Assembly (NCBI RefSeq): GCF_001281175.1
Contig: NZ_KQ440395.1
Span: 1-63,245 of the forward strand
Source of the DNA: Apilactobacillus apinorum
GTDB lineage: Bacteria; Bacillota; Bacilli; Lactobacillales; Lactobacillaceae
Length of the DNA: 63,245 bases
Direction: 5' to 3'
Positions 1 to 63,245 of this stretch are shown here, in pieces (the first letter of the stretch is position 1; the number at the start of each line of letters is the position of its first letter). The translations under genes were made by a program, and so were the position numbers. The notes beneath the pieces are model-generated. The model was not told the DNA's origin, searched no databases, and was given only the letters and a program-made list of their open reading frames with translations.

Positions 1-1341
1 ATGGATAAAGACTCATTATGGGAAGCAATCAGTGAAGCATTTGAAAAAGATGTTTCGCCAACTACCTATTCAACATGGATTGAAACAGTTAATCCAATTA
101 GCTTAGTTGATAATAAGTTAACATTAGAACTTCCATCTCCTCTCCATCGTGATTACTGGAAAGATAAACTTTCTGATTCGCTTGTAGAATATGCATATCA
201 AATCACTAAGAAAGATATCGTTCCTAATTTCATTTTAGAAGGAGAACTTCGAAATTCTACTAATGAAAATAACGCTGATGAATCAACGCAAAATAATCAT
301 GTTGATGAACTTTTGCGTAGTTCCCCTTTAAATCCAAACTATACATTTGAATCCTTCGTTATTGGAAAGGGTAACCAACTAGCTCATGCAGCTGCCTTGG
401 TTGCTTCGGAAGATCCAGGTAAAATGTATAATCCGCTTCTTTTATATGGAGGCGTTGGATTAGGAAAGACCCACTTGATGCACGCTATCGGGAATAAAAT
501 TCTAGAGCAAGATCCTCAAGCTGATATTAAATACGTTACTTCTGAATCATTTACCAATGACTTCATTAACGCTATTCAAAATCACCAAACGGAAAACTTT
601 AGAGCTGAATATCGAAACGTTGATGTTTTATTAGTTGATGATATTCAATTCTTTGCTGATAAGGATGCCACTCAAGAAGAGTTCTTCCATACATTTAATG
701 CTTTATATGATAATCAAAAGCAAATTGTCTTAACTTCAGATCGACTACCATCGGAAATTTCCAAGCTCCAAGATAGATTGGTTTCTCGTTTCGCCTGGGG
801 ATTATCAGTAGATATTACTCCACCAGATTTGGAAACTAGAATTGCAATCCTACGTACGAAGTCTGAAGCTGACATGATTAAGGTCCCAACAGATACGCTT
901 ACCTACATAGCTGGTCAAATTGATTCTAACGTTCGTGAACTAGAAGGTGCTTTATCGAGAGTACAAGCATTTGCTAGATTCAAACAAGTTCCAATTACTA
1001 CAGATTTAGTGTCTGAAGCGCTTCGCGGATTAAATAAGGGTGATTCAAAACCCGAAGTTACAGTTGAACAAATCATTAAATCAGTATCGACTTACTTTAA
1101 TGTTTCAACTGATGATTTAAAAGGGAAAAAACGAGTTAAGACGATTGTCACACCACGACAAATTGCAATGTATCTTTGCCGAACTATGACTAACAGTTCT
1201 CTTCCTAAGATTGGAACTGCGTTTGGTGGTAAGGATCATACCACTGTAATTCATGCTTACGATAAAATTGCTGATGCAATAAAATCTGACTCAACACTAA
1301 AAAATCAAGTAGATGAATTGAAAGAAACCATCGAAAGATAG
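1..1341 (+). CDS. dnaA: Chromosomal replication initiator protein DnaA
   Basis: DnaA binds DnaA boxes in oriC and melts the adjacent AT-rich DNA to load the helicase. The 446-residue protein has the normal four-domain layout: N-terminal helicase-interaction domain (about 1-75), a linker rich in Asn/Glu (about 80-105), an AAA+ domain with Walker [10 protein letters not shown] near residue 150 and Walker B LLVDDIQF near 215, and a C-terminal helix-turn-helix with the signature [11 protein letters not shown]. The ATG is the first base of the window, so its promoter is not visible. It is followed directly by oriC and dnaN. Confidence 0.99.
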
Positions 1342-1512
1342 TATTCTTAATGTGGAAAAATGATAAAGTTATCCACAGGTTATCCACATGTGAAAAACTT
1401 TGATACGCTTTATATGAGTTAACTTTTCCACAGAATACACAGGTTCTACTACTGCTTTATATAACTATATATATTAAATTTATATAAATACACTCACGGG
1501 GAGATATGAATA
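1342..1512. other. oriC: Replication origin (oriC) with DnaA boxes and unwinding region
   Basis: The dnaA-dnaN spacer holds DnaA boxes TTATCCACA at 1369-1377 and 1380-1388, TTTTCCACA at 1424-1432, its inverse TGTGGAAAA at 1351-1359, and a weaker GAATACACA at 1433-1441. Just downstream, CTACTACTGCT (about 1446-1456) resembles the DnaA-trio repeats that guide DnaA onto single strands. It is followed by a nearly pure A/T stretch (about 1457-1490), the likely unwinding element. This is the standard position of the Firmicutes origin. The upstream part of a bipartite origin would lie before dnaA, outside the window. Confidence 0.9.
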
Positions 1513-2649
1513 ATGAAATTTTCAATCAAGAGATCAGCTTTCATTCAAGGAATTAATATGGTTTCTAGAGCAATTTCATCTAAAACTACTATTCCAATTC
1601 TTACTGGATTAAAACTAACAGTTTCAAATGATGCTTTAATCCTAACTGGAAGCAATGCTGATATTTCAATTGAAACAGTGATTGATAAAAATGATGCTGA
1701 CAACCAACTAATCATTGAAGAACCAGGTTCAATTGTTTTACCTGCTAGATTCTTCAGTGGAATCGTTAAAAAATTACCTAACGATACAATGACACTTTCT
1801 GTTACTAATGGTTTCCAAACTGAAATCACTTCTGGAACATCATCATTTACTATTAATGGTTTAGATGCTGCAGATTACCCACACTTACCAGAAATTGATA
1901 ACGATAATGAAATCTCACTTTCAGGTGATGTCTTCAAGGAAATCATTAACCAAACAGTTATTGCGGTTTCAACTCAAGAAAGTCGTCCCATTCTTACTGG
2001 GGTTCACTTTGTGTTAAAAGATGGTACTTTATTTGCTGTCGCTACAGACTCTCATCGTCTAAGTCAACGTAAAGTGGCTTTACCTGATAACCAAGGTGAA
2101 TACGATGTTATCATTCCTGGTAGCAGTTTATCTGAATTATCAAAAATGATTTCAGACGAAACCGAAAACGTAAAAATGAAGATCACTGACAACCAAGTGC
2201 TATTTACAATTGGTGACACATACTTCTACTCACGTTTACTAGAAGGAACTTACCCAGATACTTCTCGTTTGATTCCAAATGAATCAGAAACTCAAGTTCA
2301 ATTTGAAGCTTACGAATTACTAGGCGCTATTGAAAGAGCTTCTCTTCTATCACATGAATCAAGAAACAACGTTGTTAAACTAAGCATTAAGACTGATGAC
2401 AAAAAGGTTACTATTTCCGGTAACTCACCAGACGTTGGTAATGTTGAAGAAGACGTTGAAAGCAAAGAATTATCAGGTAATGATTTAGAAATTTCATTTA
2501 ACCCTGATTACATGAAGGATGCGCTACGTGCATTTGGTCACTCAATGATTAATGTGTCATTCACAACTTCATTACGTCCATTTACATTAGTTCCATCAGA
2601 AGATGCTGAAAACTTCATCGAATTGATTACACCAGTTCGTACTTTCTAA
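1513..2649 (+). CDS. dnaN: DNA polymerase III subunit beta (sliding clamp)
   Basis: The clamp encircles DNA and tethers PolC/DnaE and other partners. At 378 residues it has the family's normal length. The N-terminal segment contains SKTTIPILTGLKL, and the C-terminal end LRPFTLVPSEDAENFIELITPVR is split here as LRPFTLVPSED and ELITPVR; both are characteristic of domains I and III. The ATG is preceded by a GGGGAGAT ribosome binding site. It follows dnaA across oriC, as in most Bacilli, and is terminated by a hairpin at 2663-2700. Confidence 0.99.
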   Translation: MKFSIKRSAFIQGINMVSRAISSKTTIPILTGLKLTVSNDALILTGSNADISIETVIDKNDADNQLIIEEPGSIVLPARFFSGIVKKLPNDTMTLSVTNGFQTEITSGTSSFTINGLDAADYPHLPEIDNDNEISLSGDVFKEIINQTVIAVSTQESRPILTGVHFVLKDGTLFAVATDSHRLSQRKVALPDNQGEYDVIIPGSSLSELSKMISDETENVKMKITDNQVLFTIGDTYFYSRLLEGTYPDTSRLIPNESETQVQFEAYELLGAIERASLLSHESRNNVVKLSIKTDDKKVTISGNSPDVGNVEEDVESKELSGNDLEISFNPDYMKDALRAFGHSMINVSFTTSLRPFTLVPSEDAENFIELITPVRTF

Positions 2650-2662
2650 TAATGTTTCTCAT

Positions 2663-2702
2663 AAAACACGTCCCTTATCTAATAAAGTGGCGTGTTTTTT
2701 TA
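2663..2702 (+). terminator. Intrinsic terminator of dnaN
   Basis: AAACACG (2664-2670) pairs with CGTGTTT (2691-2697), with an inner TTAT/ATAA pairing, followed by a T tract. It separates dnaN from the prolidase gene. Confidence 0.8.
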
Positions 2703-2773
2703 ATTTAAAATCTAATTTTTATTTTAATTTTTACAGATTTGAGCTAAGATATATTAAAAGAGGAGGGATTTAC

Positions 2774-3868
2774 ATGTCTAAGATAAAGTCAATCCAGGAT
2801 TGGACTTACAATAATGGATTAGATTTCACGTATTTAAGTGATCCAAAGACGATTCAATATTTAACTGGATTCTACAGTGATCCGGTGGAAAGAGTGCTAG
2901 CTTTAATTGTGTTCCCTGAAAAGGAACCGTTTATGTTTGCTCCAGCATTGGAAGTAGAAGCAATTAAAGATACTGGTTTTCCATATGATGTCTATGGATA
3001 TTTAGACCATGAAAATCCATGGCAAAAGATTGCAGCTCACGTAAAACAACGAGTTGATAATCCTAAGGCCGCTGGACTTGAAAAAGAAAGTTTGACAGTT
3101 GCGCGACTAGAAAACTTACACGCAGAGTTAGGAAACATGAAATTCGAAACTGACATTACCGATTTCTTAAACACAATGCGTTTAATCAAATCAGAAGATG
3201 AAATTGAAAAATTAAAAGAAGCTGGTAAAGAAGCCGACTTCGCATTTGAAAAAGGATTTGCAGCAATTAAAGCTGGTAAATCAGAAAAATCAGTTGTAGC
3301 TGAATTAGAATATGCACTAAAACAAAAGGGTGTTATGGAAATGAGTTTTGACACCTTAGTTCAAGCCGGTGCGCATGCCGCTGAACCACATGGTGCAACA
3401 AGCGATAACTTGATCCAAAACAACGAAATGGTGCTATTTGATTTAGGAACTGTTCATGATGGTTATATTTCAGATGCATCTCGTACTATTGCCGTTGGTA
3501 AATTAGACGATAAACAAAAAGACATTTACGACGTTTGTTTAGAAGCTCAATTAGCTGCAATGGAATTCGTTAAACCAGGTGTTACTGCTGAACAAATTGA
3601 TAAAGTAGCACGTGACATTATCGATAAAGCTGGTTACGGTAAGTACTTCATTCACCGCTTGGGTCATGGAATGGGAATGTCAGAACACGAATTCCCATCA
3701 ATCATGGAAGGCAACAAGATGGAAATCAAACCAGGGATGTGTTTCTCAATCGAACCAGGAATTTATGTTCCCGGTTTTGCTGGGGTTCGAATCGAAGATT
3801 GTGTCTATGTAACTGAAGATGGATGCGAACCATTTACTCACACACCTAAAGAAATTAAATATTTATAA
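2774..3868 (+). CDS. pepQ: Xaa-Pro dipeptidase (prolidase), M24 family
   Basis: A cytoplasmic metallopeptidase that cleaves dipeptides with C-terminal proline. Lactic acid bacteria use it to finish casein or protein peptide breakdown. The 364-residue protein has a creatinase-like N-terminal domain and a pita-bread catalytic domain. All five metal ligands are visible: two Asp in DLGTVHDGYISD, His in HRLGHGMG, Glu in SIEPGIY and Glu in GVRIEDC. I start at 2774 because AGGAGGGA lies at 2761-2768; the open frame reaches upstream into the dnaN terminator. It has its own terminator and interrupts the usual dnaN-yaaA-recF order. Confidence 0.95.
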   Translation: MSKIKSIQDWTYNNGLDFTYLSDPKTIQYLTGFYSDPVERVLALIVFPEKEPFMFAPALEVEAIKDTGFPYDVYGYLDHENPWQKIAAHVKQRVDNPKAAGLEKESLTVARLENLHAELGNMKFETDITDFLNTMRLIKSEDEIEKLKEAGKEADFAFEKGFAAIKAGKSEKSVVAELEYALKQKGVMEMSFDTLVQAGAHAAEPHGATSDNLIQNNEMVLFDLGTVHDGYISDASRTIAVGKLDDKQKDIYDVCLEAQLAAMEFVKPGVTAEQIDKVARDIIDKAGYGKYFIHRLGHGMGMSEHEFPSIMEGNKMEIKPGMCFSIEPGIYVPGFAGVRIEDCVYVTEDGCEPFTHTPKEIKYL

Positions 3869-3870
3869 TA

Positions 3871-3910
3871 AATAAACCTCTTAGATGGAAATCTAAGGGG
3901 TTTATTTTGC
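3871..3910 (+). terminator. Intrinsic terminator of pepQ
   Basis: AATAAACCTCTTAGAT pairs with ATCTAAGGGGTTTATT around a GGAA loop, followed by TTTG. It is a long, strong hairpin. Confidence 0.85.
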
Positions 3911-4071
3911 TTATAAAGTCAATTTTGATAGATTTTAGCGATTTTGACGTAATTTAAATGAACTAGTCTAGTTAAATTTAGAATTGCTGAGAAAGGCAAA
4001 AATTAGCTTGTAAACTATACTTTTGCCCGCTAAAAGGGTATAATAATACATAAGTAAAGGTGGGTGAAGTT

Positions 4072-4290
4072 TTGAAAAAGAATGTTTTCATCGATACCGA
4101 ATATATTACTTTAGGACAGTTGTTAAAAGAAGAAGATGTCGTTTCTTCTGGTGGCCAAGCGAAGTGGTATTTAAAAGATCATGCAGTGAAGCTAAATGAC
4201 GAACCTGAAGATCGTCGTGGTAAGAAATTATACGACGGTGACAACGTTGAAGTAATTGATGTTGGTTTGTTTTTTATTCGCAAAAAGTAG
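4072..4290 (+). CDS. yaaA: S4-domain RNA-binding protein YaaA (RlbA type)
   Basis: A small S4-like protein found next to recF throughout Bacilli, with a suggested role in ribosome assembly. The sequence is a single S4 fold with the core FIDTEYITLGQLLK and the RNA-binding motif NDEPEDRRGKKLYDGD. I prefer the TTG at 4072 because homologues begin a few residues before IDTE and AAGGTGGGTG at 4057-4066 is well placed. A GTG at 4060 is the alternative. A -10-like TATAAT at 4039-4044 lies just upstream, so it may start the yaaA-recF-gyrB-gyrA transcript. Confidence 0.93.
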   Translation: MKKNVFIDTEYITLGQLLKEEDVVSSGGQAKWYLKDHAVKLNDEPEDRRGKKLYDGDNVEVIDVGLFFIRKK

Positions 4291-4299
4291 GCGTTAGTT

Positions 4300-5418
4300 A
4301 TGAATTTAAAAGAACTAAAATTACGACACTTTCGTAATTATAGCGATGTAGAAGTGACCTTTTCACCTTCGATTAACGTCTTATTAGGGAACAATGCTCA
4401 AGGTAAAACTAACATGTTAGAAGCAATCTACGTATTAGCTTTAACCAGGAGTCATCGAACTAGTAATAATCGTGACTTGATTAATTGGCAGAGTGAATCT
4501 GCACAAGTATACGGCGAAATTGAAAAGGAACTTGGCACGACCAAATTAGAAATTGATTTGGGAAAAAAGGGTAAAAAAGCTAAAGTTAATCATCTTGAAC
4601 AAGCCAAGCTATCTTCATATGTGGGTGAATTGAACGTGATTTTATTCGCCCCAGAAGACCTATCAATCGTAAAGGGCGCACCAACGATAAGACGTCGCTT
4701 TATGGATATGGAATTCGGTCAAATGAGTAATCAATATTTATACAATAATGCTCAGTATCGCAAAATTCTAAAACAACGCAATAATTATTTAAAACAGCTC
4801 CAGATGAAAGAAGCGAAAGACGAATTGTACTTAGATGTATTGTCTGATCAATTAGCCGCATATGGAGCGAAAATCATTTTTCAACGTTTAGAATTGCTTG
4901 AAAAGTTACAGGGATGGGCTGCTAATATCCACGCTGGAATTTCTCAGGATAAAGAAGTACTGAAATTTAAATATGTATGTGCATTGAAGAAAAAGGATCA
5001 ATCTAGCGTAGACGATATTTACCAGGCGTTAACGGATTTATTTGCTGAAAATAAGCAAAAAGAAATTCGCCAGGGAAGTACGTTATACGGCCCACATCGA
5101 GATGATTTACAATTTATTATTAACGGGAAAGATGTTTCCACGTTTGGCTCACAAGGCCAACAAAGAACATCAGCACTTTCAGTAAAATTAGCTGAAATTG
5201 ATTTGATGAAAGAAGAGACCAATGAGTATCCGGTCCTTTTATTGGATGATGTTTTATCTGAACTAGATGATAATCGCCAAACCCATTTATTAAAATCAAT
5301 TCAAAATAAAGTGCAAACGTTTTTGACGACTACCAGTCTAAGCGGCATTGCTCGTGACTTAATTGAGGACCCTAAAATCTTCAATATTTCAAGCGGGCAA
5401 GTCGAATCGGAAGAATAG
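4300..5418 (+). CDS. recF: DNA replication and repair protein RecF
   Basis: An SMC-like ATPase that helps load RecA at gaps through RecO/RecR. The 372-residue protein shows Walker A GNNAQGKTN near residue 30, the ABC-like signature FGSQGQQRT near 285 and Walker B LLLDDVLSELD near 310. It begins 9 bp after yaaA and ends 23 bp before gyrB, so the genes are probably cotranscribed. The C-terminus is short and hydrophilic, as in other Lactobacillaceae RecF proteins. Confidence 0.98.
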   Translation: MNLKELKLRHFRNYSDVEVTFSPSINVLLGNNAQGKTNMLEAIYVLALTRSHRTSNNRDLINWQSESAQVYGEIEKELGTTKLEIDLGKKGKKAKVNHLEQAKLSSYVGELNVILFAPEDLSIVKGAPTIRRRFMDMEFGQMSNQYLYNNAQYRKILKQRNNYLKQLQMKEAKDELYLDVLSDQLAAYGAKIIFQRLELLEKLQGWAANIHAGISQDKEVLKFKYVCALKKKDQSSVDDIYQALTDLFAENKQKEIRQGSTLYGPHRDDLQFIINGKDVSTFGSQGQQRTSALSVKLAEIDLMKEETNEYPVLLLDDVLSELDDNRQTHLLKSIQNKVQTFLTTTSLSGIARDLIEDPKIFNISSGQVESEE

Positions 5419-5423
5419 TCTGA

Positions 5424-7388
<1,965 letters not shown>

Positions 7389-7392
7389 CGAC

Positions 7393-7414
7393 AAATGTTT
7401 CACATGAAACATTT
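7393..7414. promoter_or_regulatory. parS-like palindrome between gyrB and gyrA
   Basis: The core TGTTTCACATGAAACA (7396-7411) differs at one base from the ParB/Spo0J consensus TGTTTCACGTGAAACA, and its 10-bp arms extend to AAATGTTTCA / TGAAACATTT. parS sites cluster near oriC in Firmicutes and this one is about 6 kb away. Whether ParB accepts the central change is unknown. Alternatively it could be an operator for gyrA. Confidence 0.55.
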
Positions 7415-7447
7415 TAATGTAGTGACCATGAATTGGAGGTAAAAACA

Positions 7448-9970
7448 TTGGCCAATAATGAAGACCTATCAAGCCATCGTATTGAAAATGTTGACTTGTC
7501 TGAAAAAATGAAAACATCATTCTTGGACTATGCCATGAGTGTTATCGTGGCACGTGCCCTTCCTGATGTTCGAGACGGAATGAAACCAGTTCACAGAAGA
7601 ATTTTATATGATATGCGTGAACTAGGACTTACTCCGGACAAACCATTCCGTAAGTCTGCCAGAATCGTAGGGGATACCCTAGGTAAGTATCACCCCCATG
7701 GGGATGCTGCCGTTTATGGTTCAATGGTTAGAATGGCTCAAACCTTTAGTTACAGATATCCATTAGTTAACGGACACGGTAACTTTGGTTCTGTCGATGG
7801 TGATGGCGCAGCCGCAATGCGTTATACCGAAGCAAAACTAAGTAAAATTGGGATGGAAATGCTAAGAGATATCAATAAAGATACTGTTGATTTCCAAGAT
7901 AACTTTGATGGAAGTGAAAGAGAACCTGAAGTACTACCATCTCGTTTCCCTAACTTATTAGTTAATGGTGCTTCTGGAATTGCCGTTGGGATGGCTACTA
8001 ACATTCCACCACACAACTTAAGCGAAGTTATTTCTGCTATTCATGTGTTAATGAATAACCCTGAAGCAACTACTGCTGATTTAATGGAAGTTTTACCTGG
8101 ACCTGATTTCCCAACTGGGGGAGTTGTGTTAGGTAAGTCTGGAATCAGAAGAGCTTACGAATCTGGTAAGGGAAGCATCGTGCTTCGTGCCAAAACTGAA
8201 ATCGAAGAACAAAAGAGTGGTAAACAACGTATTATCGCTACTGAAATTCCATACATGGTTAACAAGGCTAAGTTGATCGAACACATCGCTAACTTAGTTC
8301 GTGATAAACGACTAGAAGGAATTTCCGATATCAATGATGAATCTGACCGTGATGGTATGAGAATCGTGATTGATGTTCGTCGTGATGCATCAGCACAAGT
8401 TGTTTTAAACAACCTATACAAGCTAACTTTAATGCAAACTAGTTTTAGCTTTAACATGTTAGCCATCGTTGATGGAACTCCTAAGATTTTAAGCTTGAAG
8501 GAAATCTTAAACGAATATCTAGAACACCAAGTTAACGTTATTAAACGTCGTACTGAATACGAATTAGCTAAAGCTGAAAACCGTGCTCACATCTTAGCCG
8601 GTTTGATCGTGGCCTTAGATAATATCGATCGTGTGATTACCATTATTCGTGAATCACAAACTTCAGTCATCGCCAAAGACCAATTAATGAGTGAATTTGA
8701 CCTAAGTGACAAACAAGCTCAAGCTATCTTGGACATGCGTTTAGTTCGTTTAACTGGTTTGGAACGCGATAAGATTGTTAGCGAACATGCCGAACTATTA
8801 GAAGAAATCGGTCGCTTAAAAGAAATCCTATCAAGTCGTTATAAGATTAACGAATTAATCTACCAAGAATTACTAGAAATTCAAGAAAAATACGGTGATG
8901 AAAGACAAACCGAACTACGTGTTGGTGAAGTCCTAAGTATTGAAGATGAAGACTTAATCGCTGAAGAAGACATTATGATTACCTTAACTCATAATGGATA
9001 CATCAAGCGTACAGCTACTTCTGAATTCAAGAGTCAAAACCGTGGTGGTCGTGGAGTCCAAGGAATGGGTGTTCATGATGATGACTTCATCGAACAACTA
9101 TTAGGAACTACTACCCACCATTCACTACTATTCTTTACTAACCTAGGTAAGGTATATCGTATGAAGGGTTATGAAATTCCAGAATACGGTCGTGCTGCGA
9201 AGGGAATTCCAATTATCAATCTACTAGGCATTGATACTGACGAAAAGATCCAAGCAGTGATTACCATTGATGAAAATGAAAACAACGATGGTAAGTACCT
9301 ATTCTTTACAACCCTAAAGGGTACCGTAAAGAGAACCCCTGTTGAAGAATTCCAAAACATTAGAAGTAATGGTCTAAAGGCAATTCACCTTAAGGATGAA
9401 GATGAACTAATGCGTGTTTCAACTGTATCCGAAGACCAAAACATCATTATTGGAACTCACTTGGGTTACTGTGTCAGCTTCAAGGTCGCAGACGTTCGTT
9501 CAATGGGACGTTCAGCAACCGGTGTGCGTGGTATCCGTCTAAGAGATAATGACTACGTTGTTGGTGGGGATGTCTTAAATCCAAATGATAACGTCTTTGT
9601 AATTTCTGAAAATGGTTATGGTAAGCAAACACCAGCTGAAGAATACCAAATCAAGGGTCGTGGTGGTAAAGGTATTAAGACAGTTAACGTGACTGAAAAG
9701 AACGGTCCATTAGCTGGATTAACTACTGTTGCCGGTGATGAAGACATCATGTTAGTTACTGACAAGGGTGTCATGATCAGATTTAGTATTTCTGACGTTT
9801 CACAAACTGGACGTGCAACCCTTGGGGTTCACTTAATCAAGATTGATGAAGATTCTAGAGTTTCTACTGTTGCCAGAGTGCAAAAGGAAGAGGAATCTGA
9901 TGAAGAAGAAACAGAAGTTTCTACTCCAGCAGAACCAACTGAAACTGAATCAAACGATGATCAAGAATAA
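7448..9970 (+). CDS. gyrA: DNA gyrase subunit A
   Basis: The breakage-reunion subunit of gyrase. I start at the TTG at 7448 because GGAGG lies 8 bp upstream; the frame extends 15 bp further. The 840-residue protein shows [17 protein letters not shown], the catalytic Tyr in AAMRYTEA near residue 126, and a C-terminal beta-pinwheel containing the GyrA-box-like [11 protein letters not shown]. The tail after about 815 is acidic. Oddly, the helix-4 segment reads [15 protein letters not shown], so the usual Ser and acidic residue of the quinolone-binding region are Ala and Gly. Confidence 0.98.
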
Positions 9971-9983
9971 TTAGAATTAAATT

Positions 9984-10018
9984 AAAAGCCATTCAACTTA
10001 TGTTGGGTGGCTTTTTTG
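9984..10018 (+). terminator. Intrinsic terminator of gyrA
   Basis: AAAAGCCA pairs with TGGCTTTT with an inner CAAC/GTTG pair, followed by a T run. Confidence 0.8.
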
Positions 10019-10114
10019 TATGCTTAAAATAAAAAAAGGAAATAGTTTGTAATTGAAATATAACTGATTTATAATTTAATTCTAATGCAAAAAACTAGAA
10101 ATGGTGGTGATTAA

Positions 10115-11398
10115 ATGGAAAACAAGAAGATGACACAAAGCGAATCCAATCTTCAAATGATTAAGTCTCTTACCAGTAATGGATTAGGTGCTTTTAGTTA
10201 TGGAATTTTTCAATATGGGATTAGTTTTATGCTCCTTCATGCAACCCATTCGCCACTTAGTTTCGGGATGAATATTGCGGTAGGACCACTGATTAGTTTG
10301 CTGACTTTTATTCCAATTGGTAATTTCGTTGATACCCATAATCACAAACGGATCATCTTTTGGGGGTATTTATTAAGAGTGATTGGATTTGCCTTACTTG
10401 CATTGGCATTGCCATTCTTCTCGGGAACAGCGTTATTGATTCCAGTGGCAATCTTTATCGCGGTAGATTCCATCCTAGTGAACTTAAGAAATACGGCCTA
10501 TTCTGCATCGATTCGTCAATTAGTGAAGTTATCGGATGTCGCCAAACTAACGTCGTTAACGACCGCTGTTGCATCCGCGTCTAGAATTTTATCGCCGGTC
10601 TTAGGAATTACTTTATACGCTTTAATTAGTGTGGAAGGATTAATTGGCTTAGAAATTTTAGCCACCATCATCGCAATGGCAATTATGATGACTCTCCATT
10701 TCAATCGTGTTGAAAACGAACAAAAAGAACGCCTTTCACAAAAAGAACAGTTCAAGCAAACGATTGATTATGTTAAAAAGCGCCCGTTTATTCGTGACAG
10801 TATTATCGCTGAAATCGTGGTTAACTTTTTCTATACTGCGGTGGTAACTGGAAGTCCATTTATTATCGTCAATCAACTGGGACTACCTAATTCAGTCGTA
10901 ATTTGGACTGAAACTGGTTATTCAATTGGTTATTTATTAGGTAGTTTGATTACTAGTCAATTAAAGGAACAACGCCATTTCGCAACTAAGATTATCACGA
11001 CATTAATCCTAGTCGGAGTCAGTTTATCGGGATTAGGAGTCTTATTCTTCCTAACCAATAACCAAATGATTGTTTCAGTGATTGGAATGTTACTATCATT
11101 AATGATGGAATTATCATTCGCCATTTTTGATTTGGCAATTGAAATTCGCCTTCAAAGTACGGTTGAACATCACATCCTCGGTCGGGTTAGTTCAACACTT
11201 TACACGGTTGGTTTCGCAATTATGCCATTTGGTACATTGGTGTACACCTGGTTATTCGATATTTTCTCAGACGGAAGTTACATTATGATTATCAGTGGAG
11301 TGCTACTAATCATATACGCATTATTTAGCGTTTCAACTTTTATTAAAAATATTAAAAAAGATGATTTATACGTACAAAATCATCTAGTCAATGAATAA
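10115..11398 (+). CDS. MFS transporter, drug or metabolite efflux type
   Basis: A 427-residue polytopic protein with about 12 predicted membrane helices and the inter-helix motif GNFVDTHNHKRI after helix 2, equivalent to the MFS motif GxxxDrxgrRr. A soluble loop rich in Glu/Lys/Gln (about 205-220) separates the two halves. It resembles the enterobactin-exporter-like MFS group (multidrug or metabolite exporters), but the substrate cannot be read from sequence. The start ATG has GGTGGTGA upstream. It is monocistronic, with a terminator at 11396-11429. Confidence 0.85.
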   Translation: MENKKMTQSESNLQMIKSLTSNGLGAFSYGIFQYGISFMLLHATHSPLSFGMNIAVGPLISLLTFIPIGNFVDTHNHKRIIFWGYLLRVIGFALLALALPFFSGTALLIPVAIFIAVDSILVNLRNTAYSASIRQLVKLSDVAKLTSLTTAVASASRILSPVLGITLYALISVEGLIGLEILATIIAMAIMMTLHFNRVENEQKERLSQKEQFKQTIDYVKKRPFIRDSIIAEIVVNFFYTAVVTGSPFIIVNQLGLPNSVVIWTETGYSIGYLLGSLITSQLKEQRHFATKIITTLILVGVSLSGLGVLFFLTNNQMIVSVIGMLLSLMMELSFAIFDLAIEIRLQSTVEHHILGRVSSTLYTVGFAIMPFGTLVYTWLFDIFSDGSYIMIISGVLLIIYALFSVSTFIKNIKKDDLYVQNHLVNE

Positions 11399-11429
11399 AA
11401 AACGGTTGGATTTAATCTAACCGTTTTTA
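11396..11429 (+). terminator. Intrinsic terminator after the first MFS gene
   Basis: AAAAACGGTTGGAT / ATCTAACCGTTTTT hairpin with a T tail. Confidence 0.85.
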
Positions 11430-11463
11430 GTTTATAATGGATAATAATTGAGGAGATGAGCCT

Positions 11464-11934
11464 ATGAGCAAAGGAAAAATGCAACGATCACCAGAAGTCA
11501 GAAAACGGATTAAAGAGTTTTTACAATATACTAAGGTGGCGATTGCAAATGTCATTTTATTATCACTATGCTATGACATTTATGACTTCATTGAGCATGG
11601 GGGCAAAATGGATTTAGCGAACGTCTTATTTATTTCAGCAACCACTAGTATGGTCATTTTCGCTGCCGTTGCGTTTGATAAAAATGACTTTTTAAACATG
11701 AGTAGGATCGTTATTTCAAAAAGTTTTGTTCTATATACTGCTGTATCGATTGCCCTAAGTTATTTATTGGTTGTCGGTTTAAATTGGATTGATCAAGAAG
11801 TTTTAAAATGGACTCTGGGGAGCGTAATCATCTTTATAGTTAATTTCTATAAATACACCGCGCCATCGATTAGTCTCCAAATGGTCTTTGTGTATATTCT
11901 ATTTGTTGTTTATAAAAAAATGATGAAAAAGTAG
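11464..11934 (+). CDS. Small four-helix membrane protein of unknown function
   Basis: I do not recognise this 156-residue protein. It has a basic N-terminus (about 1-22), then four hydrophobic segments near 26-46, 52-71, 83-104 and 116-150, and a Lys-rich end, which fits an inner-membrane protein with both termini in the cytoplasm. The size and topology resemble small PsiE-like proteins, but I see no decisive motif. GAGGAGATGAG precedes the ATG. It stands alone between two terminators. Confidence 0.7.
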   Translation: MSKGKMQRSPEVRKRIKEFLQYTKVAIANVILLSLCYDIYDFIEHGGKMDLANVLFISATTSMVIFAAVAFDKNDFLNMSRIVISKSFVLYTAVSIALSYLLVVGLNWIDQEVLKWTLGSVIIFIVNFYKYTAPSISLQMVFVYILFVVYKKMMKK

Positions 11935-11965
11935 CTGTCATTATTGCAATGATGGCTTTTTAGTT
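11933..11965 (+). terminator. Intrinsic terminator
   Basis: AGCTGTCATT pairs with AATGATGGCT (two G-U pairs), followed by TTTTT. It overlaps the stop codon region of the preceding gene. Confidence 0.75.
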
Positions 11966-12047
11966 ACCAAAATGTAACCTAATTTTTTTATTTGTTACAG
12001 GGTATCGATGCTAGAATTATAGTTGATATTTTGAAAGGACGTTTAAG

Positions 12048-13136
12048 ATGAATTATAGAAGAGAACTATCAACTATCTTATTTTTAGGTTTAACACTAGT
12101 ACTATTGTCACTCGGCGTAGATGCACATGCGGGGGTTCGTTCTTATACGCAAAAAGGGGTCGCGCTTAGAGGTGGAACAGCGACTTACTTCGTGAACAAC
12201 ACAAACTATGCAATCGTCCCTAAGTATTCTTACGGATCCAGTAATGGCTACTACGAAAGTGGCACCTATCAAAACCAACCATATTATATGTTAGCTACCG
12301 GTGGAAACTTCCGTCGCAATGCTAAAACTAGTTACTATTTACCAGTTTCATATAATTCCAGCGGTGACATGGCCAATCCGCAAAGTGTTGCCGTTTCTAA
12401 ATCAGGGCAATATGCATATGTAATGTATCCCGGATTTAGTAGCGGAATTGTCAGATATGATTTATGGAAACTAAACAGTTTAGGCGTCAACACTACTAAT
12501 ATGGCTGCGTTAAGATATGGTCTCAAGCGTCGTGATCCGCAAATCATGGCAGCGGTGAAATTTGGTCCTAGTTTAAATGTTGGTCACGGCCAATCATTAG
12601 CACTAAACCCTAAAACTAATCGTCTTTGGTTCATCAGAATGGATGTTGTAACTAGACATCCAGTATTTGTGTAGGTTAGTGCGAACATATTAGCACCAAT
12701 TAAAGAAATTAAAACCACATTTAGCCACTCATATTCAATCAATAATGAATTGGCATTTGATAATAACGGAAATGCATACACTTATGTCAAGTATCGTCCA
12801 TCAAGAAGACATGCGGGAAGCATCGTCATCTTTAAAGGAAAAATTTATGCTAAGTCAGCTAAGTTTAGAGCTATCAAACAAGGAATTGCGAACGGACCAG
12901 GGGTACAAACTCAAGGGATGAGTTACAACCCTGCTAACAACCGTCTTTACTTGGTTTCAGATGGTGTGATTACATCTGTTCCAGTTAGAAAGTTAGGCCA
13001 CTTAAAGAATAAAGATGTTAGAACCACTCGCTTTGGCACTAATTTAGAATTTGAAGGATTAGCGTTTACTGGCAGTGGAACTGGATACATTATGACCATT
13101 CGTGGTGCGCAATTATTTACAATTGAGAACTTTTAA
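12048..13136 (+). pseudogene. Secreted-protein gene split by one in-frame TAG
   Basis: One continuous frame of 363 codons is interrupted only by TAG at 12672-12674. The first part encodes 208 residues with a clear signal peptide (basic start, hydrophobic core, VDAHA cleavage region), and the frame continues as VSANILAPIKEI with no further stop to 13136. The mature part is rich in Tyr, Asn, Ser and Gly with repeated phrases such as QSVAVSKSGQYAYV and QSLALNPKTNRLW, suggesting a beta-propeller-like extracellular protein. A good ribosome binding site (AAAGGAC) and terminator remain. It could be a recent nonsense mutation, a sequencing error or, less likely, a read-through product. Confidence 0.8.
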
Positions 13137-13142
13137 AAAATG

Positions 13143-13199
13143 AAACGGGGATGCTTCGCGTATTTACAAACGTATCGCGAAAAACATTCCCGTTTTTGT
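13143..13199 (+). terminator. Long intrinsic terminator before rpsF
   Basis: AAACGGGGATG / CATTCCCGTTTTTG forms the base with an inner TTCGCG / CGCGAA stem, giving a long hairpin and T tract that closes the secreted-protein gene. Confidence 0.85.
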
Positions 13200-13244
13200 A
13201 TTGAATAATTTAGTTTTTAATGTTAAACTTATGGAACGTGAGTA

Positions 13245-13317
13245 TTTGTTATAAATAACTAGTACTCCTTACTCAGCCCAAGAGGTTGGGTCTAAAGTCC
13301 ACAAGGAGGTGTAATTC
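13245..13317 (+). promoter_or_regulatory. Candidate structured leader of the rpsF operon (S6:S18 type)
   Basis: The leader contains a hairpin CCCAA-GAGG-TTGGG (about 13277-13290). Upstream, CTCCTT (about 13263-13268) can pair with AAGGAG of the ribosome binding site just before rpsF. Many bacteria autoregulate rpsF-ssb-rpsR through an S6:S18-binding leader. The location fits, but I did not match the full published motif. Confidence 0.35.
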
Positions 13318-13608
13318 ATGGAAGAACACACATATGAAATTACTTACATCATTCGTCCAGATATGGAAGAAGGAGCTAAGAACGATTTAGTTGCTAAGTT
13401 CGACAAAATCCTAACTGACAATGGTGCTAAGATTGCTGATTCAAAAGACTGGGCAAAACGTCGCCTAGCTTACGAAATTGCCGGTTTCAATGAAGGTGTA
13501 TACCACATTGTTAACTTGACTACTGCTGACAAGACAGCTCTAGACGAATTTGACCGTCAATCAAAATTCAGTGATGACATTCTACGTCAAATGACTGTAA
13601 GAAGATAA
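13318..13608 (+). CDS. rpsF: 30S ribosomal protein S6
   Basis: A primary component of the 30S platform that binds 16S rRNA together with S18. The 96-residue protein has the usual start [14 protein letters not shown] and the segment [11 protein letters not shown], which contains the basic rRNA-contacting patch. A near-perfect AAGGAGGTG precedes the ATG. It is the first gene of rpsF-ssb-rpsR. Confidence 0.98.
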
Positions 13609-13649
13609 TTTAAATTTAAACGTTTAAAAAGAGAGGAGTAATTTTCAGC

Positions 13650-14132
13650 ATGATTAATCGTACAACTTTAACAGGTAGATTAACACGGGATGTTGATTTG
13701 CGATACACTCCAAGCGGTTCTGCCGTTGGGAACTTTACCTTAGCCGTTGATCGTTCTTTTACGAACCAACAAGGTGAAAGAGAAGCGGATTTTATTAACT
13801 GTGTTATCTGGCGTAAATCCGCTGAAAACTTTGCTAACTTCACCCACAAGGGTTCTTTGGTTGGAATTGATGGTCGTATTCAAACAAGAAATTACGAAAA
13901 TCAACAAGGTCAAAGAGTATATGTTACTGAAGTTGTTGTTGAAAACTTTGCTTTACTAGAACCTCGTTCAAGTAACCAAGGTGGAAACAACATGGGCAAC
14001 AATGCTCCTCAAAACAATGCAGGAAATAACAATCCATTTGAATCACAACCATCAAACGGTGGGAATGCAGCGGATCCATTCGCTAATTCAGGTGATCAAA
14101 TTGATATTTCCGATGATGATTTACCATTTTAA
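13650..14132 (+). CDS. ssb: Single-stranded DNA-binding protein
   Basis: Coats single-stranded DNA during replication and repair. The 160-residue protein has an N-terminal OB fold (about 1-108; starts [13 protein letters not shown]), a Gly/Asn/Gln-rich linker and the conserved acidic tail ending DDDLPF, which docks partner proteins. A GAGAGGAG site precedes the ATG. It lies between rpsF and rpsR, as in most Bacilli. Confidence 0.98.
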
Positions 14133-14161
14133 TGTGTAAATAAAAGAGGAGGGAAATTCTA

Positions 14162-14398
14162 ATGGCTCAACAAAGAAGAGGTGGCCGTCGTCGCCGTAAG
14201 GTTGACTTCATCGCCGCAAACCACATCGAATACATCGATTACAAAGATACTAACCTATTAAGTCGTTTCGTATCTGAAAGAGGTAAGATTTTACCACGTC
14301 GTGTTACTGGTACTAGTGCTAAGAACCAACGTAAGTTAACTCTTGCTATCAAACGTGCACGTATCATGGGCTTAATGCCATTCGTTTCAGAAGACTAA
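14162..14398 (+). CDS. rpsR: 30S ribosomal protein S18
   Basis: A 78-residue basic protein that forms a heterodimer with S6 on the platform. It shows an Arg-rich N-terminus (RRGGRRRRK), the core [17 protein letters not shown] and [13 protein letters not shown]. It contains no cysteines, so it is the zinc-independent form. It is preceded by AGAGGAGGG and followed by two hairpins. Confidence 0.98.
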
Positions 14399-14410
14399 AA
14401 ATAAATTTTG

Positions 14411-14442
14411 GCTAGGACTGACTATTCAGTCCTAGTTTTTTT
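14411..14442 (+). terminator. Intrinsic terminator of rpsF-ssb-rpsR
   Basis: CTAGGACTGA (14412-14421) pairs perfectly with TCAGTCCTAG (14426-14435) around a 4-nt loop, followed by seven T. Confidence 0.9.
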
Positions 14443-14466
14443 ATGTGATAATATTTCAAGAATAGA

Positions 14467-14500
14467 TGGAATACAATTAATGATTGTATTCCATTTTTTT
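14467..14500 (+). terminator. Second terminator-like hairpin between rpsR and gdpP
   Basis: TGGAATACAAT (14467-14477) pairs with ATTGTATTCCA (14483-14493), followed by seven T. It lies 25 bp beyond the first terminator with no gene between. It is either a back-up terminator or the end of a very short transcript. Confidence 0.75.
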
Positions 14501-14559
14501 GATTAGTCGCCGAATGTGATAAAATATAGATATAAAAAAATAGCAAAAGAGGAGTTACA

Positions 14560-16596
14560 ATGAAGAAATTGTTCTCATTAACTAACCTCCCACCATTTTT
14601 AAAGAATAATGTTTTAAGGTGGATTGCGTTAGCTTTAACGGTATTGTCAATTTTCGGATTGGTTGTATCCTTCCTATATAACTTGACTGCCGGAATCGTA
14701 TTTCTAGTGTGCGTTTGTTCATTACTATCTTATATCTTCAAAAAGATGAATGATCTAAGCGTCAGTACCGATAATTATATTTCAGATTTATCATATCGTA
14801 TGCACCGTGGCGAACAAGAAACACTTTTGGAAATGCCAGTTGGTGTCTTAATGATCAGTGAAACAGGAGCTATTGAATGGGTCAACCCATACTTAACCCC
14901 TTATTTTGGTGACCAAGATTTACTTGGTAAGACAATTGAAGAAGTAAATGAAGAATTAGCCACTATCGTTGAAAACAACTGGGATAATCCAGATTATGCA
15001 ACCATTAAGTGGAATGATCATTACTTTACAATGTTAGTCCAAAAGGAATATCGCACCATTTATATGATGGATATTACAAAGTATTATCAAATTGAAAAAG
15101 ACTATAACGATGAAAAAATCGCGATTGGTCAAGTTTTCTTGGATAACTATGATGAAATTACTCAATCAATGACCGACCAGGAAATTTCTAATTTGAATAA
15201 CTATGTTACTAACGAATTAACTAAATGGGCCCAAGAATTTGGTTTCTTCATCAAACAAGTTGATGAAGATCACTACATTATGATGGCCTATTCTAAGATT
15301 TTGAAAAACATCGAAGATGATAAGTTTAGCATCTTAGACCAAATTCGTGAATCAACATCTAAGCAAAATTACCCATTAACATTAAGTATTGGGATTGCTT
15401 ATGGTGAAGACAATTTAAATGATTTATCAGAACAAGCACAAAGCGATTTAGACTTAGCGCTAGGTCGTGGTGGGGATCAAGTTGTGGTAAAAGCTAAAGA
15501 CCACGAAGCTCGTTTCTATGGTGGAAAAACTAACCCAATGGAAAAGAGAACCAGAGTCCGTGCTCGTATGATTTCTCAAGCTTTACAAGAATTATTCAAG
15601 GAAGCTGATACCATCTTTGTTCAAGGTCATAGTCAACCTGATATGGATTCTATTGGTGCTGGATTAGGGATTCGTCGTTTAGCACAAATGAATGATAAAA
15701 AGTGTTATGTGGTTATTCCTGATGGGACTTTCCATTCTGATGTTCAACGTCTAATCGATAAAACTAAGGAAGATGAAGCCTTAGCTGAATATATTATTAC
15801 ACCAGAAGAAGCCCTTCAAATCGCAACTGACAACAGTTTATTAATTATGGTCGACCATTCTAAACCATCAATGAGTGTTTCTAAGGAACTATATGAACGT
15901 TTAGAAAACAAGGTCATGATTATTGACCACCATAGACGTGGTGAAGAATTCCCAGAAAACCCAGTCTTGGTATATATCGAACCATACGCATCATCAACAT
16001 GTGAATTGATTACTGAAATGTTTGAATATCAATCACAAGATGCTCAACCAGTAAGCAAGTTAGAAGCAACTGCGATGTTAACTGGTATCTTTGTGGACAC
16101 TAAGCAGTTTACATTGAGAACAGGGACTAGAACTTTTGATGCTGCATCATATCTACGTTCAGCTGGTGCTGATTCGGAAGAAATGCAACAATTTATGCGT
16201 GAAAATCCAGATAGTTACATGGCTAGAATGCACTTAATCTCTAAGGCTCAAGTAATTGAAGGTCATGAAAACATGATGTATGTAGCTGGTGAACAAGACT
16301 TAACTTATGACCCAGTTACCGCTGCTCAAGCAGCTGATTCCATGTTAAACATGTCTGGAGTCGACGCTTCATTTGTAATTACTCGCCGTCCTGAAGATCT
16401 AGTCGGAATTTCTGCTAGAAGTAATGGTGAAGTAAACGTACAAAGAGTGATGGAAGAATTAGGTGGTGGAGGACATCTATCTAGTGGTGCCACTCAAATT
16501 GCTGATAAGACAATTGAAGAAGTCGTAGCAATGCTAATGGACTCCATCAATGAAGTCAAAAATGAAGAAGCTCCAGAAGAATCAGAAGACAATTAA
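14560..16596 (+). CDS. gdpP: Cyclic-di-AMP phosphodiesterase GdpP
   Basis: Hydrolyses c-di-AMP, the second messenger that controls potassium uptake, osmolyte transport and wall homeostasis. The 678-residue protein has two N-terminal membrane helices (about 18-60), a PAS-like domain (about 85-150), a degenerate GGDEF domain (about 170-305), a DHH domain with GHSQPDMDSIG near 355, MVDHSKP and IIDHHRRGEE near 420-455, and a DHHA1 domain ending GGGGHLSSGAT near 635. All catalytic motifs are intact. It precedes rplI and dnaB in the conserved order. Confidence 0.97.
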   Translation: MKKLFSLTNLPPFLKNNVLRWIALALTVLSIFGLVVSFLYNLTAGIVFLVCVCSLLSYIFKKMNDLSVSTDNYISDLSYRMHRGEQETLLEMPVGVLMISETGAIEWVNPYLTPYFGDQDLLGKTIEEVNEELATIVENNWDNPDYATIKWNDHYFTMLVQKEYRTIYMMDITKYYQIEKDYNDEKIAIGQVFLDNYDEITQSMTDQEISNLNNYVTNELTKWAQEFGFFIKQVDEDHYIMMAYSKILKNIEDDKFSILDQIRESTSKQNYPLTLSIGIAYGEDNLNDLSEQAQSDLDLALGRGGDQVVVKAKDHEARFYGGKTNPMEKRTRVRARMISQALQELFKEADTIFVQGHSQPDMDSIGAGLGIRRLAQMNDKKCYVVIPDGTFHSDVQRLIDKTKEDEALAEYIITPEEALQIATDNSLLIMVDHSKPSMSVSKELYERLENKVMIIDHHRRGEEFPENPVLVYIEPYASSTCELITEMFEYQSQDAQPVSKLEATAMLTGIFVDTKQFTLRTGTRTFDAASYLRSAGADSEEMQQFMRENPDSYMARMHLISKAQVIEGHENMMYVAGEQDLTYDPVTAAQAADSMLNMSGVDASFVITRRPEDLVGISARSNGEVNVQRVMEELGGGGHLSSGATQIADKTIEEVVAMLMDSINEVKNEEAPEESEDN

Positions 16597-16659
16597 TTCA
16601 TTTAAAAAAGCGCCTAGAGAGTTTATAATAATGTAAAGATATTAAGAGGAGTGATTTGA

Positions 16660-17112
16660 ATGAAAGTTATATTTTTAGAAGATGTTCGTGGTAAAGGTAA
16701 ACGTGGAGAAATCAAGAACGTTTCAGACGGATATGCACAAAACTTCTTAATTAAACAAGGTAAAGCGAAGGAAGCAACTAACTCAGCTATGAGCCAACTA
16801 AATGGTGAAAAGAAAGCTGAAGCCAAAGAAGCTGCTGCTGAACTAGCTGAAGCAAAAGACTTAAAGAAAACAATCGAAGATGACAAATGCGTAATTGAAC
16901 TAACTGCTAAAGTTGGTGCTGACGGTCGTCTATTCGGTTCAGTTTCATCAAAACAAATCGTTTCAGAAATGCAAAAACAACATAACATTAAGATTGATAA
17001 AAGAAAGATTGAATTAGGTGATCCAATCAGAACATTGGGTTACACTAATGTACCAGTCAAGCTACACAAGGAAGTTACCGCAACATTGCGCGTCCATGTT
17101 AGTGAACAATAA
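16660..17112 (+). CDS. rplI: 50S ribosomal protein L9
   Basis: A two-domain ribosomal protein at the base of the L1 stalk. The 150-residue protein starts [18 protein letters not shown], continues into [11 protein letters not shown], has a long Ala/Glu/Lys central helix (about 45-75) and a C-terminal domain with GRLFGSV. It has an AAGAGGAG site and a TATAAT-like box about 30 bp upstream, so it may be transcribed independently of gdpP. Confidence 0.98.
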
Positions 17113-17138
17113 AAAGTTTCAAGAAATCGAGGGGTAAT

Positions 17139-18530
17139 ATGAATAACAATTTAACAAATAGTAATTCATTGCCTCCACAGGATTTAGCTTCAGAAAAGGC
17201 GGTCTTGGGGGCGGTCTTACTAGATAATGATAGATTAGCTGAATCACAAGAGTTTATTACCTCTGAAGATTTCTACAGTCAAAAAAATCGATTGATTTTT
17301 GCTGCCATGGAAACGCTGGGTGATAAGGGTGACCCAATTGATGCCACTACTTTACGTAGTCAATTGGAAGGTGAACACAATCTAGAAGATGCTGGAAACA
17401 TTGAATACATCGTCGAAATTGCTACCACTACTCCTAGTGCTGCCAACGTCGCAGCCTATGCTAAATCAGTTCATGAAAAATCAATTGCAAGACGTTTGAT
17501 TAAAACTGCCAGCGATATTGTTGCTGAAGGTTATAACAACGACGGAAATATTGATGAAGTTTTAGATAATGCTGAACGATCCATTTTAAATGTTTCCGAA
17601 AATCGTAATAGTACAGACTTCAGATCAATTTTTGATGTTTTGCAAGTTACAATGCAAGACATTGAAGATTTATCAAAACAAAAGTCAGAGATTACCGGTC
17701 TATCAACTGGTTTCCCAGCACTAGATAAGATGACTACTGGTCTTCATGATGATGAATTAATCATCCTAGCTGCTCGTCCAGCCGTTGGTAAGACAGCGTT
17801 TGCCCTTAACTTAGCGCAAAACGTTGGGACTAAGTCTGGTAAGGCGGTTGCTATTTTCAGTTTGGAAATGAGTGCCGAATCATTAGTTAGTCGTATGCTT
17901 TGTGCCGAAGGAAATATCAATGCCAATCACTTAAGAACTGGTCAATTGAGTCCTGAAGAATTAGACAATTTATACGTGGCAACTGGTAGTTTGGGTGAAG
18001 CTGAAATTTACATTGATGATACTGCCGGAACTAAAATCTCTGAAATCAGAGCGAAAACGCGTCGTTTAGCTAAAGATACTAATAACCTTGGGTTAATTGT
18101 TATCGATTATTTGCAACTGGTTGATGGTGGAAGTCAAGAAAACCGTCAACAAGAAGTTTCATACATTTCACGTCAATTGAAAAAGATTGCCAAGGAACTG
18201 GGTGTCCCAGTAATTGCGCTATCTCAATTGTCTCGTGGTGTGGAACAACGACAAGATAAACGTCCGGTTTTATCAGATATTCGTGAATCTGGATCAATTG
18301 AACAAGATGCCGATATCGTTGCCTTCTTATACCGTGATGATTATTACGAACGTGAAGGCGAAGATGATGACGATGAACCATCAGAAACACAAACAAATGA
18401 AGATGTTGGTGAAGTTGAAGTAATTATCGAAAAGAACCGTTCAGGTCCTCGTGGAACTGTGAAATTACTTTTCATTAAATCGCATAATAAATTTTCATCG
18501 ATTGCATACAATCCAGATGATCAAGGTTAG
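17139..18530 (+). CDS. dnaB: Replicative DNA helicase (DnaB family)
   Basis: The hexameric helicase that unwinds DNA at the fork (called DnaC in Bacillus subtilis). The 463-residue protein has an N-terminal primase-binding domain (about 10-150) and a RecA-like motor domain with Walker A RPAVGKTAFALN near 210, Walker B LIVIDYLQL near 320 and the ESGSIEQDAD segment near 385. An acidic insertion (EGEDDDDE) near 410 is typical of lactobacilli. A terminator follows at 18540. Confidence 0.98.
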   Translation: MNNNLTNSNSLPPQDLASEKAVLGAVLLDNDRLAESQEFITSEDFYSQKNRLIFAAMETLGDKGDPIDATTLRSQLEGEHNLEDAGNIEYIVEIATTTPSAANVAAYAKSVHEKSIARRLIKTASDIVAEGYNNDGNIDEVLDNAERSILNVSENRNSTDFRSIFDVLQVTMQDIEDLSKQKSEITGLSTGFPALDKMTTGLHDDELIILAARPAVGKTAFALNLAQNVGTKSGKAVAIFSLEMSAESLVSRMLCAEGNINANHLRTGQLSPEELDNLYVATGSLGEAEIYIDDTAGTKISEIRAKTRRLAKDTNNLGLIVIDYLQLVDGGSQENRQQEVSYISRQLKKIAKELGVPVIALSQLSRGVEQRQDKRPVLSDIRESGSIEQDADIVAFLYRDDYYEREGEDDDDEPSETQTNEDVGEVEVIIEKNRSGPRGTVKLLFIKSHNKFSSIAYNPDDQG

Positions 18531-18538
18531 AGAAAAAC

Positions 18539-18569
18539 TAAATCCTTAGCACAGCTAAGGATTTTTTTG
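18539..18569 (+). terminator. Intrinsic terminator of dnaB
   Basis: AAATCCTTAGC / GCTAAGGATTT hairpin followed by T residues. Confidence 0.88.
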
Positions 18570-18591
18570 TAAAAAATACGGGGGTGACTTG

Positions 18592-19773
18592 ATGAATGAA
18601 ATTAAGCTGCATTGGTTATTTCTAGGTTCGTTAATTAATAATATTGCGGTTAGTACCGTTTGGCCGCTGACTACGGTATATATGCATGATGCATTGGGGA
18701 AGAGTTTAACTGAGGTGGGAATAATTCTATTCCTATACTCGTCTTCAAACGTGTTGGGTAATTATATCTCAGGGAAGTTATTCGACCGTCATAACCGTTA
18801 TTTTTTGACGATTTTAGGAATTATTGGTTCTATCTTAATCTCATCCGGACTGATCTTTTTTAATGGATGGCCATTTTACCCAATTGGGTTAGTTTTATTT
18901 GGATTTACGACCGGTTGGAACTTAACAATGATTAATTCGTTAGGAACAACTGTCCATTTAAAATCAGGACGATTCATTTTTAACATGTTGTACTTAGCGC
19001 AAAACGTGGGGGTTGTATTCGGGACAATTGCGGTTGGTTTCATTTATCCAATCGGGATTGGATATGTCTTCATGTTATCGACCGTTATTTTAATTATTTA
19101 TGGAATTAGCGCGATTTTAACTTACCATAAACCAGGATCAATTTACCCTGTTAAACGAGATAAGGAAAAAGCGGTCAAGGTGAAGTTACCAAAACCAAAT
19201 CTAACAATTATCGCTACATTCTTTTTCACATTATCAATCATTTGGATTGTCTATGAACAATGGGTATCCAACATGTCGGTCTACATTACCGGATCTGGAA
19301 TTCCATTATCAATGTATAGCTTATTGTGGACACTAAACGCTTTCTTATTAGTTATCTTCCAATTGGTAATTAATTGGATTGCGCAAAAACATGATAGTTT
19401 ATACTTCCAAATTTACTTTGGGATTTTATTTATTGGCTTATCATTCTTTACATTGATTTTCACGAAAACTTACCCAGGATTTGTTTTATCAATGGTAGTG
19501 CTAACTATCGGTGAAGCTTCGGTAATTCCGTCGATTCCAGCGCTAGTAAATGAATTAACACCAGTCGCAGTCAAAGGAAAATACCAAGGATTAACCAATG
19601 CATTTTCATCAATTGGAAGAGCGATTGGACCTTTGGTAGGTGGAGTCATTATTGATTTCACTTCATACGGGATGCTGTTTATTCTATGTACGATTGCCTG
19701 TGTCGCGATTATTATCGGTTCAGAAATCGTTTCTAGATATGCTCGTAATAAAGTAACTAAATATTCAGAATAA
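18592..19773 (+). CDS. MFS transporter of unknown substrate
   Basis: A 393-residue polytopic protein with about 12 predicted membrane helices and the MFS loop motif GKLFDRHNRYF between helices 2 and 3. A short basic central loop (about 185-200) divides two six-helix halves, and GRAIGPLVGG lies in helix 11. I start at the ATG 18592, which has GGGGGTG 6 bp upstream, rather than the in-frame TTG before it. It is a single-gene transcript between terminators. An exporter role is likely but unproven. Confidence 0.85.
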   Translation: MNEIKLHWLFLGSLINNIAVSTVWPLTTVYMHDALGKSLTEVGIILFLYSSSNVLGNYISGKLFDRHNRYFLTILGIIGSILISSGLIFFNGWPFYPIGLVLFGFTTGWNLTMINSLGTTVHLKSGRFIFNMLYLAQNVGVVFGTIAVGFIYPIGIGYVFMLSTVILIIYGISAILTYHKPGSIYPVKRDKEKAVKVKLPKPNLTIIATFFFTLSIIWIVYEQWVSNMSVYITGSGIPLSMYSLLWTLNAFLLVIFQLVINWIAQKHDSLYFQIYFGILFIGLSFFTLIFTKTYPGFVLSMVVLTIGEASVIPSIPALVNELTPVAVKGKYQGLTNAFSSIGRAIGPLVGGVIIDFTSYGMLFILCTIACVAIIIGSEIVSRYARNKVTKYSE

Positions 19774-19810
19774 AAAGGTTTACTACAAATAAGTAGTAAA
19801 CCTTTTTTAT
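19772..19810 (+). terminator. Intrinsic terminator after the second MFS gene
   Basis: AAAAGGTTTACTAC pairs with GTAGTAAACCTTTT, followed by a T tract. Confidence 0.88.
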
Positions 19811-19916
19811 TTTTCTAATATTAAATTAATAATTCGTTTGACATTGCCCATCTATGTAGAATATTATTAACTAAACTTTTCTAATTATTTTCTAATAAAA
19901 GAAGGAGGTAATTAAT

Positions 19917-21083
19917 ATGTCCAAGCTAATCGGTAAGATTAGTCAAAAGATGAAAAATTCCAAACCGGATCAAATATTATCTTTTGGCGCTTCAATTTCT
20001 CATGTTGAGGGATTGATACCATTAACAATTGGAGAACCTGATTTCAACACTCCAACACATATTAAACAAGCCGCTATTGATGCGATTAACGACAATCAAA
20101 GCCACTACACAGACTCACGTGGAATTGAAGAATTAAGAAAGGCAGCTGTCGATTTCGTTGCCAGAAAGTATGATATTCATTACGATGCTGATTCTGAAGT
20201 GATTATCACAGTTGGGGTGACTGAAGCTATTTTCGATACTTTAGCAGCCATCTTAGACCCAGGCGATGAAGTCATTATTCCAACTCCTGCATTTTCACCA
20301 TACTTTAATTGCGTTGAATTCTTTGGCGCTCACTCAGTTGAAATTGATACCTCTAAAGACGGGTTTGTATTAACGCCAGCAGTATTGGATGAAACACTTC
20401 AAAATCATCCAAAAGCCAAGGCCATCATATTAAATACACCTAACAATCCCAGCGGTGTTTCATACAACGAGGAAGAAATTAAAGCATTGTCAGATGTAAT
20501 TAAAAAATATGATGTTTTCTGTATTAGTGATGAAATTTACAGTGAGTTAAATTATGAACACGAACATACTTCAATTGCAAAATACATACCAGAACAAACA
20601 ATTGTCTATAATGGTGTTTCCAAGTCACATGCGATGACTGGATGGCGTATCGGGGTCATTTATGCCCCTGCTGATATCATTACAGCAATTAAATCCGTTC
20701 ATGAATATACGGTTAGCGCATTGACCGCAAACGCACAATTTGCGGCTGTAGAAGCCTTTACTAACGGTAGGGATGATGGTGTTAAAATGCGTGAAATTTA
20801 TCGCATTCGCCGTGATTTATTACACCAAGGGTTAACAGAAGCAGGGATTGAAAGTGTTAAACCAAGTGGAGCCTTTTATATCTTTGCTAAAATTCCAAAT
20901 CGATTTGGCGATGATGATTTTGCCTTTTGTCGTCGTCTAGCTACTGAAGCAAAAGTTGGTAGTGTTCCCGGTAGTGCTTTTGGTAAAGCCGGTCGCGGTT
21001 ATTTCCGTTTAAGCTATGCTACTAGTGAAGACAATCTGAAGGAAGCAATTCGTCGAATTAAAAAATTTGTGGGGGAAAATTAG
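19917..21083 (+). CDS. PLP-dependent aminotransferase (class I/II, aromatic or branched-chain type)
   Basis: Transfers the amino group of an amino acid to 2-oxoglutarate. The 388-residue protein has family motifs GEPDFNTP near 38, HYTDSRGIEELR near 62, NTPNNPSG near 170 and the PLP-lysine segment YNGVSKSHAMTGWRIG near 230. AAGGAGG precedes the ATG. The stop codon abuts the start of a D-2-hydroxyacid dehydrogenase, so the pair probably converts amino acids to D-hydroxy acids such as phenyllactate while reoxidising NADH. Family members include PatA/AraT; exact specificity is not readable. Confidence 0.9.
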   Translation: MSKLIGKISQKMKNSKPDQILSFGASISHVEGLIPLTIGEPDFNTPTHIKQAAIDAINDNQSHYTDSRGIEELRKAAVDFVARKYDIHYDADSEVIITVGVTEAIFDTLAAILDPGDEVIIPTPAFSPYFNCVEFFGAHSVEIDTSKDGFVLTPAVLDETLQNHPKAKAIILNTPNNPSGVSYNEEEIKALSDVIKKYDVFCISDEIYSELNYEHEHTSIAKYIPEQTIVYNGVSKSHAMTGWRIGVIYAPADIITAIKSVHEYTVSALTANAQFAAVEAFTNGRDDGVKMREIYRIRRDLLHQGLTEAGIESVKPSGAFYIFAKIPNRFGDDDFAFCRRLATEAKVGSVPGSAFGKAGRGYFRLSYATSEDNLKEAIRRIKKFVGEN

Positions 21084-22079
21084 ATGAAGTTATTAATGTA
21101 CAATGCACAATCATATGAACAAGCTAATTTTGATCGATTAGCTGAAGAAAATGGCGTTCAAATCGATATGGTCGATGTACCGTTATCAAAGGACACAGTT
21201 GATTTAGCTAATGGCTATGATGCAATTACTGTCCAACAACATAGTCCGATTCCAGATGAAATTGTATACCAAAAACTATCATCATTTGGGATTAAACAAA
21301 TCTCATTAAGAACCACTGGTTTTGAAATTATTAACTTTGAAGCTGCTAAGGAATCAGATATTAAAATTACCAACGTTCCTGCATACTCACCTCGTTCAGT
21401 TAGTGAATTAGTGTTAGCAGACGTGATGGCATTGCTGCGTCATTTAAAAGAAGTGCATAATCGCCAATTGAAAAACGATTTTTGTTGGGATGGCATTCAA
21501 GCCAAAGAAATTCATAACTTAACTGTTGGAATTATTGGTGCCGGGACCATTGGTAGTGCGGTTGCTAGAATTTTTAGAGCATTAGGTGCAACCGTATTAG
21601 TTGCAGATCCAATTGAACGTACTGACTTATACGATACCGTTGAATATGTGACTTATGATCACCTATTGGCTAATTCTGATGTAGTAACAATGCATACACC
21701 ACTAACAAAAGAGATGGAACATTTTATGAATTACGATCGTTTCAAGAAGATGAAGAACGATGCGATTTTCATTAATGCATCTCGTGGTGGAGTCGTTGAT
21801 ACCGATGCGCTATTATCAGCGTTAAAAGTTGGTGAAATTGGTGCTGCTGGAATTGATGTTTTCGAAGGTGAAGAAACAATCAGCGGAATTAATTTAGGCT
21901 CATCTGGATATGACAATGAAAATCTAGACGAATTAATTCAAATGGACAACGTTTTAGTTACACCACATATTGGTTTTTACACAGATGCGGCAGTTGCTAA
22001 TATGGATAAGTTCGCGACAGAAGATGCGATTAGTATTTATCAAGGTAAGCAACCCAAACATTTAGTAGAATTTGAATAA
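21084..22079 (+). CDS. D-2-hydroxyacid dehydrogenase (D-lactate/D-hydroxyisocaproate type)
   Basis: Reduces 2-oxo acids to D-2-hydroxy acids with NADH. The 331-residue protein has the catalytic-domain start MKLLMYNAQSYE, the Rossmann motif GAGTIGSA near 151, the catalytic Arg in NASRGGVVD near 234, Glu in DVFEGEE near 263 and His in TPHIGFYT near 295. It begins one base after the aminotransferase stop, with its ribosome binding site (GGGGGAAAA) inside that gene, so the two are translationally coupled. D-LDH and D-HicDH cannot be separated by eye; the context favours amino-acid-derived oxo acids. Confidence 0.9.
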   Translation: MKLLMYNAQSYEQANFDRLAEENGVQIDMVDVPLSKDTVDLANGYDAITVQQHSPIPDEIVYQKLSSFGIKQISLRTTGFEIINFEAAKESDIKITNVPAYSPRSVSELVLADVMALLRHLKEVHNRQLKNDFCWDGIQAKEIHNLTVGIIGAGTIGSAVARIFRALGATVLVADPIERTDLYDTVEYVTYDHLLANSDVVTMHTPLTKEMEHFMNYDRFKKMKNDAIFINASRGGVVDTDALLSALKVGEIGAAGIDVFEGEETISGINLGSSGYDNENLDELIQMDNVLVTPHIGFYTDAAVANMDKFATEDAISIYQGKQPKHLVEFE

Positions 22080-22092
22080 AGGGATGAAAGAT

Positions 22093-22269
22093 ATGAATGA
22101 TTATACGTTTATTATTCGGTGCATATTTGCGATAACCATTCCACTTTTAGCGATTGTATACATGTATGATCGCAAGATAAAACCTAATTTTGTATTAATG
22201 ACTGTGATGCTTAGCTTCTCAGCAATTATTTCCGCAACCGTTGTTGCGAATGTATTCATGTTAATGTAA
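22093..22269 (+). CDS. Small two-helix membrane protein of unknown function
   Basis: I do not recognise this 58-residue protein. It has two hydrophobic stretches (about 6-26 and 34-56) separated by the basic turn YDRKIKPN, which predicts a hairpin in the membrane. I start at ATG 22093 because AAAGGGAT lies about 8 bp upstream; an in-frame TTG overlapping the dehydrogenase stop is possible. It is the last gene of the aminotransferase operon before the terminator at 22272. Confidence 0.65.
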   Translation: MNDYTFIIRCIFAITIPLLAIVYMYDRKIKPNFVLMTVMLSFSAIISATVVANVFMLM

Positions 22270-22271
22270 AT

Positions 22272-22301
22272 AAAAAGAGCCCTAATCAGGGCTCTTTTTT
22301 T
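22272..22301 (+). terminator. Intrinsic terminator of the aminotransferase operon
   Basis: AAAGAGCCCT-AATC-AGGGCTCTTT followed by T residues. Confidence 0.9.
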
Positions 22302-22343
22302 GCTAAAATATAATCATTTGTGATATAGTTGCATTTGCAACTA
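22300..22343 (+). promoter_or_regulatory. Promoter and MarR-type operator of the 22356 gene
   Basis: TTGCTA (22300-22305) and GATATA (22322-22327) are spaced by 16 bp. The perfect inverted repeat TAGTTGCA-TT-TGCAACTA (22326-22343) overlaps the -10 and start point and ends next to the ribosome binding site. This is where MarR proteins usually bind to repress their own genes. Confidence 0.6.
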
Positions 22344-22355
22344 AAAGGAGAGATT

Positions 22356-22808
22356 ATGGAAGATATTTTAAGAGAAATCGGAAGTATCGCAAGATCACTA
22401 GATTCGATTAGTAACATTGAATTCAAACAATATGAGTTATCAAAAGGCCAATATTTATACTTAGCTAGAGTATTTGAGAATCCGGGAATTATTTTAAAGG
22501 ATTTGTGTGAATTGATTTGCGTTGATAAAACTACTGGTAGTAGAGCCATTAACAATATGGTGAAAAACGGTTTATTAATCAAGAAGACTGATGGTAGCAA
22601 TAATAAGAATCAGCATTTATATGTAACTAAGAAAGGTGAAGAGCTTTATCCAATAATTAATAATGAAAATAATTATTCTAGTAAAGTAGCCACTATTGGA
22701 CTAAATAGTGATGAAATTAAAGAATTAACTAATTTATTGAATAAAGTTAAAAACAACGTTGTAAAAGATTGGAAAGACGTCAAAAACGGTAAAAAAAGAG
22801 ATTATTAA
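22356..22808 (+). CDS. MarR family transcriptional regulator (first MarR-GNAT pair)
   Basis: A 150-residue winged-helix protein. The recognition helix region reads DLCELICVDKTTGSRAINNMVKNGLL (shown here as VDKTTGSRAINNM) and the wing contains KKTDGSNNKNQHLYVTKKG, split as TDGSNNKNQ and LYVTKKGEE. I start at ATG 22356, which has AAAAGGAGAG upstream; the frame extends into the operator. The stop is 14 bp from the acetyltransferase start, so they form an operon. The palindrome at 22326-22343 suggests self-repression. The ligand is unknown. Confidence 0.88.
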   Translation: MEDILREIGSIARSLDSISNIEFKQYELSKGQYLYLARVFENPGIILKDLCELICVDKTTGSRAINNMVKNGLLIKKTDGSNNKNQHLYVTKKGEELYPIINNENNYSSKVATIGLNSDEIKELTNLLNKVKNNVVKDWKDVKNGKKRDY

Positions 22809-22822
22809 GAGGGAGCTTGATA

Positions 22823-23338
22823 ATGACAATTAGGATGAAGAAGATAACAACAGAAGATGTAGAGACTCTTCAAAAAATTAGTATTAAAACTTTTGATGAC
22901 ACTTTCGGTGAATTCAATAGTAAGTCTGATTTAGAAAAGATGTATGAAACTAATTATAGTAAGGAACAACTTTCTCAAGAGATTAATGATGATAATTCTG
23001 ATTTTGAATTTATTTTCGTAGACAATCAGTTAGCGGGATATTTAAAAATAAACTTTTCTGAAGCGCAATCTGAAAAAATGGGAAATGATTTTGAAGAAGT
23101 CGAAAGGATTTATATTTTAAAAGAGTTTAAAAGACGTGGATTGGGGACACATCTTATGAACTATGCACTGGATGAGGGTCGCAAGAAAAATAAAAAAGAA
23201 ATTTGGTTAGGTGTTTGGGAAAATAACATTAACGCTATCAAATTTTATGAAGAAAAAGGGTTCAAACCATTTTCAGAACATGTCTTTACGGTTGGCTCTG
23301 ATAAACAAAAAGATATTTTAATGAAGAAAAACATATAA
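22823..23338 (+). CDS. GNAT family N-acetyltransferase
   Basis: A 171-residue acetyl-CoA-dependent acetyltransferase. The acetyl-CoA-binding motif RRGLGTHLM lies near residue 105, preceded by VERIYILKEFK, and the C-terminal motif NINAIKFYEEKGFKP near 140 is the family's motif B. GAGGGAG (22809-22815) decides for the ATG 22823. It is cotranscribed with an upstream MarR gene. The sequence resembles PaiA/spermidine-type or ribosomal-protein-type GNATs, but the substrate is open. Confidence 0.87.
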   Translation: MTIRMKKITTEDVETLQKISIKTFDDTFGEFNSKSDLEKMYETNYSKEQLSQEINDDNSDFEFIFVDNQLAGYLKINFSEAQSEKMGNDFEEVERIYILKEFKRRGLGTHLMNYALDEGRKKNKKEIWLGVWENNINAIKFYEEKGFKPFSEHVFTVGSDKQKDILMKKNI

Positions 23339-23366
23339 AAAAAGCCCTATTTAGGGCTCTTTTTAT
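23338..23366. terminator. Bidirectional terminator between GNAT and aspartase genes
   Basis: AAAAAGCCCT-ATTT-AGGGCTCTTTTT, with A tract and T tract on opposite sides, serves both converging genes. Confidence 0.88.
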
Positions 23367-23370
23367 ATGC

Positions 23371-24738
23371 TTATTCATTTCCATTAACTAAGTATTCAGG
23401 AGAAAATAGTTGTTTTACTTTGTCTGCGGATAAAATGTTGTTTTGAATCAATAAATGCGGCACTGTATCATGTTCCTTTGTCGCACGTTTAATTAATTCG
23501 GTCGTTTTGTTGTAACCTAAGATTGGTGATAATACCGTTGCGGTAACAGCTGATTTGCGAACGTCATCTAGACATTGATCAACGTTAACATCGATTCCCA
23601 CTAAACAATTATCGACTAATGTGGTAATTGCGTTGGCTAAATGAATTTCAGCGGTTAAAATGCTCTTAAACATAATTGGTTCAAATGCATTTAGCTCTAA
23701 TTGACCAGCTTCTGATGCCGCAGTTACGGTTGCGTCAAAACCAATCACTTCAAATGCCACTTGGTTAACAACTTCGGGGATGACCGGGTTAACTTTGTTA
23801 GGCATGATTGATGAACCTGCTTGGCGTTTAGGAAGTAATAATTCGTTCAAACCAGATTGAGGACCGCTACCTAATAGACGTAAATCGTTACTAAACTTGG
23901 ATAAGTCGACTGCTAAAGTTTTTAAACTGGAGGAGAATGCGACGAAGTGATCCGTGTTTTGGATCGCATCGATCAAGTCTGTATCTTGTTTTAATCCCAT
24001 GTTGGTGATTTTATTAATTTCGTCGACGATATGTTCACGATAATATTTAGTCGTATTAGTACCGGTTCCAATCGCAGTTCCACCCATGCTGATGCTCTTT
24101 AGTTCTTCGCTAGCTTGATTAATTCGTTTTAAATCACGACGGAAGAGTGAAGCATATGCATGGAAAGATTTACCGAATGTAGTAGGAACGGCATCTTGGA
24201 GTTGCGTTCGACCTAATTTAATGGTGAATTTAAATTGTTTAGCTAAGCCATCTAAGGTTTCGATTAGGCGGTTAATTTCACCGGTTAGCTTTGGTAAACG
24301 TTTTAACATGGCCATTTTACCCGCGGTGGGGTAAGTGTCATTAGTCGATTGTGCTTGGTTAACGTCGTCATTAGGATGAATCTTAATTTCTGGATGCAAT
24401 CTCATAGCGACGTTAGCGATAACCTCATTCACGTTCATATTAGTGGAAGTTCCAGCTCCACCTTGGATGGCAGGAGTGATAAAACTCTCTAAATGATGGT
24501 GTTCAAGTAAGTAATCACAAGCTTCTACAATAATGTTATGTTTTATTACATCAATTGCATTTGCATCGTAATTAGCGGTGACAGATGCTTTTTTCAGTTG
24601 AATATAACTTTCAATCACAAGTGGGTCAACTTTCTCTTTGGTAATAGGGAAATTAGTTGCGGCTCTAAGGGAATGGATGCCATATAAAGCATCATCTTCC
24701 ACTTCTAGTTTACCAACGCAATCTTCTTCTAAACGCAT
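23371..24738 (-). CDS. aspA: Aspartate ammonia-lyase (aspartase)
   Basis: Converts L-aspartate to fumarate and ammonia. The 455-residue protein has the aspartase/fumarase signature GSSIMPNKVNPV near 310, GGAGTSTNMNVNE near 95 and the aspartase-type N-terminal GIHSLRAATNFPI rather than the fumarase form. I start at the second ATG of the frame (24738), because AGGAG is directly adjacent to the first ATG but about 9 bp from the second. It is divergent from an antiporter gene across a 420-bp spacer rich in palindromes. Confidence 0.93.
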   Translation of the reverse strand: MRLEEDCVGKLEVEDDALYGIHSLRAATNFPITKEKVDPLVIESYIQLKKASVTANYDANAIDVIKHNIIVEACDYLLEHHHLESFITPAIQGGAGTSTNMNVNEVIANVAMRLHPEIKIHPNDDVNQAQSTNDTYPTAGKMAMLKRLPKLTGEINRLIETLDGLAKQFKFTIKLGRTQLQDAVPTTFGKSFHAYASLFRRDLKRINQASEELKSISMGGTAIGTGTNTTKYYREHIVDEINKITNMGLKQDTDLIDAIQNTDHFVAFSSSLKTLAVDLSKFSNDLRLLGSGPQSGLNELLLPKRQAGSSIMPNKVNPVIPEVVNQVAFEVIGFDATVTAASEAGQLELNAFEPIMFKSILTAEIHLANAITTLVDNCLVGIDVNVDQCLDDVRKSAVTATVLSPILGYNKTTELIKRATKEHDTVPHLLIQNNILSADKVKQLFSPEYLVNGNE

Positions 24739-24747
24739 GCAAAACAT

Positions 24748-25153
24748 CTCCTAAATATTTATATGTTATAAAATATAACATTAAGTATAAACCAAATAGG
24801 ATGATAGTCAATTAAAATTATCAAGAATGTTTCATATGAAACGAAATTAGCTAATCTATAACGTTTTTTCTTATGTTTTTCACAATAGCTTCACAAGACA
24901 AAATAAAAAGTACCTATTAATAGAGATGATCATTTAAAAATAGACATAATGACTAATTTTTATTGAAACTAAACAATCAATGAATGATATTCATGCATTA
25001 AGTCTACATAGGATAGATTCAACAATATTAGGATGCTTTTAAATTTATACAAATTGTATAAATTTAAATCGTTGACTACTGCTACTAAAAGGAATAAGTT
25101 ATATATAATGATAAATCGACTAAAGAAGTAACTGTTGGTTTAAAGAAAGAAGG
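24748..25153. promoter_or_regulatory. Palindrome-rich spacer between aspA and the antiporter gene
   Basis: There is no gene here. GTTTCATATGAAAC (24829-24842) is a perfect 14-bp palindrome resembling a degenerate parS. ATGAAT-GAT-ATTCAT lies at 24980-24994. The inverted repeat TTTAAATTTATAC-AAATT-GTATAAATTTAAA occupies 25038-25068, shown as arms of 13 bp, immediately before TTGACT (25072-25077), which is 17 bp from TAAGTT (25095-25100). The last palindrome looks like an operator for the antiporter promoter. Confidence 0.55.
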
Positions 25154-25159
25154 ATGTTC

Positions 25160-26311
25160 TTGAATTACTTAATCGCATTATTACTTATGATTTCATTTGC
25201 TAAGTTTTTCGGATGGGTTGCTGAAAAAGCGAAGTGTCCATCAGTTGTTGGTGAAATTATTGGAGGAGTTATCTTAGGACCATCTTTCCTTCATTTAATT
25301 AGACCAAACGATATGGTAACTATCTTGGCGCAAGTTGGGGTGGTTGCTTTAATGTTTATTGCCGGTTTAACCTGTGATGTTGACAGACTAAAGAAATACT
25401 TCACTCCGGGAATTATGGTTGCTTTATTGGGGGTTATTTTCCCGGTTGCGTCCATCTATGCCATATGTCGTTACCTTCAAATCTCAATTATCGAAAGTGC
25501 CTTTATTGGGATTGTCTTCGCTGCTACATCGGTATCAATTTCAGTTGCTGTCTTAGATGAAATGAAAGAACTCAAGTCTTCAGCTGGAGTGACGATTTTA
25601 GCGGCTGCTGTCGCTGATGACATTATCTCAATTGTTTTATTAAGTGTTGCAGTTCCAGTGTTGGGAATTGGTAACGGACACGGTAGATCTGATGCAATAT
25701 TCTTGGTGTTATTACAAATCGTTTATTTCCTATTTGTATGGTTATGCTACAGAATTATCATGATTATGAGATCAACTTTAGAACCACTACATATTAATCC
25801 CGGTTTGTTAGGATTGCTATTTTGTTTACTACTTTCAGGAACTGCTGAAATGGTTAAACTAAGTGGTGTTACGGGAGCGTTCTTTGCTGGTTTGATTATT
25901 AGTCAAACTCGAATAAATAAAAAATTGTCAGTTAACATGAAAGCATTAGGTGGCTTAGCGATTATTCCAATCTTCTTTGTAAGTATCGGAATCAGTATGA
26001 ACATATCAAGCATCTTCGCCAACATTAATTTGTTTATTGTTTTAACAATATTGGCAATTGCTACAAAGTTCATCGGTGCTTTTATTGGCGCCAAAGTTAG
26101 TCGTTTTGATGTCAAAAATGCTGCTGAAATTGGTGCTGGAATGATTAGTAGAGGTGAAGTTGGAGTAGTTATCGCTGAAGCGGGACTAAAGAGTCACTTT
26201 ATTTCTAATGCTCATTACTCAACCTTAATTGCGGTAATTGTGGTAACCACAATTTTAGCGCCGATTATTTTAAAACCAATCGTATTATGGAAACAAAAAT
26301 CTGAAGAATAA
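25160..26311 (+). CDS. CPA2-type cation/proton antiporter (first paralogue)
   Basis: A 383-residue membrane protein with about 12-13 predicted helices of the NapA/KefB-like Na+(K+)/H+ antiporter family. Typical segments are PSVVGEIIGGVILGPS near 27, AVADDIISIVLLS near 153 (two adjacent Asp in the ion-binding helix) and GMISRGEVGVVIAE near 332. I choose TTG 25160, because AAGGA fits it and its paralogue at 33171 starts at the equivalent residue. There is no C-terminal TrkA domain. It probably serves pH or sodium homeostasis. Confidence 0.9.
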   Translation: MNYLIALLLMISFAKFFGWVAEKAKCPSVVGEIIGGVILGPSFLHLIRPNDMVTILAQVGVVALMFIAGLTCDVDRLKKYFTPGIMVALLGVIFPVASIYAICRYLQISIIESAFIGIVFAATSVSISVAVLDEMKELKSSAGVTILAAAVADDIISIVLLSVAVPVLGIGNGHGRSDAIFLVLLQIVYFLFVWLCYRIIMIMRSTLEPLHINPGLLGLLFCLLLSGTAEMVKLSGVTGAFFAGLIISQTRINKKLSVNMKALGGLAIIPIFFVSIGISMNISSIFANINLFIVLTILAIATKFIGAFIGAKVSRFDVKNAAEIGAGMISRGEVGVVIAEAGLKSHFISNAHYSTLIAVIVVTTILAPIILKPIVLWKQKSEE

Positions 26312-26348
26312 AAAATAGCCGTCATCTTAATGATGATGGCTATTTTAT
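26309..26348. terminator. Bidirectional terminator
   Basis: AAAATAGCC / GGCTATTTT with inner TCATC / GATGA. It closes the antiporter gene (+) and the metallophosphoesterase gene (-). Confidence 0.85.
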
Positions 26349-27896
26349 TATCTTTAAGTTCTGAGGTTGTTCTACGATGATATTTTGGTGGTTACGTAAG
26401 TAATCAATGATGATTTTAGGCATGTCATCTTCGAATGTAGCGATAATTTTTTCTCTTGAATACATGTTATAATCACCAGCACCGACTGAGCGATATTGAT
26501 TCAAACATACTTTTAACTTTTGACTATCTGAAACGGGTTTTCCTTGATAGTCCATTCTAACTACTCGTTTACCAACTGGCTTTGTTAAATCAAACGTATA
26601 GTCAATTCCAGAATAGTAATCGTAGTTAAAGTATTGCACTTTGGGTTCGCTAAATTCTTTTGAGACAACGATTTGATTATCTGTAATCGTAAAGAAACTA
26701 GCGCATCTTTCTAGTGCTGCTTTCAAATCACCACCAGACACTTCTTCCACCGCTAAGGTATTGGGAAAAATATAACTGGTTAGAACGTCTCTGACCGAGA
26801 CTGAATCGTTAAATCCTGGGATGTCGTCGTTAAACAACGTGGTTGCAGCAATATCAACCTTTGCGTAATCCATCTGAATCCGGTTAATTAAGTTTAAAAA
26901 ACCATTTCCAGATAGTCTAGCTTCCATTGGATTATGAACTAATCCATCACCGTTAATTTTAGCGATAGGTTGATCTAACCATGCATTGACCTCTTCTTGA
27001 ACTGATTCAACCATTTCTTGTAACTGGTTATTGATTGGATATTTTTCGCAGGCTAATAATTCCGCTGTTGCGTTGGTAATCTGTTTATTTGCGTCTAATT
27101 CTAACGTTATTTCTCCGACATCTTTACCTCGATAACCAGGCTGAGTGGTTGGGATGCCATTTACCTTATCGGCAATTTCGCGATGTTGATGACCAGTAAC
27201 TAGTGCATCAATTCCAGGGACTTCTTGTAATAGTTGATATCCTTCGTTTTCACCGGTGCGATTTTCTAGTAGCTCCCCGTTTTTTAAATCGCTGTCGAAA
27301 CCACCATGGTAAGCAACGATAACAACGTCCGCTAGTTTTTTTAGCATAGGAACGTATTGTTTAGCGACCTCTAATGCAGAGTTAAACTGTAAGTCCCCTA
27401 AATTGCGTGAATCTTCCCAGTGGGGAACGAATTGGGTCGTTAAACCTAATATCGCAATCTTAATCCCTTTGCGGTTAATAATTGTGTAAGGACCGTCTGA
27501 GATTTTACTGATATCATCGCCAGCAATATTAGCTGCTAGAATTGGAAAAACTCGGGATTTCCATGAATCAGCAATATAATCGAGGCCATAGTTAAATTCA
27601 TGATTGCCTAAAACAGCTGCATCAGGGTGTAATGCATTGGCTAACTGACTAAATAAAGCGTTTAAATGTTTTTCTTGATTAGTGCGATAAATAAAATCCG
27701 TTAAAGGAGATCCTTGAATGAAATCACCATTTTCAATATAAAGCACGATTTCATCATCATCAGCTTCACTGCGGACCTTTTCAATCCCACTGGCAGCTTT
27801 TAAATAGCCGAAACCAGTGTTTTGCGCACTGGTTTTAAAATCAGTCGGTAACAAATAACCATGCACATCACTAGTGGATAATACTCTAATTTTCAT
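26340..27896 (-). CDS. Metallophosphoesterase / 5'-nucleotidase family protein, last gene of the phn operon
   Basis: A 518-residue two-domain enzyme. The N-terminal calcineurin-like domain has the metal motifs STSDVHGYL near 8, ENGDFIQGSP near 55, GNHEFNYG near 97, AYHGG near 195 and TGHQHRE near 235. The C-terminal domain is of the 5'-nucleotidase type (from about 330). Relatives hydrolyse nucleotides or 2',3'-cyclic nucleotides. There is no signal peptide, so it should act in the cytoplasm. Its ATG overlaps the upstream permease stop (TAATG), which indicates coupling. It probably releases phosphate from whatever the transporter imports. Confidence 0.9.
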   Translation of the reverse strand: MKIRVLSTSDVHGYLLPTDFKTSAQNTGFGYLKAASGIEKVRSEADDDEIVLYIENGDFIQGSPLTDFIYRTNQEKHLNALFSQLANALHPDAAVLGNHEFNYGLDYIADSWKSRVFPILAANIAGDDISKISDGPYTIINRKGIKIAILGLTTQFVPHWEDSRNLGDLQFNSALEVAKQYVPMLKKLADVVIVAYHGGFDSDLKNGELLENRTGENEGYQLLQEVPGIDALVTGHQHREIADKVNGIPTTQPGYRGKDVGEITLELDANKQITNATAELLACEKYPINNQLQEMVESVQEEVNAWLDQPIAKINGDGLVHNPMEARLSGNGFLNLINRIQMDYAKVDIAATTLFNDDIPGFNDSVSVRDVLTSYIFPNTLAVEEVSGGDLKAALERCASFFTITDNQIVVSKEFSEPKVQYFNYDYYSGIDYTFDLTKPVGKRVVRMDYQGKPVSDSQKLKVCLNQYRSVGAGDYNMYSREKIIATFEDDMPKIIIDYLRNHQNIIVEQPQNLKIIK

Positions 27897-28699
27897 TATG
27901 AAAGCTTCTTTCTAAGGGTTCCTGAAATGAAATCGATTAAAGTTACCATGACGATGATTCCGACTAGAATAATACCGACTTTAGACCAATCTCTGGTTTG
28001 AATTGCGAATAGTAATGGTGTACCAATCCCACCGGCACCCACCATACCTAGAATGGATGCAGAACGCACCGCAATTTCGAATTGGTAAAGGGTGTATGAG
28101 ATTAATGATGGAATAATGTTAGGGATTGTTGCCAAGAATAAAACATCTAATTTGTTACCGCCAGCTGATTGCAAAGCTTCGTTGGCTCCAGTATCCATAG
28201 TTTCAATCGATTCACTAAATAGTTTACCTAATTGACCGATTGAATGAATTCCTAAAGCTAATACCCCGGCGAATGAACCAGGACCAACTGCTTTGATAAA
28301 CATGATGGCCAATACAATTTCTGGAAAGGCACGTACGAATACTAAAACGATTTTTCCAGAAGTAGAACGCCAGTGAATCTTATGCTTTCGATCCGTTCTA
28401 GCAGCCCAAAAGGCAAAAGGTAAGCTAAGAATGGATGAAATAAAAATTCCTAAGAAGGCAATTGCTAATGTTTGAAGGATTTGAGTGAATAAATCTTCAC
28501 CACTACCATCATAAAAGTAATTCCATTGAGGATGGAAAAGTCCATGGATAATTGATTTCGTTACTGAACCAGCTGAAGCTTGTAATCCACTGAAAGACAG
28601 GCTAGTAATTGACCAGTAGTAGATGAAACCGATGATGACAATCCAGAAAATAAATGAATATCTAGAAAGCCAACTTTTTTTAATTTCTTGTTGTGCCAT
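27896..28699 (-). CDS. phnE: Phosphonate-type ABC transporter permease (second PhnE)
   Basis: A 267-residue inner-membrane permease with about six helices and the ABC permease EAA-like loop ETMDTGANEALQSAGGNKLD near 170, shown as NEALQSAGGNKLD. It pairs with the preceding permease as a heterodimer. It is one base from the upstream permease stop and overlaps the downstream phosphoesterase. Similarity to PhnE suggests phosphonate, phosphite or phosphate-ester import; specificity lies in PhnD. Confidence 0.9.
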   Translation of the reverse strand: MAQQEIKKSWLSRYSFIFWIVIIGFIYYWSITSLSFSGLQASAGSVTKSIIHGLFHPQWNYFYDGSGEDLFTQILQTLAIAFLGIFISSILSLPFAFWAARTDRKHKIHWRSTSGKIVLVFVRAFPEIVLAIMFIKAVGPGSFAGVLALGIHSIGQLGKLFSESIETMDTGANEALQSAGGNKLDVLFLATIPNIIPSLISYTLYQFEIAVRSASILGMVGAGGIGTPLLFAIQTRDWSKVGIILVGIIVMVTLIDFISGTLRKKLS

Positions 28700-28700
28700 A

Positions 28701-29492
28701 TTATCTTAACCTTTCTTGGAATGCGTTACTGATTCCATCGATTATGATTACTGCTATGAAAATCGTAATGATAATCACTGAAGTTTGATTATACATAAAT
28801 GATGAAAGTGATCTTTGTAGGTAGACCCCAATCCCACCGGCACCTAGGTAACCTAGGACGGTTGATGCTCGAACGTTAATTTCGAATGCATATAAGAAGT
28901 AACCAACGAAGTTTTTAAAAACTTGTGGTAAAACGGCTGCGCCGATAATTTGCATCTTAGTAGCACCGGTTGAACGAAGTGCTTCGATGGGTCTTTCATC
29001 AATTGATTCGATTGATTCGTAGAATAGCTTAGAAACCATTCCAAAAGAAAAGATTGCTAGTGTGTACACACCTGAAGTAGGGCCAATTCCCACAACAGCA
29101 ACGAATAATGCTGCTAATAAAAGATCGGGAATGGTTCTGATTAAGTTCAAGAAGAATCTAACAACTCCGCGGATGTATGGGTTCTTCACTGTGTTTCTAG
29201 CAGCTAGGACAGAGAAAGGAATCGCAAAAATAGTTCCAATGGTTGTACCTAGAATTGCCATTTGAATTGTTTCTAGAAGTGGACCGGTGATGATATTGAA
29301 GTATGACCAGTCTGGGTTAGACATTTTAACAATTAAATCAGCAAATTGATTCAAGTTAGTAAACAATTCAGTCCAATCTACGCCAGTAATGATGGTAGAA
29401 AGGAATAATAAAATTATGATTAGAACTAACCAAAAAATACTAACTAGGTGATACTTTTTGGTTAATGGTTGTTTTGGGATATCTGTATTCAT
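28701..29492 (-). CDS. phnE: Phosphonate-type ABC transporter permease (first PhnE)
   Basis: A 263-residue permease with about six membrane helices and the loop RPIEALRSTGATKMQ near 180 that contacts the ATPase. It is paralogous to the next gene; two PhnE subunits are common in Gram-positive phn clusters. I use ATG 29492 (MNTDIPK); a GTG at 29501 that overlaps the ATPase stop as GTGA is also possible. The gene lies in the phnD-phnC-phnE-phnE operon. Confidence 0.88.
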   Translation of the reverse strand: MNTDIPKQPLTKKYHLVSIFWLVLIIILLFLSTIITGVDWTELFTNLNQFADLIVKMSNPDWSYFNIITGPLLETIQMAILGTTIGTIFAIPFSVLAARNTVKNPYIRGVVRFFLNLIRTIPDLLLAALFVAVVGIGPTSGVYTLAIFSFGMVSKLFYESIESIDERPIEALRSTGATKMQIIGAAVLPQVFKNFVGYFLYAFEINVRASTVLGYLGAGGIGVYLQRSLSSFMYNQTSVIIITIFIAVIIIDGISNAFQERLR

Positions 29493-29497
29493 ATTTA

Positions 29498-30250
29498 TCA
29501 CTTCGCTTTGTTTGCGTAAATTTCCGCAAAGTCTTCCTTTTTAACGTTTTCAATTGGTTGATCGTAAACAATTTCACCGGCGCGGATACCGATAATACGA
29601 CTAGCGTAAGTTCTAGCGATACGAACTGAGTGAAGGTTAACTACAACAGTCATTCCTAGCTCTTCGTTTAGTCGTTTTAAGTCATCCATAACGGCGCTAG
29701 AAGTTACTGGGTCAAGGGATGCGATTGGTTCATCCGCTAAGATGATGTTTGGATCTTGCATTAATGTACGGGCAATCGCAACACGTTGTTGTTGACCACC
29801 AGATAGGTCATCAACCTTAGCGTATAGTTTTTCAATCATGTTAACGCTACGTAATGCTTCAACCGCTTTTTGTTTGTCTGCTTTACTAAATAGTCCCAAA
29901 ACACTCTTCCAAGTAGGGTAGTAACCAACGCGACCATTTAAAACGTTTCTTTGAACGGTTGATTGTTTGACTAGATTAAAACTTTGGAAAATCATACCAA
30001 TGTTTCTACGAAGCTTACGTAATGACTTATCACGGTAGTGAACGATGGATTCGCCATTTACCAAAATGTCACCAGATGTTATGTCGTGCATTTTGTTGAT
30101 AGTTCTTAATAGGGTACTTTTTCCGGCTCCTGATAAACCGACGATGGCGACGAATTCGCCTTTTTTAATATCTAAGTTAATGTTCTTTAGACCCACGTTT
30201 CCGTTAGGGTAGACCTTTTTAACGTCTTTAAAAGAAATGATTGATTCCAT
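29498..30250 (-). CDS. phnC: Phosphonate-type ABC transporter ATP-binding protein
   Basis: A 250-residue ABC ATPase that powers the permease pair. It shows Walker [10 protein letters not shown] near 38, the signature LSGGQQQR near 149 and Walker [13 protein letters not shown] near 170, followed by the His switch [15 protein letters not shown] precedes the ATG. The gene overlaps the next one by a few bases. Confidence 0.95.
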
Positions 30251-30276
30251 AGGGATGAGTTTCTCCTTTTCAAAAC

Positions 30277-30311
30277 AATAGCCTGCAGAAATTTCTTTCT
30301 AACAGGCTATT
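30277..30311 (-). terminator. Intercistronic hairpin between phnD and phnC
   Basis: Read on the minus strand, AATAGCCTG pairs with CAGGCTATT across a 17-nt loop and is followed by a short U-rich stretch. It is probably a partial terminator or 3'-stabilising structure that keeps binding-protein mRNA above that of the membrane components. Confidence 0.55.
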
Positions 30312-30322
30312 TATCTCTTTAA

Positions 30323-31252
30323 TTATTTGTTTAGACTTTCAGCAATTTTTTCGTATTTACGTAATTGGTTGAAGTCACTATCTTTTGAGTCTTTGTAGCC
30401 TTGGTGAGCGTAAACAGTAGACATGATTTCATGACCTTGTTTAGTCTTAATAATTGCTTTAAATGCGGCAGCAATCTTCTTTTGCCACTTAGCTGACATA
30501 TCACCGCGAACGGTAATTGTGTCATTTGGAATACCAGCAGTGGTGTAAATAGGAACCACCTTACTCATAATGTCTGGGGCATCCTTTTTAACTAGGTTTC
30601 TAGCACCTTGGAATACGAAAGCAGCATCAGTGTCTTTGTTGTAAACAGATAATACAGCTTGATCATGACCCTTAACTTGAACGGTTTGGATACCGTCTTT
30701 GTTAATGTTGATACCGTGTTCCTTTAGTGCAACGACTGGGTAAACCCAACCAGCAGCAGAAGTGGTATCTTGAACAGCAATCTTTTTACCCTTTAAATCT
30801 TTTAGTGATTTAATACCGCTGTTCTTTCTAACTAAGATTTGTGCATAGTAATGATTTTGTAAGTGAGTACCAAAAACATCGTTTGGTTCAATGTAGTTAA
30901 ATCTTAGAGCTTGTAATAGCACTTTAGTGTTGTATTCTTTGTGAGATAGAGTGTAAGCATCAGGTGGAAGAAAACCAACATCAACTTTCTTTGATCCCAT
31001 TGCTTCGACGATAGTGTTGTAATCAGTTGAAACACTAACGTGAACTGGAATCCCAAGTTGTTTCTTTAGTAGTTTTTCCAATGGTTTAGCCTTGGCTTCC
31101 ATGGTAGTAGCATTTGAAGATGGTACAAATTGAACATTTAGTTCCTTGGGGGTGTAATTCTTTGCAGATTTTTGATTCCCACAAGCAGCTAAAACGAAAA
31201 CGCTAAGTAAAACGGAGCTTAAAGCAACCATTTTCTTGAAACTTTTCATCAT
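30323..31252 (-). CDS. phnD: Phosphonate-type ABC transporter substrate-binding lipoprotein
   Basis: A 309-residue extracytoplasmic lipoprotein. The signal peptide ends in the lipobox LAACG near residue 24. The mature part is a type II periplasmic-binding-protein fold with PhnD features: PSSNATTMEAKAKPLEK near 45, GFLPPDAYTLS near 98 and DTTSAAGWVYP near 165. GGGAGAG precedes tandem ATGs. It is the first gene of the operon; a TAGACA-N16-TAAAAT promoter is plausible about 60 bp upstream on the minus strand. The true ligand is unknown, since no C-P lyase or phosphonatase gene is present here. Confidence 0.92.
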   Translation of the reverse strand: MMKSFKKMVALSSVLLSVFVLAACGNQKSAKNYTPKELNVQFVPSSNATTMEAKAKPLEKLLKKQLGIPVHVSVSTDYNTIVEAMGSKKVDVGFLPPDAYTLSHKEYNTKVLLQALRFNYIEPNDVFGTHLQNHYYAQILVRKNSGIKSLKDLKGKKIAVQDTTSAAGWVYPVVALKEHGININKDGIQTVQVKGHDQAVLSVYNKDTDAAFVFQGARNLVKKDAPDIMSKVVPIYTTAGIPNDTITVRGDMSAKWQKKIAAAFKAIIKTKQGHEIMSTVYAHQGYKDSKDSDFNQLRKYEKIAESLNK

Positions 31253-31471
31253 AATCTCTCCCTATAGTTCGTGTTTTGGTTATTACATGTATTATTTTAA
31301 CATAAAAAATATGGTTGTCTACATAAAATACGAACTATTCTCTAATTTTTTGCTCAATGAAACTAAAAATGTTGTCAAAACACGATTGATTTTAGTTTTA
31401 AAACCGAAAAATATTCGCGTTAACATAATGAAGCGTTCTTTTAAAATTTTTATAAGAATTGCGGCCGCTTA

Positions 31472-31499
31472 TTGCAAAAAGGCTAATCTAAATTACTAT
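31472..31499 (+). promoter_or_regulatory. Promoter of the CPBP protease gene
   Basis: TTGCAA (31472-31477), 16 bp, TACTAT (31494-31499), about 30 bp before the start codon. The rest of the 31253-31529 spacer is AT-rich and shows no convincing gene. Confidence 0.55.
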
Positions 31500-31529
31500 T
31501 AAAGTATTAATTAACAGGGGATTTTATAA

Positions 31530-32183
31530 ATGAAATTAATTAAAGTAATTGGCCAAATTATTTTACTAGCAGTTTTATTAGTGCTATCACCATTTGTTGG
31601 ATTGGTATCTTACCCAGTCGATTCAAATAGTAATGCGGCGTTTTCACTATTAGTGATTGAAGTTATCCTCGCAACTTTATTTGTGATTGCGGTAACTGCC
31701 ATCATATATTGGATATTATTCAGAAAAAACTTATTTCAATTATTTAAGGATAACCACTGGTCTTACAAAGTTCTGATATATGCAGCCATCATGATTGGAC
31801 TAGTTCTACTAATGATGTTAGCCAGTGGCATTCCACACCAAGGACTATACAATAACTTGGTTAAAATCACTGGATTTGGTGATCCAAAATTACAATATTT
31901 CTTTATCATTATTAGTGGTGTACTGGCACCAATTGCGGAAGAACTTTATTTTAGAGGATTGATCTTTACTTATGTGAGAAGCATTTCCAATGTCACTATT
32001 GCGATTATTGTGTCATCAATTTTCTTTGGTTTAGCTCATTCTTTCGTAAATCCATACATTTTCATCTCACATGCAGTGGTAAGTATTTTCATCGGATTAG
32101 CTCGTCAAAAGTCAAATGGAATGATTGTACCAATTATCATGCATATGATTTGGAACCTACTAATTTTCGCATTAATTCTATAG
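31530..32183 (+). CDS. CPBP family intramembrane glutamic endopeptidase
   Basis: A 217-residue membrane protein of the CAAX-protease/bacteriocin-immunity (ABI) family. The catalytic motifs are EELYFRG (Glu 137-138, Arg 142), FGLAH (His 170) and IIMHMIWN (His 205). About six or seven hydrophobic helices surround them. Relatives act in bacteriocin self-immunity or membrane-protein processing, but no bacteriocin genes lie nearby. It stands alone with its own promoter and terminator. Confidence 0.9.
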   Translation: MKLIKVIGQIILLAVLLVLSPFVGLVSYPVDSNSNAAFSLLVIEVILATLFVIAVTAIIYWILFRKNLFQLFKDNHWSYKVLIYAAIMIGLVLLMMLASGIPHQGLYNNLVKITGFGDPKLQYFFIIISGVLAPIAEELYFRGLIFTYVRSISNVTIAIIVSSIFFGLAHSFVNPYIFISHAVVSIFIGLARQKSNGMIVPIIMHMIWNLLIFALIL

Positions 32184-32186
32184 AAA

Positions 32187-32215
32187 AAAGACACCGCGTT
32201 TTGCGGTGTTTTTAT
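32187..32215 (+). terminator. Intrinsic terminator of the CPBP gene
   Basis: ACACCGC-GTTTT-GCGGTGT followed by TTTTA. Confidence 0.9.
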
Positions 32216-32230
32216 TTGAAATGAATTTAG

Positions 32231-32258
32231 TGGACAAAAGCAACCTTTTTGCTATAAT
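32231..32258 (+). promoter_or_regulatory. Promoter of the second MarR-GNAT pair
   Basis: TGGACA (32231-32236), 16 bp, TATAAT (32253-32258). The inverted repeat AGCAA-CCTTT-TTGCT (32239-32253) fills the spacer and may be the operator of the downstream MarR protein. Confidence 0.65.
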
Positions 32259-32278
32259 TTAAAAAAGAGGTGATTAGG

Positions 32279-32701
32279 TTGCAAAAGTCACAAATTCAGG
32301 CAATTCGCCATTTTAATCGATTATATACACAGAAATTAGGATTATTAAAAAAGAACGTTTTTAATAGTGAAATCAGCTGGGCAGAAGCACGCATTTTAAT
32401 GGAAATTAGTGAAATTGAGACTCCAACATTAGTGATCATTGCGAAAAATCTGGAACTAGATAAGAGTTATGTCAGTCGGGTAATTCAAAAACTATCCGGT
32501 TTAAAATATTTAACTAAGCAAGCGTCACCATCAGATAAAAGAGCCAAAATATTAGTATTAACCGCTGCTGGTCAATCGGTGGTTGACCAACTTAATCAAG
32601 CATCGGATGACCAAATTAACTTAATGTTAGCTAGTTTGAATCAACCAGAACAGGATGCATTCTATCAATCGGTAGTCAACTTAGAAAAGTTATTAGACTA
32701 G
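32279..32701 (+). CDS. MarR family transcriptional regulator (second MarR-GNAT pair)
   Basis: A 140-residue winged-helix regulator. The helix-turn-helix is LVIIAKNLELDKSYVSRVIQ (about 53-72) and the wing reads QASPSDKRAKILVLTAAG near 85. I take TTG 32279 as start because GAGGTGAT lies just upstream; a GTG at 32270 overlaps the ribosome binding site. The next gene, a GNAT enzyme, starts 12 bp after the stop. The protein is not closely similar to the MarR at 22356. Confidence 0.87.
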   Translation: MQKSQIQAIRHFNRLYTQKLGLLKKNVFNSEISWAEARILMEISEIETPTLVIIAKNLELDKSYVSRVIQKLSGLKYLTKQASPSDKRAKILVLTAAGQSVVDQLNQASDDQINLMLASLNQPEQDAFYQSVVNLEKLLD

Positions 32702-32713
32702 GAGGAATTTAAT

Positions 32714-33157
32714 ATGTGGGTAACTAAAGCGTTTCAAGATTTAACATTAGAAGAACTATATGAAATTTATCGTGTCCGTTCAGCGGTTTTTGTGGAAGAA
32801 CAACAGATTGTTTATGCCGATCCGGACGAAAACGATAAACAAGCATTGCATTTATTTGAAATTCACGATGGCGTGATTATAGCCTACGCTCGTATTTTTG
32901 AAGATGGTGATCACGTTACTTTTGGTCGTGTGTTAACTACTTCTTCAGTTCGCGGAACGGGGAAAGGCAAAGAATTACTCCAACATATTTTAGACGTTGT
33001 GAAAAACAAATTTGATGGTGTTGAAATCAAAATCGATGCCCAAGCACATGCGGTGGGATACTATGAAAAAGGTGGCTTTACTGTCACCAGTGAACCATTC
33101 ATCGAAGCTGGAATTTATCATATTAAGATGACATATCCGGAACAAAAAAACAGCTGA
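32714..33157 (+). CDS. GNAT family N-acetyltransferase, ElaA-like
   Basis: A 147-residue acetyltransferase resembling ElaA: the N-terminal part reads LYEIYRVRSAVFVEEQQIVY, given here as YRVRSAVFVEEQQ, followed by PDENDKQALHL. The acetyl-CoA loop is RGTGKGKELL near 80 and the end VGYYEKGGFTV near 115. GGAGGAA precedes the ATG. It is cotranscribed with the MarR gene. The substrate is unknown. Confidence 0.88.
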   Translation: MWVTKAFQDLTLEELYEIYRVRSAVFVEEQQIVYADPDENDKQALHLFEIHDGVIIAYARIFEDGDHVTFGRVLTTSSVRGTGKGKELLQHILDVVKNKFDGVEIKIDAQAHAVGYYEKGGFTVTSEPFIEAGIYHIKMTYPEQKNS

Positions 33158-33175
33158 ATTAGCTGCTTTTTTATT
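33143..33175. terminator. Bidirectional terminator
   Basis: AAAAAACAGCT-GAATT-AGCTGCTTTTTT between the GNAT gene (+) and the second antiporter gene (-). Confidence 0.85.
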
Positions 33176-34310
33176 TCTTTTTAATAACCATGCGCAACAA
33201 TATGGGTGTAATAATTGTAGTTATGATGATAACAGCAATGATAGTTGAGTAATATTCGGCAGAAATTAACTGATTTTTGAAACCAATTTCGGCAATGATT
33301 AATCCCACTTCTCCGCGACTTATCATTCCAATCCCAATTTGTGAAGCATTGTTACGACTAAACTTGAATAAACGGGCACCGCTATAGGCACCAATGAATT
33401 TGGTTAATACAGCAATTATCAACATTAGTATGAATAATCCACTATTATCGAAAATGCCGTCTAATTTAACGCTTAATCCCACGTTAATAAAAAACAATGG
33501 AATTAAAAATAGCTGACCAAATTGATCAATTTTATCTGTAAGATGTTCTTTGAACTTAGTTTGACCAATGATAATTCCTGCAAAAAATGCCCCTGTGATG
33601 GCGCTAACTTGGACTAATTCAGCAATTCCTGACAATAGCAGTGCAAACGCCAAAGCTAAGATGGGAAAGATTGATTTTAGTTTCTCGAATCTGACTAACG
33701 GTATTTTTTTAATGATAAATGATAATAACCATATTAAGAAAAAGAAGGCGATTTGATAGCTGATTAAGGAATATAAATTAACTTGATTATTACTATCCCC
33801 TATTCCAGTAAAAGATATAACAATGCTTAATAATAGAATGGATAAAATGTCATCAGCAACAGCAGCTCCTAAAATGGTTGTACCAGCCTGAGTTTTTAGT
33901 TTGTTCAGTTCTTTAAGGACGGCAACAGAGATAGATACAGATGTTGCAGCAAAAATAATGCCGACAAACAAACTTTCGATTTTGGATAATTCCATTATTT
34001 GACCCATCCAATACATTCCGATAATTGGTAAAAGAATTCCTAAAAATGCAATTGTAATACTAGGTTTGAAATACTTTTTAAGTAGCTGTAAATCACATTC
34101 TAGTCCTGCAATAAACATTAGAACGATAACGCCTAGTTCAGCCATCGATGAAATTAAGTGGTTTCCATGAATGATGTTTAAGATTGATGGACCTAAAAAT
34201 ATTCCAGCAATCATATATCCTAAGACGGTTGGTAATTTTATTTTTAAAAACACTTGTCTAAAAAATAATGCGGTAAATAATAGAATGGCTAAAGTCAGTA
34301 ATTGATTCAC
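33171..34310 (-). CDS. CPA2-type cation/proton antiporter (second paralogue)
   Basis: A 379-residue membrane protein with about 12-13 helices, clearly related along its whole length to the antiporter at 25160. Matching segments are KLPTVLGYMIAGIFLGPS near 25, AVADDILSILLLS near 150 and GMISRGEVGLIIAE near 328. It starts at GTG with GAGAGGAAG upstream. It has no cytosolic nucleotide-binding domain. The two paralogues lie on opposite strands 7 kb apart, so they may act under different conditions. Confidence 0.9.
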   Translation of the reverse strand: MNQLLTLAILLFTALFFRQVFLKIKLPTVLGYMIAGIFLGPSILNIIHGNHLISSMAELGVIVLMFIAGLECDLQLLKKYFKPSITIAFLGILLPIIGMYWMGQIMELSKIESLFVGIIFAATSVSISVAVLKELNKLKTQAGTTILGAAVADDILSILLLSIVISFTGIGDSNNQVNLYSLISYQIAFFFLIWLLSFIIKKIPLVRFEKLKSIFPILALAFALLLSGIAELVQVSAITGAFFAGIIIGQTKFKEHLTDKIDQFGQLFLIPLFFINVGLSVKLDGIFDNSGLFILMLIIAVLTKFIGAYSGARLFKFSRNNASQIGIGMISRGEVGLIIAEIGFKNQLISAEYYSTIIAVIIITTIITPILLRMVIKKK

Positions 34311-34478
34311 GAAATCTTCCTCTCAAATAAATTACAGCAGATTATATATTGTTTTTTCAATCTCGTAAACATTACCGAGTCGGGCTTAATAAATATGAAG
34401 AAACTAGTAATTGAATAAATTTTTTATATCTTTAAAGTACTGATATATCAACTAATATAGTTAATATTCCAAAAAACT

Positions 34479-34507
34479 TTGACTATGTTGCCAAAGTTCG
34501 ATAAGCT
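34479..34507 (+). promoter_or_regulatory. Probable promoter of the thiW leader
   Basis: TTGACT (34479-34484), 17 bp, TAAGCT (34502-34507); the transcript would start just before the TPP aptamer. The remaining part of the 34311-34478 spacer shows nothing recognisable. Confidence 0.45.
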
Positions 34508-34520
34508 TTAATCATACAAA

Positions 34521-34647
34521 CATTAATGGGGTGCTTTAACCGGCTGAGATTATACCCAAGAACCTGATCCAGATAATACTGGCGCTAGGGAAGATAACGC
34601 ACTTGGACTGGCCCTATCTATTCAGATAGGGACATTTTTAATTTTTT
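34521..34647 (+). promoter_or_regulatory. TPP riboswitch and terminator upstream of thiW
   Basis: The thi-box aptamer is unmistakable: GGGGTGC (34528-34534), CTGAGAT (34544-34550), ACCTGATCCAGATAATACTGG (split: ACCTGAT at 34562 and GATAATACTGG) and GCTAGGGAAG near 34584-34593. It is followed by the hairpin CCCTATCT-ATTC-AGATAGGG (34612-34631) and a T-rich tail, so TPP should promote termination. A 12-bp inverted repeat, AAACATTAATGG (34518-34529) and CCATTAATGTTT (34662-34673), brackets the element. Confidence 0.95.
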
Positions 34648-34695
34648 CCGACGAATCGACTCCATTAATGTTTTTGTTTATAGGAGGAGATTTTG

Positions 34696-35202
34696 ATGGA
34701 TTCAAAGGTAAATGTTAAAAAACTGACCATATTAGCGATTATGATTGCACTTGATTTTGTGTTATCACCAATTTTTAGAATTGAAGGGATGGCACCAATG
34801 TCGAGTGTGCTAAATGTGACTGCTGCAGTCTTAATGGGACCATGGTATGCGTTAGTCATGGCGATTGTTTGTGCATGTTTAAGAATGATGTTATTAGGAA
34901 TTCCGCCATTGGCGTTCACTGGAGCGGTCTTTGGTGCTTTACTAGCGGGATTATGCTATCTTACATATCGTAAAAGTTGGATGGCAGTGATTGGTGAAAT
35001 TTTTGGGACTGGAGTATTAGGTTCACTTGCATCATACCCTGTCATGGTTTGGTACACAGGAACTCACAACCAATTATTTTGGTTTGTGTTCACCCCTAAA
35101 TTCTTCGGTGGTGCGATTTCAGGTTCAATCATTGCGTACTTATTACTATTGAAGTTATCTAAGACAAAACAATTTAAAGATATTCAAAAACTATTTTTAT
35201 AA
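34696..35202 (+). CDS. thiW: ECF transporter S component ThiW (thiazole precursor uptake)
   Basis: A 168-residue membrane protein with about five or six helices. It has the S-component trait of small residues in helix 1 (LAIMIALDFVLSPIFRIEG, given as ALDFVLSPIFRIEG) and the ThiW-like stretch LNVTAAVLMGPWYAL near 37, followed by LGIPPLAFTGAVFGALLAG split as GIPPLAFTGAVFGA. It depends on a shared EcfA/A'/T module encoded elsewhere. The AGGAGGAG site selects ATG 34696. Control by the TPP riboswitch supports uptake of hydroxyethylthiazole, used by ThiM at 55268. Confidence 0.88.
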   Translation: MDSKVNVKKLTILAIMIALDFVLSPIFRIEGMAPMSSVLNVTAAVLMGPWYALVMAIVCACLRMMLLGIPPLAFTGAVFGALLAGLCYLTYRKSWMAVIGEIFGTGVLGSLASYPVMVWYTGTHNQLFWFVFTPKFFGGAISGSIIAYLLLLKLSKTKQFKDIQKLFL

Positions 35203-35209
35203 ATAAACT

Positions 35210-35240
35210 AAAAAACCACTCATCGTTGAGTGGTTTTTGT
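35210..35240 (+). terminator. Intrinsic terminator of thiW
   Basis: AAAAACCACTCA-TCG-TTGAGTGGTTTTT hairpin with T tail. Confidence 0.9.
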
Positions 35241-35258
35241 TTAGGATATTTTTTACAA

Positions 35259-35291
35259 CAAAAAAGACATCGCCTAAGCGATGTCTTTTTT
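35259..35291 (-). terminator. Intrinsic terminator of tRNA-Lys
   Basis: Perfect arms AAAAAAGACATCGC / GCGATGTCTTTTTT with a 4-nt loop; oriented to end the minus-strand tRNA 7 bp after its 3' end. Confidence 0.88.
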
Positions 35292-35297
35292 CAGTTA

Positions 35298-35370
35298 TGG
35301 GCAGTCAGGGGATCGAACCCTGGACCCACGGATTAAGAGTCCGTTGCTCTGCCAGCTGAGCTAACTGCCC
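35298..35370 (-). tRNA. tRNA-Lys (anticodon CTT)
   Basis: On the minus strand, GGGCAGT pairs with ACTGCCC for the acceptor stem. The D arm is GCTC-loop-GAGC, the anticodon stem ACGGA/TCCGT encloses CTCTTAA, and the T arm CAGGG/CCCTG has the loop TTCGATC. The anticodon CTT decodes AAG. The discriminator is A, and CCA is not encoded. The promoter TTGCAA-N17-TATTAT lies at 35433-35405. Confidence 0.97.
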
Positions 35371-35404
35371 AAATTATTTAAGTCGGTCATAACCAACAAA
35401 AAAT

Positions 35405-35433
35405 ATAATACCATGTTTGAGTAAGTATTGCAA
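35405..35433 (-). promoter_or_regulatory. Promoter of tRNA-Lys
   Basis: On the minus strand TTGCAA (35433-35428), 17 bp, TATTAT (35410-35405), about 35 bp upstream of the tRNA 5' end. Confidence 0.75.
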
Positions 35434-35572
35434 TAACTTTTTTGAAATTATCAATCAGTTAATTACTTTTTCCTCAAAATCAACGATATTTATAATAGCA
35501 TGTCCCACAAAGTTTTGACAAGACCCAAATTTACGAAAAAGACAATTTTTAAGAATTGATAACGAAAAGATT

Positions 35573-35640
35573 ACGTTTAGAAATCAAATGTCTAAGCGTG
35601 TTATAATATAAATGTTAGACGGCACAAAAATGTATATAAT
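35573..35640 (+). promoter_or_regulatory. walR promoter region with inverted repeats
   Basis: ACGTTTAGA (35573-35581) is inverted in TCTAAGCGT (35591-35599; one G-T mismatch), and GTCTAA (35590-35595) is inverted in TTAGAC (35615-35620). Between them lies the extended -10 TGTTATAAT (35599-35607). A second TATAAT is at 35635-35640. The repeats flanking the -10 suggest an operator. The remaining 90 bp before walR is a long untranslated leader. Confidence 0.5.
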
Positions 35641-35726
35641 GAAGCTGCTGAATTTAAGGACAGCCCGCCACTAACATAAAAACGGATTTTTAAAAGAATA
35701 GATTCCTGTTAAGGAGATAGAATATT

Positions 35727-36434
35727 ATGGCAAAAATTTTAGTTGTAGATGACGAAAAACCAATCACAGATATCGAAAAATTTAACTTAGAAAAAGAAGG
35801 TTACGATGTAGTCGTAGCATACGATGGTGAAGAAGCACTTCAAAAAGTAGAAGAAGAATCACCAGATCTTATTATCCTAGATTTAATGTTACCAAAGGTC
35901 GACGGTCTAGAAGTCGCACGTGAAGTTAGAAAGACTCGTGATATGCCAATTATTATGGTAACTGCTAAAGACTCTGAATTAGATAAAGTTTTAGGTCTTG
36001 AATTAGGTGCTGATGACTATGTTACAAAACCATTCTCAAACCGTGAACTAGTTGCGCGTGTTAAGGCCAACTTAAGACGTCAATCAAGCAATGATAACGG
36101 CCAGGTTCAAGATGGCGAAAATAAAGACATCAAGATTGGTGATTTAGTTATTCACCCAGAAGCATACACAGTTACAAAACGTGGTGAAAACATCGAATTA
36201 ACTCATCGTGAATTCGAATTATTACATTACTTAGCTCAACACATTGGCCAAGTAATGACCAGAGAACATTTATTACAAACCGTATGGGGTTACGACTACT
36301 TCGGTGATGTACGTACAGTTGATGTTACTGTCCGTCGTTTAAGAGAAAAAGTCGAAGACAATCCAAGTCACCCATTATGGTTGATTACTAGACGTGGGGT
36401 TGGTTATTACCTACGTAATTCAGAACAAGAATAA
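35727..36434 (+). CDS. walR: Two-component response regulator WalR
   Basis: An OmpR-family regulator of cell-wall hydrolase and surface genes, essential in most Firmicutes. The 235-residue protein has a receiver domain (acidic pair VVDDEKP, phospho-Asp 52 in ILDLMLP, Lys in DDYVTKPFS near 100) and a winged-helix DNA-binding domain (about 132-230; [17 protein letters not shown]). AAGGAG precedes the ATG. It starts the walRKHIJ operon. Confidence 0.98.
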
Positions 36435-36465
36435 TCATTTAATCATGTACAAGGAGTAGTTTGCG

Positions 36466-38322
36466 GTGAATAGTAGGATTAAGTATTTTCAATCGATTCA
36501 TTTTAAAATTGCGCTAGTATTGGCGTTAATCTTATTGGTGACCCTAGAAATTGTTGGGGCCGTTTTTGTGAACCAATTGGAAAATAAAAATATGGCATCA
36601 TTTAAAAAACAAGTCCAAGTGCCAACTTACATAAACACCACTCTAACCAACGAACTTTCTAGTTCAAACACCAGCAAGGCCAACATTCGTATTAAGTCAT
36701 TGCTTTCAAATATTGATAGCAATAACTACACCGAAATTAAGGTCGTTGATGCGAAAAATACCATTCGTGGAACAAATGAATTAGGTGATCAAAGCTCAGT
36801 TGGTCAAAAGAACTTCCGTACTGACATTAAAAATGCGATTTTAACCCGTCGTTCATCGAGTTCAATTACCAGCAACCCTGGTGATAACTCTAGATACTAC
36901 ACTGTGATTACACCGTTAATTAAAAGTAGTAATAATGAATTAGTCGGAATCGTGTATATTCACGCTAATTTAAATACGGTTTATAACGAAATCAATCAGA
37001 TTACGGTTATTTATGTTGCCGCCGCGATTGTGGCTATTTTAGCGGGTCTATTGATTTCTATTGTGATTTCCAAAGCGATTACCAAACCGATTGATGAAAT
37101 GAAGAAACAAACCTTACAAATTGCCAGAGGGGATTACTCTGGTCAAGTTCACGTATATGGTCGTGACGAATTAGGTCAATTGGCCAATGCCGTTAATAAC
37201 CTATCTGTAAAGGTTGAAGAATCACAAGAATCCACTGAATCTGAAAGACAACGACTAGATTCTGTTTTGACTAATATGACCGATGGGGTTATTGCGACCG
37301 ATCGTCGTGGATACGTGATTATTATGAATGACGAGGCTGCCAGCTTCTTGGAAATTAACGAAGAAGAAGCCCTTGGTAATTCTATTTTAGATATCTTAGA
37401 TATCAGAAAAGAATACAGCCTTCGTGATTTAATTGAAAATCCAGATGAAACCATTATTGATCGTTCAGATAAAGATCATGATTTAATTTTGCATGCTCAT
37501 TTCTCACTAATCCAACGAGACTCTGGTTTCGTTTCAGGGTTAGTCTGTGTGCTACATGATGTTACTGAACAACAAAAGATTGATAATGACCGAAAAGAAT
37601 TCGTTTCAAATGTTTCACACGAATTGAGAACACCATTAACTAGTGTGCACTCATACATCGAAGCGCTTCAAGATGGGGCCTGGAAAGATCCAGAAATAGC
37701 GCCTAATTTCTTGAAAGTAACGCAAGAAGAAACCGATCGTATGATTCGTATGATTAATGACCTATTGACGCTTTCTAGAATGGATTCTGGAACCCAAAAA
37801 ATTGATAAAGAATTAGTCAATATTACCGAATTGTTCAACTATATTTTGAACCGTTTTGACATGATTATTAAATCAGATGGTAATAATGATGAAAAACCAA
37901 ATAAACACTACCGAATTGAACGTCGATTTACTAAGTCTGATTTATGGGTAGAAGTCGATACTGACCGTTTTACACAAGTAATAGATAACTTAATGAATAA
38001 TGCGATTAAATACTCTCCTGATGGTGGTGTAATTACTTGTTCTCTATACAAGACCAAGAATAGCGTTATTTTAAGCGTTCGTGACCAAGGTTTAGGAATT
38101 CCAAGAAGTTCTATTCCACACATTTTTGACCGTTTCTACCGTGTTGATAAGGCTCGTTCTAGAGCTCAAGGTGGAACTGGTTTAGGACTAGCCATTTCTA
38201 AAGAAGTGGTCCAAGCACTAGGTGGTAAGATCTGGGTAGAAAGTACCGAAAACCGCGGTTCAACTTTCTACATTTCACTACCATACGAACCAATTGAGGA
38301 GGACTTATGGGATGAAGATTAA
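36466..38322 (+). CDS. walK: Cell-wall-sensing histidine kinase WalK
   Basis: The partner kinase of WalR. The 618-residue protein starts at GTG with AAGGAG upstream. Layout: membrane helix 1 (about 13-35), extracellular sensor domain (about 36-178), membrane helix 2 (about 181-203), HAMP (about 204-256), PAS (about 265-370), HisKA with the phospho-His in SHELRTPLTS (His 385) and HATPase with NNAIKYSP, DQGLGIP and GGTGLGLAIS. The architecture is the full WalK form with intracellular PAS. Confidence 0.98.
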   Translation: MNSRIKYFQSIHFKIALVLALILLVTLEIVGAVFVNQLENKNMASFKKQVQVPTYINTTLTNELSSSNTSKANIRIKSLLSNIDSNNYTEIKVVDAKNTIRGTNELGDQSSVGQKNFRTDIKNAILTRRSSSSITSNPGDNSRYYTVITPLIKSSNNELVGIVYIHANLNTVYNEINQITVIYVAAAIVAILAGLLISIVISKAITKPIDEMKKQTLQIARGDYSGQVHVYGRDELGQLANAVNNLSVKVEESQESTESERQRLDSVLTNMTDGVIATDRRGYVIIMNDEAASFLEINEEEALGNSILDILDIRKEYSLRDLIENPDETIIDRSDKDHDLILHAHFSLIQRDSGFVSGLVCVLHDVTEQQKIDNDRKEFVSNVSHELRTPLTSVHSYIEALQDGAWKDPEIAPNFLKVTQEETDRMIRMINDLLTLSRMDSGTQKIDKELVNITELFNYILNRFDMIIKSDGNNDEKPNKHYRIERRFTKSDLWVEVDTDRFTQVIDNLMNNAIKYSPDGGVITCSLYKTKNSVILSVRDQGLGIPRSSIPHIFDRFYRVDKARSRAQGGTGLGLAISKEVVQALGGKIWVESTENRGSTFYISLPYEPIEEDLWDED

Positions 38323-39610
38323 ACAACTGGTTTTACCAATCTTATTAGCATCAGCAGTTGGTGTGAGTCTATTTCTATCTGCTTCGATTTTGGTTAACCC
38401 GGCGCACTATGACCGCTCCAATCAAAAGGAAAGCAGTCAAACTGCTCAAATTGATTCCAAACCAATGTCATCAGTTTATTCACCTACTCAGGTGGTCCAA
38501 ACCAAGGACAACGGTAAACAATATTTGTTAACTAACCAATCAGTCAACTTGATTACTGAAATTGGTTTACAAATGAACAACTACAAGGATGCTAAATATA
38601 CGGCATTAAATGGTGACGAAAAAGATTACTTTAATCTTTTGAATACCCGAGATTCAGTTTTACTAAGTTATCCTAGTAGCATTAATCTAAAAATCGTTAG
38701 CAAGTTCATTAATAACGCTTTTGATAAGCTACCAAACGTAACGATTAATCGTATTTTGATTCCTTTTGATAATAGTAATAATATCTATTTACTATCTGAT
38801 AATGGTTTTAAAATATATCGTGTCAACGTGAAGAACACTAATATTTCAGGAATTCAAAAGATTATTTCTGAAAACGTCAGATCAATTGACGTTAGCATCA
38901 AAAAGTTAAACGATAAACCATTTATCGACTTTACTGATTCGTTCAAGATGCCACAATATGCATACTTGATTAACAAGACTTCACAAAACTACTATGTAAC
39001 TAGATTACTTTCTGATTCACAAGACGTGACGGTGAAGAGACATCGTGACTCAACGGTTTATAACGATGAAAATTCTAGACAAATTACATTCTCTAACGAC
39101 GGAGAAGTTAATTACTACGACAGTCATCCGGGTGTAATTTCAACCAATATGACCCAGTTCTTAACGGATTCGTATAATAATATTTCGCAAATTTCAATTA
39201 ACGATAACTTAGCTAATATTCGTTTCTTCGATTACAACTCTAAGAGTTCTAAGGTGGTTTATAGAAACTATGTTGAAGGTTTCCCAATCTTTGACCAAAC
39301 ACCATATGGAGCAATCGAGATGAAATTAGTGGATAACACTTCATTGAAGTACAACTTCTCATTGAAGACACTCCAAATTCCGGTACCAACAGGTCGTGGT
39401 GATATTGAGTTGCCTTCTAGTGACAATGTTTTAAAATTAATTCATGCATATGGATACGACATGTCCAAGGTAACTGGCATCGAATTAGGGTACCAATGGA
39501 GCAATACCAAGTCATCAAGCATCTTGATTACCTTGGAACCCACTTGGTTCGTTAAATATAACGGAAAGTATGTAAACTACCACCAATTACTTGGTAGAGG
39601 CATTCAATAA
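38312..39610 (+). CDS. walH: WalK regulatory protein WalH (YycH)
   Basis: A 432-residue membrane-anchored extracytoplasmic protein with one N-terminal helix (about 5-25). In relatives it binds the WalK sensor domain with WalI and tunes its activity. AGGAGGA at 38297-38303 selects ATG 38312, which overlaps the end of walK by 11 bp. The extracellular part is rich in Asn, Ser and Tyr and has weak similarity to YycH, as is usual for lactobacilli. The assignment rests on position plus topology. Confidence 0.88.
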   Translation: MKIKQLVLPILLASAVGVSLFLSASILVNPAHYDRSNQKESSQTAQIDSKPMSSVYSPTQVVQTKDNGKQYLLTNQSVNLITEIGLQMNNYKDAKYTALNGDEKDYFNLLNTRDSVLLSYPSSINLKIVSKFINNAFDKLPNVTINRILIPFDNSNNIYLLSDNGFKIYRVNVKNTNISGIQKIISENVRSIDVSIKKLNDKPFIDFTDSFKMPQYAYLINKTSQNYYVTRLLSDSQDVTVKRHRDSTVYNDENSRQITFSNDGEVNYYDSHPGVISTNMTQFLTDSYNNISQISINDNLANIRFFDYNSKSSKVVYRNYVEGFPIFDQTPYGAIEMKLVDNTSLKYNFSLKTLQIPVPTGRGDIELPSSDNVLKLIHAYGYDMSKVTGIELGYQWSNTKSSSILITLEPTWFVKYNGKYVNYHQLLGRGIQ

Positions 39611-39628
39611 ATATAGGAGGAGCGCTAG

Positions 39629-40462
39629 ATGGATTTCAAAAAAATTCAAATCATCTTTTTGGTTATCTTTGTGATGATTGATTTATTTCTATTTTCTTTG
39701 TTTAGACAAAACGCTAACTTACAAACTGAAAATAGTAATAAGGGTAGTGATACTGAAATCATTAAGCAAATGCAAAATGATCAAATCACGGTATCGCCTA
39801 AGCTATCAACTAGCGGTGAAACTGGTTATTACTTATCAGCAGTTAACGACGATACGTTAGATACCACTAAGTCGAAGTTGAAAAATCAAAAAACCACATA
39901 TAGTAACCATATTTTAAGAAGTACCTTTAAGCGTCCTATCGGGTTATATTCAGGTAACTACCATGAAATTTTAGATAAATTAATGAAAAAAGATACATTC
40001 GTCGCTCATGGTAGTTCATACGAATATAATTCAGACCTATCTACCAAGACTAGTGTAGTTTACTCACAAAAAATTGATGATGGTGGAACCATGTATGGTC
40101 CCCGTCATGGTGAAATTATTTTCGATGTTTCAGCAGATCATTTATTAGTGGGTTATACCCAAAGTTATATGAATGATGTTAGTGTTTTACGTGAAAAAAC
40201 CGATATTATTTCACCAACCAAAGCGCTAGTTTGGTTATATCAATACAATGAAATCCCTGACAATTCTAAGATTAAATGGGTTAAAATGTATTACACTCAA
40301 TTACTATCAATTAAAAACAATGTCGTTTTAATTCCTACGTGGGTAATTGGTTATACTAGCAGTGGTTCTTCATCAATGACCATTAAGCGAATTAATGCCT
40401 TTAATGGTGCTATCCTAGATGGTGAAGGTACTACTAAAGCAGCAACTTCAAATGATAATTAG
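39629..40462 (+). CDS. walI: WalK regulatory protein WalI (YycI)
   Basis: A 277-residue protein with one N-terminal membrane helix (about 7-25) and an extracytoplasmic domain containing TDIISPTKALVWLYQYNEIP, given as SPTKALVWLYQYNEIP, a YycI-family trait. It associates with WalH and WalK in the membrane. AGGAGG precedes the ATG. It lies between walH and walJ. Confidence 0.9.
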   Translation: MDFKKIQIIFLVIFVMIDLFLFSLFRQNANLQTENSNKGSDTEIIKQMQNDQITVSPKLSTSGETGYYLSAVNDDTLDTTKSKLKNQKTTYSNHILRSTFKRPIGLYSGNYHEILDKLMKKDTFVAHGSSYEYNSDLSTKTSVVYSQKIDDGGTMYGPRHGEIIFDVSADHLLVGYTQSYMNDVSVLREKTDIISPTKALVWLYQYNEIPDNSKIKWVKMYYTQLLSIKNNVVLIPTWVIGYTSSGSSSMTIKRINAFNGAILDGEGTTKAATSNDN

Positions 40463-40476
40463 AAATGAGGATCAAC

Positions 40477-41289
40477 ATGAACAACGATGCAGATGATATG
40501 AGGATTAGTGTTTTATCAAGTGGAAGTGGTGGAAACGTCATCTACATTGAAACTAATCAGCATAAAATTCTATTAGATGCGGGTCTGTCGGGGGTTCGTA
40601 TCGAACGATTGATGGCATCCATTAACCGTTCTATGAAAGATGTCGATATGATGTTAGTAACACATGAACATACCGACCATAGTAAAGCAGTCGGGGTCTT
40701 AGCCCGTCGCTATCCTCAAATTAATGTTTACGCTAATCAACCAACTTGGGACGCCATGGCAGATACCATCGGTGAAGTTCCGTTAGCGCAAAAAAATATT
40801 TTCCCCCCTAACATGGCAATGAGCTTTGGGGACGTTGATATTGAAAGTTTTGCCGTTTCACATGATGCGGCGCAAGCACAATTTTATAACTTTCATCATC
40901 GCAATAAGAGCTTTGTGGTCTTAACCGATGTGGGATACATTTCAGATTACATTTACGGCACGATTAAAAATGCCAATACCTATCTATTGGAATGTAATCA
41001 TGATGTGGAAATGCTACGTAGTGGTGATTATCCATGGTCATTAAAACAACGTATTTTAGGGGATGAAGGGCATTTATCTAATGAAGATGGTGCCAACACC
41101 TTGATGGAAGCAATTGGGAATTCCACCGACCGGATTTTTATTGGCCACCGTAGTCATCACAACAATATTAAGGAATTAGCGCACCTTACCGTTGCTTCTA
41201 TGTTAGAAGAAAACGATTTTGGTGTCGGGACAGATTTTGAATTATTAGATACAGATGTGGAAAAAGCATCCGATTTATTTACACTTTAG
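40477..41289 (+). CDS. walJ: Metallo-beta-lactamase-fold hydrolase WalJ (YycJ)
   Basis: A cytoplasmic metallo-hydrolase linked to DNA metabolism and cell division coordination in relatives. The zinc motif THEHTDHSKAV lies near residue 63, followed by LTDVGYIS near 150 and GHRSHHN near 225. The start is uncertain: ATG 40465, 40477 and 40498 are in frame, and I prefer 40477 with GAGGAT upstream. The gene follows walI by a few bases. Confidence 0.92.
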   Translation: MNNDADDMRISVLSSGSGGNVIYIETNQHKILLDAGLSGVRIERLMASINRSMKDVDMMLVTHEHTDHSKAVGVLARRYPQINVYANQPTWDAMADTIGEVPLAQKNIFPPNMAMSFGDVDIESFAVSHDAAQAQFYNFHHRNKSFVVLTDVGYISDYIYGTIKNANTYLLECNHDVEMLRSGDYPWSLKQRILGDEGHLSNEDGANTLMEAIGNSTDRIFIGHRSHHNNIKELAHLTVASMLEENDFGVGTDFELLDTDVEKASDLFTL

Positions 41290-41347
41290 TTTGATTTAAG
41301 TTTACTAGATATAATAATGGTAATTAATTTGATAGGGGGAAAACCTT

Positions 41348-42565
41348 ATGAAAAAAAGTGATCGTTTTGTTGTTAAAGTTGGAGTTGTTGCATTAGTCGC
41401 TGGATTATTAGGTGGTGGAATCGCCTATGGTGGGATTAATTTACTACAAAATTCAGGTATCGACGTTGCTGTTCCAGGTGGATCAAATTCTGGTGGAACT
41501 GCATCAACATCTAATTTGAAGGTAAATGTGCAAACCCAATCTGAAAAGGCTTATTCAGCTGTGAAAGATTCAGTTGTTTCAGTTATTAACTTAAAGAAGA
41601 GCAGTAGCTCAGATATTGAATCTGCCCTAGGTGGCAAGAGTTCAAGTAAATTAGAAGCTAATAGTGAAGGTTCTGGGGTAATTTATAAGAAGAGCGGTAA
41701 CGCTGCTTATATCGTTACTAATAACCACGTGGTTTCTGGTGCCGCAGCATTACAAGTTCAATTAAGTAATGGTAAACAATTAGAAGCTAAATTAGTTGGA
41801 ACTGACTCAGTTACCGATTTAGCTGTATTGAAGATTAATGGAAGTACCATTAAATCAGTCGCTACATTTGGTAACTCAGATAACATTAAAGTCGGTGAAA
41901 CTGCTTTAGCTATTGGTTCTCCACTAGGTTCAACTTATGCTTCATCACTTACTCAAGGGATTATCTCGGCTAAGAAACGTCAAGTGCCATTGACTGGTTC
42001 AAATGGTCAATCAACTGGGAACACTGCAACGGTTATTCAAACCGATACAGCAATTAACCCTGGTAACTCAGGTGGTCCGCTAATCAACTTAGCTGGTCAA
42101 GTGATTGGAATTAACTCCATGAAACTAGCATCTGATGGTGAAGGAACTAGTGTTGAAGGAATTGGTTTCGCAATTCCAAGTAATGAAGTAACTTCAATCA
42201 TTAACCAACTAGTAAAAAAAGGTAAAATCGAACGTCCAGCCTTAGGCATTCGTTACCTTGATTTATCAAATATCGCGGTTAGTGACCAAAAATCAACATT
42301 AAAACTACCATCTTCTGTTGAAAATGGTGTGGTTGTGTACGATGTTACATCAGGTGGCCCTGCTGCCAAAGCTGGTTTGAAGAAATACGATGTAATTGTT
42401 TCACTAGCTGGTAAGAAGATTACTACGCAGGACGAAATCAAAAACATTCTATACAGCCAAAAACTAGGCTCAACCATTAGTGTTCAATACTACCGTAATG
42501 GACATCTAAAAACGGGATCGATTAAGTTGAGCGAAAGTACATCTCAATTGAAAATAACTCAATAA
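41348..42565 (+). CDS. htrA: Serine protease HtrA/DegP family, membrane anchored
   Basis: A surface quality-control protease. The 405-residue protein has an N-terminal membrane helix (about 9-33), a trypsin-like domain with the triad His 127 (NNHVVSG), Asp 157 (DLAVLKI) and Ser 241 (NPGNSGGPL), and one PDZ domain (about 300-395). It has a -10-like TATAAT at 41310-41315 and GGGGGAAA before the ATG, so it can be transcribed separately from wal. The usual next gene, rlmH, is not here. Confidence 0.97.
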   Translation: MKKSDRFVVKVGVVALVAGLLGGGIAYGGINLLQNSGIDVAVPGGSNSGGTASTSNLKVNVQTQSEKAYSAVKDSVVSVINLKKSSSSDIESALGGKSSSKLEANSEGSGVIYKKSGNAAYIVTNNHVVSGAAALQVQLSNGKQLEAKLVGTDSVTDLAVLKINGSTIKSVATFGNSDNIKVGETALAIGSPLGSTYASSLTQGIISAKKRQVPLTGSNGQSTGNTATVIQTDTAINPGNSGGPLINLAGQVIGINSMKLASDGEGTSVEGIGFAIPSNEVTSIINQLVKKGKIERPALGIRYLDLSNIAVSDQKSTLKLPSSVENGVVVYDVTSGGPAAKAGLKKYDVIVSLAGKKITTQDEIKNILYSQKLGSTISVQYYRNGHLKTGSIKLSESTSQLKITQ

Positions 42566-42596
42566 GCGAAATTTTTTGAAAAAAGTTTTTCTTATG

Positions 42597-42637
42597 AAAA
42601 CGCTGACATTATAGTGGTTGTCAGCGTTTTGGCGTTT
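42597..42637 (+). terminator. Intrinsic terminator of htrA
   Basis: AAAACGCTGACA pairs with TGTCAGCGTTTT around a 10-nt loop. Confidence 0.88.
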
Positions 42638-42717
42638 TTAGGGGGTTGTAATTGAAAATGATTAGGAGTATAAAATTATATATTGGATTTTAAATTGATA
42701 TATAAAAGGAGTTTTTC

Positions 42718-43563
42718 ATTATTACTATTTTTGGTTTTAGTGTATGGACAATGCTATTATTCATTCCTGTTGGTATCGTTGCTGGAATTTTAAGTACAGT
42801 AACCGGACTAGCTTCACTTGCCTCATACCCAGCACTATTATATTGGGGTGCGTTAAACCCAATTTCAGCAAACATCACAAATACTTCCGCTTTACTATTT
42901 AACGTAGTAAGTTCAGGTCTTTCATCAAAGCGTGAATTATCTGGTCACTGGAAGGAACTATTTAAGGTTATGACAATCATCTTCTTTGGTGGAATTGTCG
43001 GAGTTATCCTATTAACTCTTCTACCTTCAAAAGATTTCTCATACGCAGTTCCTGTATTTATTGCAGCTGCTGGTATTGGTATCTTACTACCTTCAAAAGA
43101 CACTGATAAGGCACCTACTGCTAAAGTAGTTGAAGAAGGCGAAGTTGGTACTAAGAAGATGGTAGCAGATGTTGCTATGATCGTCTTATTCTTTGCTATT
43201 GGTATTTATGGTAGTTACTTCGGTGCAGCTGCTGGTGTTATCTTACTAGCTGTTCTTTCCAGAACAAGTAAAGATCCATTCCCAGTTTACAATGCAATTA
43301 GAAACGTTGCCATGGGTTCAGCTAACGTTATCGGTACTGTTCTATACTCATTCAAGTATGGTCAACATGGTAGCACCCACATCTACTGGGCACTTGCTAT
43401 TCCTCTGGGAATTGGTTTCCTAATTGGTGGATACGTTGGTCCTAAGATGGTTCGTGTATTACCAGTTAAATTAATTAAGATTGTTACAGGTATTTTAGCT
43501 CTTGTCCTAGCTTACACTCAATTCGTGTCAGCTTACGGCATCCGTCTATTTTACTTCTTCTAA
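42718..43563 (+). CDS. TSUP-family membrane permease, apparent AUU start
   Basis: A TauE/SafE-type exporter (sulfite, sulfonate or related anions in known members) with about eight helices and the repeated-half motif GIVAGILSTVTGLASL / GIYGSYFGAAAGVILL. AAAAGGAG (42704-42711) is followed after 6 bp by ATT ATT ACT, and there is a TAA at 42703. No in-frame ATG, GTG or TTG occurs before ATG 42751, which would remove half of helix 1. The next gene aligns residue by residue across this start (IITIFGFSVWT versus IITFLGISIWT). I therefore infer initiation at ATT 42718; otherwise the gene has lost its start codon. Confidence 0.75.
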   Translation: MITIFGFSVWTMLLFIPVGIVAGILSTVTGLASLASYPALLYWGALNPISANITNTSALLFNVVSSGLSSKRELSGHWKELFKVMTIIFFGGIVGVILLTLLPSKDFSYAVPVFIAAAGIGILLPSKDTDKAPTAKVVEEGEVGTKKMVADVAMIVLFFAIGIYGSYFGAAAGVILLAVLSRTSKDPFPVYNAIRNVAMGSANVIGTVLYSFKYGQHGSTHIYWALAIPLGIGFLIGGYVGPKMVRVLPVKLIKIVTGILALVLAYTQFVSAYGIRLFYFF

Positions 43564-43569
43564 AAACAC

Positions 43570-43607
43570 TAAAAACACCGCTTGGTATCTAAGTGGTGTT
43601 TTTTTAT
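43570..43607 (+). terminator. Intrinsic terminator of the first TSUP gene
   Basis: AAAAACACCGCTT / AAGTGGTGTTTTT hairpin with T tract. Confidence 0.85.
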
Positions 43608-43669
43608 CCTTTTCTTTTATCATAAAAATGGTAAGATGAAATTATGATTTTATTCTAATAGAAAAAGAG

Positions 43670-44503
43670 ATGATTATCATTACGTTTTTAGGAATTAGTA
43701 TTTGGACTTTATTAATATTTATTGCAGTTGGGATAGTTGCAGGAATGTTAAGTACAGTGACTGGACTTGCATCACTAGTATCATATCCAGCGCTATTGTA
43801 CTTTGGCGGACTACCTCCAGTTGCAGCTAATGTAGTTAACAAAGCATCTTTAACGTTTAATTCATTAGGTTCATTTATTTCTTCGCTTCGTGAATTGCGC
43901 GGGCACTGGAAAGAACTATTCAAAGTAATGATTGTCATCTTCTTTGGTGGAATTACCGGTGCGATTTTATTAACAAAACTACCAGCAAGTAGCTTTACGC
44001 ATGTGGTTCCATTCTTTATCGCGTTTGGTGGAATTATGATTTTAATTCCAACCAAGAAATCAGTAAACAATAATACTGAAGGGGCATTGAACTTTAATCC
44101 TGCTTCTGGTAGTAAGAACCGCACATGGGTTAGATCATTAATTATGATTATTTTAACCTTTGCAATTGGTGCATACAGTGGTTACTTCGGTGCTGCTTCA
44201 GGAATCTTATTATTAGTACTATTAACTAGAACTTCAAGTAATGAATACGCAGTTAGCAATGCAATTAGAAACGTTGCGATGGGTGCAGCCAACATTGTGG
44301 CCACTATTTACTACGCACTTTATGCCCACGTTGATTGGTCATTAGTAGTACCTCTAGGAATTGGTTTCTTCATTGGTGGCTACATTGGTCCTAAAATTGT
44401 CAGAGTGGTTCCAGCTACTTTCTTAAAGATTTTGACTGGAATTTTAGCGCTAATTTTAGCTTACACTCAATTCGTAGCGGCCTATCACATTAGTTTATTC
44501 TAA
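43670..44503 (+). CDS. TSUP-family membrane permease (tandem paralogue)
   Basis: A 277-residue protein similar over its full length to the preceding TSUP gene; shared blocks include RGHWKELFKVM, FFGGITGAILLT, YSGYFGAASGILLL and AIRNVAMGAANI. The ATG 43670 directly abuts AAAAAGAG, so the ribosome may instead use an in-frame codon a few positions later (ATT at 43679), mirroring the first gene. A tandem duplication is the simplest origin. The substrate is unknown. Confidence 0.88.
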   Translation: MIIITFLGISIWTLLIFIAVGIVAGMLSTVTGLASLVSYPALLYFGGLPPVAANVVNKASLTFNSLGSFISSLRELRGHWKELFKVMIVIFFGGITGAILLTKLPASSFTHVVPFFIAFGGIMILIPTKKSVNNNTEGALNFNPASGSKNRTWVRSLIMIILTFAIGAYSGYFGAASGILLLVLLTRTSSNEYAVSNAIRNVAMGAANIVATIYYALYAHVDWSLVVPLGIGFFIGGYIGPKIVRVVPATFLKILTGILALILAYTQFVAAYHISLF

Positions 44504-44504
44504 A

Positions 44505-44536
44505 TAAAAAAGAGCGATTTTATCGCTCTTTTTTGC
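44505..44536. terminator. Bidirectional terminator
   Basis: AAAAAAGAGCGAT-TTT-ATCGCTCTTTTTT between the second TSUP gene (+) and adenine deaminase (-). Confidence 0.9.
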
Positions 44537-44543
44537 GTCTTCA

Positions 44544-46235
44544 TTAGTGTTGTGGAGTTAAGTTATTGGCAACTTCCACATCGATAATTTTTTGTTGGTC
44601 GAAGTCGTATAGCCCTTGATCTGTTAATTTCAATGTTGGAATTACGGGAAGGGTTAGGAATGATAGTGTGATAAATGGATCAAAATCAACACCGTCACTA
44701 ATTTGGTTGAAAGCATCTTCGATCGCATGAAGTTCATGACTAGCTGATTGCCATGATTTATCAGACATCAAACCAGCGACTGGTAATGGCATTGTTGCTA
44801 ATGTCTTTTCTTCATCGACCACAGCGATTCCACCGTTGGTAGAAGTTACTTCTTCAATCGCACGATAGATGGCGTCAGGAGTAGTTCCTACGGCGACAAT
44901 ATTATGTGAATCATGGGCGACAGTTGTGGCAATCGCACCGTTTTTAATATTGAAACCATGGACTAGCGCTAGTCCGAAAGTTCCTAAATCATGGTGACGT
45001 TCAGCATCAACCATTAGTAAAACGTCATTTTCTAAATCGCTAACGAATTGACCGTTATCAATGGGGACATCCATTTCTAAATGGGTAGTTTCAATATGAT
45101 TGGCAATAATGCCCATTACATGACATTTGGAATTGTTTAACGGTAGTTGTAAGTCACTTTCTTTTAAGTGGTGATGGACGCAATTTTCGCCAAATTCAAG
45201 GGGTTGTGATGAGAAGTCAGCTTCACTCATTTCTTTTCCCGCTTTAATGACCTTTTTAACGTCGACTTGTTTAGGGTGGTCAATGATTACTAAATCAGCA
45301 GCGTAATCTTTTTCAATCGCGCCAATTTGATCTAATTTATGTGCTTTGGCAGCGTTATAACTGGCCATGGTATAAGCTGTTTCTGGCTTAATTCCGTATT
45401 GGATTGCTAGTTGAATGTTAAAGTTAATGCTACCTTCTTCAACGATTGTTGAGATGAATTTATCATCGGTACAAAATGAGAAACGGTCTGCGTTGTCTTC
45501 AGTGACAGCTTGAACGGTGTTTTGTAAGTCGCGTTCAACGGTTCCTTCTCGTAAGAAAATATCCACGCCAGCAGTTAAGCGGTCTTTCATTTGTTCTAAA
45601 TTAACTGATTCATGGTCAGTAGAAATCCCATTAGCCTTGTATTCATTTAGTTGATCAAGTGATAATCCGGCACCGTGACCATCAATTTGGTAGCCATGGT
45701 CTTTGGCGTCTTGTAGTTTGGCCATCATGTCGGCGTCTTGATTGTGGACAGCAGGATAGTCCATTACTTCTGCTAAACCAATCACTGATTCTTCATCATA
45801 TAGTGGATGTAAATCCGCAGCAGTTAAGGTCGCACCGTTATGTTCAAAACTAGTTGCGGGAACTGATGAAGGTAACATTACAAAGACATCTAATGGTGAT
45901 TGTTTCGCATCTTCAATCATGTATTTAATCCCGTCAGCACCAGAAACATTGGCAATTTCATGTGGGTCAACCACGATTGATGTTACTCCCATTGGGACTA
46001 GCACTTTACCTAATTCACTTGGTGTCACTAGCGCACTTTCAATGTGCACGTGAGAGTCAATAAAACCGGGAACAATATATTGATCAGTTGCATCAATTAC
46101 ATTTTTGGGTTGGTAATTATCATTTTGGAAGTTAATAATCTTGCCGTCATTAATGAAAATATCTTTATTTTCAAATTTTTTGCTAAAAACATTTAAGACA
46201 TTTCCGTTTTTTATATGTAAATCAATTGTTTGCAT
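44544..46235 (-). CDS. ade: Adenine deaminase
   Basis: Deaminates adenine to hypoxanthine in purine salvage. The 563-residue amidohydrolase has the metal motif DSHVHIESALVTPSE near 60, DPHEIANVSG near 90, GHGAGL near 185, CTDDK near 255 and the C-terminal domain with HDSHNIVAVG near 435. The length is typical for YerA/Ade-type enzymes. GGGGTGG lies just before the ATG. PurBox-like sites at 46292-46332 suggest PurR control. Confidence 0.95.
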   Translation of the reverse strand: MQTIDLHIKNGNVLNVFSKKFENKDIFINDGKIINFQNDNYQPKNVIDATDQYIVPGFIDSHVHIESALVTPSELGKVLVPMGVTSIVVDPHEIANVSGADGIKYMIEDAKQSPLDVFVMLPSSVPATSFEHNGATLTAADLHPLYDEESVIGLAEVMDYPAVHNQDADMMAKLQDAKDHGYQIDGHGAGLSLDQLNEYKANGISTDHESVNLEQMKDRLTAGVDIFLREGTVERDLQNTVQAVTEDNADRFSFCTDDKFISTIVEEGSINFNIQLAIQYGIKPETAYTMASYNAAKAHKLDQIGAIEKDYAADLVIIDHPKQVDVKKVIKAGKEMSEADFSSQPLEFGENCVHHHLKESDLQLPLNNSKCHVMGIIANHIETTHLEMDVPIDNGQFVSDLENDVLLMVDAERHHDLGTFGLALVHGFNIKNGAIATTVAHDSHNIVAVGTTPDAIYRAIEEVTSTNGGIAVVDEEKTLATMPLPVAGLMSDKSWQSASHELHAIEDAFNQISDGVDFDPFITLSFLTLPVIPTLKLTDQGLYDFDQQKIIDVEVANNLTPQH

Positions 46236-46291
46236 TTTTCCACCCCTGAATGTTTTTTTAATTTGATTAAAATTATCAAGTATTATGAAAC

Positions 46292-46332
46292 ATTAACGAA
46301 CTAATGTCAAATTTAATTTAATGTTCGGAAAT
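46292..46332. promoter_or_regulatory. Inverted pair of PurBox-like sites upstream of ade
   Basis: ATTAACGAACTAAT (46292-46305) contains the CGAAC core. On the other strand ATTTCCGAACATTA (46332-46319) matches the Bacilli PurR box WWWWNCGAACRTTN at every position. The two boxes are inverted and 13 bp apart, slightly closer than the 16-17 bp known from Bacillus subtilis. Distance to the ade start (57-97 bp) fits a promoter site. Further right, AGTAAG..CTTACT and CTAACGTTAG (46343-46371) form another inverted element. Confidence 0.5.
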
Positions 46333-46496
46333 TAACGACGCAAGTAAGCTAACGTTAGAAAAAAACTTACTGAGTGATAGAGTATTTTTTAATATCTAAT
46401 AGAGTAATTTTTCAGTACTACCTAAAAAATTGTTTCAAAAGAAGTGAATTTAGTGTACAATAATTATGTTCTTAAAAATAGAAAGGGTGAAGAACT

Positions 46497-48050
46497 TTGA
46501 GTGAAAACGTTTCACAAGAAAAAAAGGGCTTTGTAGAATATGCTAATGGTCCTTCACTAGAAGAAATCAATGGTGGAATTAAGGTTCCTAAGGATTGGGG
46601 CTTCTGGAAAACATTATTTGCATACTCTGGTCCAGGTGCATTAGTTGCCGTTGGATACATGGATCCAGGTAACTGGGCTACTTCAATTACCGGGGGTCAA
46701 AACTTCGGTTACTTACTAATGTCTGTCATCTTGATTTCAAGTTTGATTGCGATGTTACTACAATACATGGCGGCTAAACTTGGTATCGTGAGTCAGATGG
46801 ATTTAGCGCAAGCTATCCGTTCTCGTACTTCAAAAACACTAGGTGTTGTTTTATGGCTTATGACTGAACTTGCAATTATGGCTACTGATATCGCGGAAGT
46901 TATCGGGGGAGCCATTGCGCTTTACTTACTTTTCCATATTCCACTAGTTCTTGCGGTATTCTTAACCGTATTTGATGTTTTACTATTGCTATTATTAACT
47001 AAAGTGGGATTCAGAAAGATTGAAGCAATTGTTGTTTGTTTAATCATGGTTATCCTAGTTGTATTTATCTACGAAGTTGTACTATCAAGACCTGATTGGT
47101 TGGGCTCAATCAAGGGACTTGTACCAACTCAACGTACTTTTGCTAGCGACCATCCAGTTGCTGGTATGACACCACTAGCTGGTGCTTTAGGTATTATCGG
47201 GGCAACTGTTATGCCACATAACCTATACCTACATTCAGCTATCGCTCAAACTAGAGCTATTGATCATAATGATGAAGAAGACGTTGCAAGAACTGTTCGT
47301 TTTGCTACTTGGGACTCAAACATCCAATTAACATTCGCATTCTTCGTTAACGCTTTACTACTTATCATGGGGGTTGCCGTATTTAAGACCGGTGCCGTTC
47401 AAGATACATCATTCTTTGGTTTATTTGATGCTTTAAATAACACTAAGATGCTATCAAACCCAATCTTAATTGGTGTTGCTAAATCAGGTATCTTATCAAC
47501 ATTATTCGCTGTTGCATTACTTGCTTCAGGTCAAAACTCAACTATTACTGGTACACTATCAGGACAAGTTATCATGGAAGGTTTCGTTAACTTGAAAGTT
47601 CCTCTATGGGCTCGTCGTTTAATTACTCGTTTAATTTCAGTTGTTCCAGTGCTTATCTGTGTTGCTTTAACTGCCGGTGAATCAACATTAAAACAACATG
47701 CTGCTATCAACGACTTAATCGAAAACTCACAAATTTTCTTAGCATTCGCATTACCATTCTCAATGCTTCCATTGTTAATGATGACTAACAGTGCTCAAGA
47801 AATGGGTAGCCGTTTCAAGAACAGCTTATGGGTTAAGATTTTAGGTTGGATCTCAGTATTAGTTCTTATCTACTTAAACGCAATCAACATGCAAGGTGCC
47901 GTTGCTGGATTCTTCAGTGACAACCCAACTGCTGCTCAAAATGCAGAAGCTGGTGTTATTGCGAACGTAATTAACGTAGTAATCATTGCGCTATTAATTT
48001 GGACATTGGTTGAACTATACATTGGTAACAGAAGACTTAGAAACAGATAA
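46497..48050 (+). CDS. mntH: Nramp-family manganese/iron:proton symporter MntH
   Basis: Imports Mn2+, the main antioxidant metal of lactobacilli. The 517-residue protein starts at TTG with AAAGGGTGAAG upstream. It has the metal-binding motifs DPGN in helix 1 (56-59) and MPHNLYLHS in helix 6 (239-247), about 11 helices, and GQNSTITGTLSGQVIMEG in the Nramp transport signature, given as GQNSTITGTLSGQ. The next gene is a universal stress protein, a frequent pairing in lactobacilli. Confidence 0.96.
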   Translation: MSENVSQEKKGFVEYANGPSLEEINGGIKVPKDWGFWKTLFAYSGPGALVAVGYMDPGNWATSITGGQNFGYLLMSVILISSLIAMLLQYMAAKLGIVSQMDLAQAIRSRTSKTLGVVLWLMTELAIMATDIAEVIGGAIALYLLFHIPLVLAVFLTVFDVLLLLLLTKVGFRKIEAIVVCLIMVILVVFIYEVVLSRPDWLGSIKGLVPTQRTFASDHPVAGMTPLAGALGIIGATVMPHNLYLHSAIAQTRAIDHNDEEDVARTVRFATWDSNIQLTFAFFVNALLLIMGVAVFKTGAVQDTSFFGLFDALNNTKMLSNPILIGVAKSGILSTLFAVALLASGQNSTITGTLSGQVIMEGFVNLKVPLWARRLITRLISVVPVLICVALTAGESTLKQHAAINDLIENSQIFLAFALPFSMLPLLMMTNSAQEMGSRFKNSLWVKILGWISVLVLIYLNAINMQGAVAGFFSDNPTAAQNAEAGVIANVINVVIIALLIWTLVELYIGNRRLRNR

Positions 48051-48079
48051 AAAATAATTCAAGAATAGAAGGCGAAAAT

Positions 48080-48526
48080 ATGGAAAACATGGACGTCAAT
48101 ATTAACTTCAAGAATATTTTAGTTGCAGTTGATGATTCTGATGATGCCATTCTTGCATTCAAGTATGCAATTTCTCGTGCGAAATCAGAAAATGCAAAAC
48201 TAACAATCGTTTCAGTTCTAGAAGATGAAGAAATCAACGTTTTCGAATCATTATCAGGACAATTTATCCATGGTAAGTACGAAGACTTAGAAGAACATCT
48301 AAAAGAATATAAACAAACTGCGCAAGCAGCCGGTTTAACTGATGTTGATGTAATTGCATCAACTGGTGAAGCTGGAGAAACTATCGTTGAAGATGTTATC
48401 CCTAAGGTGAAACCTGATCTACTAATCGTAGGATCAGAATCAAAGAAGGGTCTAGCTCGTCATTTCGGTAGTCAAGCCGCTTACATGGCTAAATACTCAC
48501 CAGTATCTGTAATGGTGATTAGATAA
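48080..48526 (+). CDS. Universal stress protein, UspA family
   Basis: A 148-residue cytoplasmic alpha/beta protein. It has the N-terminal strand ILVAVDDSDDA near 12 and the nucleotide-binding loop GSESKKGLARHFGSQA near 117 (G-2x-G-9x-G(S/T) pattern), ending SPVSVMVIR. Such proteins bind ATP and support stress survival. It begins 29 bp after mntH and likely shares its transcript, which suggests a link to manganese or acid stress. Confidence 0.94.
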   Translation: MENMDVNINFKNILVAVDDSDDAILAFKYAISRAKSENAKLTIVSVLEDEEINVFESLSGQFIHGKYEDLEEHLKEYKQTAQAAGLTDVDVIASTGEAGETIVEDVIPKVKPDLLIVGSESKKGLARHFGSQAAYMAKYSPVSVMVIR

Positions 48527-48554
48527 AAACTGTTAATTAATACTCCTAATAATA

Positions 48555-48592
48555 TAAAAAAGACGTAAGTATAATGCTTGCGTCTTTTTTGT
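48555..48592 (+). terminator. Intrinsic terminator of mntH-usp
   Basis: AAAAAGACGTAAG / CTTGCGTCTTTTTT hairpin. Confidence 0.85.
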
Positions 48593-48714
48593 TTAGTATT
48601 CATTCATTTATGGATTAAAGATAAAAAAAGGGTCTTTTTAGCACGGCTATAGTAATATACTTATATTTAATCATTTAATTATATTTCTAATAATAGCGAA
48701 GAAAATAAGACAAA

Positions 48715-48748
48715 GAAAAAAGGCATCGTGATTTCACGATGCCTTTTC
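48715..48748 (-). terminator. Terminator of the DUF975 gene
   Basis: AAAAGGCATCGTG / CACGATGCCTTTT; on the minus strand it is followed by TTCTTTG. It lies 77 bp beyond the stop codon. The stretch 48593-48714 holds no gene that I can support. Confidence 0.75.
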
Positions 48749-48824
48749 TCTGCTTGATAAATTACTTTATATACACATTATATAACTATTTTAATTAATT
48801 TCAAATTAACAAAATATTACAGTT

Positions 48825-49505
48825 TTATTGCGAAACTTTTTCATATTCGCCTTTAACGAATAAGTAGTACTTGGCGTAAGTGATTCCCATGTATGGGAAT
48901 GCATAGATACCAACGATTCCGGCAGTGATTTCTGTCAAAATCATCCAACCAACAAATGTAAGTTGTAATACGAAGTATTCTAATTTATGGTGGTTCATCA
49001 TTCGACGACTTTGGGTGATGGCTTCTAAGTAACTAATTTTATTACCACTTAGGTAAGCGTCACGATAAATCCAAATGGCTTGAGAATATGAGAATGTTTT
49101 GATAATTCCAGGGATAAAGAATAGCAATGTCCATAGGAAAGTGAATACTTTAATGATGATCACTAATACAACGGTGTGCCAAAATAGTCCTTGGTTATCG
49201 ATAAATGAGAATGATTTACGAAGTGGGTTGTTGAAATCATTGTTACCACGTAATACATCAATCGCGGTAGCAAATGCTCCCCAGTAAAAGATTCCAGCGA
49301 TGATTTCGAAAATAATAGTCCCAAATAAAGCGGGATATAGTTGTTGGAAGACGGTGTTTATATTATCTGTGTCGGGTGTAACTTGAAATGCTACTGATCC
49401 AACGATAGTCGCAATTAAAAATGGGATAAATAAAACAAAGAAGAAACGTTGTTGATAATGAAGTAGTTTCTTCGCCGCATTTTTTTCTTCAAAACGATCG
49501 AACAT
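48825..49505 (-). CDS. DUF975 family membrane protein
   Basis: A 226-residue integral membrane protein with about six helices. The DUF975 hallmark FFIPGIIKTFSYSQAIWIYRD is seen as FFIPGIIKTFSYSQA near 128, followed by SRRMMNHHKLEYFVLQL near 165. The function is unknown; related proteins are common in lactobacilli and streptococci. AGGAATAAC precedes the ATG. It is a single-gene unit. Confidence 0.88.
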   Translation of the reverse strand: MFDRFEEKNAAKKLLHYQQRFFFVLFIPFLIATIVGSVAFQVTPDTDNINTVFQQLYPALFGTIIFEIIAGIFYWGAFATAIDVLRGNNDFNNPLRKSFSFIDNQGLFWHTVVLVIIIKVFTFLWTLLFFIPGIIKTFSYSQAIWIYRDAYLSGNKISYLEAITQSRRMMNHHKLEYFVLQLTFVGWMILTEITAGIVGIYAFPYMGITYAKYYLFVKGEYEKVSQ

Positions 49506-49552
49506 AGTTATTCCTCCAGTATGATTTAATACTTTAATAATACTATAGATAC

Positions 49553-49584
49553 TAAAAAAACCATAGCCCTCGCTATGGTTTTTC
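49553..49584 (-). terminator. Terminator of the 49593 oxidoreductase gene
   Basis: AAAAACCATAGC-CCTC-GCTATGGTTTTT, 10 bp after the minus-strand stop codon. Confidence 0.88.
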
Positions 49585-49592
49585 CATTATCC

Positions 49593-50933
49593 TTAGATAT
49601 TTTTCCAAGTGTCATGACCGATTGATGGGAATAGGTGCACGTTTCTTTCGATTTCTAGTGGAGTCATTTTCATGTTAACGGCTGGGACAATCATGTCGAT
49701 TGCGTTATCAGCTTGGTCAGAAATTTCAGTGAAACCAACTAGACGGTGTTCTTTATCAAAGATGTAGGCATTCTTAACAACTGGTTCTTTAGTGATTTGT
49801 CTGAACCAAGTGTTAGTTGAGTCATGTTCTTCAACAGTGTATTCGTCACTAGCGTTTGCTTCATCAACAGTCACACCCATTTGACTGATACGAGGTGAAG
49901 TAAATACAACTGATGGAATAGCTGGGAAGTCGATTGGTTGATCAGTTTCTCCGGCAAATAGATGCTTTAGGTATTGTGATTCGAAAGTAGCGGTAGGAGT
50001 TAGGTTTGGTTGACCAGTAGCAGCAACGTCACCAGAAGCATAAATGTTTTCAACTGAAGTTTGTAGGTATTCGTTAACTTCAATTCCTTTCTTATCGTCA
50101 AACTTAACACCGACTTCTTCTAGTCCCATGTTGTGAACCATTGGAACACGACCAGAAGCATCTAGAATGTAATCAACAGTTAGTTGTTGGTTGTCAGCGT
50201 AAGTAACAGTGTATTCGTCACCGTTTTGTTCAAATGCACGTAAGCCAGAGTTTTCAACAAACTTGATACCTGATTTTTTCATTTCGTCCATTAGTATTTG
50301 TACGTATGGTTGGTAGAAAGGACGTAGTGCTTTGTCACCGTGCATGAACATAGTAACGTCTGCACCAGCTTCGTTAGCCATAGTAGCAAATTCCATCGCA
50401 ATGTAACCAGTACCGATTATAGCCATACGTTTTGGCATGTCTTCTAGTTCCATGAAGTCTTGTGAATCATGTGATAATTCAGTACCTTCAATTTCAACTT
50501 TGTGTGGAGTTAAACCAGTAGCAATAACGATTTTATCTGAAGTAACGTGTTCACCATTGATTTCTAGAGTGTGAGTATCAGTGAATTTAGCAAAACCATG
50601 GATAACATCCATGCCTAGGCTCTTCATAGTAGCTTCACGGTCTACTTTGATTGGTAGAATTCCTTCACGTTTGTGTTTGATGTTTTCTTTCCAGTTAAGC
50701 TTAGTATCGCCTTCAACGATATCTTTCATTCTTCTTTGAGTCTTAGCCAAAGTAACAGGTCCGTCTAAAGTGATTTTGGCGTTACAACCCCAGTTAGGGC
50801 AAGTTCCACCAACAGCAACTGCTTCTACGAAAGCAATTTTGAAACCTTGTTTGCAAAGTGTCTTGGCACCGTCGAAAGCGGCGTGTCCAGATCCGATGTA
50901 AACAACATCGTAATCAAAGTTAGGATTTTTCAT
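49593..50933 (-). CDS. FAD/NAD(P)-dependent disulfide oxidoreductase-like protein (paralogue A)
   Basis: A 446-residue flavoprotein of the glutathione reductase/dihydrolipoamide dehydrogenase superfamily: FAD motif GSGHAAFDGA near 14, redox pair in GGTCPNWGCNAK (CX4C) near 42, NAD(P) motif GTGYIAMEFA near 172, FAD motif ASGDVA near 305 and the dimerisation domain from about 335. GGAGG selects ATG 50933. The C-terminal active-site motif, normally H-P-T with a Glu partner, reads VHLFPSIG here, so the catalytic His is Phe. It may be a non-glutathione reductase with a different proton donor. Confidence 0.88.
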   Translation of the reverse strand: MKNPNFDYDVVYIGSGHAAFDGAKTLCKQGFKIAFVEAVAVGGTCPNWGCNAKITLDGPVTLAKTQRRMKDIVEGDTKLNWKENIKHKREGILPIKVDREATMKSLGMDVIHGFAKFTDTHTLEINGEHVTSDKIVIATGLTPHKVEIEGTELSHDSQDFMELEDMPKRMAIIGTGYIAMEFATMANEAGADVTMFMHGDKALRPFYQPYVQILMDEMKKSGIKFVENSGLRAFEQNGDEYTVTYADNQQLTVDYILDASGRVPMVHNMGLEEVGVKFDDKKGIEVNEYLQTSVENIYASGDVAATGQPNLTPTATFESQYLKHLFAGETDQPIDFPAIPSVVFTSPRISQMGVTVDEANASDEYTVEEHDSTNTWFRQITKEPVVKNAYIFDKEHRLVGFTEISDQADNAIDMIVPAVNMKMTPLEIERNVHLFPSIGHDTWKNI

Positions 50934-51038
50934 AATTAGTAGCCTCCATATTTTTAATGGCATATTTAATTTATTTGTATACTTTAAATTTACATTATTA
51001 TAGGAAAGAACACAAATATATTGACTATGATTTAATTG

Positions 51039-51079
51039 TAAAAAACCGCATTAGACATAGTGTCCAATGCGGTTTTAAC
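51039..51079 (-). terminator. Terminator of the 51099 oxidoreductase gene
   Basis: AAAACCGCATT / AATGCGGTTTT with inner GACA/TGTC; it shows that the two paralogues are separate transcripts. Confidence 0.88.
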
Positions 51080-51098
51080 TGGAAAGCTTAATTTAGTT

Positions 51099-52430
51099 TT
51101 ATAGTTGTTGCCATGCATCGCTTCCGATAGTTGGGAATAGGTGCACGATTTTGTTAATTTGTGATTTGTCTAATTGTAAAGCAACGGCTGGTAGAATTGA
51201 ATCAATTACGCTGTCAGCTTCGGGAGAAACTTCAGTTGCACCAACTAAATGGTGTTGTTTGTCAAAAACTAATGTACGTTTGGCGATATGTTCGTTAGTG
51301 ATTGCACGGTACCAATCAGAAGCCATGTCGTGTTCTTCAACAGTGTATTCGTCGCTCTTCTTAGCTTCTTCAACAGAAACACCCACTTGAGCGATACGAG
51401 GGCTGGTAAAGACAACAGTAGGGATGGCTGGGAATTCGATTGGATCAGTAGTTTCACCAGCAAATAAGCTAGTTAGGTATTGTGATTCAAAAATGGCAGT
51501 TGGAGTTAACTTAGGTTGACCAGTAACAGCAACGTCACCAGAAGCGTAAATTCCTTCTACAGAAGTTTGTAGATGGTCATCTACGATAATTCCACGTTCG
51601 TCATATTTAACACCAACTTCGTCTAAACCAATGTTTTCGACGTTTGGAATTCGACCAGTTGCATCTAATGCAAAGTCAGTGAAGATAGGACCGTTGTTAG
51701 TTTCAATAGTCATCTTACATTTTTCGCCATGGAATTCTTTGATTTCAGTGTTTTCAACAAACTTAACACCTTTTTCTTTTAGATCGTTTACGACCTCATC
51801 TACGTATTCTTTGTCAAATTGGCGAAGAGCACGGTCACCATGCATTAACACAGTTACTTCAGATCCTGCTGCATTTGCGATTGTAGCAAATTCCATTGCA
51901 ATATAACCAGAACCGATAATTGCAATGTGTACTGGAAGTTCTTCTAGGTTTAAGAATTCCTTTGAGTCAGATGCCATTTCCTTACCAGGAACATCTAGAC
52001 GGTTAGGACGTAAACCAGTTGCTAACACGATTTTGTCTGCAGAGTAGTTTTTACCATCAACATCGACGGTGTGGTTATCAACTAATTTACCGTAACCGTG
52101 AAGCACGTCGATACCGAATGCTTTTAATCCACCTTCAATTGCACCAGGTAGACCATCGATTACTTTGTGTTTGTTTAACATGTTTTGTGTCCAATCAATT
52201 GAAAGGTCACCTTTAATAATGTTTTTTAGACGTTGTTGAGTTTCTTTTAATTGAACTGGTAAGTCTAACGCAATCTTTCCGTTACAACCCCAGTTAGGAC
52301 AAGTTCCACCGATTTTATCGGCTTCAACAACAGCGACTTTGTATCCTTTAGCGGCTAATGGCATTGCGCCATCAAAAGTACCGTGTCCGGCACCAATGTA
52401 TAATACGTCATAATCAAAACTATTAGTCAT
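51099..52430 (-). CDS. FAD/NAD(P)-dependent disulfide oxidoreductase-like protein (paralogue B)
   Basis: A 443-residue protein collinear with paralogue A and probably an old tandem duplicate: GAGHGTFDGA near 14, GGTCPNWGCNGK near 42, GSGYIAMEFA near 172, ASGDVAVTGQ near 303. I start at ATG 52430 because AAAGGAAATGAT fits it rather than the upstream ATG. The C-terminus reads VHLFPTIGSD, again Phe in place of the catalytic His. It faces a divergent acetoin reductase gene. A redox-stress function is possible, but the substrate is unknown. Confidence 0.88.
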   Translation of the reverse strand: MTNSFDYDVLYIGAGHGTFDGAMPLAAKGYKVAVVEADKIGGTCPNWGCNGKIALDLPVQLKETQQRLKNIIKGDLSIDWTQNMLNKHKVIDGLPGAIEGGLKAFGIDVLHGYGKLVDNHTVDVDGKNYSADKIVLATGLRPNRLDVPGKEMASDSKEFLNLEELPVHIAIIGSGYIAMEFATIANAAGSEVTVLMHGDRALRQFDKEYVDEVVNDLKEKGVKFVENTEIKEFHGEKCKMTIETNNGPIFTDFALDATGRIPNVENIGLDEVGVKYDERGIIVDDHLQTSVEGIYASGDVAVTGQPKLTPTAIFESQYLTSLFAGETTDPIEFPAIPTVVFTSPRIAQVGVSVEEAKKSDEYTVEEHDMASDWYRAITNEHIAKRTLVFDKQHHLVGATEVSPEADSVIDSILPAVALQLDKSQINKIVHLFPTIGSDAWQQL

Positions 52431-52612
52431 ATTTATCATTTCCTTTTCAATGGATATTTAATGAATCATTAATTACTTATAACATAAACTTAGTAACTGA
52501 TTAATTCAAACATTTAGCCTTAGATTAGTTAGTACAAGATTAATAAAAACTTTTAACACAGTTATTATATTATAAAAAAACATAAAAGTAATCTCTTTAA
52601 ATAAACATAAAT

Positions 52613-52635
52613 AAGTATATACTTCTTACTGTAAG
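52613..52635. promoter_or_regulatory. Two abutting palindromes upstream of the acetoin reductase gene
   Basis: AAGTATATACTT (52613-52624) is directly followed by CTTACTGTAAG (52625-52635). Both are perfect and lie 30-52 bp before the start codon. They could be an operator for a HxlR/MarR-like redox regulator acting on the divergent genes. Confidence 0.4.
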
Positions 52636-52655
52636 TTATTATTGTAAAGAAATGA

Positions 52656-53438
<783 letters not shown>

Positions 53439-53453
53439 AATCATATTATTATA

Positions 53454-53494
53454 TGAAAAAAAGAACCACTTCTAAATGAAGTGGTTCTTTTTTG
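53454..53494 (+). terminator. Intrinsic terminator of butA
   Basis: AAAAAGAACCACTTC / GAAGTGGTTCTTTTTT around TAAAT. Confidence 0.92.
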
Positions 53495-53527
53495 TGAGAT
53501 ATACAAAAACAAACTTTATTTCTTTAA

Positions 53528-53564
53528 CAAAAAAGTACCCCAAAGATAAAATCTTCAAAGTACT
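53528..53564 (-). terminator. Terminator of the tRNA-like RNA
   Basis: On the minus strand AGTACTTTGAAGAT (53564-53551) pairs along all 14 positions with ATCTTTGGGGTACT (53547-53534), using some G-U pairs, around UUU, and is followed by five U. Confidence 0.8.
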
Positions 53565-53572
53565 TTAGTTAG

Positions 53573-53642
53573 TGAGCTGTGATGCTTTGAACACCATCTT
53601 CTCAGCAAAGGACTGAGTGCTTTTACCTTAAGCTAACAGCTC
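53573..53642 (-). ncRNA. Free-standing tRNA-like RNA
   Basis: The 70-nt minus-strand sequence folds as a four-arm cloverleaf: acceptor GAGCTGT/ACAGCTC (7 bp), then TA, D arm GCTT-AAGGTAA-AAGC, A, anticodon arm CTCAG-TCCTTTG-CTGAG, variable AAGAT, T arm GGTG-TTCAAAG-CATC, and unpaired A at the 3' end. U8, A14, G18-G19, A21 and the T loop TTCAAAG agree with tRNA rules. The anticodon loop departs: C33 replaces U33 and U37 replaces a purine, giving CTT at positions 34-36. CCA is not encoded; CTA follows. It has its own promoter and terminator. It may be a diverged tRNA-Lys, a non-translational tRNA or a tRNA-shaped regulatory RNA. Confidence 0.65.
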
Positions 53643-53689
53643 AAAATATTAAGTTTGTCTGTGAGATGTAATATCAAGCGACAAATAAT

Positions 53690-53718
53690 ATTAAACCACA
53701 TTCATAAATTGAATGCAA
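53690..53718 (-). promoter_or_regulatory. Promoter of the tRNA-like RNA
   Basis: On the minus strand TTGCAT (53718-53713), 17 bp, TTTAAT (53695-53690), with an extended -10 TG at 53698-53697. Transcription would begin near 53683, giving a leader of about 40 nt. Confidence 0.7.
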
Positions 53719-53724
53719 GATTTT

Positions 53725-53753
53725 TTGAGAAAAAATTGATTCTCAGCTATAAT
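53725..53753 (+). promoter_or_regulatory. Promoter of the 41-residue protein, divergent from the tRNA-like RNA
   Basis: TTGAGA (53725-53730), 17 bp, TATAAT (53748-53753). TGAGAA..TTCTCA (53726-53745) is an inverted repeat within the spacer. The -35 boxes of the two divergent promoters are only 6 bp apart. Confidence 0.65.
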
Positions 53754-53795
53754 TTAACTAAATCTTTAAAATTAACGATAAGGGGATAGACTCTA

Positions 53796-53921
53796 ATGAA
53801 TTTAATGACTATATTATTCTTTATTTTAGGTTTCATTGCACTATTTATTATTTCTACATTATCAACAATGTTAGTAATATCTTTAAAAAACAAACGCGAA
53901 AAAAACGATCAAAACAAGTAA
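53796..53921 (+). CDS. 41-residue single-helix membrane protein
   Basis: I do not recognise it. The reading frame begins MNLMTILFF, carries one long hydrophobic helix (about 4-29) and ends with a charged tail rich in Lys, Asn and Asp (NKREKNDQNK). AAGGGGAT lies 8 bp before the ATG and a good promoter lies at 53725-53753. No terminator separates it from the downstream AEC permease, which also has its own promoter-like sequence. The form resembles small hydrophobic regulators or toxins, but no antisense RNA overlaps it. Confidence 0.6.
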   Translation: MNLMTILFFILGFIALFIISTLSTMLVISLKNKREKNDQNK

Positions 53922-53973
53922 TACCGACGTTTCTCTTATCAGATATAAAAAATATTTATAACAAACTAATCCT

Positions 53974-54002
53974 TTGACTATATCTTTTAGTGTGTTCTAT
54001 AG
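53974..54002 (+). promoter_or_regulatory. Promoter of the AEC permease gene
   Basis: TTGACT (53974-53979), 16-17 bp, TCTATA/CTATAG (53996-54002), about 60 bp before the start codon. Confidence 0.5.
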
Positions 54003-54061
54003 TGTTCTACATTGATTAAATAAAGATAATTATATTTGAATATCTATAGGAGGATTTCACA

Positions 54062-55036
54062 ATGGGAGTATTTATTAACTCAATCCAAAGTGTCCTAGTT
54101 GTTGTTCTAATTATGTTATTAGGATACATCTTAAGAAAAACCGGTTGGTTTGCTGACACTTTTAGTAAAAACATTTCTAAATTAATCAAAAACGTTGCTT
54201 TACCTGCATCAATCTTTGTTGCGGTATTGAGTCGTCTAACTAGAGATAAGCTAGTTAGTTTTGGTAGTTACTTAATCTGGGGAATTATCTCAGTAGTAAT
54301 TGGTTACATTATTGCCTTCATTTTAGTTAAGGTAATGAAAGTTAGAGCTGGTCGTCGTGGTGTATTTATTAACGCCATCGTTAACGCCAACACTATCTTT
54401 ATTGGTTTACCATTAAACATCGCATTGTTCGGTGACAAATCAATGACTTACTTCTTGGTTTACTACATCATTAACACTGTTTCAACTTGGGCATTTGGTG
54501 TCTTCTTGATCAGTAACGATGATCCTACTAAACAAGATCAACCAAAAGAACACCACAAGATTAACTGGAAACAAGTTATTCCAATGCCTCTAGTTGGTTT
54601 CTTGGTTGCTTTAGTATTCTTACTACTAAACATTCCAGTACTACAAGTACCTTTCTTAGCTCAGACTCTAACTTACGTTGGTAGTTTAGTTACTCCATTA
54701 TCACTAATCTACATTGGTATCGTATTAGCTGATGCTGGTTTGAAGAGTATTTCATTCGACCGTGACACTGTTGTTGCTCTACTTGGTCGTTTCGTATTAG
54801 CACCAGTTATCATGATTTCAATCTTAGCTGTTGCTGCTCACGGTGGTGTATCACTACCAGGTATGTTCAACCAAACTATGATTGTTCAATCTGCTACTCC
54901 AATGCTAGCAGTGCTACCAATCTTAGCTGCTGAATCACACGGTGACGTTAAGTACGCAACTAACATTGTTACTACTTCAACTGTATTATTTATCGTAGTT
55001 ATTCCTATCTTAATGACTATCGTTCAATACATCTAA
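54062..55036 (+). CDS. AEC (auxin efflux carrier) family permease
   Basis: A 324-residue membrane protein with about ten helices in two halves (a loop containing DDPTKQDQPKEHHK near 155). The conserved segment NTIFIGLPLNIALFG lies near 110 and ATPMLAVLPILAAE near 280, as in AEC proteins. Members in lactic acid bacteria include malate permeases of the malolactic pathway, but no malolactic enzyme gene is adjacent, so the substrate is open. AGGAGGATT precedes the ATG. Confidence 0.88.
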   Translation: MGVFINSIQSVLVVVLIMLLGYILRKTGWFADTFSKNISKLIKNVALPASIFVAVLSRLTRDKLVSFGSYLIWGIISVVIGYIIAFILVKVMKVRAGRRGVFINAIVNANTIFIGLPLNIALFGDKSMTYFLVYYIINTVSTWAFGVFLISNDDPTKQDQPKEHHKINWKQVIPMPLVGFLVALVFLLLNIPVLQVPFLAQTLTYVGSLVTPLSLIYIGIVLADAGLKSISFDRDTVVALLGRFVLAPVIMISILAVAAHGGVSLPGMFNQTMIVQSATPMLAVLPILAAESHGDVKYATNIVTTSTVLFIVVIPILMTIVQYI

Positions 55037-55040
55037 TTAC

Positions 55041-55074
55041 TAAAAAACGTCGGGATTGCACCGGCGTTTTTTTA
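55041..55074 (+). terminator. Intrinsic terminator of the AEC gene
   Basis: AAAAAACGTCGG / CCGGCGTTTTTT hairpin. Confidence 0.85.
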
Positions 55075-55086
55075 ATACATATAAAA

Positions 55087-55115
55087 TTGACAAGTGGGCT
55101 GACATAGCCTAAACT
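55087..55115 (+). promoter_or_regulatory. Promoter of the 25-residue protein
   Basis: Near-consensus TTGACA (55087-55092), 17 bp, TAAACT (55110-55115). GGCT-GACAT-AGCC lies in the spacer. Confidence 0.75.
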
Positions 55116-55152
55116 TTAGATAAATTAAATGCGGAGCAAAGAAGGAATTCTC

Positions 55153-55230
55153 ATGTTTGAAAAAATCTGTTACACATTAATGGTAATCGCTTTAATCATC
55201 ATCGCTGTTATTTACATTGTATGTTACTAA
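55153..55230 (+). CDS. 25-residue hydrophobic peptide
   Basis: I do not recognise it. The frame starts MFEKICYTL and is one membrane helix rich in Ile, Val and Ala ending IVCY. It is bounded by a strong promoter, a GAAGGAA site 6-7 bp before the ATG and a terminator 3 bp after the stop, so the whole transcription unit is about 145 nt. Such tight packaging argues for a real small gene, a membrane peptide or a dual-function RNA. Confidence 0.6.
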   Translation: MFEKICYTLMVIALIIIAVIYIVCY

Positions 55231-55231
55231 A

Positions 55232-55266
55232 ATAAAAAGCACTGACATAGTCAGTGCTTTTTTGTG
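55232..55266. terminator. Bidirectional terminator
   Basis: AAAAGCACTGAC-ATAG-TCAGTGCTTTTTT. It ends the small-peptide unit and, on the minus strand, the thi operon. Confidence 0.9.
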
Positions 55267-55267
55267 T

Positions 55268-56044
55268 TTAACCTAATTTTTGTAAATCGCTAATTTGGGA
55301 ATCGCTTAATTGGTAAAGAGTATCGAAAACGGTACTTAAGAAGGTGTAAGGGATGTTTTCAGTGGTTTCACCAGCGATTTCACCGGAAATGCTTAAGATG
55401 CTAGCTGCTAGTACAGCTGAATCTAAACTATTATCAACTGCTAAACAGGCTCCTAAAATGCCGTCTAACATATCACCACAACCGACGTTAACTGCGAAGT
55501 AGTGATGACCGTTTTGGACTTCTACTACCTTTTGTCCGTCGGAAATGACGTCGACGACCCCTGATAGTAAGCTTACACAGTTAAACTTCTTAGCAACCGC
55601 TTTAGCGATTTCGTGTAAATCACCATCACCTTCTCCAGCATCGATGCCTTGGGCGTTCCATTCGATGTCAGCTAGAAAGGCTAATTCACCGGCGTTACCA
55701 CGCACACCGTCGAATTTGACTTCTTTGGCCACTTTAGCAAAGTTATCTTGGCGTAATTGAGAAGCACCAATTGCAACTGGGTCAATTACGACTGGAATTC
55801 CTTTTTGGTTGGCGTACTTACCAGCAGCAATTGATTTTTCAACATCGGCATCATTTGATGATCCCATATTGATTACTAGTGCGTTAGAAATATTGACCAA
55901 GTCAGCAGCTTCTTTGATATCGTCAAACATGATAGGGGAAGCGCCGATAAAGTTAATGGCGTCCGCCACGTGTTGGGGGGTTACCATATTAGAAATATTT
56001 AAAATAATTGGTGATTGAGCACGTATTTGTTTAATAGTAGTCAT
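55268..56044 (-). CDS. thiM: Hydroxyethylthiazole kinase
   Basis: Phosphorylates hydroxyethylthiazole for thiamine salvage. The 258-residue ribokinase-like protein has SPIILNISNMV near 11, VVIDPVAIGAS near 85, RGNAGELAFL near 115 and the anion-hole/catalytic motif NVGCGDML (Cys 189). Its start overlaps the thiE stop by one base. It is the last gene of tenA-thiD-thiE-thiM, and the substrate probably enters through ThiW. Confidence 0.95.
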   Translation of the reverse strand: MTTIKQIRAQSPIILNISNMVTPQHVADAINFIGASPIMFDDIKEAADLVNISNALVINMGSSNDADVEKSIAAGKYANQKGIPVVIDPVAIGASQLRQDNFAKVAKEVKFDGVRGNAGELAFLADIEWNAQGIDAGEGDGDLHEIAKAVAKKFNCVSLLSGVVDVISDGQKVVEVQNGHHYFAVNVGCGDMLDGILGACLAVDNSLDSAVLAASILSISGEIAGETTENIPYTFLSTVFDTLYQLSDSQISDLQKLG

Positions 56045-56685
56045 TATAGTTCTCCTTTTAAGGTGCTGATTGTTTTGGCAAAGTCATTAGTTTTAGTAAT
56101 TGCTGAAATCACGGAGATTCCATCAACGTCTGTCGCCAAGACTTCTTTGACGTTATTTAGATTAATGCCACCGATGGCAACAGCGGGATGATTAGCTAGT
56201 CCATATAGGTTCACTAGGCTATCAATACCAATCGCTTCTTTGACGTGTGCCTTCGAATTAGTCGCAAAAATGGGACCAATCCCGATGTAATCTAATCCAT
56301 CGATTTTGTTGGCAGCTAGCACTTCGTTTGGATCATGGGTCGATAGACCAATAATCTTGTCGCTGCAAGTACTGATTACTTGTTCGATTTTAGTGTCGTC
56401 TTGGCCGACATGAATTCCGTCAGCGTCAACGGCACTCATTAATTCAATGTCATCATCAATAATGAATGGCACGTTGTATTGACTAGTAATCGCTTTAAGT
56501 TTTTGTGCGACTGAGACTTTATCTTCAAATGATAAAGTTGAGCTGTCTTTTTCACGGTATTGAAACATCGTAATGCCGTTTTGACAGGCTTGTTCGACAA
56601 TCGAAATTAATTCATCAACATCATGGTTGGTGTTTTGGCTTCCAGCAATGAAGTAGACCTTTAATTGAGCGGGACTAAAATGCAT
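56044..56685 (-). CDS. thiE: Thiamine-phosphate synthase
   Basis: Joins hydroxymethylpyrimidine diphosphate and thiazole phosphate to thiamine phosphate. The 213-residue TIM-barrel protein has FQYREKDSS near 40, the Mg-binding FIIDDD near 75, GIHVGQDD near 91 and GIGPIFATNSKAH near 130, ending in GGINLNNV and GISVISAI. I start at ATG 56685, whose ribosome binding site GGGGGG lies inside thiD; the genes overlap by 11 bp. Confidence 0.96.
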   Translation of the reverse strand: MHFSPAQLKVYFIAGSQNTNHDVDELISIVEQACQNGITMFQYREKDSSTLSFEDKVSVAQKLKAITSQYNVPFIIDDDIELMSAVDADGIHVGQDDTKIEQVISTCSDKIIGLSTHDPNEVLAANKIDGLDYIGIGPIFATNSKAHVKEAIGIDSLVNLYGLANHPAVAIGGINLNNVKEVLATDVDGISVISAITKTNDFAKTISTLKGEL

Positions 56686-57484
56686 TTTCAGCCCCCCAAT
56701 GGTTAAGTGGGCCGTGACCATGACCAACTAAAATTTCTGATTGTAAAATCTTATCAATGTATGTTTTACCTTCAATGATGGCATCTTCAACGGAGTTTCC
56801 TTTCGCTAAACTAGCGACAATTGCTGATGATAGCGTATCACCAGTGCCGTGTTTTCTAACGGTGTCATATTTAGGACTTTCCATAATGAAGCTATTGCCG
56901 TTTTCTAACAGAACGTAATCTTCAATTAAATCACCATTTTGGTGACCACCTTTAATAATGACGTTTTTGGCCCCTAGTTGTTGAATAAAACTAGCGGCAT
57001 CGATGACGTCTTCTTTAGTTTCGATTGGTTTGTTGTACATAACTTGCGCTTCAGGTAGATTAGGTGTCACGATATCAGCTAATGGCAATAAGTCATTGAT
57101 GATGGAGTGAATTCCTTGATCATCCAATAAGCGAGCGCCGCCTTTAGCGACCATTACAGGATCGACTACTAGGGGATGGATATTATGTTTTTTAACGTTT
57201 TTAACGACTGCACTAACTCTAATTTGGTCAAACAAAGCCCCGGTCTTGGCAGCTTTAATATCGAAGTCGTCAAACAACGAATCAAATTGCGCATCAATCA
57301 TTTCAACGTCAGTAGGTTGAACCATTTGAACGCCTAATGTGTTTTGTGCAGTTAAACCAACGACGACATTAGTTGCGAAGACGTGGTTTTCTTGCATCGT
57401 CTTGATGTCGGCTTGCATTCCGGCACCGCCACCGGAATCGGAACCAGCAATGGTTAAAGTTTGGGGGACTTCTTGACTACGCAT
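56675..57484 (-). CDS. thiD: Hydroxymethylpyrimidine (phosphate) kinase
   Basis: Performs two successive phosphorylations of hydroxymethylpyrimidine. The 269-residue ribokinase-fold protein has [18 protein letters not shown] near 14, DPVMVAKGG near 108, GGHQ near 185 and the catalytic [10 protein letters not shown] near 210. ATG 57484 overlaps the tenA stop and has AAGGTGA upstream. Position and motifs agree with salvage. Confidence 0.96.
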
Positions 57485-58181
57485 TCTTGTCACCTTCAAT
57501 CACGTCAGCAAAACGCCAACCTTCTTGATAAAAGGCTTGTTGCCAGAATTCCCATTCTAGTTCAGTACTCTTTAAGAAGTATTGTTTAGCTTCGTTTAGG
57601 TCATCTTCGCTTAAGTTGGCAGCTAAATTATCGACCATATCAAATAAACGACGAGTTAAATCACCATCACTGGCTTCACCGTCATCCATATAGAAATCAA
57701 TCCAACTCTTGAATTGGTTAGTATCAGTGTTTTTACCTAATGCAGTAATTTGTTTAGCGATTTCATTGTATGTCCAAGGACATGGTAGTAATGCACAAAT
57801 GATGTTGATTAATTTACCTGATTGTACGGCACGATACATATGTGATTGGTATAAGTATGCCTTAGGGCTAGGGGTAGCGTGTTGAAGTGATTCGTATTCC
57901 ACACCGGCGATATCACAGAAAACGTGATGTGGGTGGATTTCACTATTTAAAATAAAATCAATGTTTTCTGCAAAGAATCGCATATCCTCACGATCCTTTA
58001 AAAGTGGGATGATACTAGCGTAAATCTTGATAAATTCTGACAAGTATTGAAAATCCTGTTCGACATAGAATTTTAATGCAGCATCGTCGACGTGACCGTC
58101 ACCGATACCTTGGACGAAGGGATGATCATAGATAGCTTGTAGAATTGGATCAGCCGCTTTAGTTAATTGATGAGAAAACAT
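57477..58181 (-). CDS. tenA: Aminopyrimidine aminohydrolase / thiaminase II
   Basis: Hydrolyses aminomethyl-pyrimidine breakdown products of thiamine to hydroxymethylpyrimidine for ThiD. The 234-residue all-helical protein shows the conserved Asp 44 (EQDFQYL), the active-site Cys 134 in LLPCPWTYNE and the C-terminal Glu in TELEWEFW near 207. GGAGG lies 9 bp before the ATG. It is the first gene after the TPP riboswitch. Confidence 0.95.
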   Translation of the reverse strand: MFSHQLTKAADPILQAIYDHPFVQGIGDGHVDDAALKFYVEQDFQYLSEFIKIYASIIPLLKDREDMRFFAENIDFILNSEIHPHHVFCDIAGVEYESLQHATPSPKAYLYQSHMYRAVQSGKLINIICALLPCPWTYNEIAKQITALGKNTDTNQFKSWIDFYMDDGEASDGDLTRRLFDMVDNLAANLSEDDLNEAKQYFLKSTELEWEFWQQAFYQEGWRFADVIEGDKNA

Positions 58182-58211
58182 GTATGTAAAACCTCCAGAT
58201 TGCTGCCGTAA

Positions 58212-58357
58212 ATAAAAATACCCTCCTACGCGAGAGTAGAAGGGTACACTTGTAATTTGGTTAATTATTTACAATTGGAGTGCGCCAGGCTTCCTTCGCT
58301 AGTGTTAGCTAGATCAGGTTCAATGGGTATTATCTCAGCCTTGCGGCACCCCAGTGG
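58212..58357 (-). promoter_or_regulatory. TPP riboswitch with terminator upstream of tenA
   Basis: On the minus strand the aptamer reads CTGGGGTGC (58354-58346), GGCTGAGATAATACCC (58338-58323), GAACCTGATCTAGCTAACACTAG (split: AACCTGATCTAG and CTAACACTAG) and CGAAGGAAG (58298-58290). It is followed by the hairpin TACCCTTCTAC / GTAGGAGGGTA (about 58245-58219) and TTTTTATT. The arrangement indicates transcription termination when TPP is bound. Confidence 0.95.
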
Positions 58358-58489
58358 ACAGCAGTTATTATTTAATTCATATAATAGTATATCGAATTAT
58401 AGGTTTCAGGTAAACCGTCAATTTAATAAAATCCGAATATAATAGATGTTAAAAGTGTATTTTGTTCGGCATATACAGATGAAGGAAAA

Positions 58490-58516
58490 ATAAAAACCCA
58501 TCATTCAGATGGGTTT
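58490..58516 (-). terminator. Terminator of the CAP-domain gene
   Basis: AAACCCATC-TGAAT-GATGGGTTT on the minus strand followed by TTATTTTT. The stretch 58358-58489 shows AT-rich promoter-like sequence for the thi leader but no gene. Confidence 0.85.
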
Positions 58517-58521
58517 AAAAA

Positions 58522-59340
58522 TTAAAGCGCTTGATAGAATTCAAAGTGGATTTGGGTCATTGAATCGATGGAAACGCCAAATTGAATTGGGTTTGTAGTG
58601 GCGAAACCAATTCCTAAAAAATTAATGGTGTGATCCCAATTAGAATCGGCATCATCAAACATCATCGCACTAACGGCACCGTAGATGCTTTCTTTAACGT
58701 TAGCCATGCTAGCCCGTTTAGTAAGAATTGATGAAGCAAAGTTTTCACCTACCGTGCGGTAAGGATATTGTGAAAAGACGCTGTTTAGTAGTGGAACATC
58801 ATGAGCGCGTTTGGTGAAAATATTCCACTTATCGTGGCTATAGCCGTTAGCGATGTCTTGAGACATTTTTAATGCCTCGTTAGTGACTACTAGGTCAGGC
58901 ACATAGCGGTAGTTATTACTCATGCGGTGGCGAAGACTGTTAATCAGATTGGCGGTATACTGAGATATTTCTCGGCGTTCAGCAAGGGTTAACTTAGTCG
59001 GGTTGACTACCTTTTTAACATCAGAAATTTTGGGATGGAAACGATTGATAACGCGTCCTTCAGTGATGAAACTGTTGTTATATGAACTAGCTTGCACCAT
59101 CTTTTTAGTGCTTTGATCAAAGGAAAATAAGAATCCCTTCGGCACCTTTAATGTATCCTTAGCATTTTTAGTAGCATACTTGTCGGCTTTATATTGAAAG
59201 GCATCGATAGATTTATATTTAACTTTTTTAGTTGTTTTGGCGTGAGCTCGAATAGCTGTTGAAGCGTTGTTCAGTGGTAATCCTGTCATGATAGATACCA
59301 TGGTTACAGCTATTAGCAACGCGGTTGTAATTTTTTTCAT
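58522..59340 (-). CDS. Secreted CAP-domain (SCP-like, SEC10/PgrA type) protein
   Basis: A 272-residue exported protein with signal peptide (KK start, hydrophobic core about 6-22, cleavage near IRAHA). The C-terminal half has the CAP motif LTLAERREISQYTANLINSLR, given as ERREISQYTANLINSLR, then NGYSHDKW, VGENFASS and DDADSNWDHTINFLG, similar to surface-exclusion-like proteins of lactobacilli. No LPXTG or binding repeats are seen, so it is probably released. The function of bacterial CAP proteins is poorly known. Confidence 0.85.
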   Translation of the reverse strand: MKKITTALLIAVTMVSIMTGLPLNNASTAIRAHAKTTKKVKYKSIDAFQYKADKYATKNAKDTLKVPKGFLFSFDQSTKKMVQASSYNNSFITEGRVINRFHPKISDVKKVVNPTKLTLAERREISQYTANLINSLRHRMSNNYRYVPDLVVTNEALKMSQDIANGYSHDKWNIFTKRAHDVPLLNSVFSQYPYRTVGENFASSILTKRASMANVKESIYGAVSAMMFDDADSNWDHTINFLGIGFATTNPIQFGVSIDSMTQIHFEFYQAL

Positions 59341-59472
59341 AATTGACTCCTTTGAGGCTAATGCAGCTATATTATCACAAATTTGCGAAAAAAGATAAAT
59401 TGAATGGTTTAGGTGGATATAATTGCTATATAATAGCCTAAAAGATAATTATCGGGATTTTAAGGAGCTAAA

Positions 59473-59979
59473 ATGATGAAGAAATCAAATGCGCTGCTGT
59501 TAACTATGCTATTTGGATTGTGTATTATGTGGTTTGTACCGACGGTTAATGCAAACGCCAGCAATAAGGAACACTCAGGGGTTCCAAGATTTGCTCGTGG
59601 TTATTGGGCATCCAAAAATTTAAATCATTACAAGCGTTACCAAAAGTACTCAGTTTCCAAAGATACCTTTGCGATCGATGGGATCGATATGGCAGGGGTT
59701 AATTATTCATATTTGAAGAAGAACGGTAATTCCTCAGGCTACAGTTTAGGAACAATCATGTACAGTAGTTTTAAAAAGATAGGAACCAATAAGTACCGTA
59801 TTTATGCAAAGAAACAATCGCCATTGAACTATGCTGATTTTGCGCATATTACCAAAGTCGGCCACGATAAAATTAAGATTATCCTATTTAAAAAAGGCCA
59901 TCATGACTTTGGAGGTTCTAAGTTCACCCTATATAAAATTAATAAGCATACTTATGAAAAACTAGCTAAAAAAGACTAA
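59473..59979 (+). CDS. Small secreted protein of unknown function
   Basis: I do not recognise this 168-residue protein. A signal peptide (MMKKSNALLL, core to about 25, cleavage near VNANA) precedes a basic, Tyr/Lys-rich domain containing GVPRFARGYW and several YxxYxK-like stretches, with a predicted pI that is clearly alkaline. AAGGAG precedes two tandem ATG codons. It diverges from the CAP gene and is followed by a lipoprotein transpeptidase. A wall-associated role is possible. Confidence 0.75.
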   Translation: MMKKSNALLLTMLFGLCIMWFVPTVNANASNKEHSGVPRFARGYWASKNLNHYKRYQKYSVSKDTFAIDGIDMAGVNYSYLKKNGNSSGYSLGTIMYSSFKKIGTNKYRIYAKKQSPLNYADFAHITKVGHDKIKIILFKKGHHDFGGSKFTLYKINKHTYEKLAKKD

Positions 59980-60048
59980 AACTATACAATTATCGTTGAA
60001 ACTCCTATAATCAAAGTAAAGTACCAATTGAGGGGTGTTAATTCTTTA

Positions 60049-60627
60049 ATGAAAAAATTGAGAAGAATAATGATTATTACCATCACATCATTAGTGGCAG
60101 TTGGTTTGTTAAATGCTTGTGGAGATCACCAATCTAAATCCTCTCACCCAGTTGTGAAGATGGTTAAGGCTCAAGTTCAACCAACTGCGACTTCATGGCA
60201 ACATTCTTCGGAAAATAAACCATATCCAGATATGGCATTAAAGAATCATAATTGGTTAGACGTTTCAATTAAGGATCAACGCGTTTATATTAAAAACGCA
60301 GCTGGTAAAACACTATATACAATGTTTTGCTCGACTGGGGATGATAATGGGACACCCCGTGGGGCTTTCCACATTCAAGCAGAACGTGGTGAACACTTCT
60401 ATAACCCATCATCTAAGGAAGGTGCTAACTATTGGACTTCATTCTTAGATCATGGGATTTATCTATTTCACTCAGTGCCAGTTGATAAAGCTGGTCACTA
60501 TTTGATGAAGGATGCCCATGAATTAGGTAAAGTGGCTAATTCACATGGTTGCGTTCGATTATCGGTTCCAGACGCTAAGTGGGTAAATCAAAACGTGCCA
60601 ACCGGAACTAAGGTTGTCATTCATTAA
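60049..60627 (+). CDS. L,D-transpeptidase (YkuD) lipoprotein
   Basis: A 192-residue lipoprotein with signal peptide and lipobox LNAC (Cys 24). The YkuD domain shows GTPRGAFHIQ near 101, HSVP (His 141) and the catalytic SHGCVRLS (Cys 168, Arg 170). Such enzymes form 3-3 cross-links or attach molecules to peptidoglycan. I choose ATG 60049 because the lipoprotein signal starts there, although GAGGGGTG is about 12 bp upstream; an in-frame TTG at 60028 exists. A terminator follows. Confidence 0.92.
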   Translation: MKKLRRIMIITITSLVAVGLLNACGDHQSKSSHPVVKMVKAQVQPTATSWQHSSENKPYPDMALKNHNWLDVSIKDQRVYIKNAAGKTLYTMFCSTGDDNGTPRGAFHIQAERGEHFYNPSSKEGANYWTSFLDHGIYLFHSVPVDKAGHYLMKDAHELGKVANSHGCVRLSVPDAKWVNQNVPTGTKVVIH

Positions 60628-60633
60628 TACAAA

Positions 60634-60670
60634 CAAAAAAGACGTTCGATAAACGAACGTCTTTTTTTAG
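60634..60670. terminator. Bidirectional terminator
   Basis: AAAAAAGACGTTCG-ATAAA-CGAACGTCTTTTTTT between the transpeptidase (+) and the small membrane gene (-). Confidence 0.9.
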
Positions 60671-60858
60671 TGGACAAATAAAATGTCCAACAGTAATAAT
60701 GTCATCACGACAATTACGCCGATAATAAATAAAATGTTTTTGTTTCTAAATGAATATTGCTTCTTATATAAACCAATTAGTAATGTAATTAAAGCGATAA
60801 TTCCAATCGCATACATAATGATTAATTTAATTTGAACTGAAAGATCATTAGCTATCAA
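60667..60858 (-). CDS. Small two-helix membrane protein of unknown function
   Basis: I do not recognise this 63-residue protein. It has two hydrophobic helices (about 9-28 and 42-62) joined by the basic turn YKKQYSFRNKN. I favour TTG 60858, 5 bp after GTAGGTGA; a GTG 9 bp upstream overlaps the ribosome binding site. It follows the GNAT gene by 15 bp and is probably cotranscribed with it. Confidence 0.65.
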   Translation of the reverse strand: MIANDLSVQIKLIIMYAIGIIALITLLIGLYKKQYSFRNKNILFIIGVIVVMTLLLLDILFVH

Positions 60859-60873
60859 TATATTCACCTACGA

Positions 60874-61407
60874 TTACTTGGTTAATAATTGATATGCATA
60901 ACGCGCAGTCCAAGGATGACCGTTTTCACGCATATGAATTACACCACGTTTTTCAAATCCGTTAGAAGTGATAACATGTTGCATTCCTAGATTTTCGGGA
61001 TGAGTATCGATTCGGATGTCTTTGTATCCTAGGACACGAGAAACGGTAATTAATCCACTAACTAATTTTTCTGAAAGGTGTTGGCCACGGAACTCATTTG
61101 AGATGGCAACACGGTGAATCGCAGCGTAGTGAGCTTCAGAACCGTTAACCCACTCACCGTCTTCGATCTTTAGGTAGTTAGGATCGATCCCTTGGTGAAT
61201 AGTTGCAGTACCGGCTACTTGGCCGTCAGTGATTAACACGTAGTTGATTCCATCTTTAATGTCTTTAATTAAATCTTCGTCAGCTGGATAACCATGTTGC
61301 CATTGGTCGATTCCTTGTTCATGTAAGTATTTAATTGCTGAATGAATGATATCCAAAATTGCTGGTAAATCTTCTTCAGTAGATTTCTTCAAGTATGTTG
61401 CGGGCAT
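60874..61407 (-). CDS. GNAT family N-acetyltransferase
   Basis: A 177-residue acetyltransferase with the acetyl-CoA loop RGQHLSEKLVSG near 105 preceded by IHRVAISNEF, and LGMQHVITSNGFEKRGV near 140. AAAGGAAGTG selects ATG 61407; the frame extends into the upstream terminator hairpin. It is similar to acetyltransferases that act on small amines or amino acids, but the substrate is unknown. It is the third stand-alone GNAT in the window. Confidence 0.88.
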   Translation of the reverse strand: MPATYLKKSTEEDLPAILDIIHSAIKYLHEQGIDQWQHGYPADEDLIKDIKDGINYVLITDGQVAGTATIHQGIDPNYLKIEDGEWVNGSEAHYAAIHRVAISNEFRGQHLSEKLVSGLITVSRVLGYKDIRIDTHPENLGMQHVITSNGFEKRGVIHMRENGHPWTARYAYQLLTK

Positions 61408-61449
61408 TTTTACACTTCCTTTATGAAAATTATAAGATAAAAGTATATA

Positions 61450-61477
61450 GAAAAACGTTGCAATTTGCAACGTTTGT
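61450..61477 (-). terminator. Terminator of the thiolase gene
   Basis: AAACGTTGCAA and TTGCAACGTTT are perfect 11-bp arms separated by one base (61453-61475); on the minus strand a TTTTTC tract follows. Because the perfect symmetry would also suit a protein-binding site, a dual role is possible. Confidence 0.7.
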
Positions 61478-61530
61478 AATTTTCATCTATTAATAGGATA
61501 CCGCAAAATGCTGATTAGTAAACCAATTAG

Positions 61531-62718
61531 CTATGGCAAAGAAATTTTCATTGCCATACCCATACCGCCTCCGATACAGATAGTAGCTAATCCATTTTTG
61601 TGGTTAGTTCTTTGTAAATTGTAGATTAATGAACCGACGATACGGGCACCGGAATCGCCAAGGGGATGTCCCATCGCAATTGCACCACCAGAGATATTTA
61701 GTTTATCCATATCAATATTGTAGTCATTGGCAACTGCTAGGACTTGTGCAGCAAATGCTTCGTTTAATTCTACTAAGTCAATATCTTCCATTGAAAGATT
61801 TAGTTTGTTAAACAATGCTTTAGTTGCATCATATGGAGCGTATCCCATGTAGTCAGGATCACATCCAGCTTCAGCATAACCGTCAATCACGGCAAGCGGA
61901 GTTACGTTTAGACGTTTAGCAGCTGATTCACTCATTAATAGAAGTGCAGATGCGCCATCATTTAAACTAGCTGCGTTTCCGGCAGTCACGCTACCGTTTT
62001 CTTTAAACGCAGGACGAAGTTTGTTTAATATTTCTACTGAAGTATCACGACGAATGTTTTCATCTTGTTTCATAATATATGAATCTTTTTTAGTTTTGAT
62101 TTCGATGGGTACGATTTCTTTATCGAAGAAACCATTATCAAATGCATTGGCTGCTCGCATGTGTGATTGATATGCAAATTGATCTTGTTGTTCACGACTA
62201 ACGTTGAATTTTTCAGCAACGTTTTCAGCGGTGATGCCCATTGGTTGATGGTTGAATGCATCAGTTAATGCGTCATGGTTTAGTGAATCGATTAATGTAA
62301 CATCGCCAAACTTGTGACCGCCACGAACATTCATATTTAAGAATGGCGCGTTGGACATACTTTCAACACCACCGGCGACAATAACATCTGCGTCACCCAT
62401 CGCAATTGCTGCTTGAGCATTACGAACGGCCTTTAGTCCAGAACCACAGACTTGGTTGACTGTGTTTGCGGTACTGCAGTAGGGAATTCCTGATTTTATT
62501 TCGATTTGTCTTGCGATGTTTTGACCAGCGCCTGCTTGAATAACGTTTCCAAACACAACTTGGTTAACATCTGATGGTTTAATTCCAGCTTGTTCAATAA
62601 CAGCTTTTGTAACGATTGTTCCTAGGTCAACGGAAGAAAAGTTTGCTAATGCACCATTCATCTTACCGATGGGAGTTCTTTTCGCAGCTGCGATAATTAC
62701 TTTTTCCATATTATTCAT
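61531..62718 (-). CDS. Acetyl-CoA C-acetyltransferase (thiolase)
   Basis: Condenses two acetyl-CoA to acetoacetyl-CoA, in lactobacilli the first step of the mevalonate route to isoprenoids. The 395-residue protein has the acyl-Cys motif NQVCGSGLKA (Cys 91), NEAFAAQ near 320, the His motif GGAIAMGHPLGDSGAR near 345 and the second Cys motif CIGGGMG near 380. AAGGAG 4-5 bp upstream selects ATG 62718; the frame extends 18 codons further without a start signal. HMG-CoA synthase and reductase genes are not in the window. Confidence 0.94.
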   Translation of the reverse strand: MNNMEKVIIAAAKRTPIGKMNGALANFSSVDLGTIVTKAVIEQAGIKPSDVNQVVFGNVIQAGAGQNIARQIEIKSGIPYCSTANTVNQVCGSGLKAVRNAQAAIAMGDADVIVAGGVESMSNAPFLNMNVRGGHKFGDVTLIDSLNHDALTDAFNHQPMGITAENVAEKFNVSREQQDQFAYQSHMRAANAFDNGFFDKEIVPIEIKTKKDSYIMKQDENIRRDTSVEILNKLRPAFKENGSVTAGNAASLNDGASALLLMSESAAKRLNVTPLAVIDGYAEAGCDPDYMGYAPYDATKALFNKLNLSMEDIDLVELNEAFAAQVLAVANDYNIDMDKLNISGGAIAMGHPLGDSGARIVGSLIYNLQRTNHKNGLATICIGGGMGMAMKISLP

Positions 62719-62900
62719 GAGACTCCTTATATAAAAATCTATAACTATAAGTATAATGATTATTTTTATCATTTCTATAATAAAGAATGTTTTTTAAAAA
62801 TAGCTGAAGTAAAAATAGATGAAAATGCAAAGTATATTGATTGTTTTAAAGAAGATTGTTTAAGTCAAACGAACTTCTTAAGAAATTCTTAAGAAAGTTA

Positions 62901-62929
62901 TTGACCACCGTGTTTAAAATTGATATGAT
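62901..62929 (+). promoter_or_regulatory. Tandem promoter P1 of a presumed rRNA operon
   Basis: TTGACC (62901-62906), 17 bp, TATGAT (62924-62929). Two copies of TTCTTAAGAA (62875-62884 and 62886-62895) lie just upstream. Confidence 0.7.
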
Positions 62930-62991
62930 ATTAATCGTTGTTAATTTTGAATAACACAAAAAATAAATACGAAACAATCTTAAATAAACTG

Positions 62992-63020
62992 TTGACCTAG
63001 TCAATTGAATTTGATAAGAT
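62992..63020 (+). promoter_or_regulatory. Tandem promoter P2 of a presumed rRNA operon
   Basis: TTGACC (62992-62997), 17 bp, TAAGAT (63015-63020). Confidence 0.7.
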
Positions 63021-63079
63021 AGTTTTTGCTGTTAAAAAAGTTGATTGAAACATTCAATTAAAAATATGCAAAAAAGTCC

Positions 63080-63108
63080 TTGACTTTAAATTGTTAAGAT
63101 GGCATAAT
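63080..63108 (+). promoter_or_regulatory. Tandem promoter P3 of a presumed rRNA operon
   Basis: TTGACT (63080-63085), 17 bp, CATAAT (63103-63108). Confidence 0.7.
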
Positions 63109-63178
63109 ATTTATTGTTGTTATCGCTTTTGTAACGAATTCGATAACAAAGTTGATAAAATTTAATTATAAAAAATTG

Positions 63179-63207
63179 TTGACGTTAAGTTAACAATTTG
63201 ATATACT
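63179..63207 (+). promoter_or_regulatory. Tandem promoter P4 of a presumed rRNA operon
   Basis: TTGACG (63179-63184), 17 bp, TATACT (63202-63207). The start point would fall near 63214, leading into TTGAG..CTCAA at 63220-63239. No coding frame fills 62719-63245, so these four promoters most likely drive a 16S-23S-5S operon beyond the window. Confidence 0.72.
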
Positions 63208-63245
63208 TAGAAAGTTACCTTGAGAAAAGGCGACCTCAACAAAAT

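Follow-up and report, generated by a model that had tools for sequence, protein, structure and literature searches.

Two described RNAs come closest to the one reported here. The non-proteinogenic tRNA-Gly of Staphylococcus aureus keeps a tRNA body, is thought to be spared from translation and supplies glycine for the wall bridge; tRNAs of this type have G18-G19 replaced and carry T-stem pairs expected to weaken binding of EF-Tu, for which 49-65 and 51-63 are named as sites (PMC4052509, excerpt). In Bacillus cereus, tRNA-Other is a tRNA-like RNA outside translation that is able to take lysine, has a Trp anticodon and flanks a pathogenicity island (PMC3399842, excerpt). The division of charged tRNAs between the ribosome and the enzymes that modify wall and lipids has been called unclear, and the question has been raised in particular for the lysyl-lipid synthase MprF (PMC4052509, same excerpt). 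MprF is also important for a related lactobacillus to persist in the inflamed gut of flies (PMC11361745, excerpt).

Here we analyze a gene in a window of 63,245 nucleotides, the whole stretch of Apilactobacillus apinorum DNA that was studied, together with its homologues. Its conservation marks it as a real tRNA-like gene, one found in lactic acid bacteria associated with bees and in some of their relatives. As in the S. aureus tRNA-Gly, the tRNA body is kept, G18-G19 is replaced in 12 of 17 distinct family members, and the T-stem pairs are of the kind expected to weaken EF-Tu binding in 16 of 17 (compared with the excerpt of PMC4052509). The family differs in having CUU and lysine identity instead of glycine and wall-bridge use, in occurring in other bacteria, in an anticodon loop that is itself altered (U37, often C33), and in that the loss of G18-G19 is not found in the window's copy or in the five distinct Apilactobacillus sequences. 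By analogy, then, the family would work like the S. aureus tRNA-Gly without being a member of it. With tRNA-Other it shares the tRNA-like form outside translation and the likely capacity for lysine, but not the anticodon, which is CUU in the family, nor the setting beside a pathogenicity island (PMC3399842, excerpt). Our literature search returned no earlier report of such a tRNA or of a tRNA dedicated to MprF.

The transcription unit

The gene lies on the minus strand, flanked by butA (52665-53438) and an AEC permease gene (54062-55036). A sequence-only reading of this DNA had described it as a free-standing unit, and the coordinates and letters it gave were correct when we read the sequence again. 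A -35 hexamer, TTGCAT (53713..53718), and a -10 hexamer, TTTAAT with a TGG extension (53690..53695), are separated by a 17-nt spacer. They are followed by a 5' leader of about 40 nt (53643..53683), its start placed by the -10 position, a 70-nt tRNA-Lys-like cloverleaf (53573..53642) detected by both ARAGORN and Rfam RF00005, and an intrinsic terminator (53526..53566) made of a hairpin (53566-53532) and a T run.

The predicted terminator is a strong one: its hairpin folds far better than shuffled sequences (z -5.2), and a terminator was found downstream of 20 of the 22 copies scanned (22 of the family's 31 copies were taken in). The promoter held up in one respect and not in another. Taken by itself, its hexamer score is no better than expected by chance in AT-rich DNA of this kind (p 0.46 against shuffles), where promoter-like sites are frequent; p fell below 0.05 for 8 of 22 copies scanned. 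Among 16 Apilactobacillus genomes, 14 nevertheless conserve both hexamers and their spacing although the letters of the spacer vary, and the -35 hexamer is also seen, by eye, in both genomes of a second genus, g32. Support for the predicted promoter is thus comparative and does not come from the score of the hexamers alone. In a published RNA-seq study of Apilactobacillus kunkeei, reads from tRNAs were detected, but the analyses there covered mRNA only (PMC10496945, excerpt). Folding of the cloverleaf stands at z -2.8, and at just -1.8 once the leader is added.

Three further features were noted in the window. A 41-codon open reading frame (53796-53921, plus strand) between the RNA gene and the AEC permease gene starts a few bases 3' of AAGGGG and has one hydrophobic stretch; it may encode a small membrane protein. 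A TPP riboswitch (58272-58363, minus strand; Rfam RF00059, 58.5 bits) lies near thiamine-like genes, and two related tandem genes (49593-50963 and 51099-52439, minus strand) resemble, by eye, flavoprotein disulfide reductases.

The cloverleaf and its departures from tRNA rules

ARAGORN calls the cloverleaf tRNA-Lys(ctt), and the Infernal check proposed by the sequence-only reading gave 41.8 bits against RF00005 (cut-off 29). This is the lowest score of the 57 RF00005 matches above cut-off in the window's genome, and a fast-filter Rfam scan of the whole window missed it. No Rfam family other than tRNA reached its gathering score within 53450-53800. Against our family model R2 (below), which this same sequence helped to build, it scores 85.2 bits. 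The cloverleaf is thereby supported, but the claim that all four stems pair is weaker for the T arm (53581..53595), with a 4-bp stem GGUG/CAUC including one G-U pair and a loop UUCAAAG: it has four safe pairs, and one A could belong to the T stem or to the acceptor stem. The D loop, AAGGUAA (53623..53629), has A14 A15 and G18 G19.

The anticodon loop, UCCUUUG (53606..53612), places C33 at 53611, the anticodon CUU at 53610-53608 and U37 at 53607. Both departures that the earlier reading had seen in it are real: U33 and A or G at 37 are found in all 56 other ARAGORN tRNAs of this genome, so that the hallmarks of a translating elongator, U33 and a purine at 37, are missing here. The marks of a lysine isoacceptor, A73 (at 53573), U35 and U36, are present in 17 of 17 distinct members. 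Lysine identity is carried by A73 together with the anticodon (PMC9976931, excerpt), and the description of the gene as lysine-type is well supported by its sequence. The gene does not encode a CCA end, but as just 2 of 56 ordinary tRNAs of this genome do (by eye), its absence is uninformative here.

The anticodon had been likened to that of the ordinary tRNA-Lys(CUU) gene (35298..35370, minus strand; ARAGORN and Rfam scan). The anticodons do agree, but by global alignment the nearest tRNA in the genome is tRNA-Lys(UUU), not CUU. Identity of the Apilactobacillus members to both lysine tRNAs is 0.43-0.52, a range understated by misplacement of the T arm in the alignment. The six distinct members of another genus, g26, are closest to the ordinary tRNA-Lys(CUU) of the window's genome (identity 0.69-0.75) and look derived from tRNA-Lys(CUU), its likely parent. 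What sets the family apart from it is U37, A15-U48 instead of G15-C48, a variable region ending in AGAU, and a weak T stem. Separately, six Apilactobacillus genomes (G206, G297, G284, G223, G255 and G023) gave no ordinary tRNA-Lys(CUU) with a tRNA-Lys(UUU) query, a possible loss of that gene.

Distribution of the family

Homologues were found in related species, 31 copies in all (17 distinct) from 29 genomes and five of the 40 Lactobacillaceae genera sampled. In a pattern search of 397 Lactobacillaceae genomes, the element was present in 16 of 16 Apilactobacillus (g1) and 2 of 2 g32 genomes; a match in G394 was set aside as false. A covariance model, R1, built on seven distinct sequences and run on 295 Lactobacillales genomes, added a member in a third genus, g26 (62.7 bits), the next matches reaching at most 43.1 bits and three among them being known tRNA-Lys(UUU) genes. 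A looser pattern matched 21 of the 397 genomes: the 18 known, two g26 and one false (G238). Model R2 was built on nine sequences, and these 9 of the 17 members match it by construction; across the 397 genomes it separated members (at least 63.6 bits) from the next matches (at most 59.8). Members came from 9 of 10 g26 genomes, one g34 genome with two copies, and one g36 genome. R2 also found a second copy in a g32 genome, G067 (L262, 5451-5524), which is diverged, has the loop CUCUUUA and lies within a tRNA array, flanked by tRNA-His and tRNA-Gln (by eye). Class-wide, among 215 genomes, R2 gave nothing above 58.9 bits outside the window's genome. Searches over 40 genomes used strict filters.

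The best matches below the members, in G353 and G163, both have A37 and were set aside. The one at L260 in G353 (genus g12) is a tRNA-Lys(CUU)-like gene whose loop, CCCUUAA, combines C33 with A37; another R2 match lies about 390 bases from it.

Fourteen of 32 contig loci checked carry the element (13 from Apilactobacillus or kin, plus Sy-1), and ARAGORN reports a tRNA at 13 of these 14 and at none of the 18 others. Gene neighborhoods shift from member to member, the unit standing alone and usually with a terminator. We considered a mobile origin, as a phage or plasmid tRNA, and set it aside, since viral contigs held no exact pattern match and plasmids no blastn match.

Covariation and invariant positions

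Covarying stem changes in relatives had been named beforehand as a test of the gene. Among nine distinct sequences, 10 of the 16 stem pairs counted show compensatory double changes, including all five anticodon-stem pairs, and 99.3% of stem cells pair; none of 500 shuffles did as well in pairing and double changes. Of five measures taken, one, the count of further pair types, did not rise above shuffles in either covariation count and was ordinary in the nine-sequence one (247 of 500). The T stem was excluded from the 16 pairs because MAFFT had misplaced the Apilactobacillus T arm in alignments A1 and A2, a fault that also accounts for the unpaired T-stem cells of the earlier count. While the stems turn over, all 17 distinct members share U8 A9, G10 C11 U12, A14 A15, A21, C34 U35 U36 U37 and A73, and 16 of them have U48.

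Loss of features used in translation

All 17 distinct members have U37 and 9 have C33. As the purine at 37 is replaced by U, and t6A is formed on A37, this modification is impossible. G18-G19 survives only in Apilactobacillus (5 of 17 sequences, by eye). Position 55 is no longer U in 4 of 17 members, and is also not U in 1 of 47 ordinary tRNAs. Among the pairs 49-65, 50-64 and 51-63, no more than one is Watson-Crick in 16 of 17 members, with the Apilactobacillus members, whose T stem has 4 bp, scored as lacking the first T-stem pair. By comparison, 43 of the 47 distinct ordinary tRNAs of the window's genome have two or three such pairs and 4 have at most one. The pair 50-64 is an EF-Tu contact as well, and two of the four ordinary exceptions look like initiator tRNA-Met, which likewise avoids EF-Tu. 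That the family is not for decoding is well supported by its sequences, and the weak T stem, together with the S. aureus tRNA-Gly precedent (PMC4052509, excerpt), makes escape from EF-Tu likely.

Co-occurrence with MprF

We searched genomes of the member genera, and one genome each from 35 other genera, for MprF (PF09924). All 29 carriers of the tRNA have it, with no interruption in the domain matched: the 18 genomes of Apilactobacillus and g32, plus 11 of the 12 other genomes from member genera. The only g26 genome, and the only genome of any member genus, without a family member is G188, where mprF is broken by an in-frame stop roughly 113 codons short of its end. The best R2 match in G188, which is listed as 99% complete, is a tRNA-Lys(UUU) (54.9 bits). 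This co-loss gives a Fisher p of 0.033 among 30 genomes with kinship ignored, and is a single event; the association at genus level gives p 0.071, again with kinship ignored. Of the 35 genera outside the family, each represented by a single genome, 19 have MprF without the family tRNA and 16 lack MprF, showing that MprF does not need this tRNA. Nor does an operon tie the two genes together: in every one of the 29 carriers they are on separate contigs or are separated by 61 kb or more.

We built an MprF tree from the 31 proteins whose loci were at hand, with G188 represented by its first piece. The member genera form one side of a branch with support 100/98. G188 branches first inside g26. Of the 16 member rows it has the greatest length, 0.76, with none of the rest exceeding 0.44, though two rows from outside the member genera surpass it (0.81 and 1.09). 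Together with the G188 pattern, the tree fits one gain and one joint loss of tRNA and MprF. Two published points weigh against the link: MprF has been proposed to recognize mainly the aminoacyl group (PMC4052509, excerpt), and deletion of the B. cereus pseudo-tRNA, an RNA that takes lysine poorly, left lipid lysylation unchanged (PMC3399842, excerpt). That the family tRNA feeds MprF is our best current guess, drawn from one co-loss and from co-occurrence.

Discussion

Several other explanations would account for part of what we see. A tRNA-shaped regulatory RNA, acting as B. cereus tRNA-Other may, by pairing with RNA or binding a protein instead of by being charged, would suit a free-standing unit, mostly with a terminator, whose neighborhoods shift, as well as the broken tRNA rules; a larger regulatory RNA has been proposed to contain tRNA-Other (PMC3399842, excerpt). 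We consider this rather unlikely, because the lysine identity positions persist in 17 of 17 members although the stems turn over, because the second G067 copy sits in a tRNA array (by eye), and because the leader, among Apilactobacillus genomes, is less conserved than the cloverleaf. Another reading would have the loop's UCCUUU pair with AAAGGA ribosome binding sites and block translation. The match, first noticed in the sequence-only reading, holds in 9 of 17 members, the window's copy among them; it is the same in Apilactobacillus, both g32 and two g26 genomes while all five anticodon-stem pairs have changed, and it looked strong as long as three genera were known. It weakened when R2 added members with U33: 8 of 17 carry UUCUUU or CUCUUU, only CUU and U37 are invariant family-wide, and an invariant CUUU is what a tRNA-Lys(CUU) with U37 would retain. 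We judge such an anti-Shine-Dalgarno RNA quite improbable. A role as effector of a lysine T-box was rejected, as none of 26 T-box hits in the window's genome (E up to 1; 11 above cut-off) precedes a lysine gene, the genes, named by eye, being those for ValS, LeuS, PheS, AsnS, TyrS, ArgS, SerS, IleS, HisS, TrpS, AlaS, ThrS, GlyQ, MetE, GlyA and transporters. The specifier triplets, too, were taken by eye.

CUU and A73 in 17 of 17 members could also belong to an unusual yet working tRNA-Lys for AAG codons, and 6 of 18 genomes yielded no ordinary CUU tRNA, a weak point in its favor since the query was tRNA-Lys(UUU). Against decoding stand U37 in every member, C33 in 9 of 17 where 0 of 56 ordinary tRNAs have either, the weak T stem, and the ordinary tRNA-Lys(CUU) present in the window's own genome; we find this reading improbable. 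A decaying, functionless tRNA gene would explain the lowest score of 57 tRNA matches, but the sequence-only reading had already argued against simple decay, and rightly so. The gene is present in 16 of 16 Apilactobacillus genomes, its cloverleaf is identical in 11 of the 16 while the flanks drift, and compensatory changes run across genera, and for these reasons we reject decay as scarcely credible.

We favor, at roughly even chances, a non-proteinogenic, EF-Tu-evading tRNA-Lys that gives lysine outside translation, probably to MprF. A donor of lysine for wall or lipid modification was among the roles first suggested, and it is the best supported of them, with the lysine marks and U37 alike in 17 of 17 members; among the points against it, Apilactobacillus, the window's own genus, keeps G18-G19. 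From the features, conservation, covariation and MprF co-occurrence described above, we infer the following course for expression, charging, EF-Tu escape and the MprF link. A tRNA-Lys gene would have been duplicated in an ancestor of the five genera, which group together. The duplicate would have retained the marks read by LysRS (A73, U35, U36) and given up features required by the ribosome and EF-Tu: the purine at 37, often U33 and G18-G19, and firm pairs at 49-65, 50-64 and 51-63. The copy, driven by a promoter of its own, would be transcribed as a single gene, then trimmed, given a CCA end, as most tRNAs of this genome must be, and charged with lysine, which would then pass to a tRNA-dependent transferase, most likely MprF, and so onto membrane lipids. 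In its strictest form, in which the tRNA is MprF's own supply, gained once in the five-genus ancestor and lost with MprF once, the proposal is possible but tentative.

A gene finder (ARAGORN) lists this gene as just another tRNA-Lys. A conserved lysine tRNA that bears non-decoding and likely EF-Tu-escaping features, in bacteria that have MprF, would make the division of charged tRNAs between ribosome and wall or lipid modification a question that removal of a gene can test.
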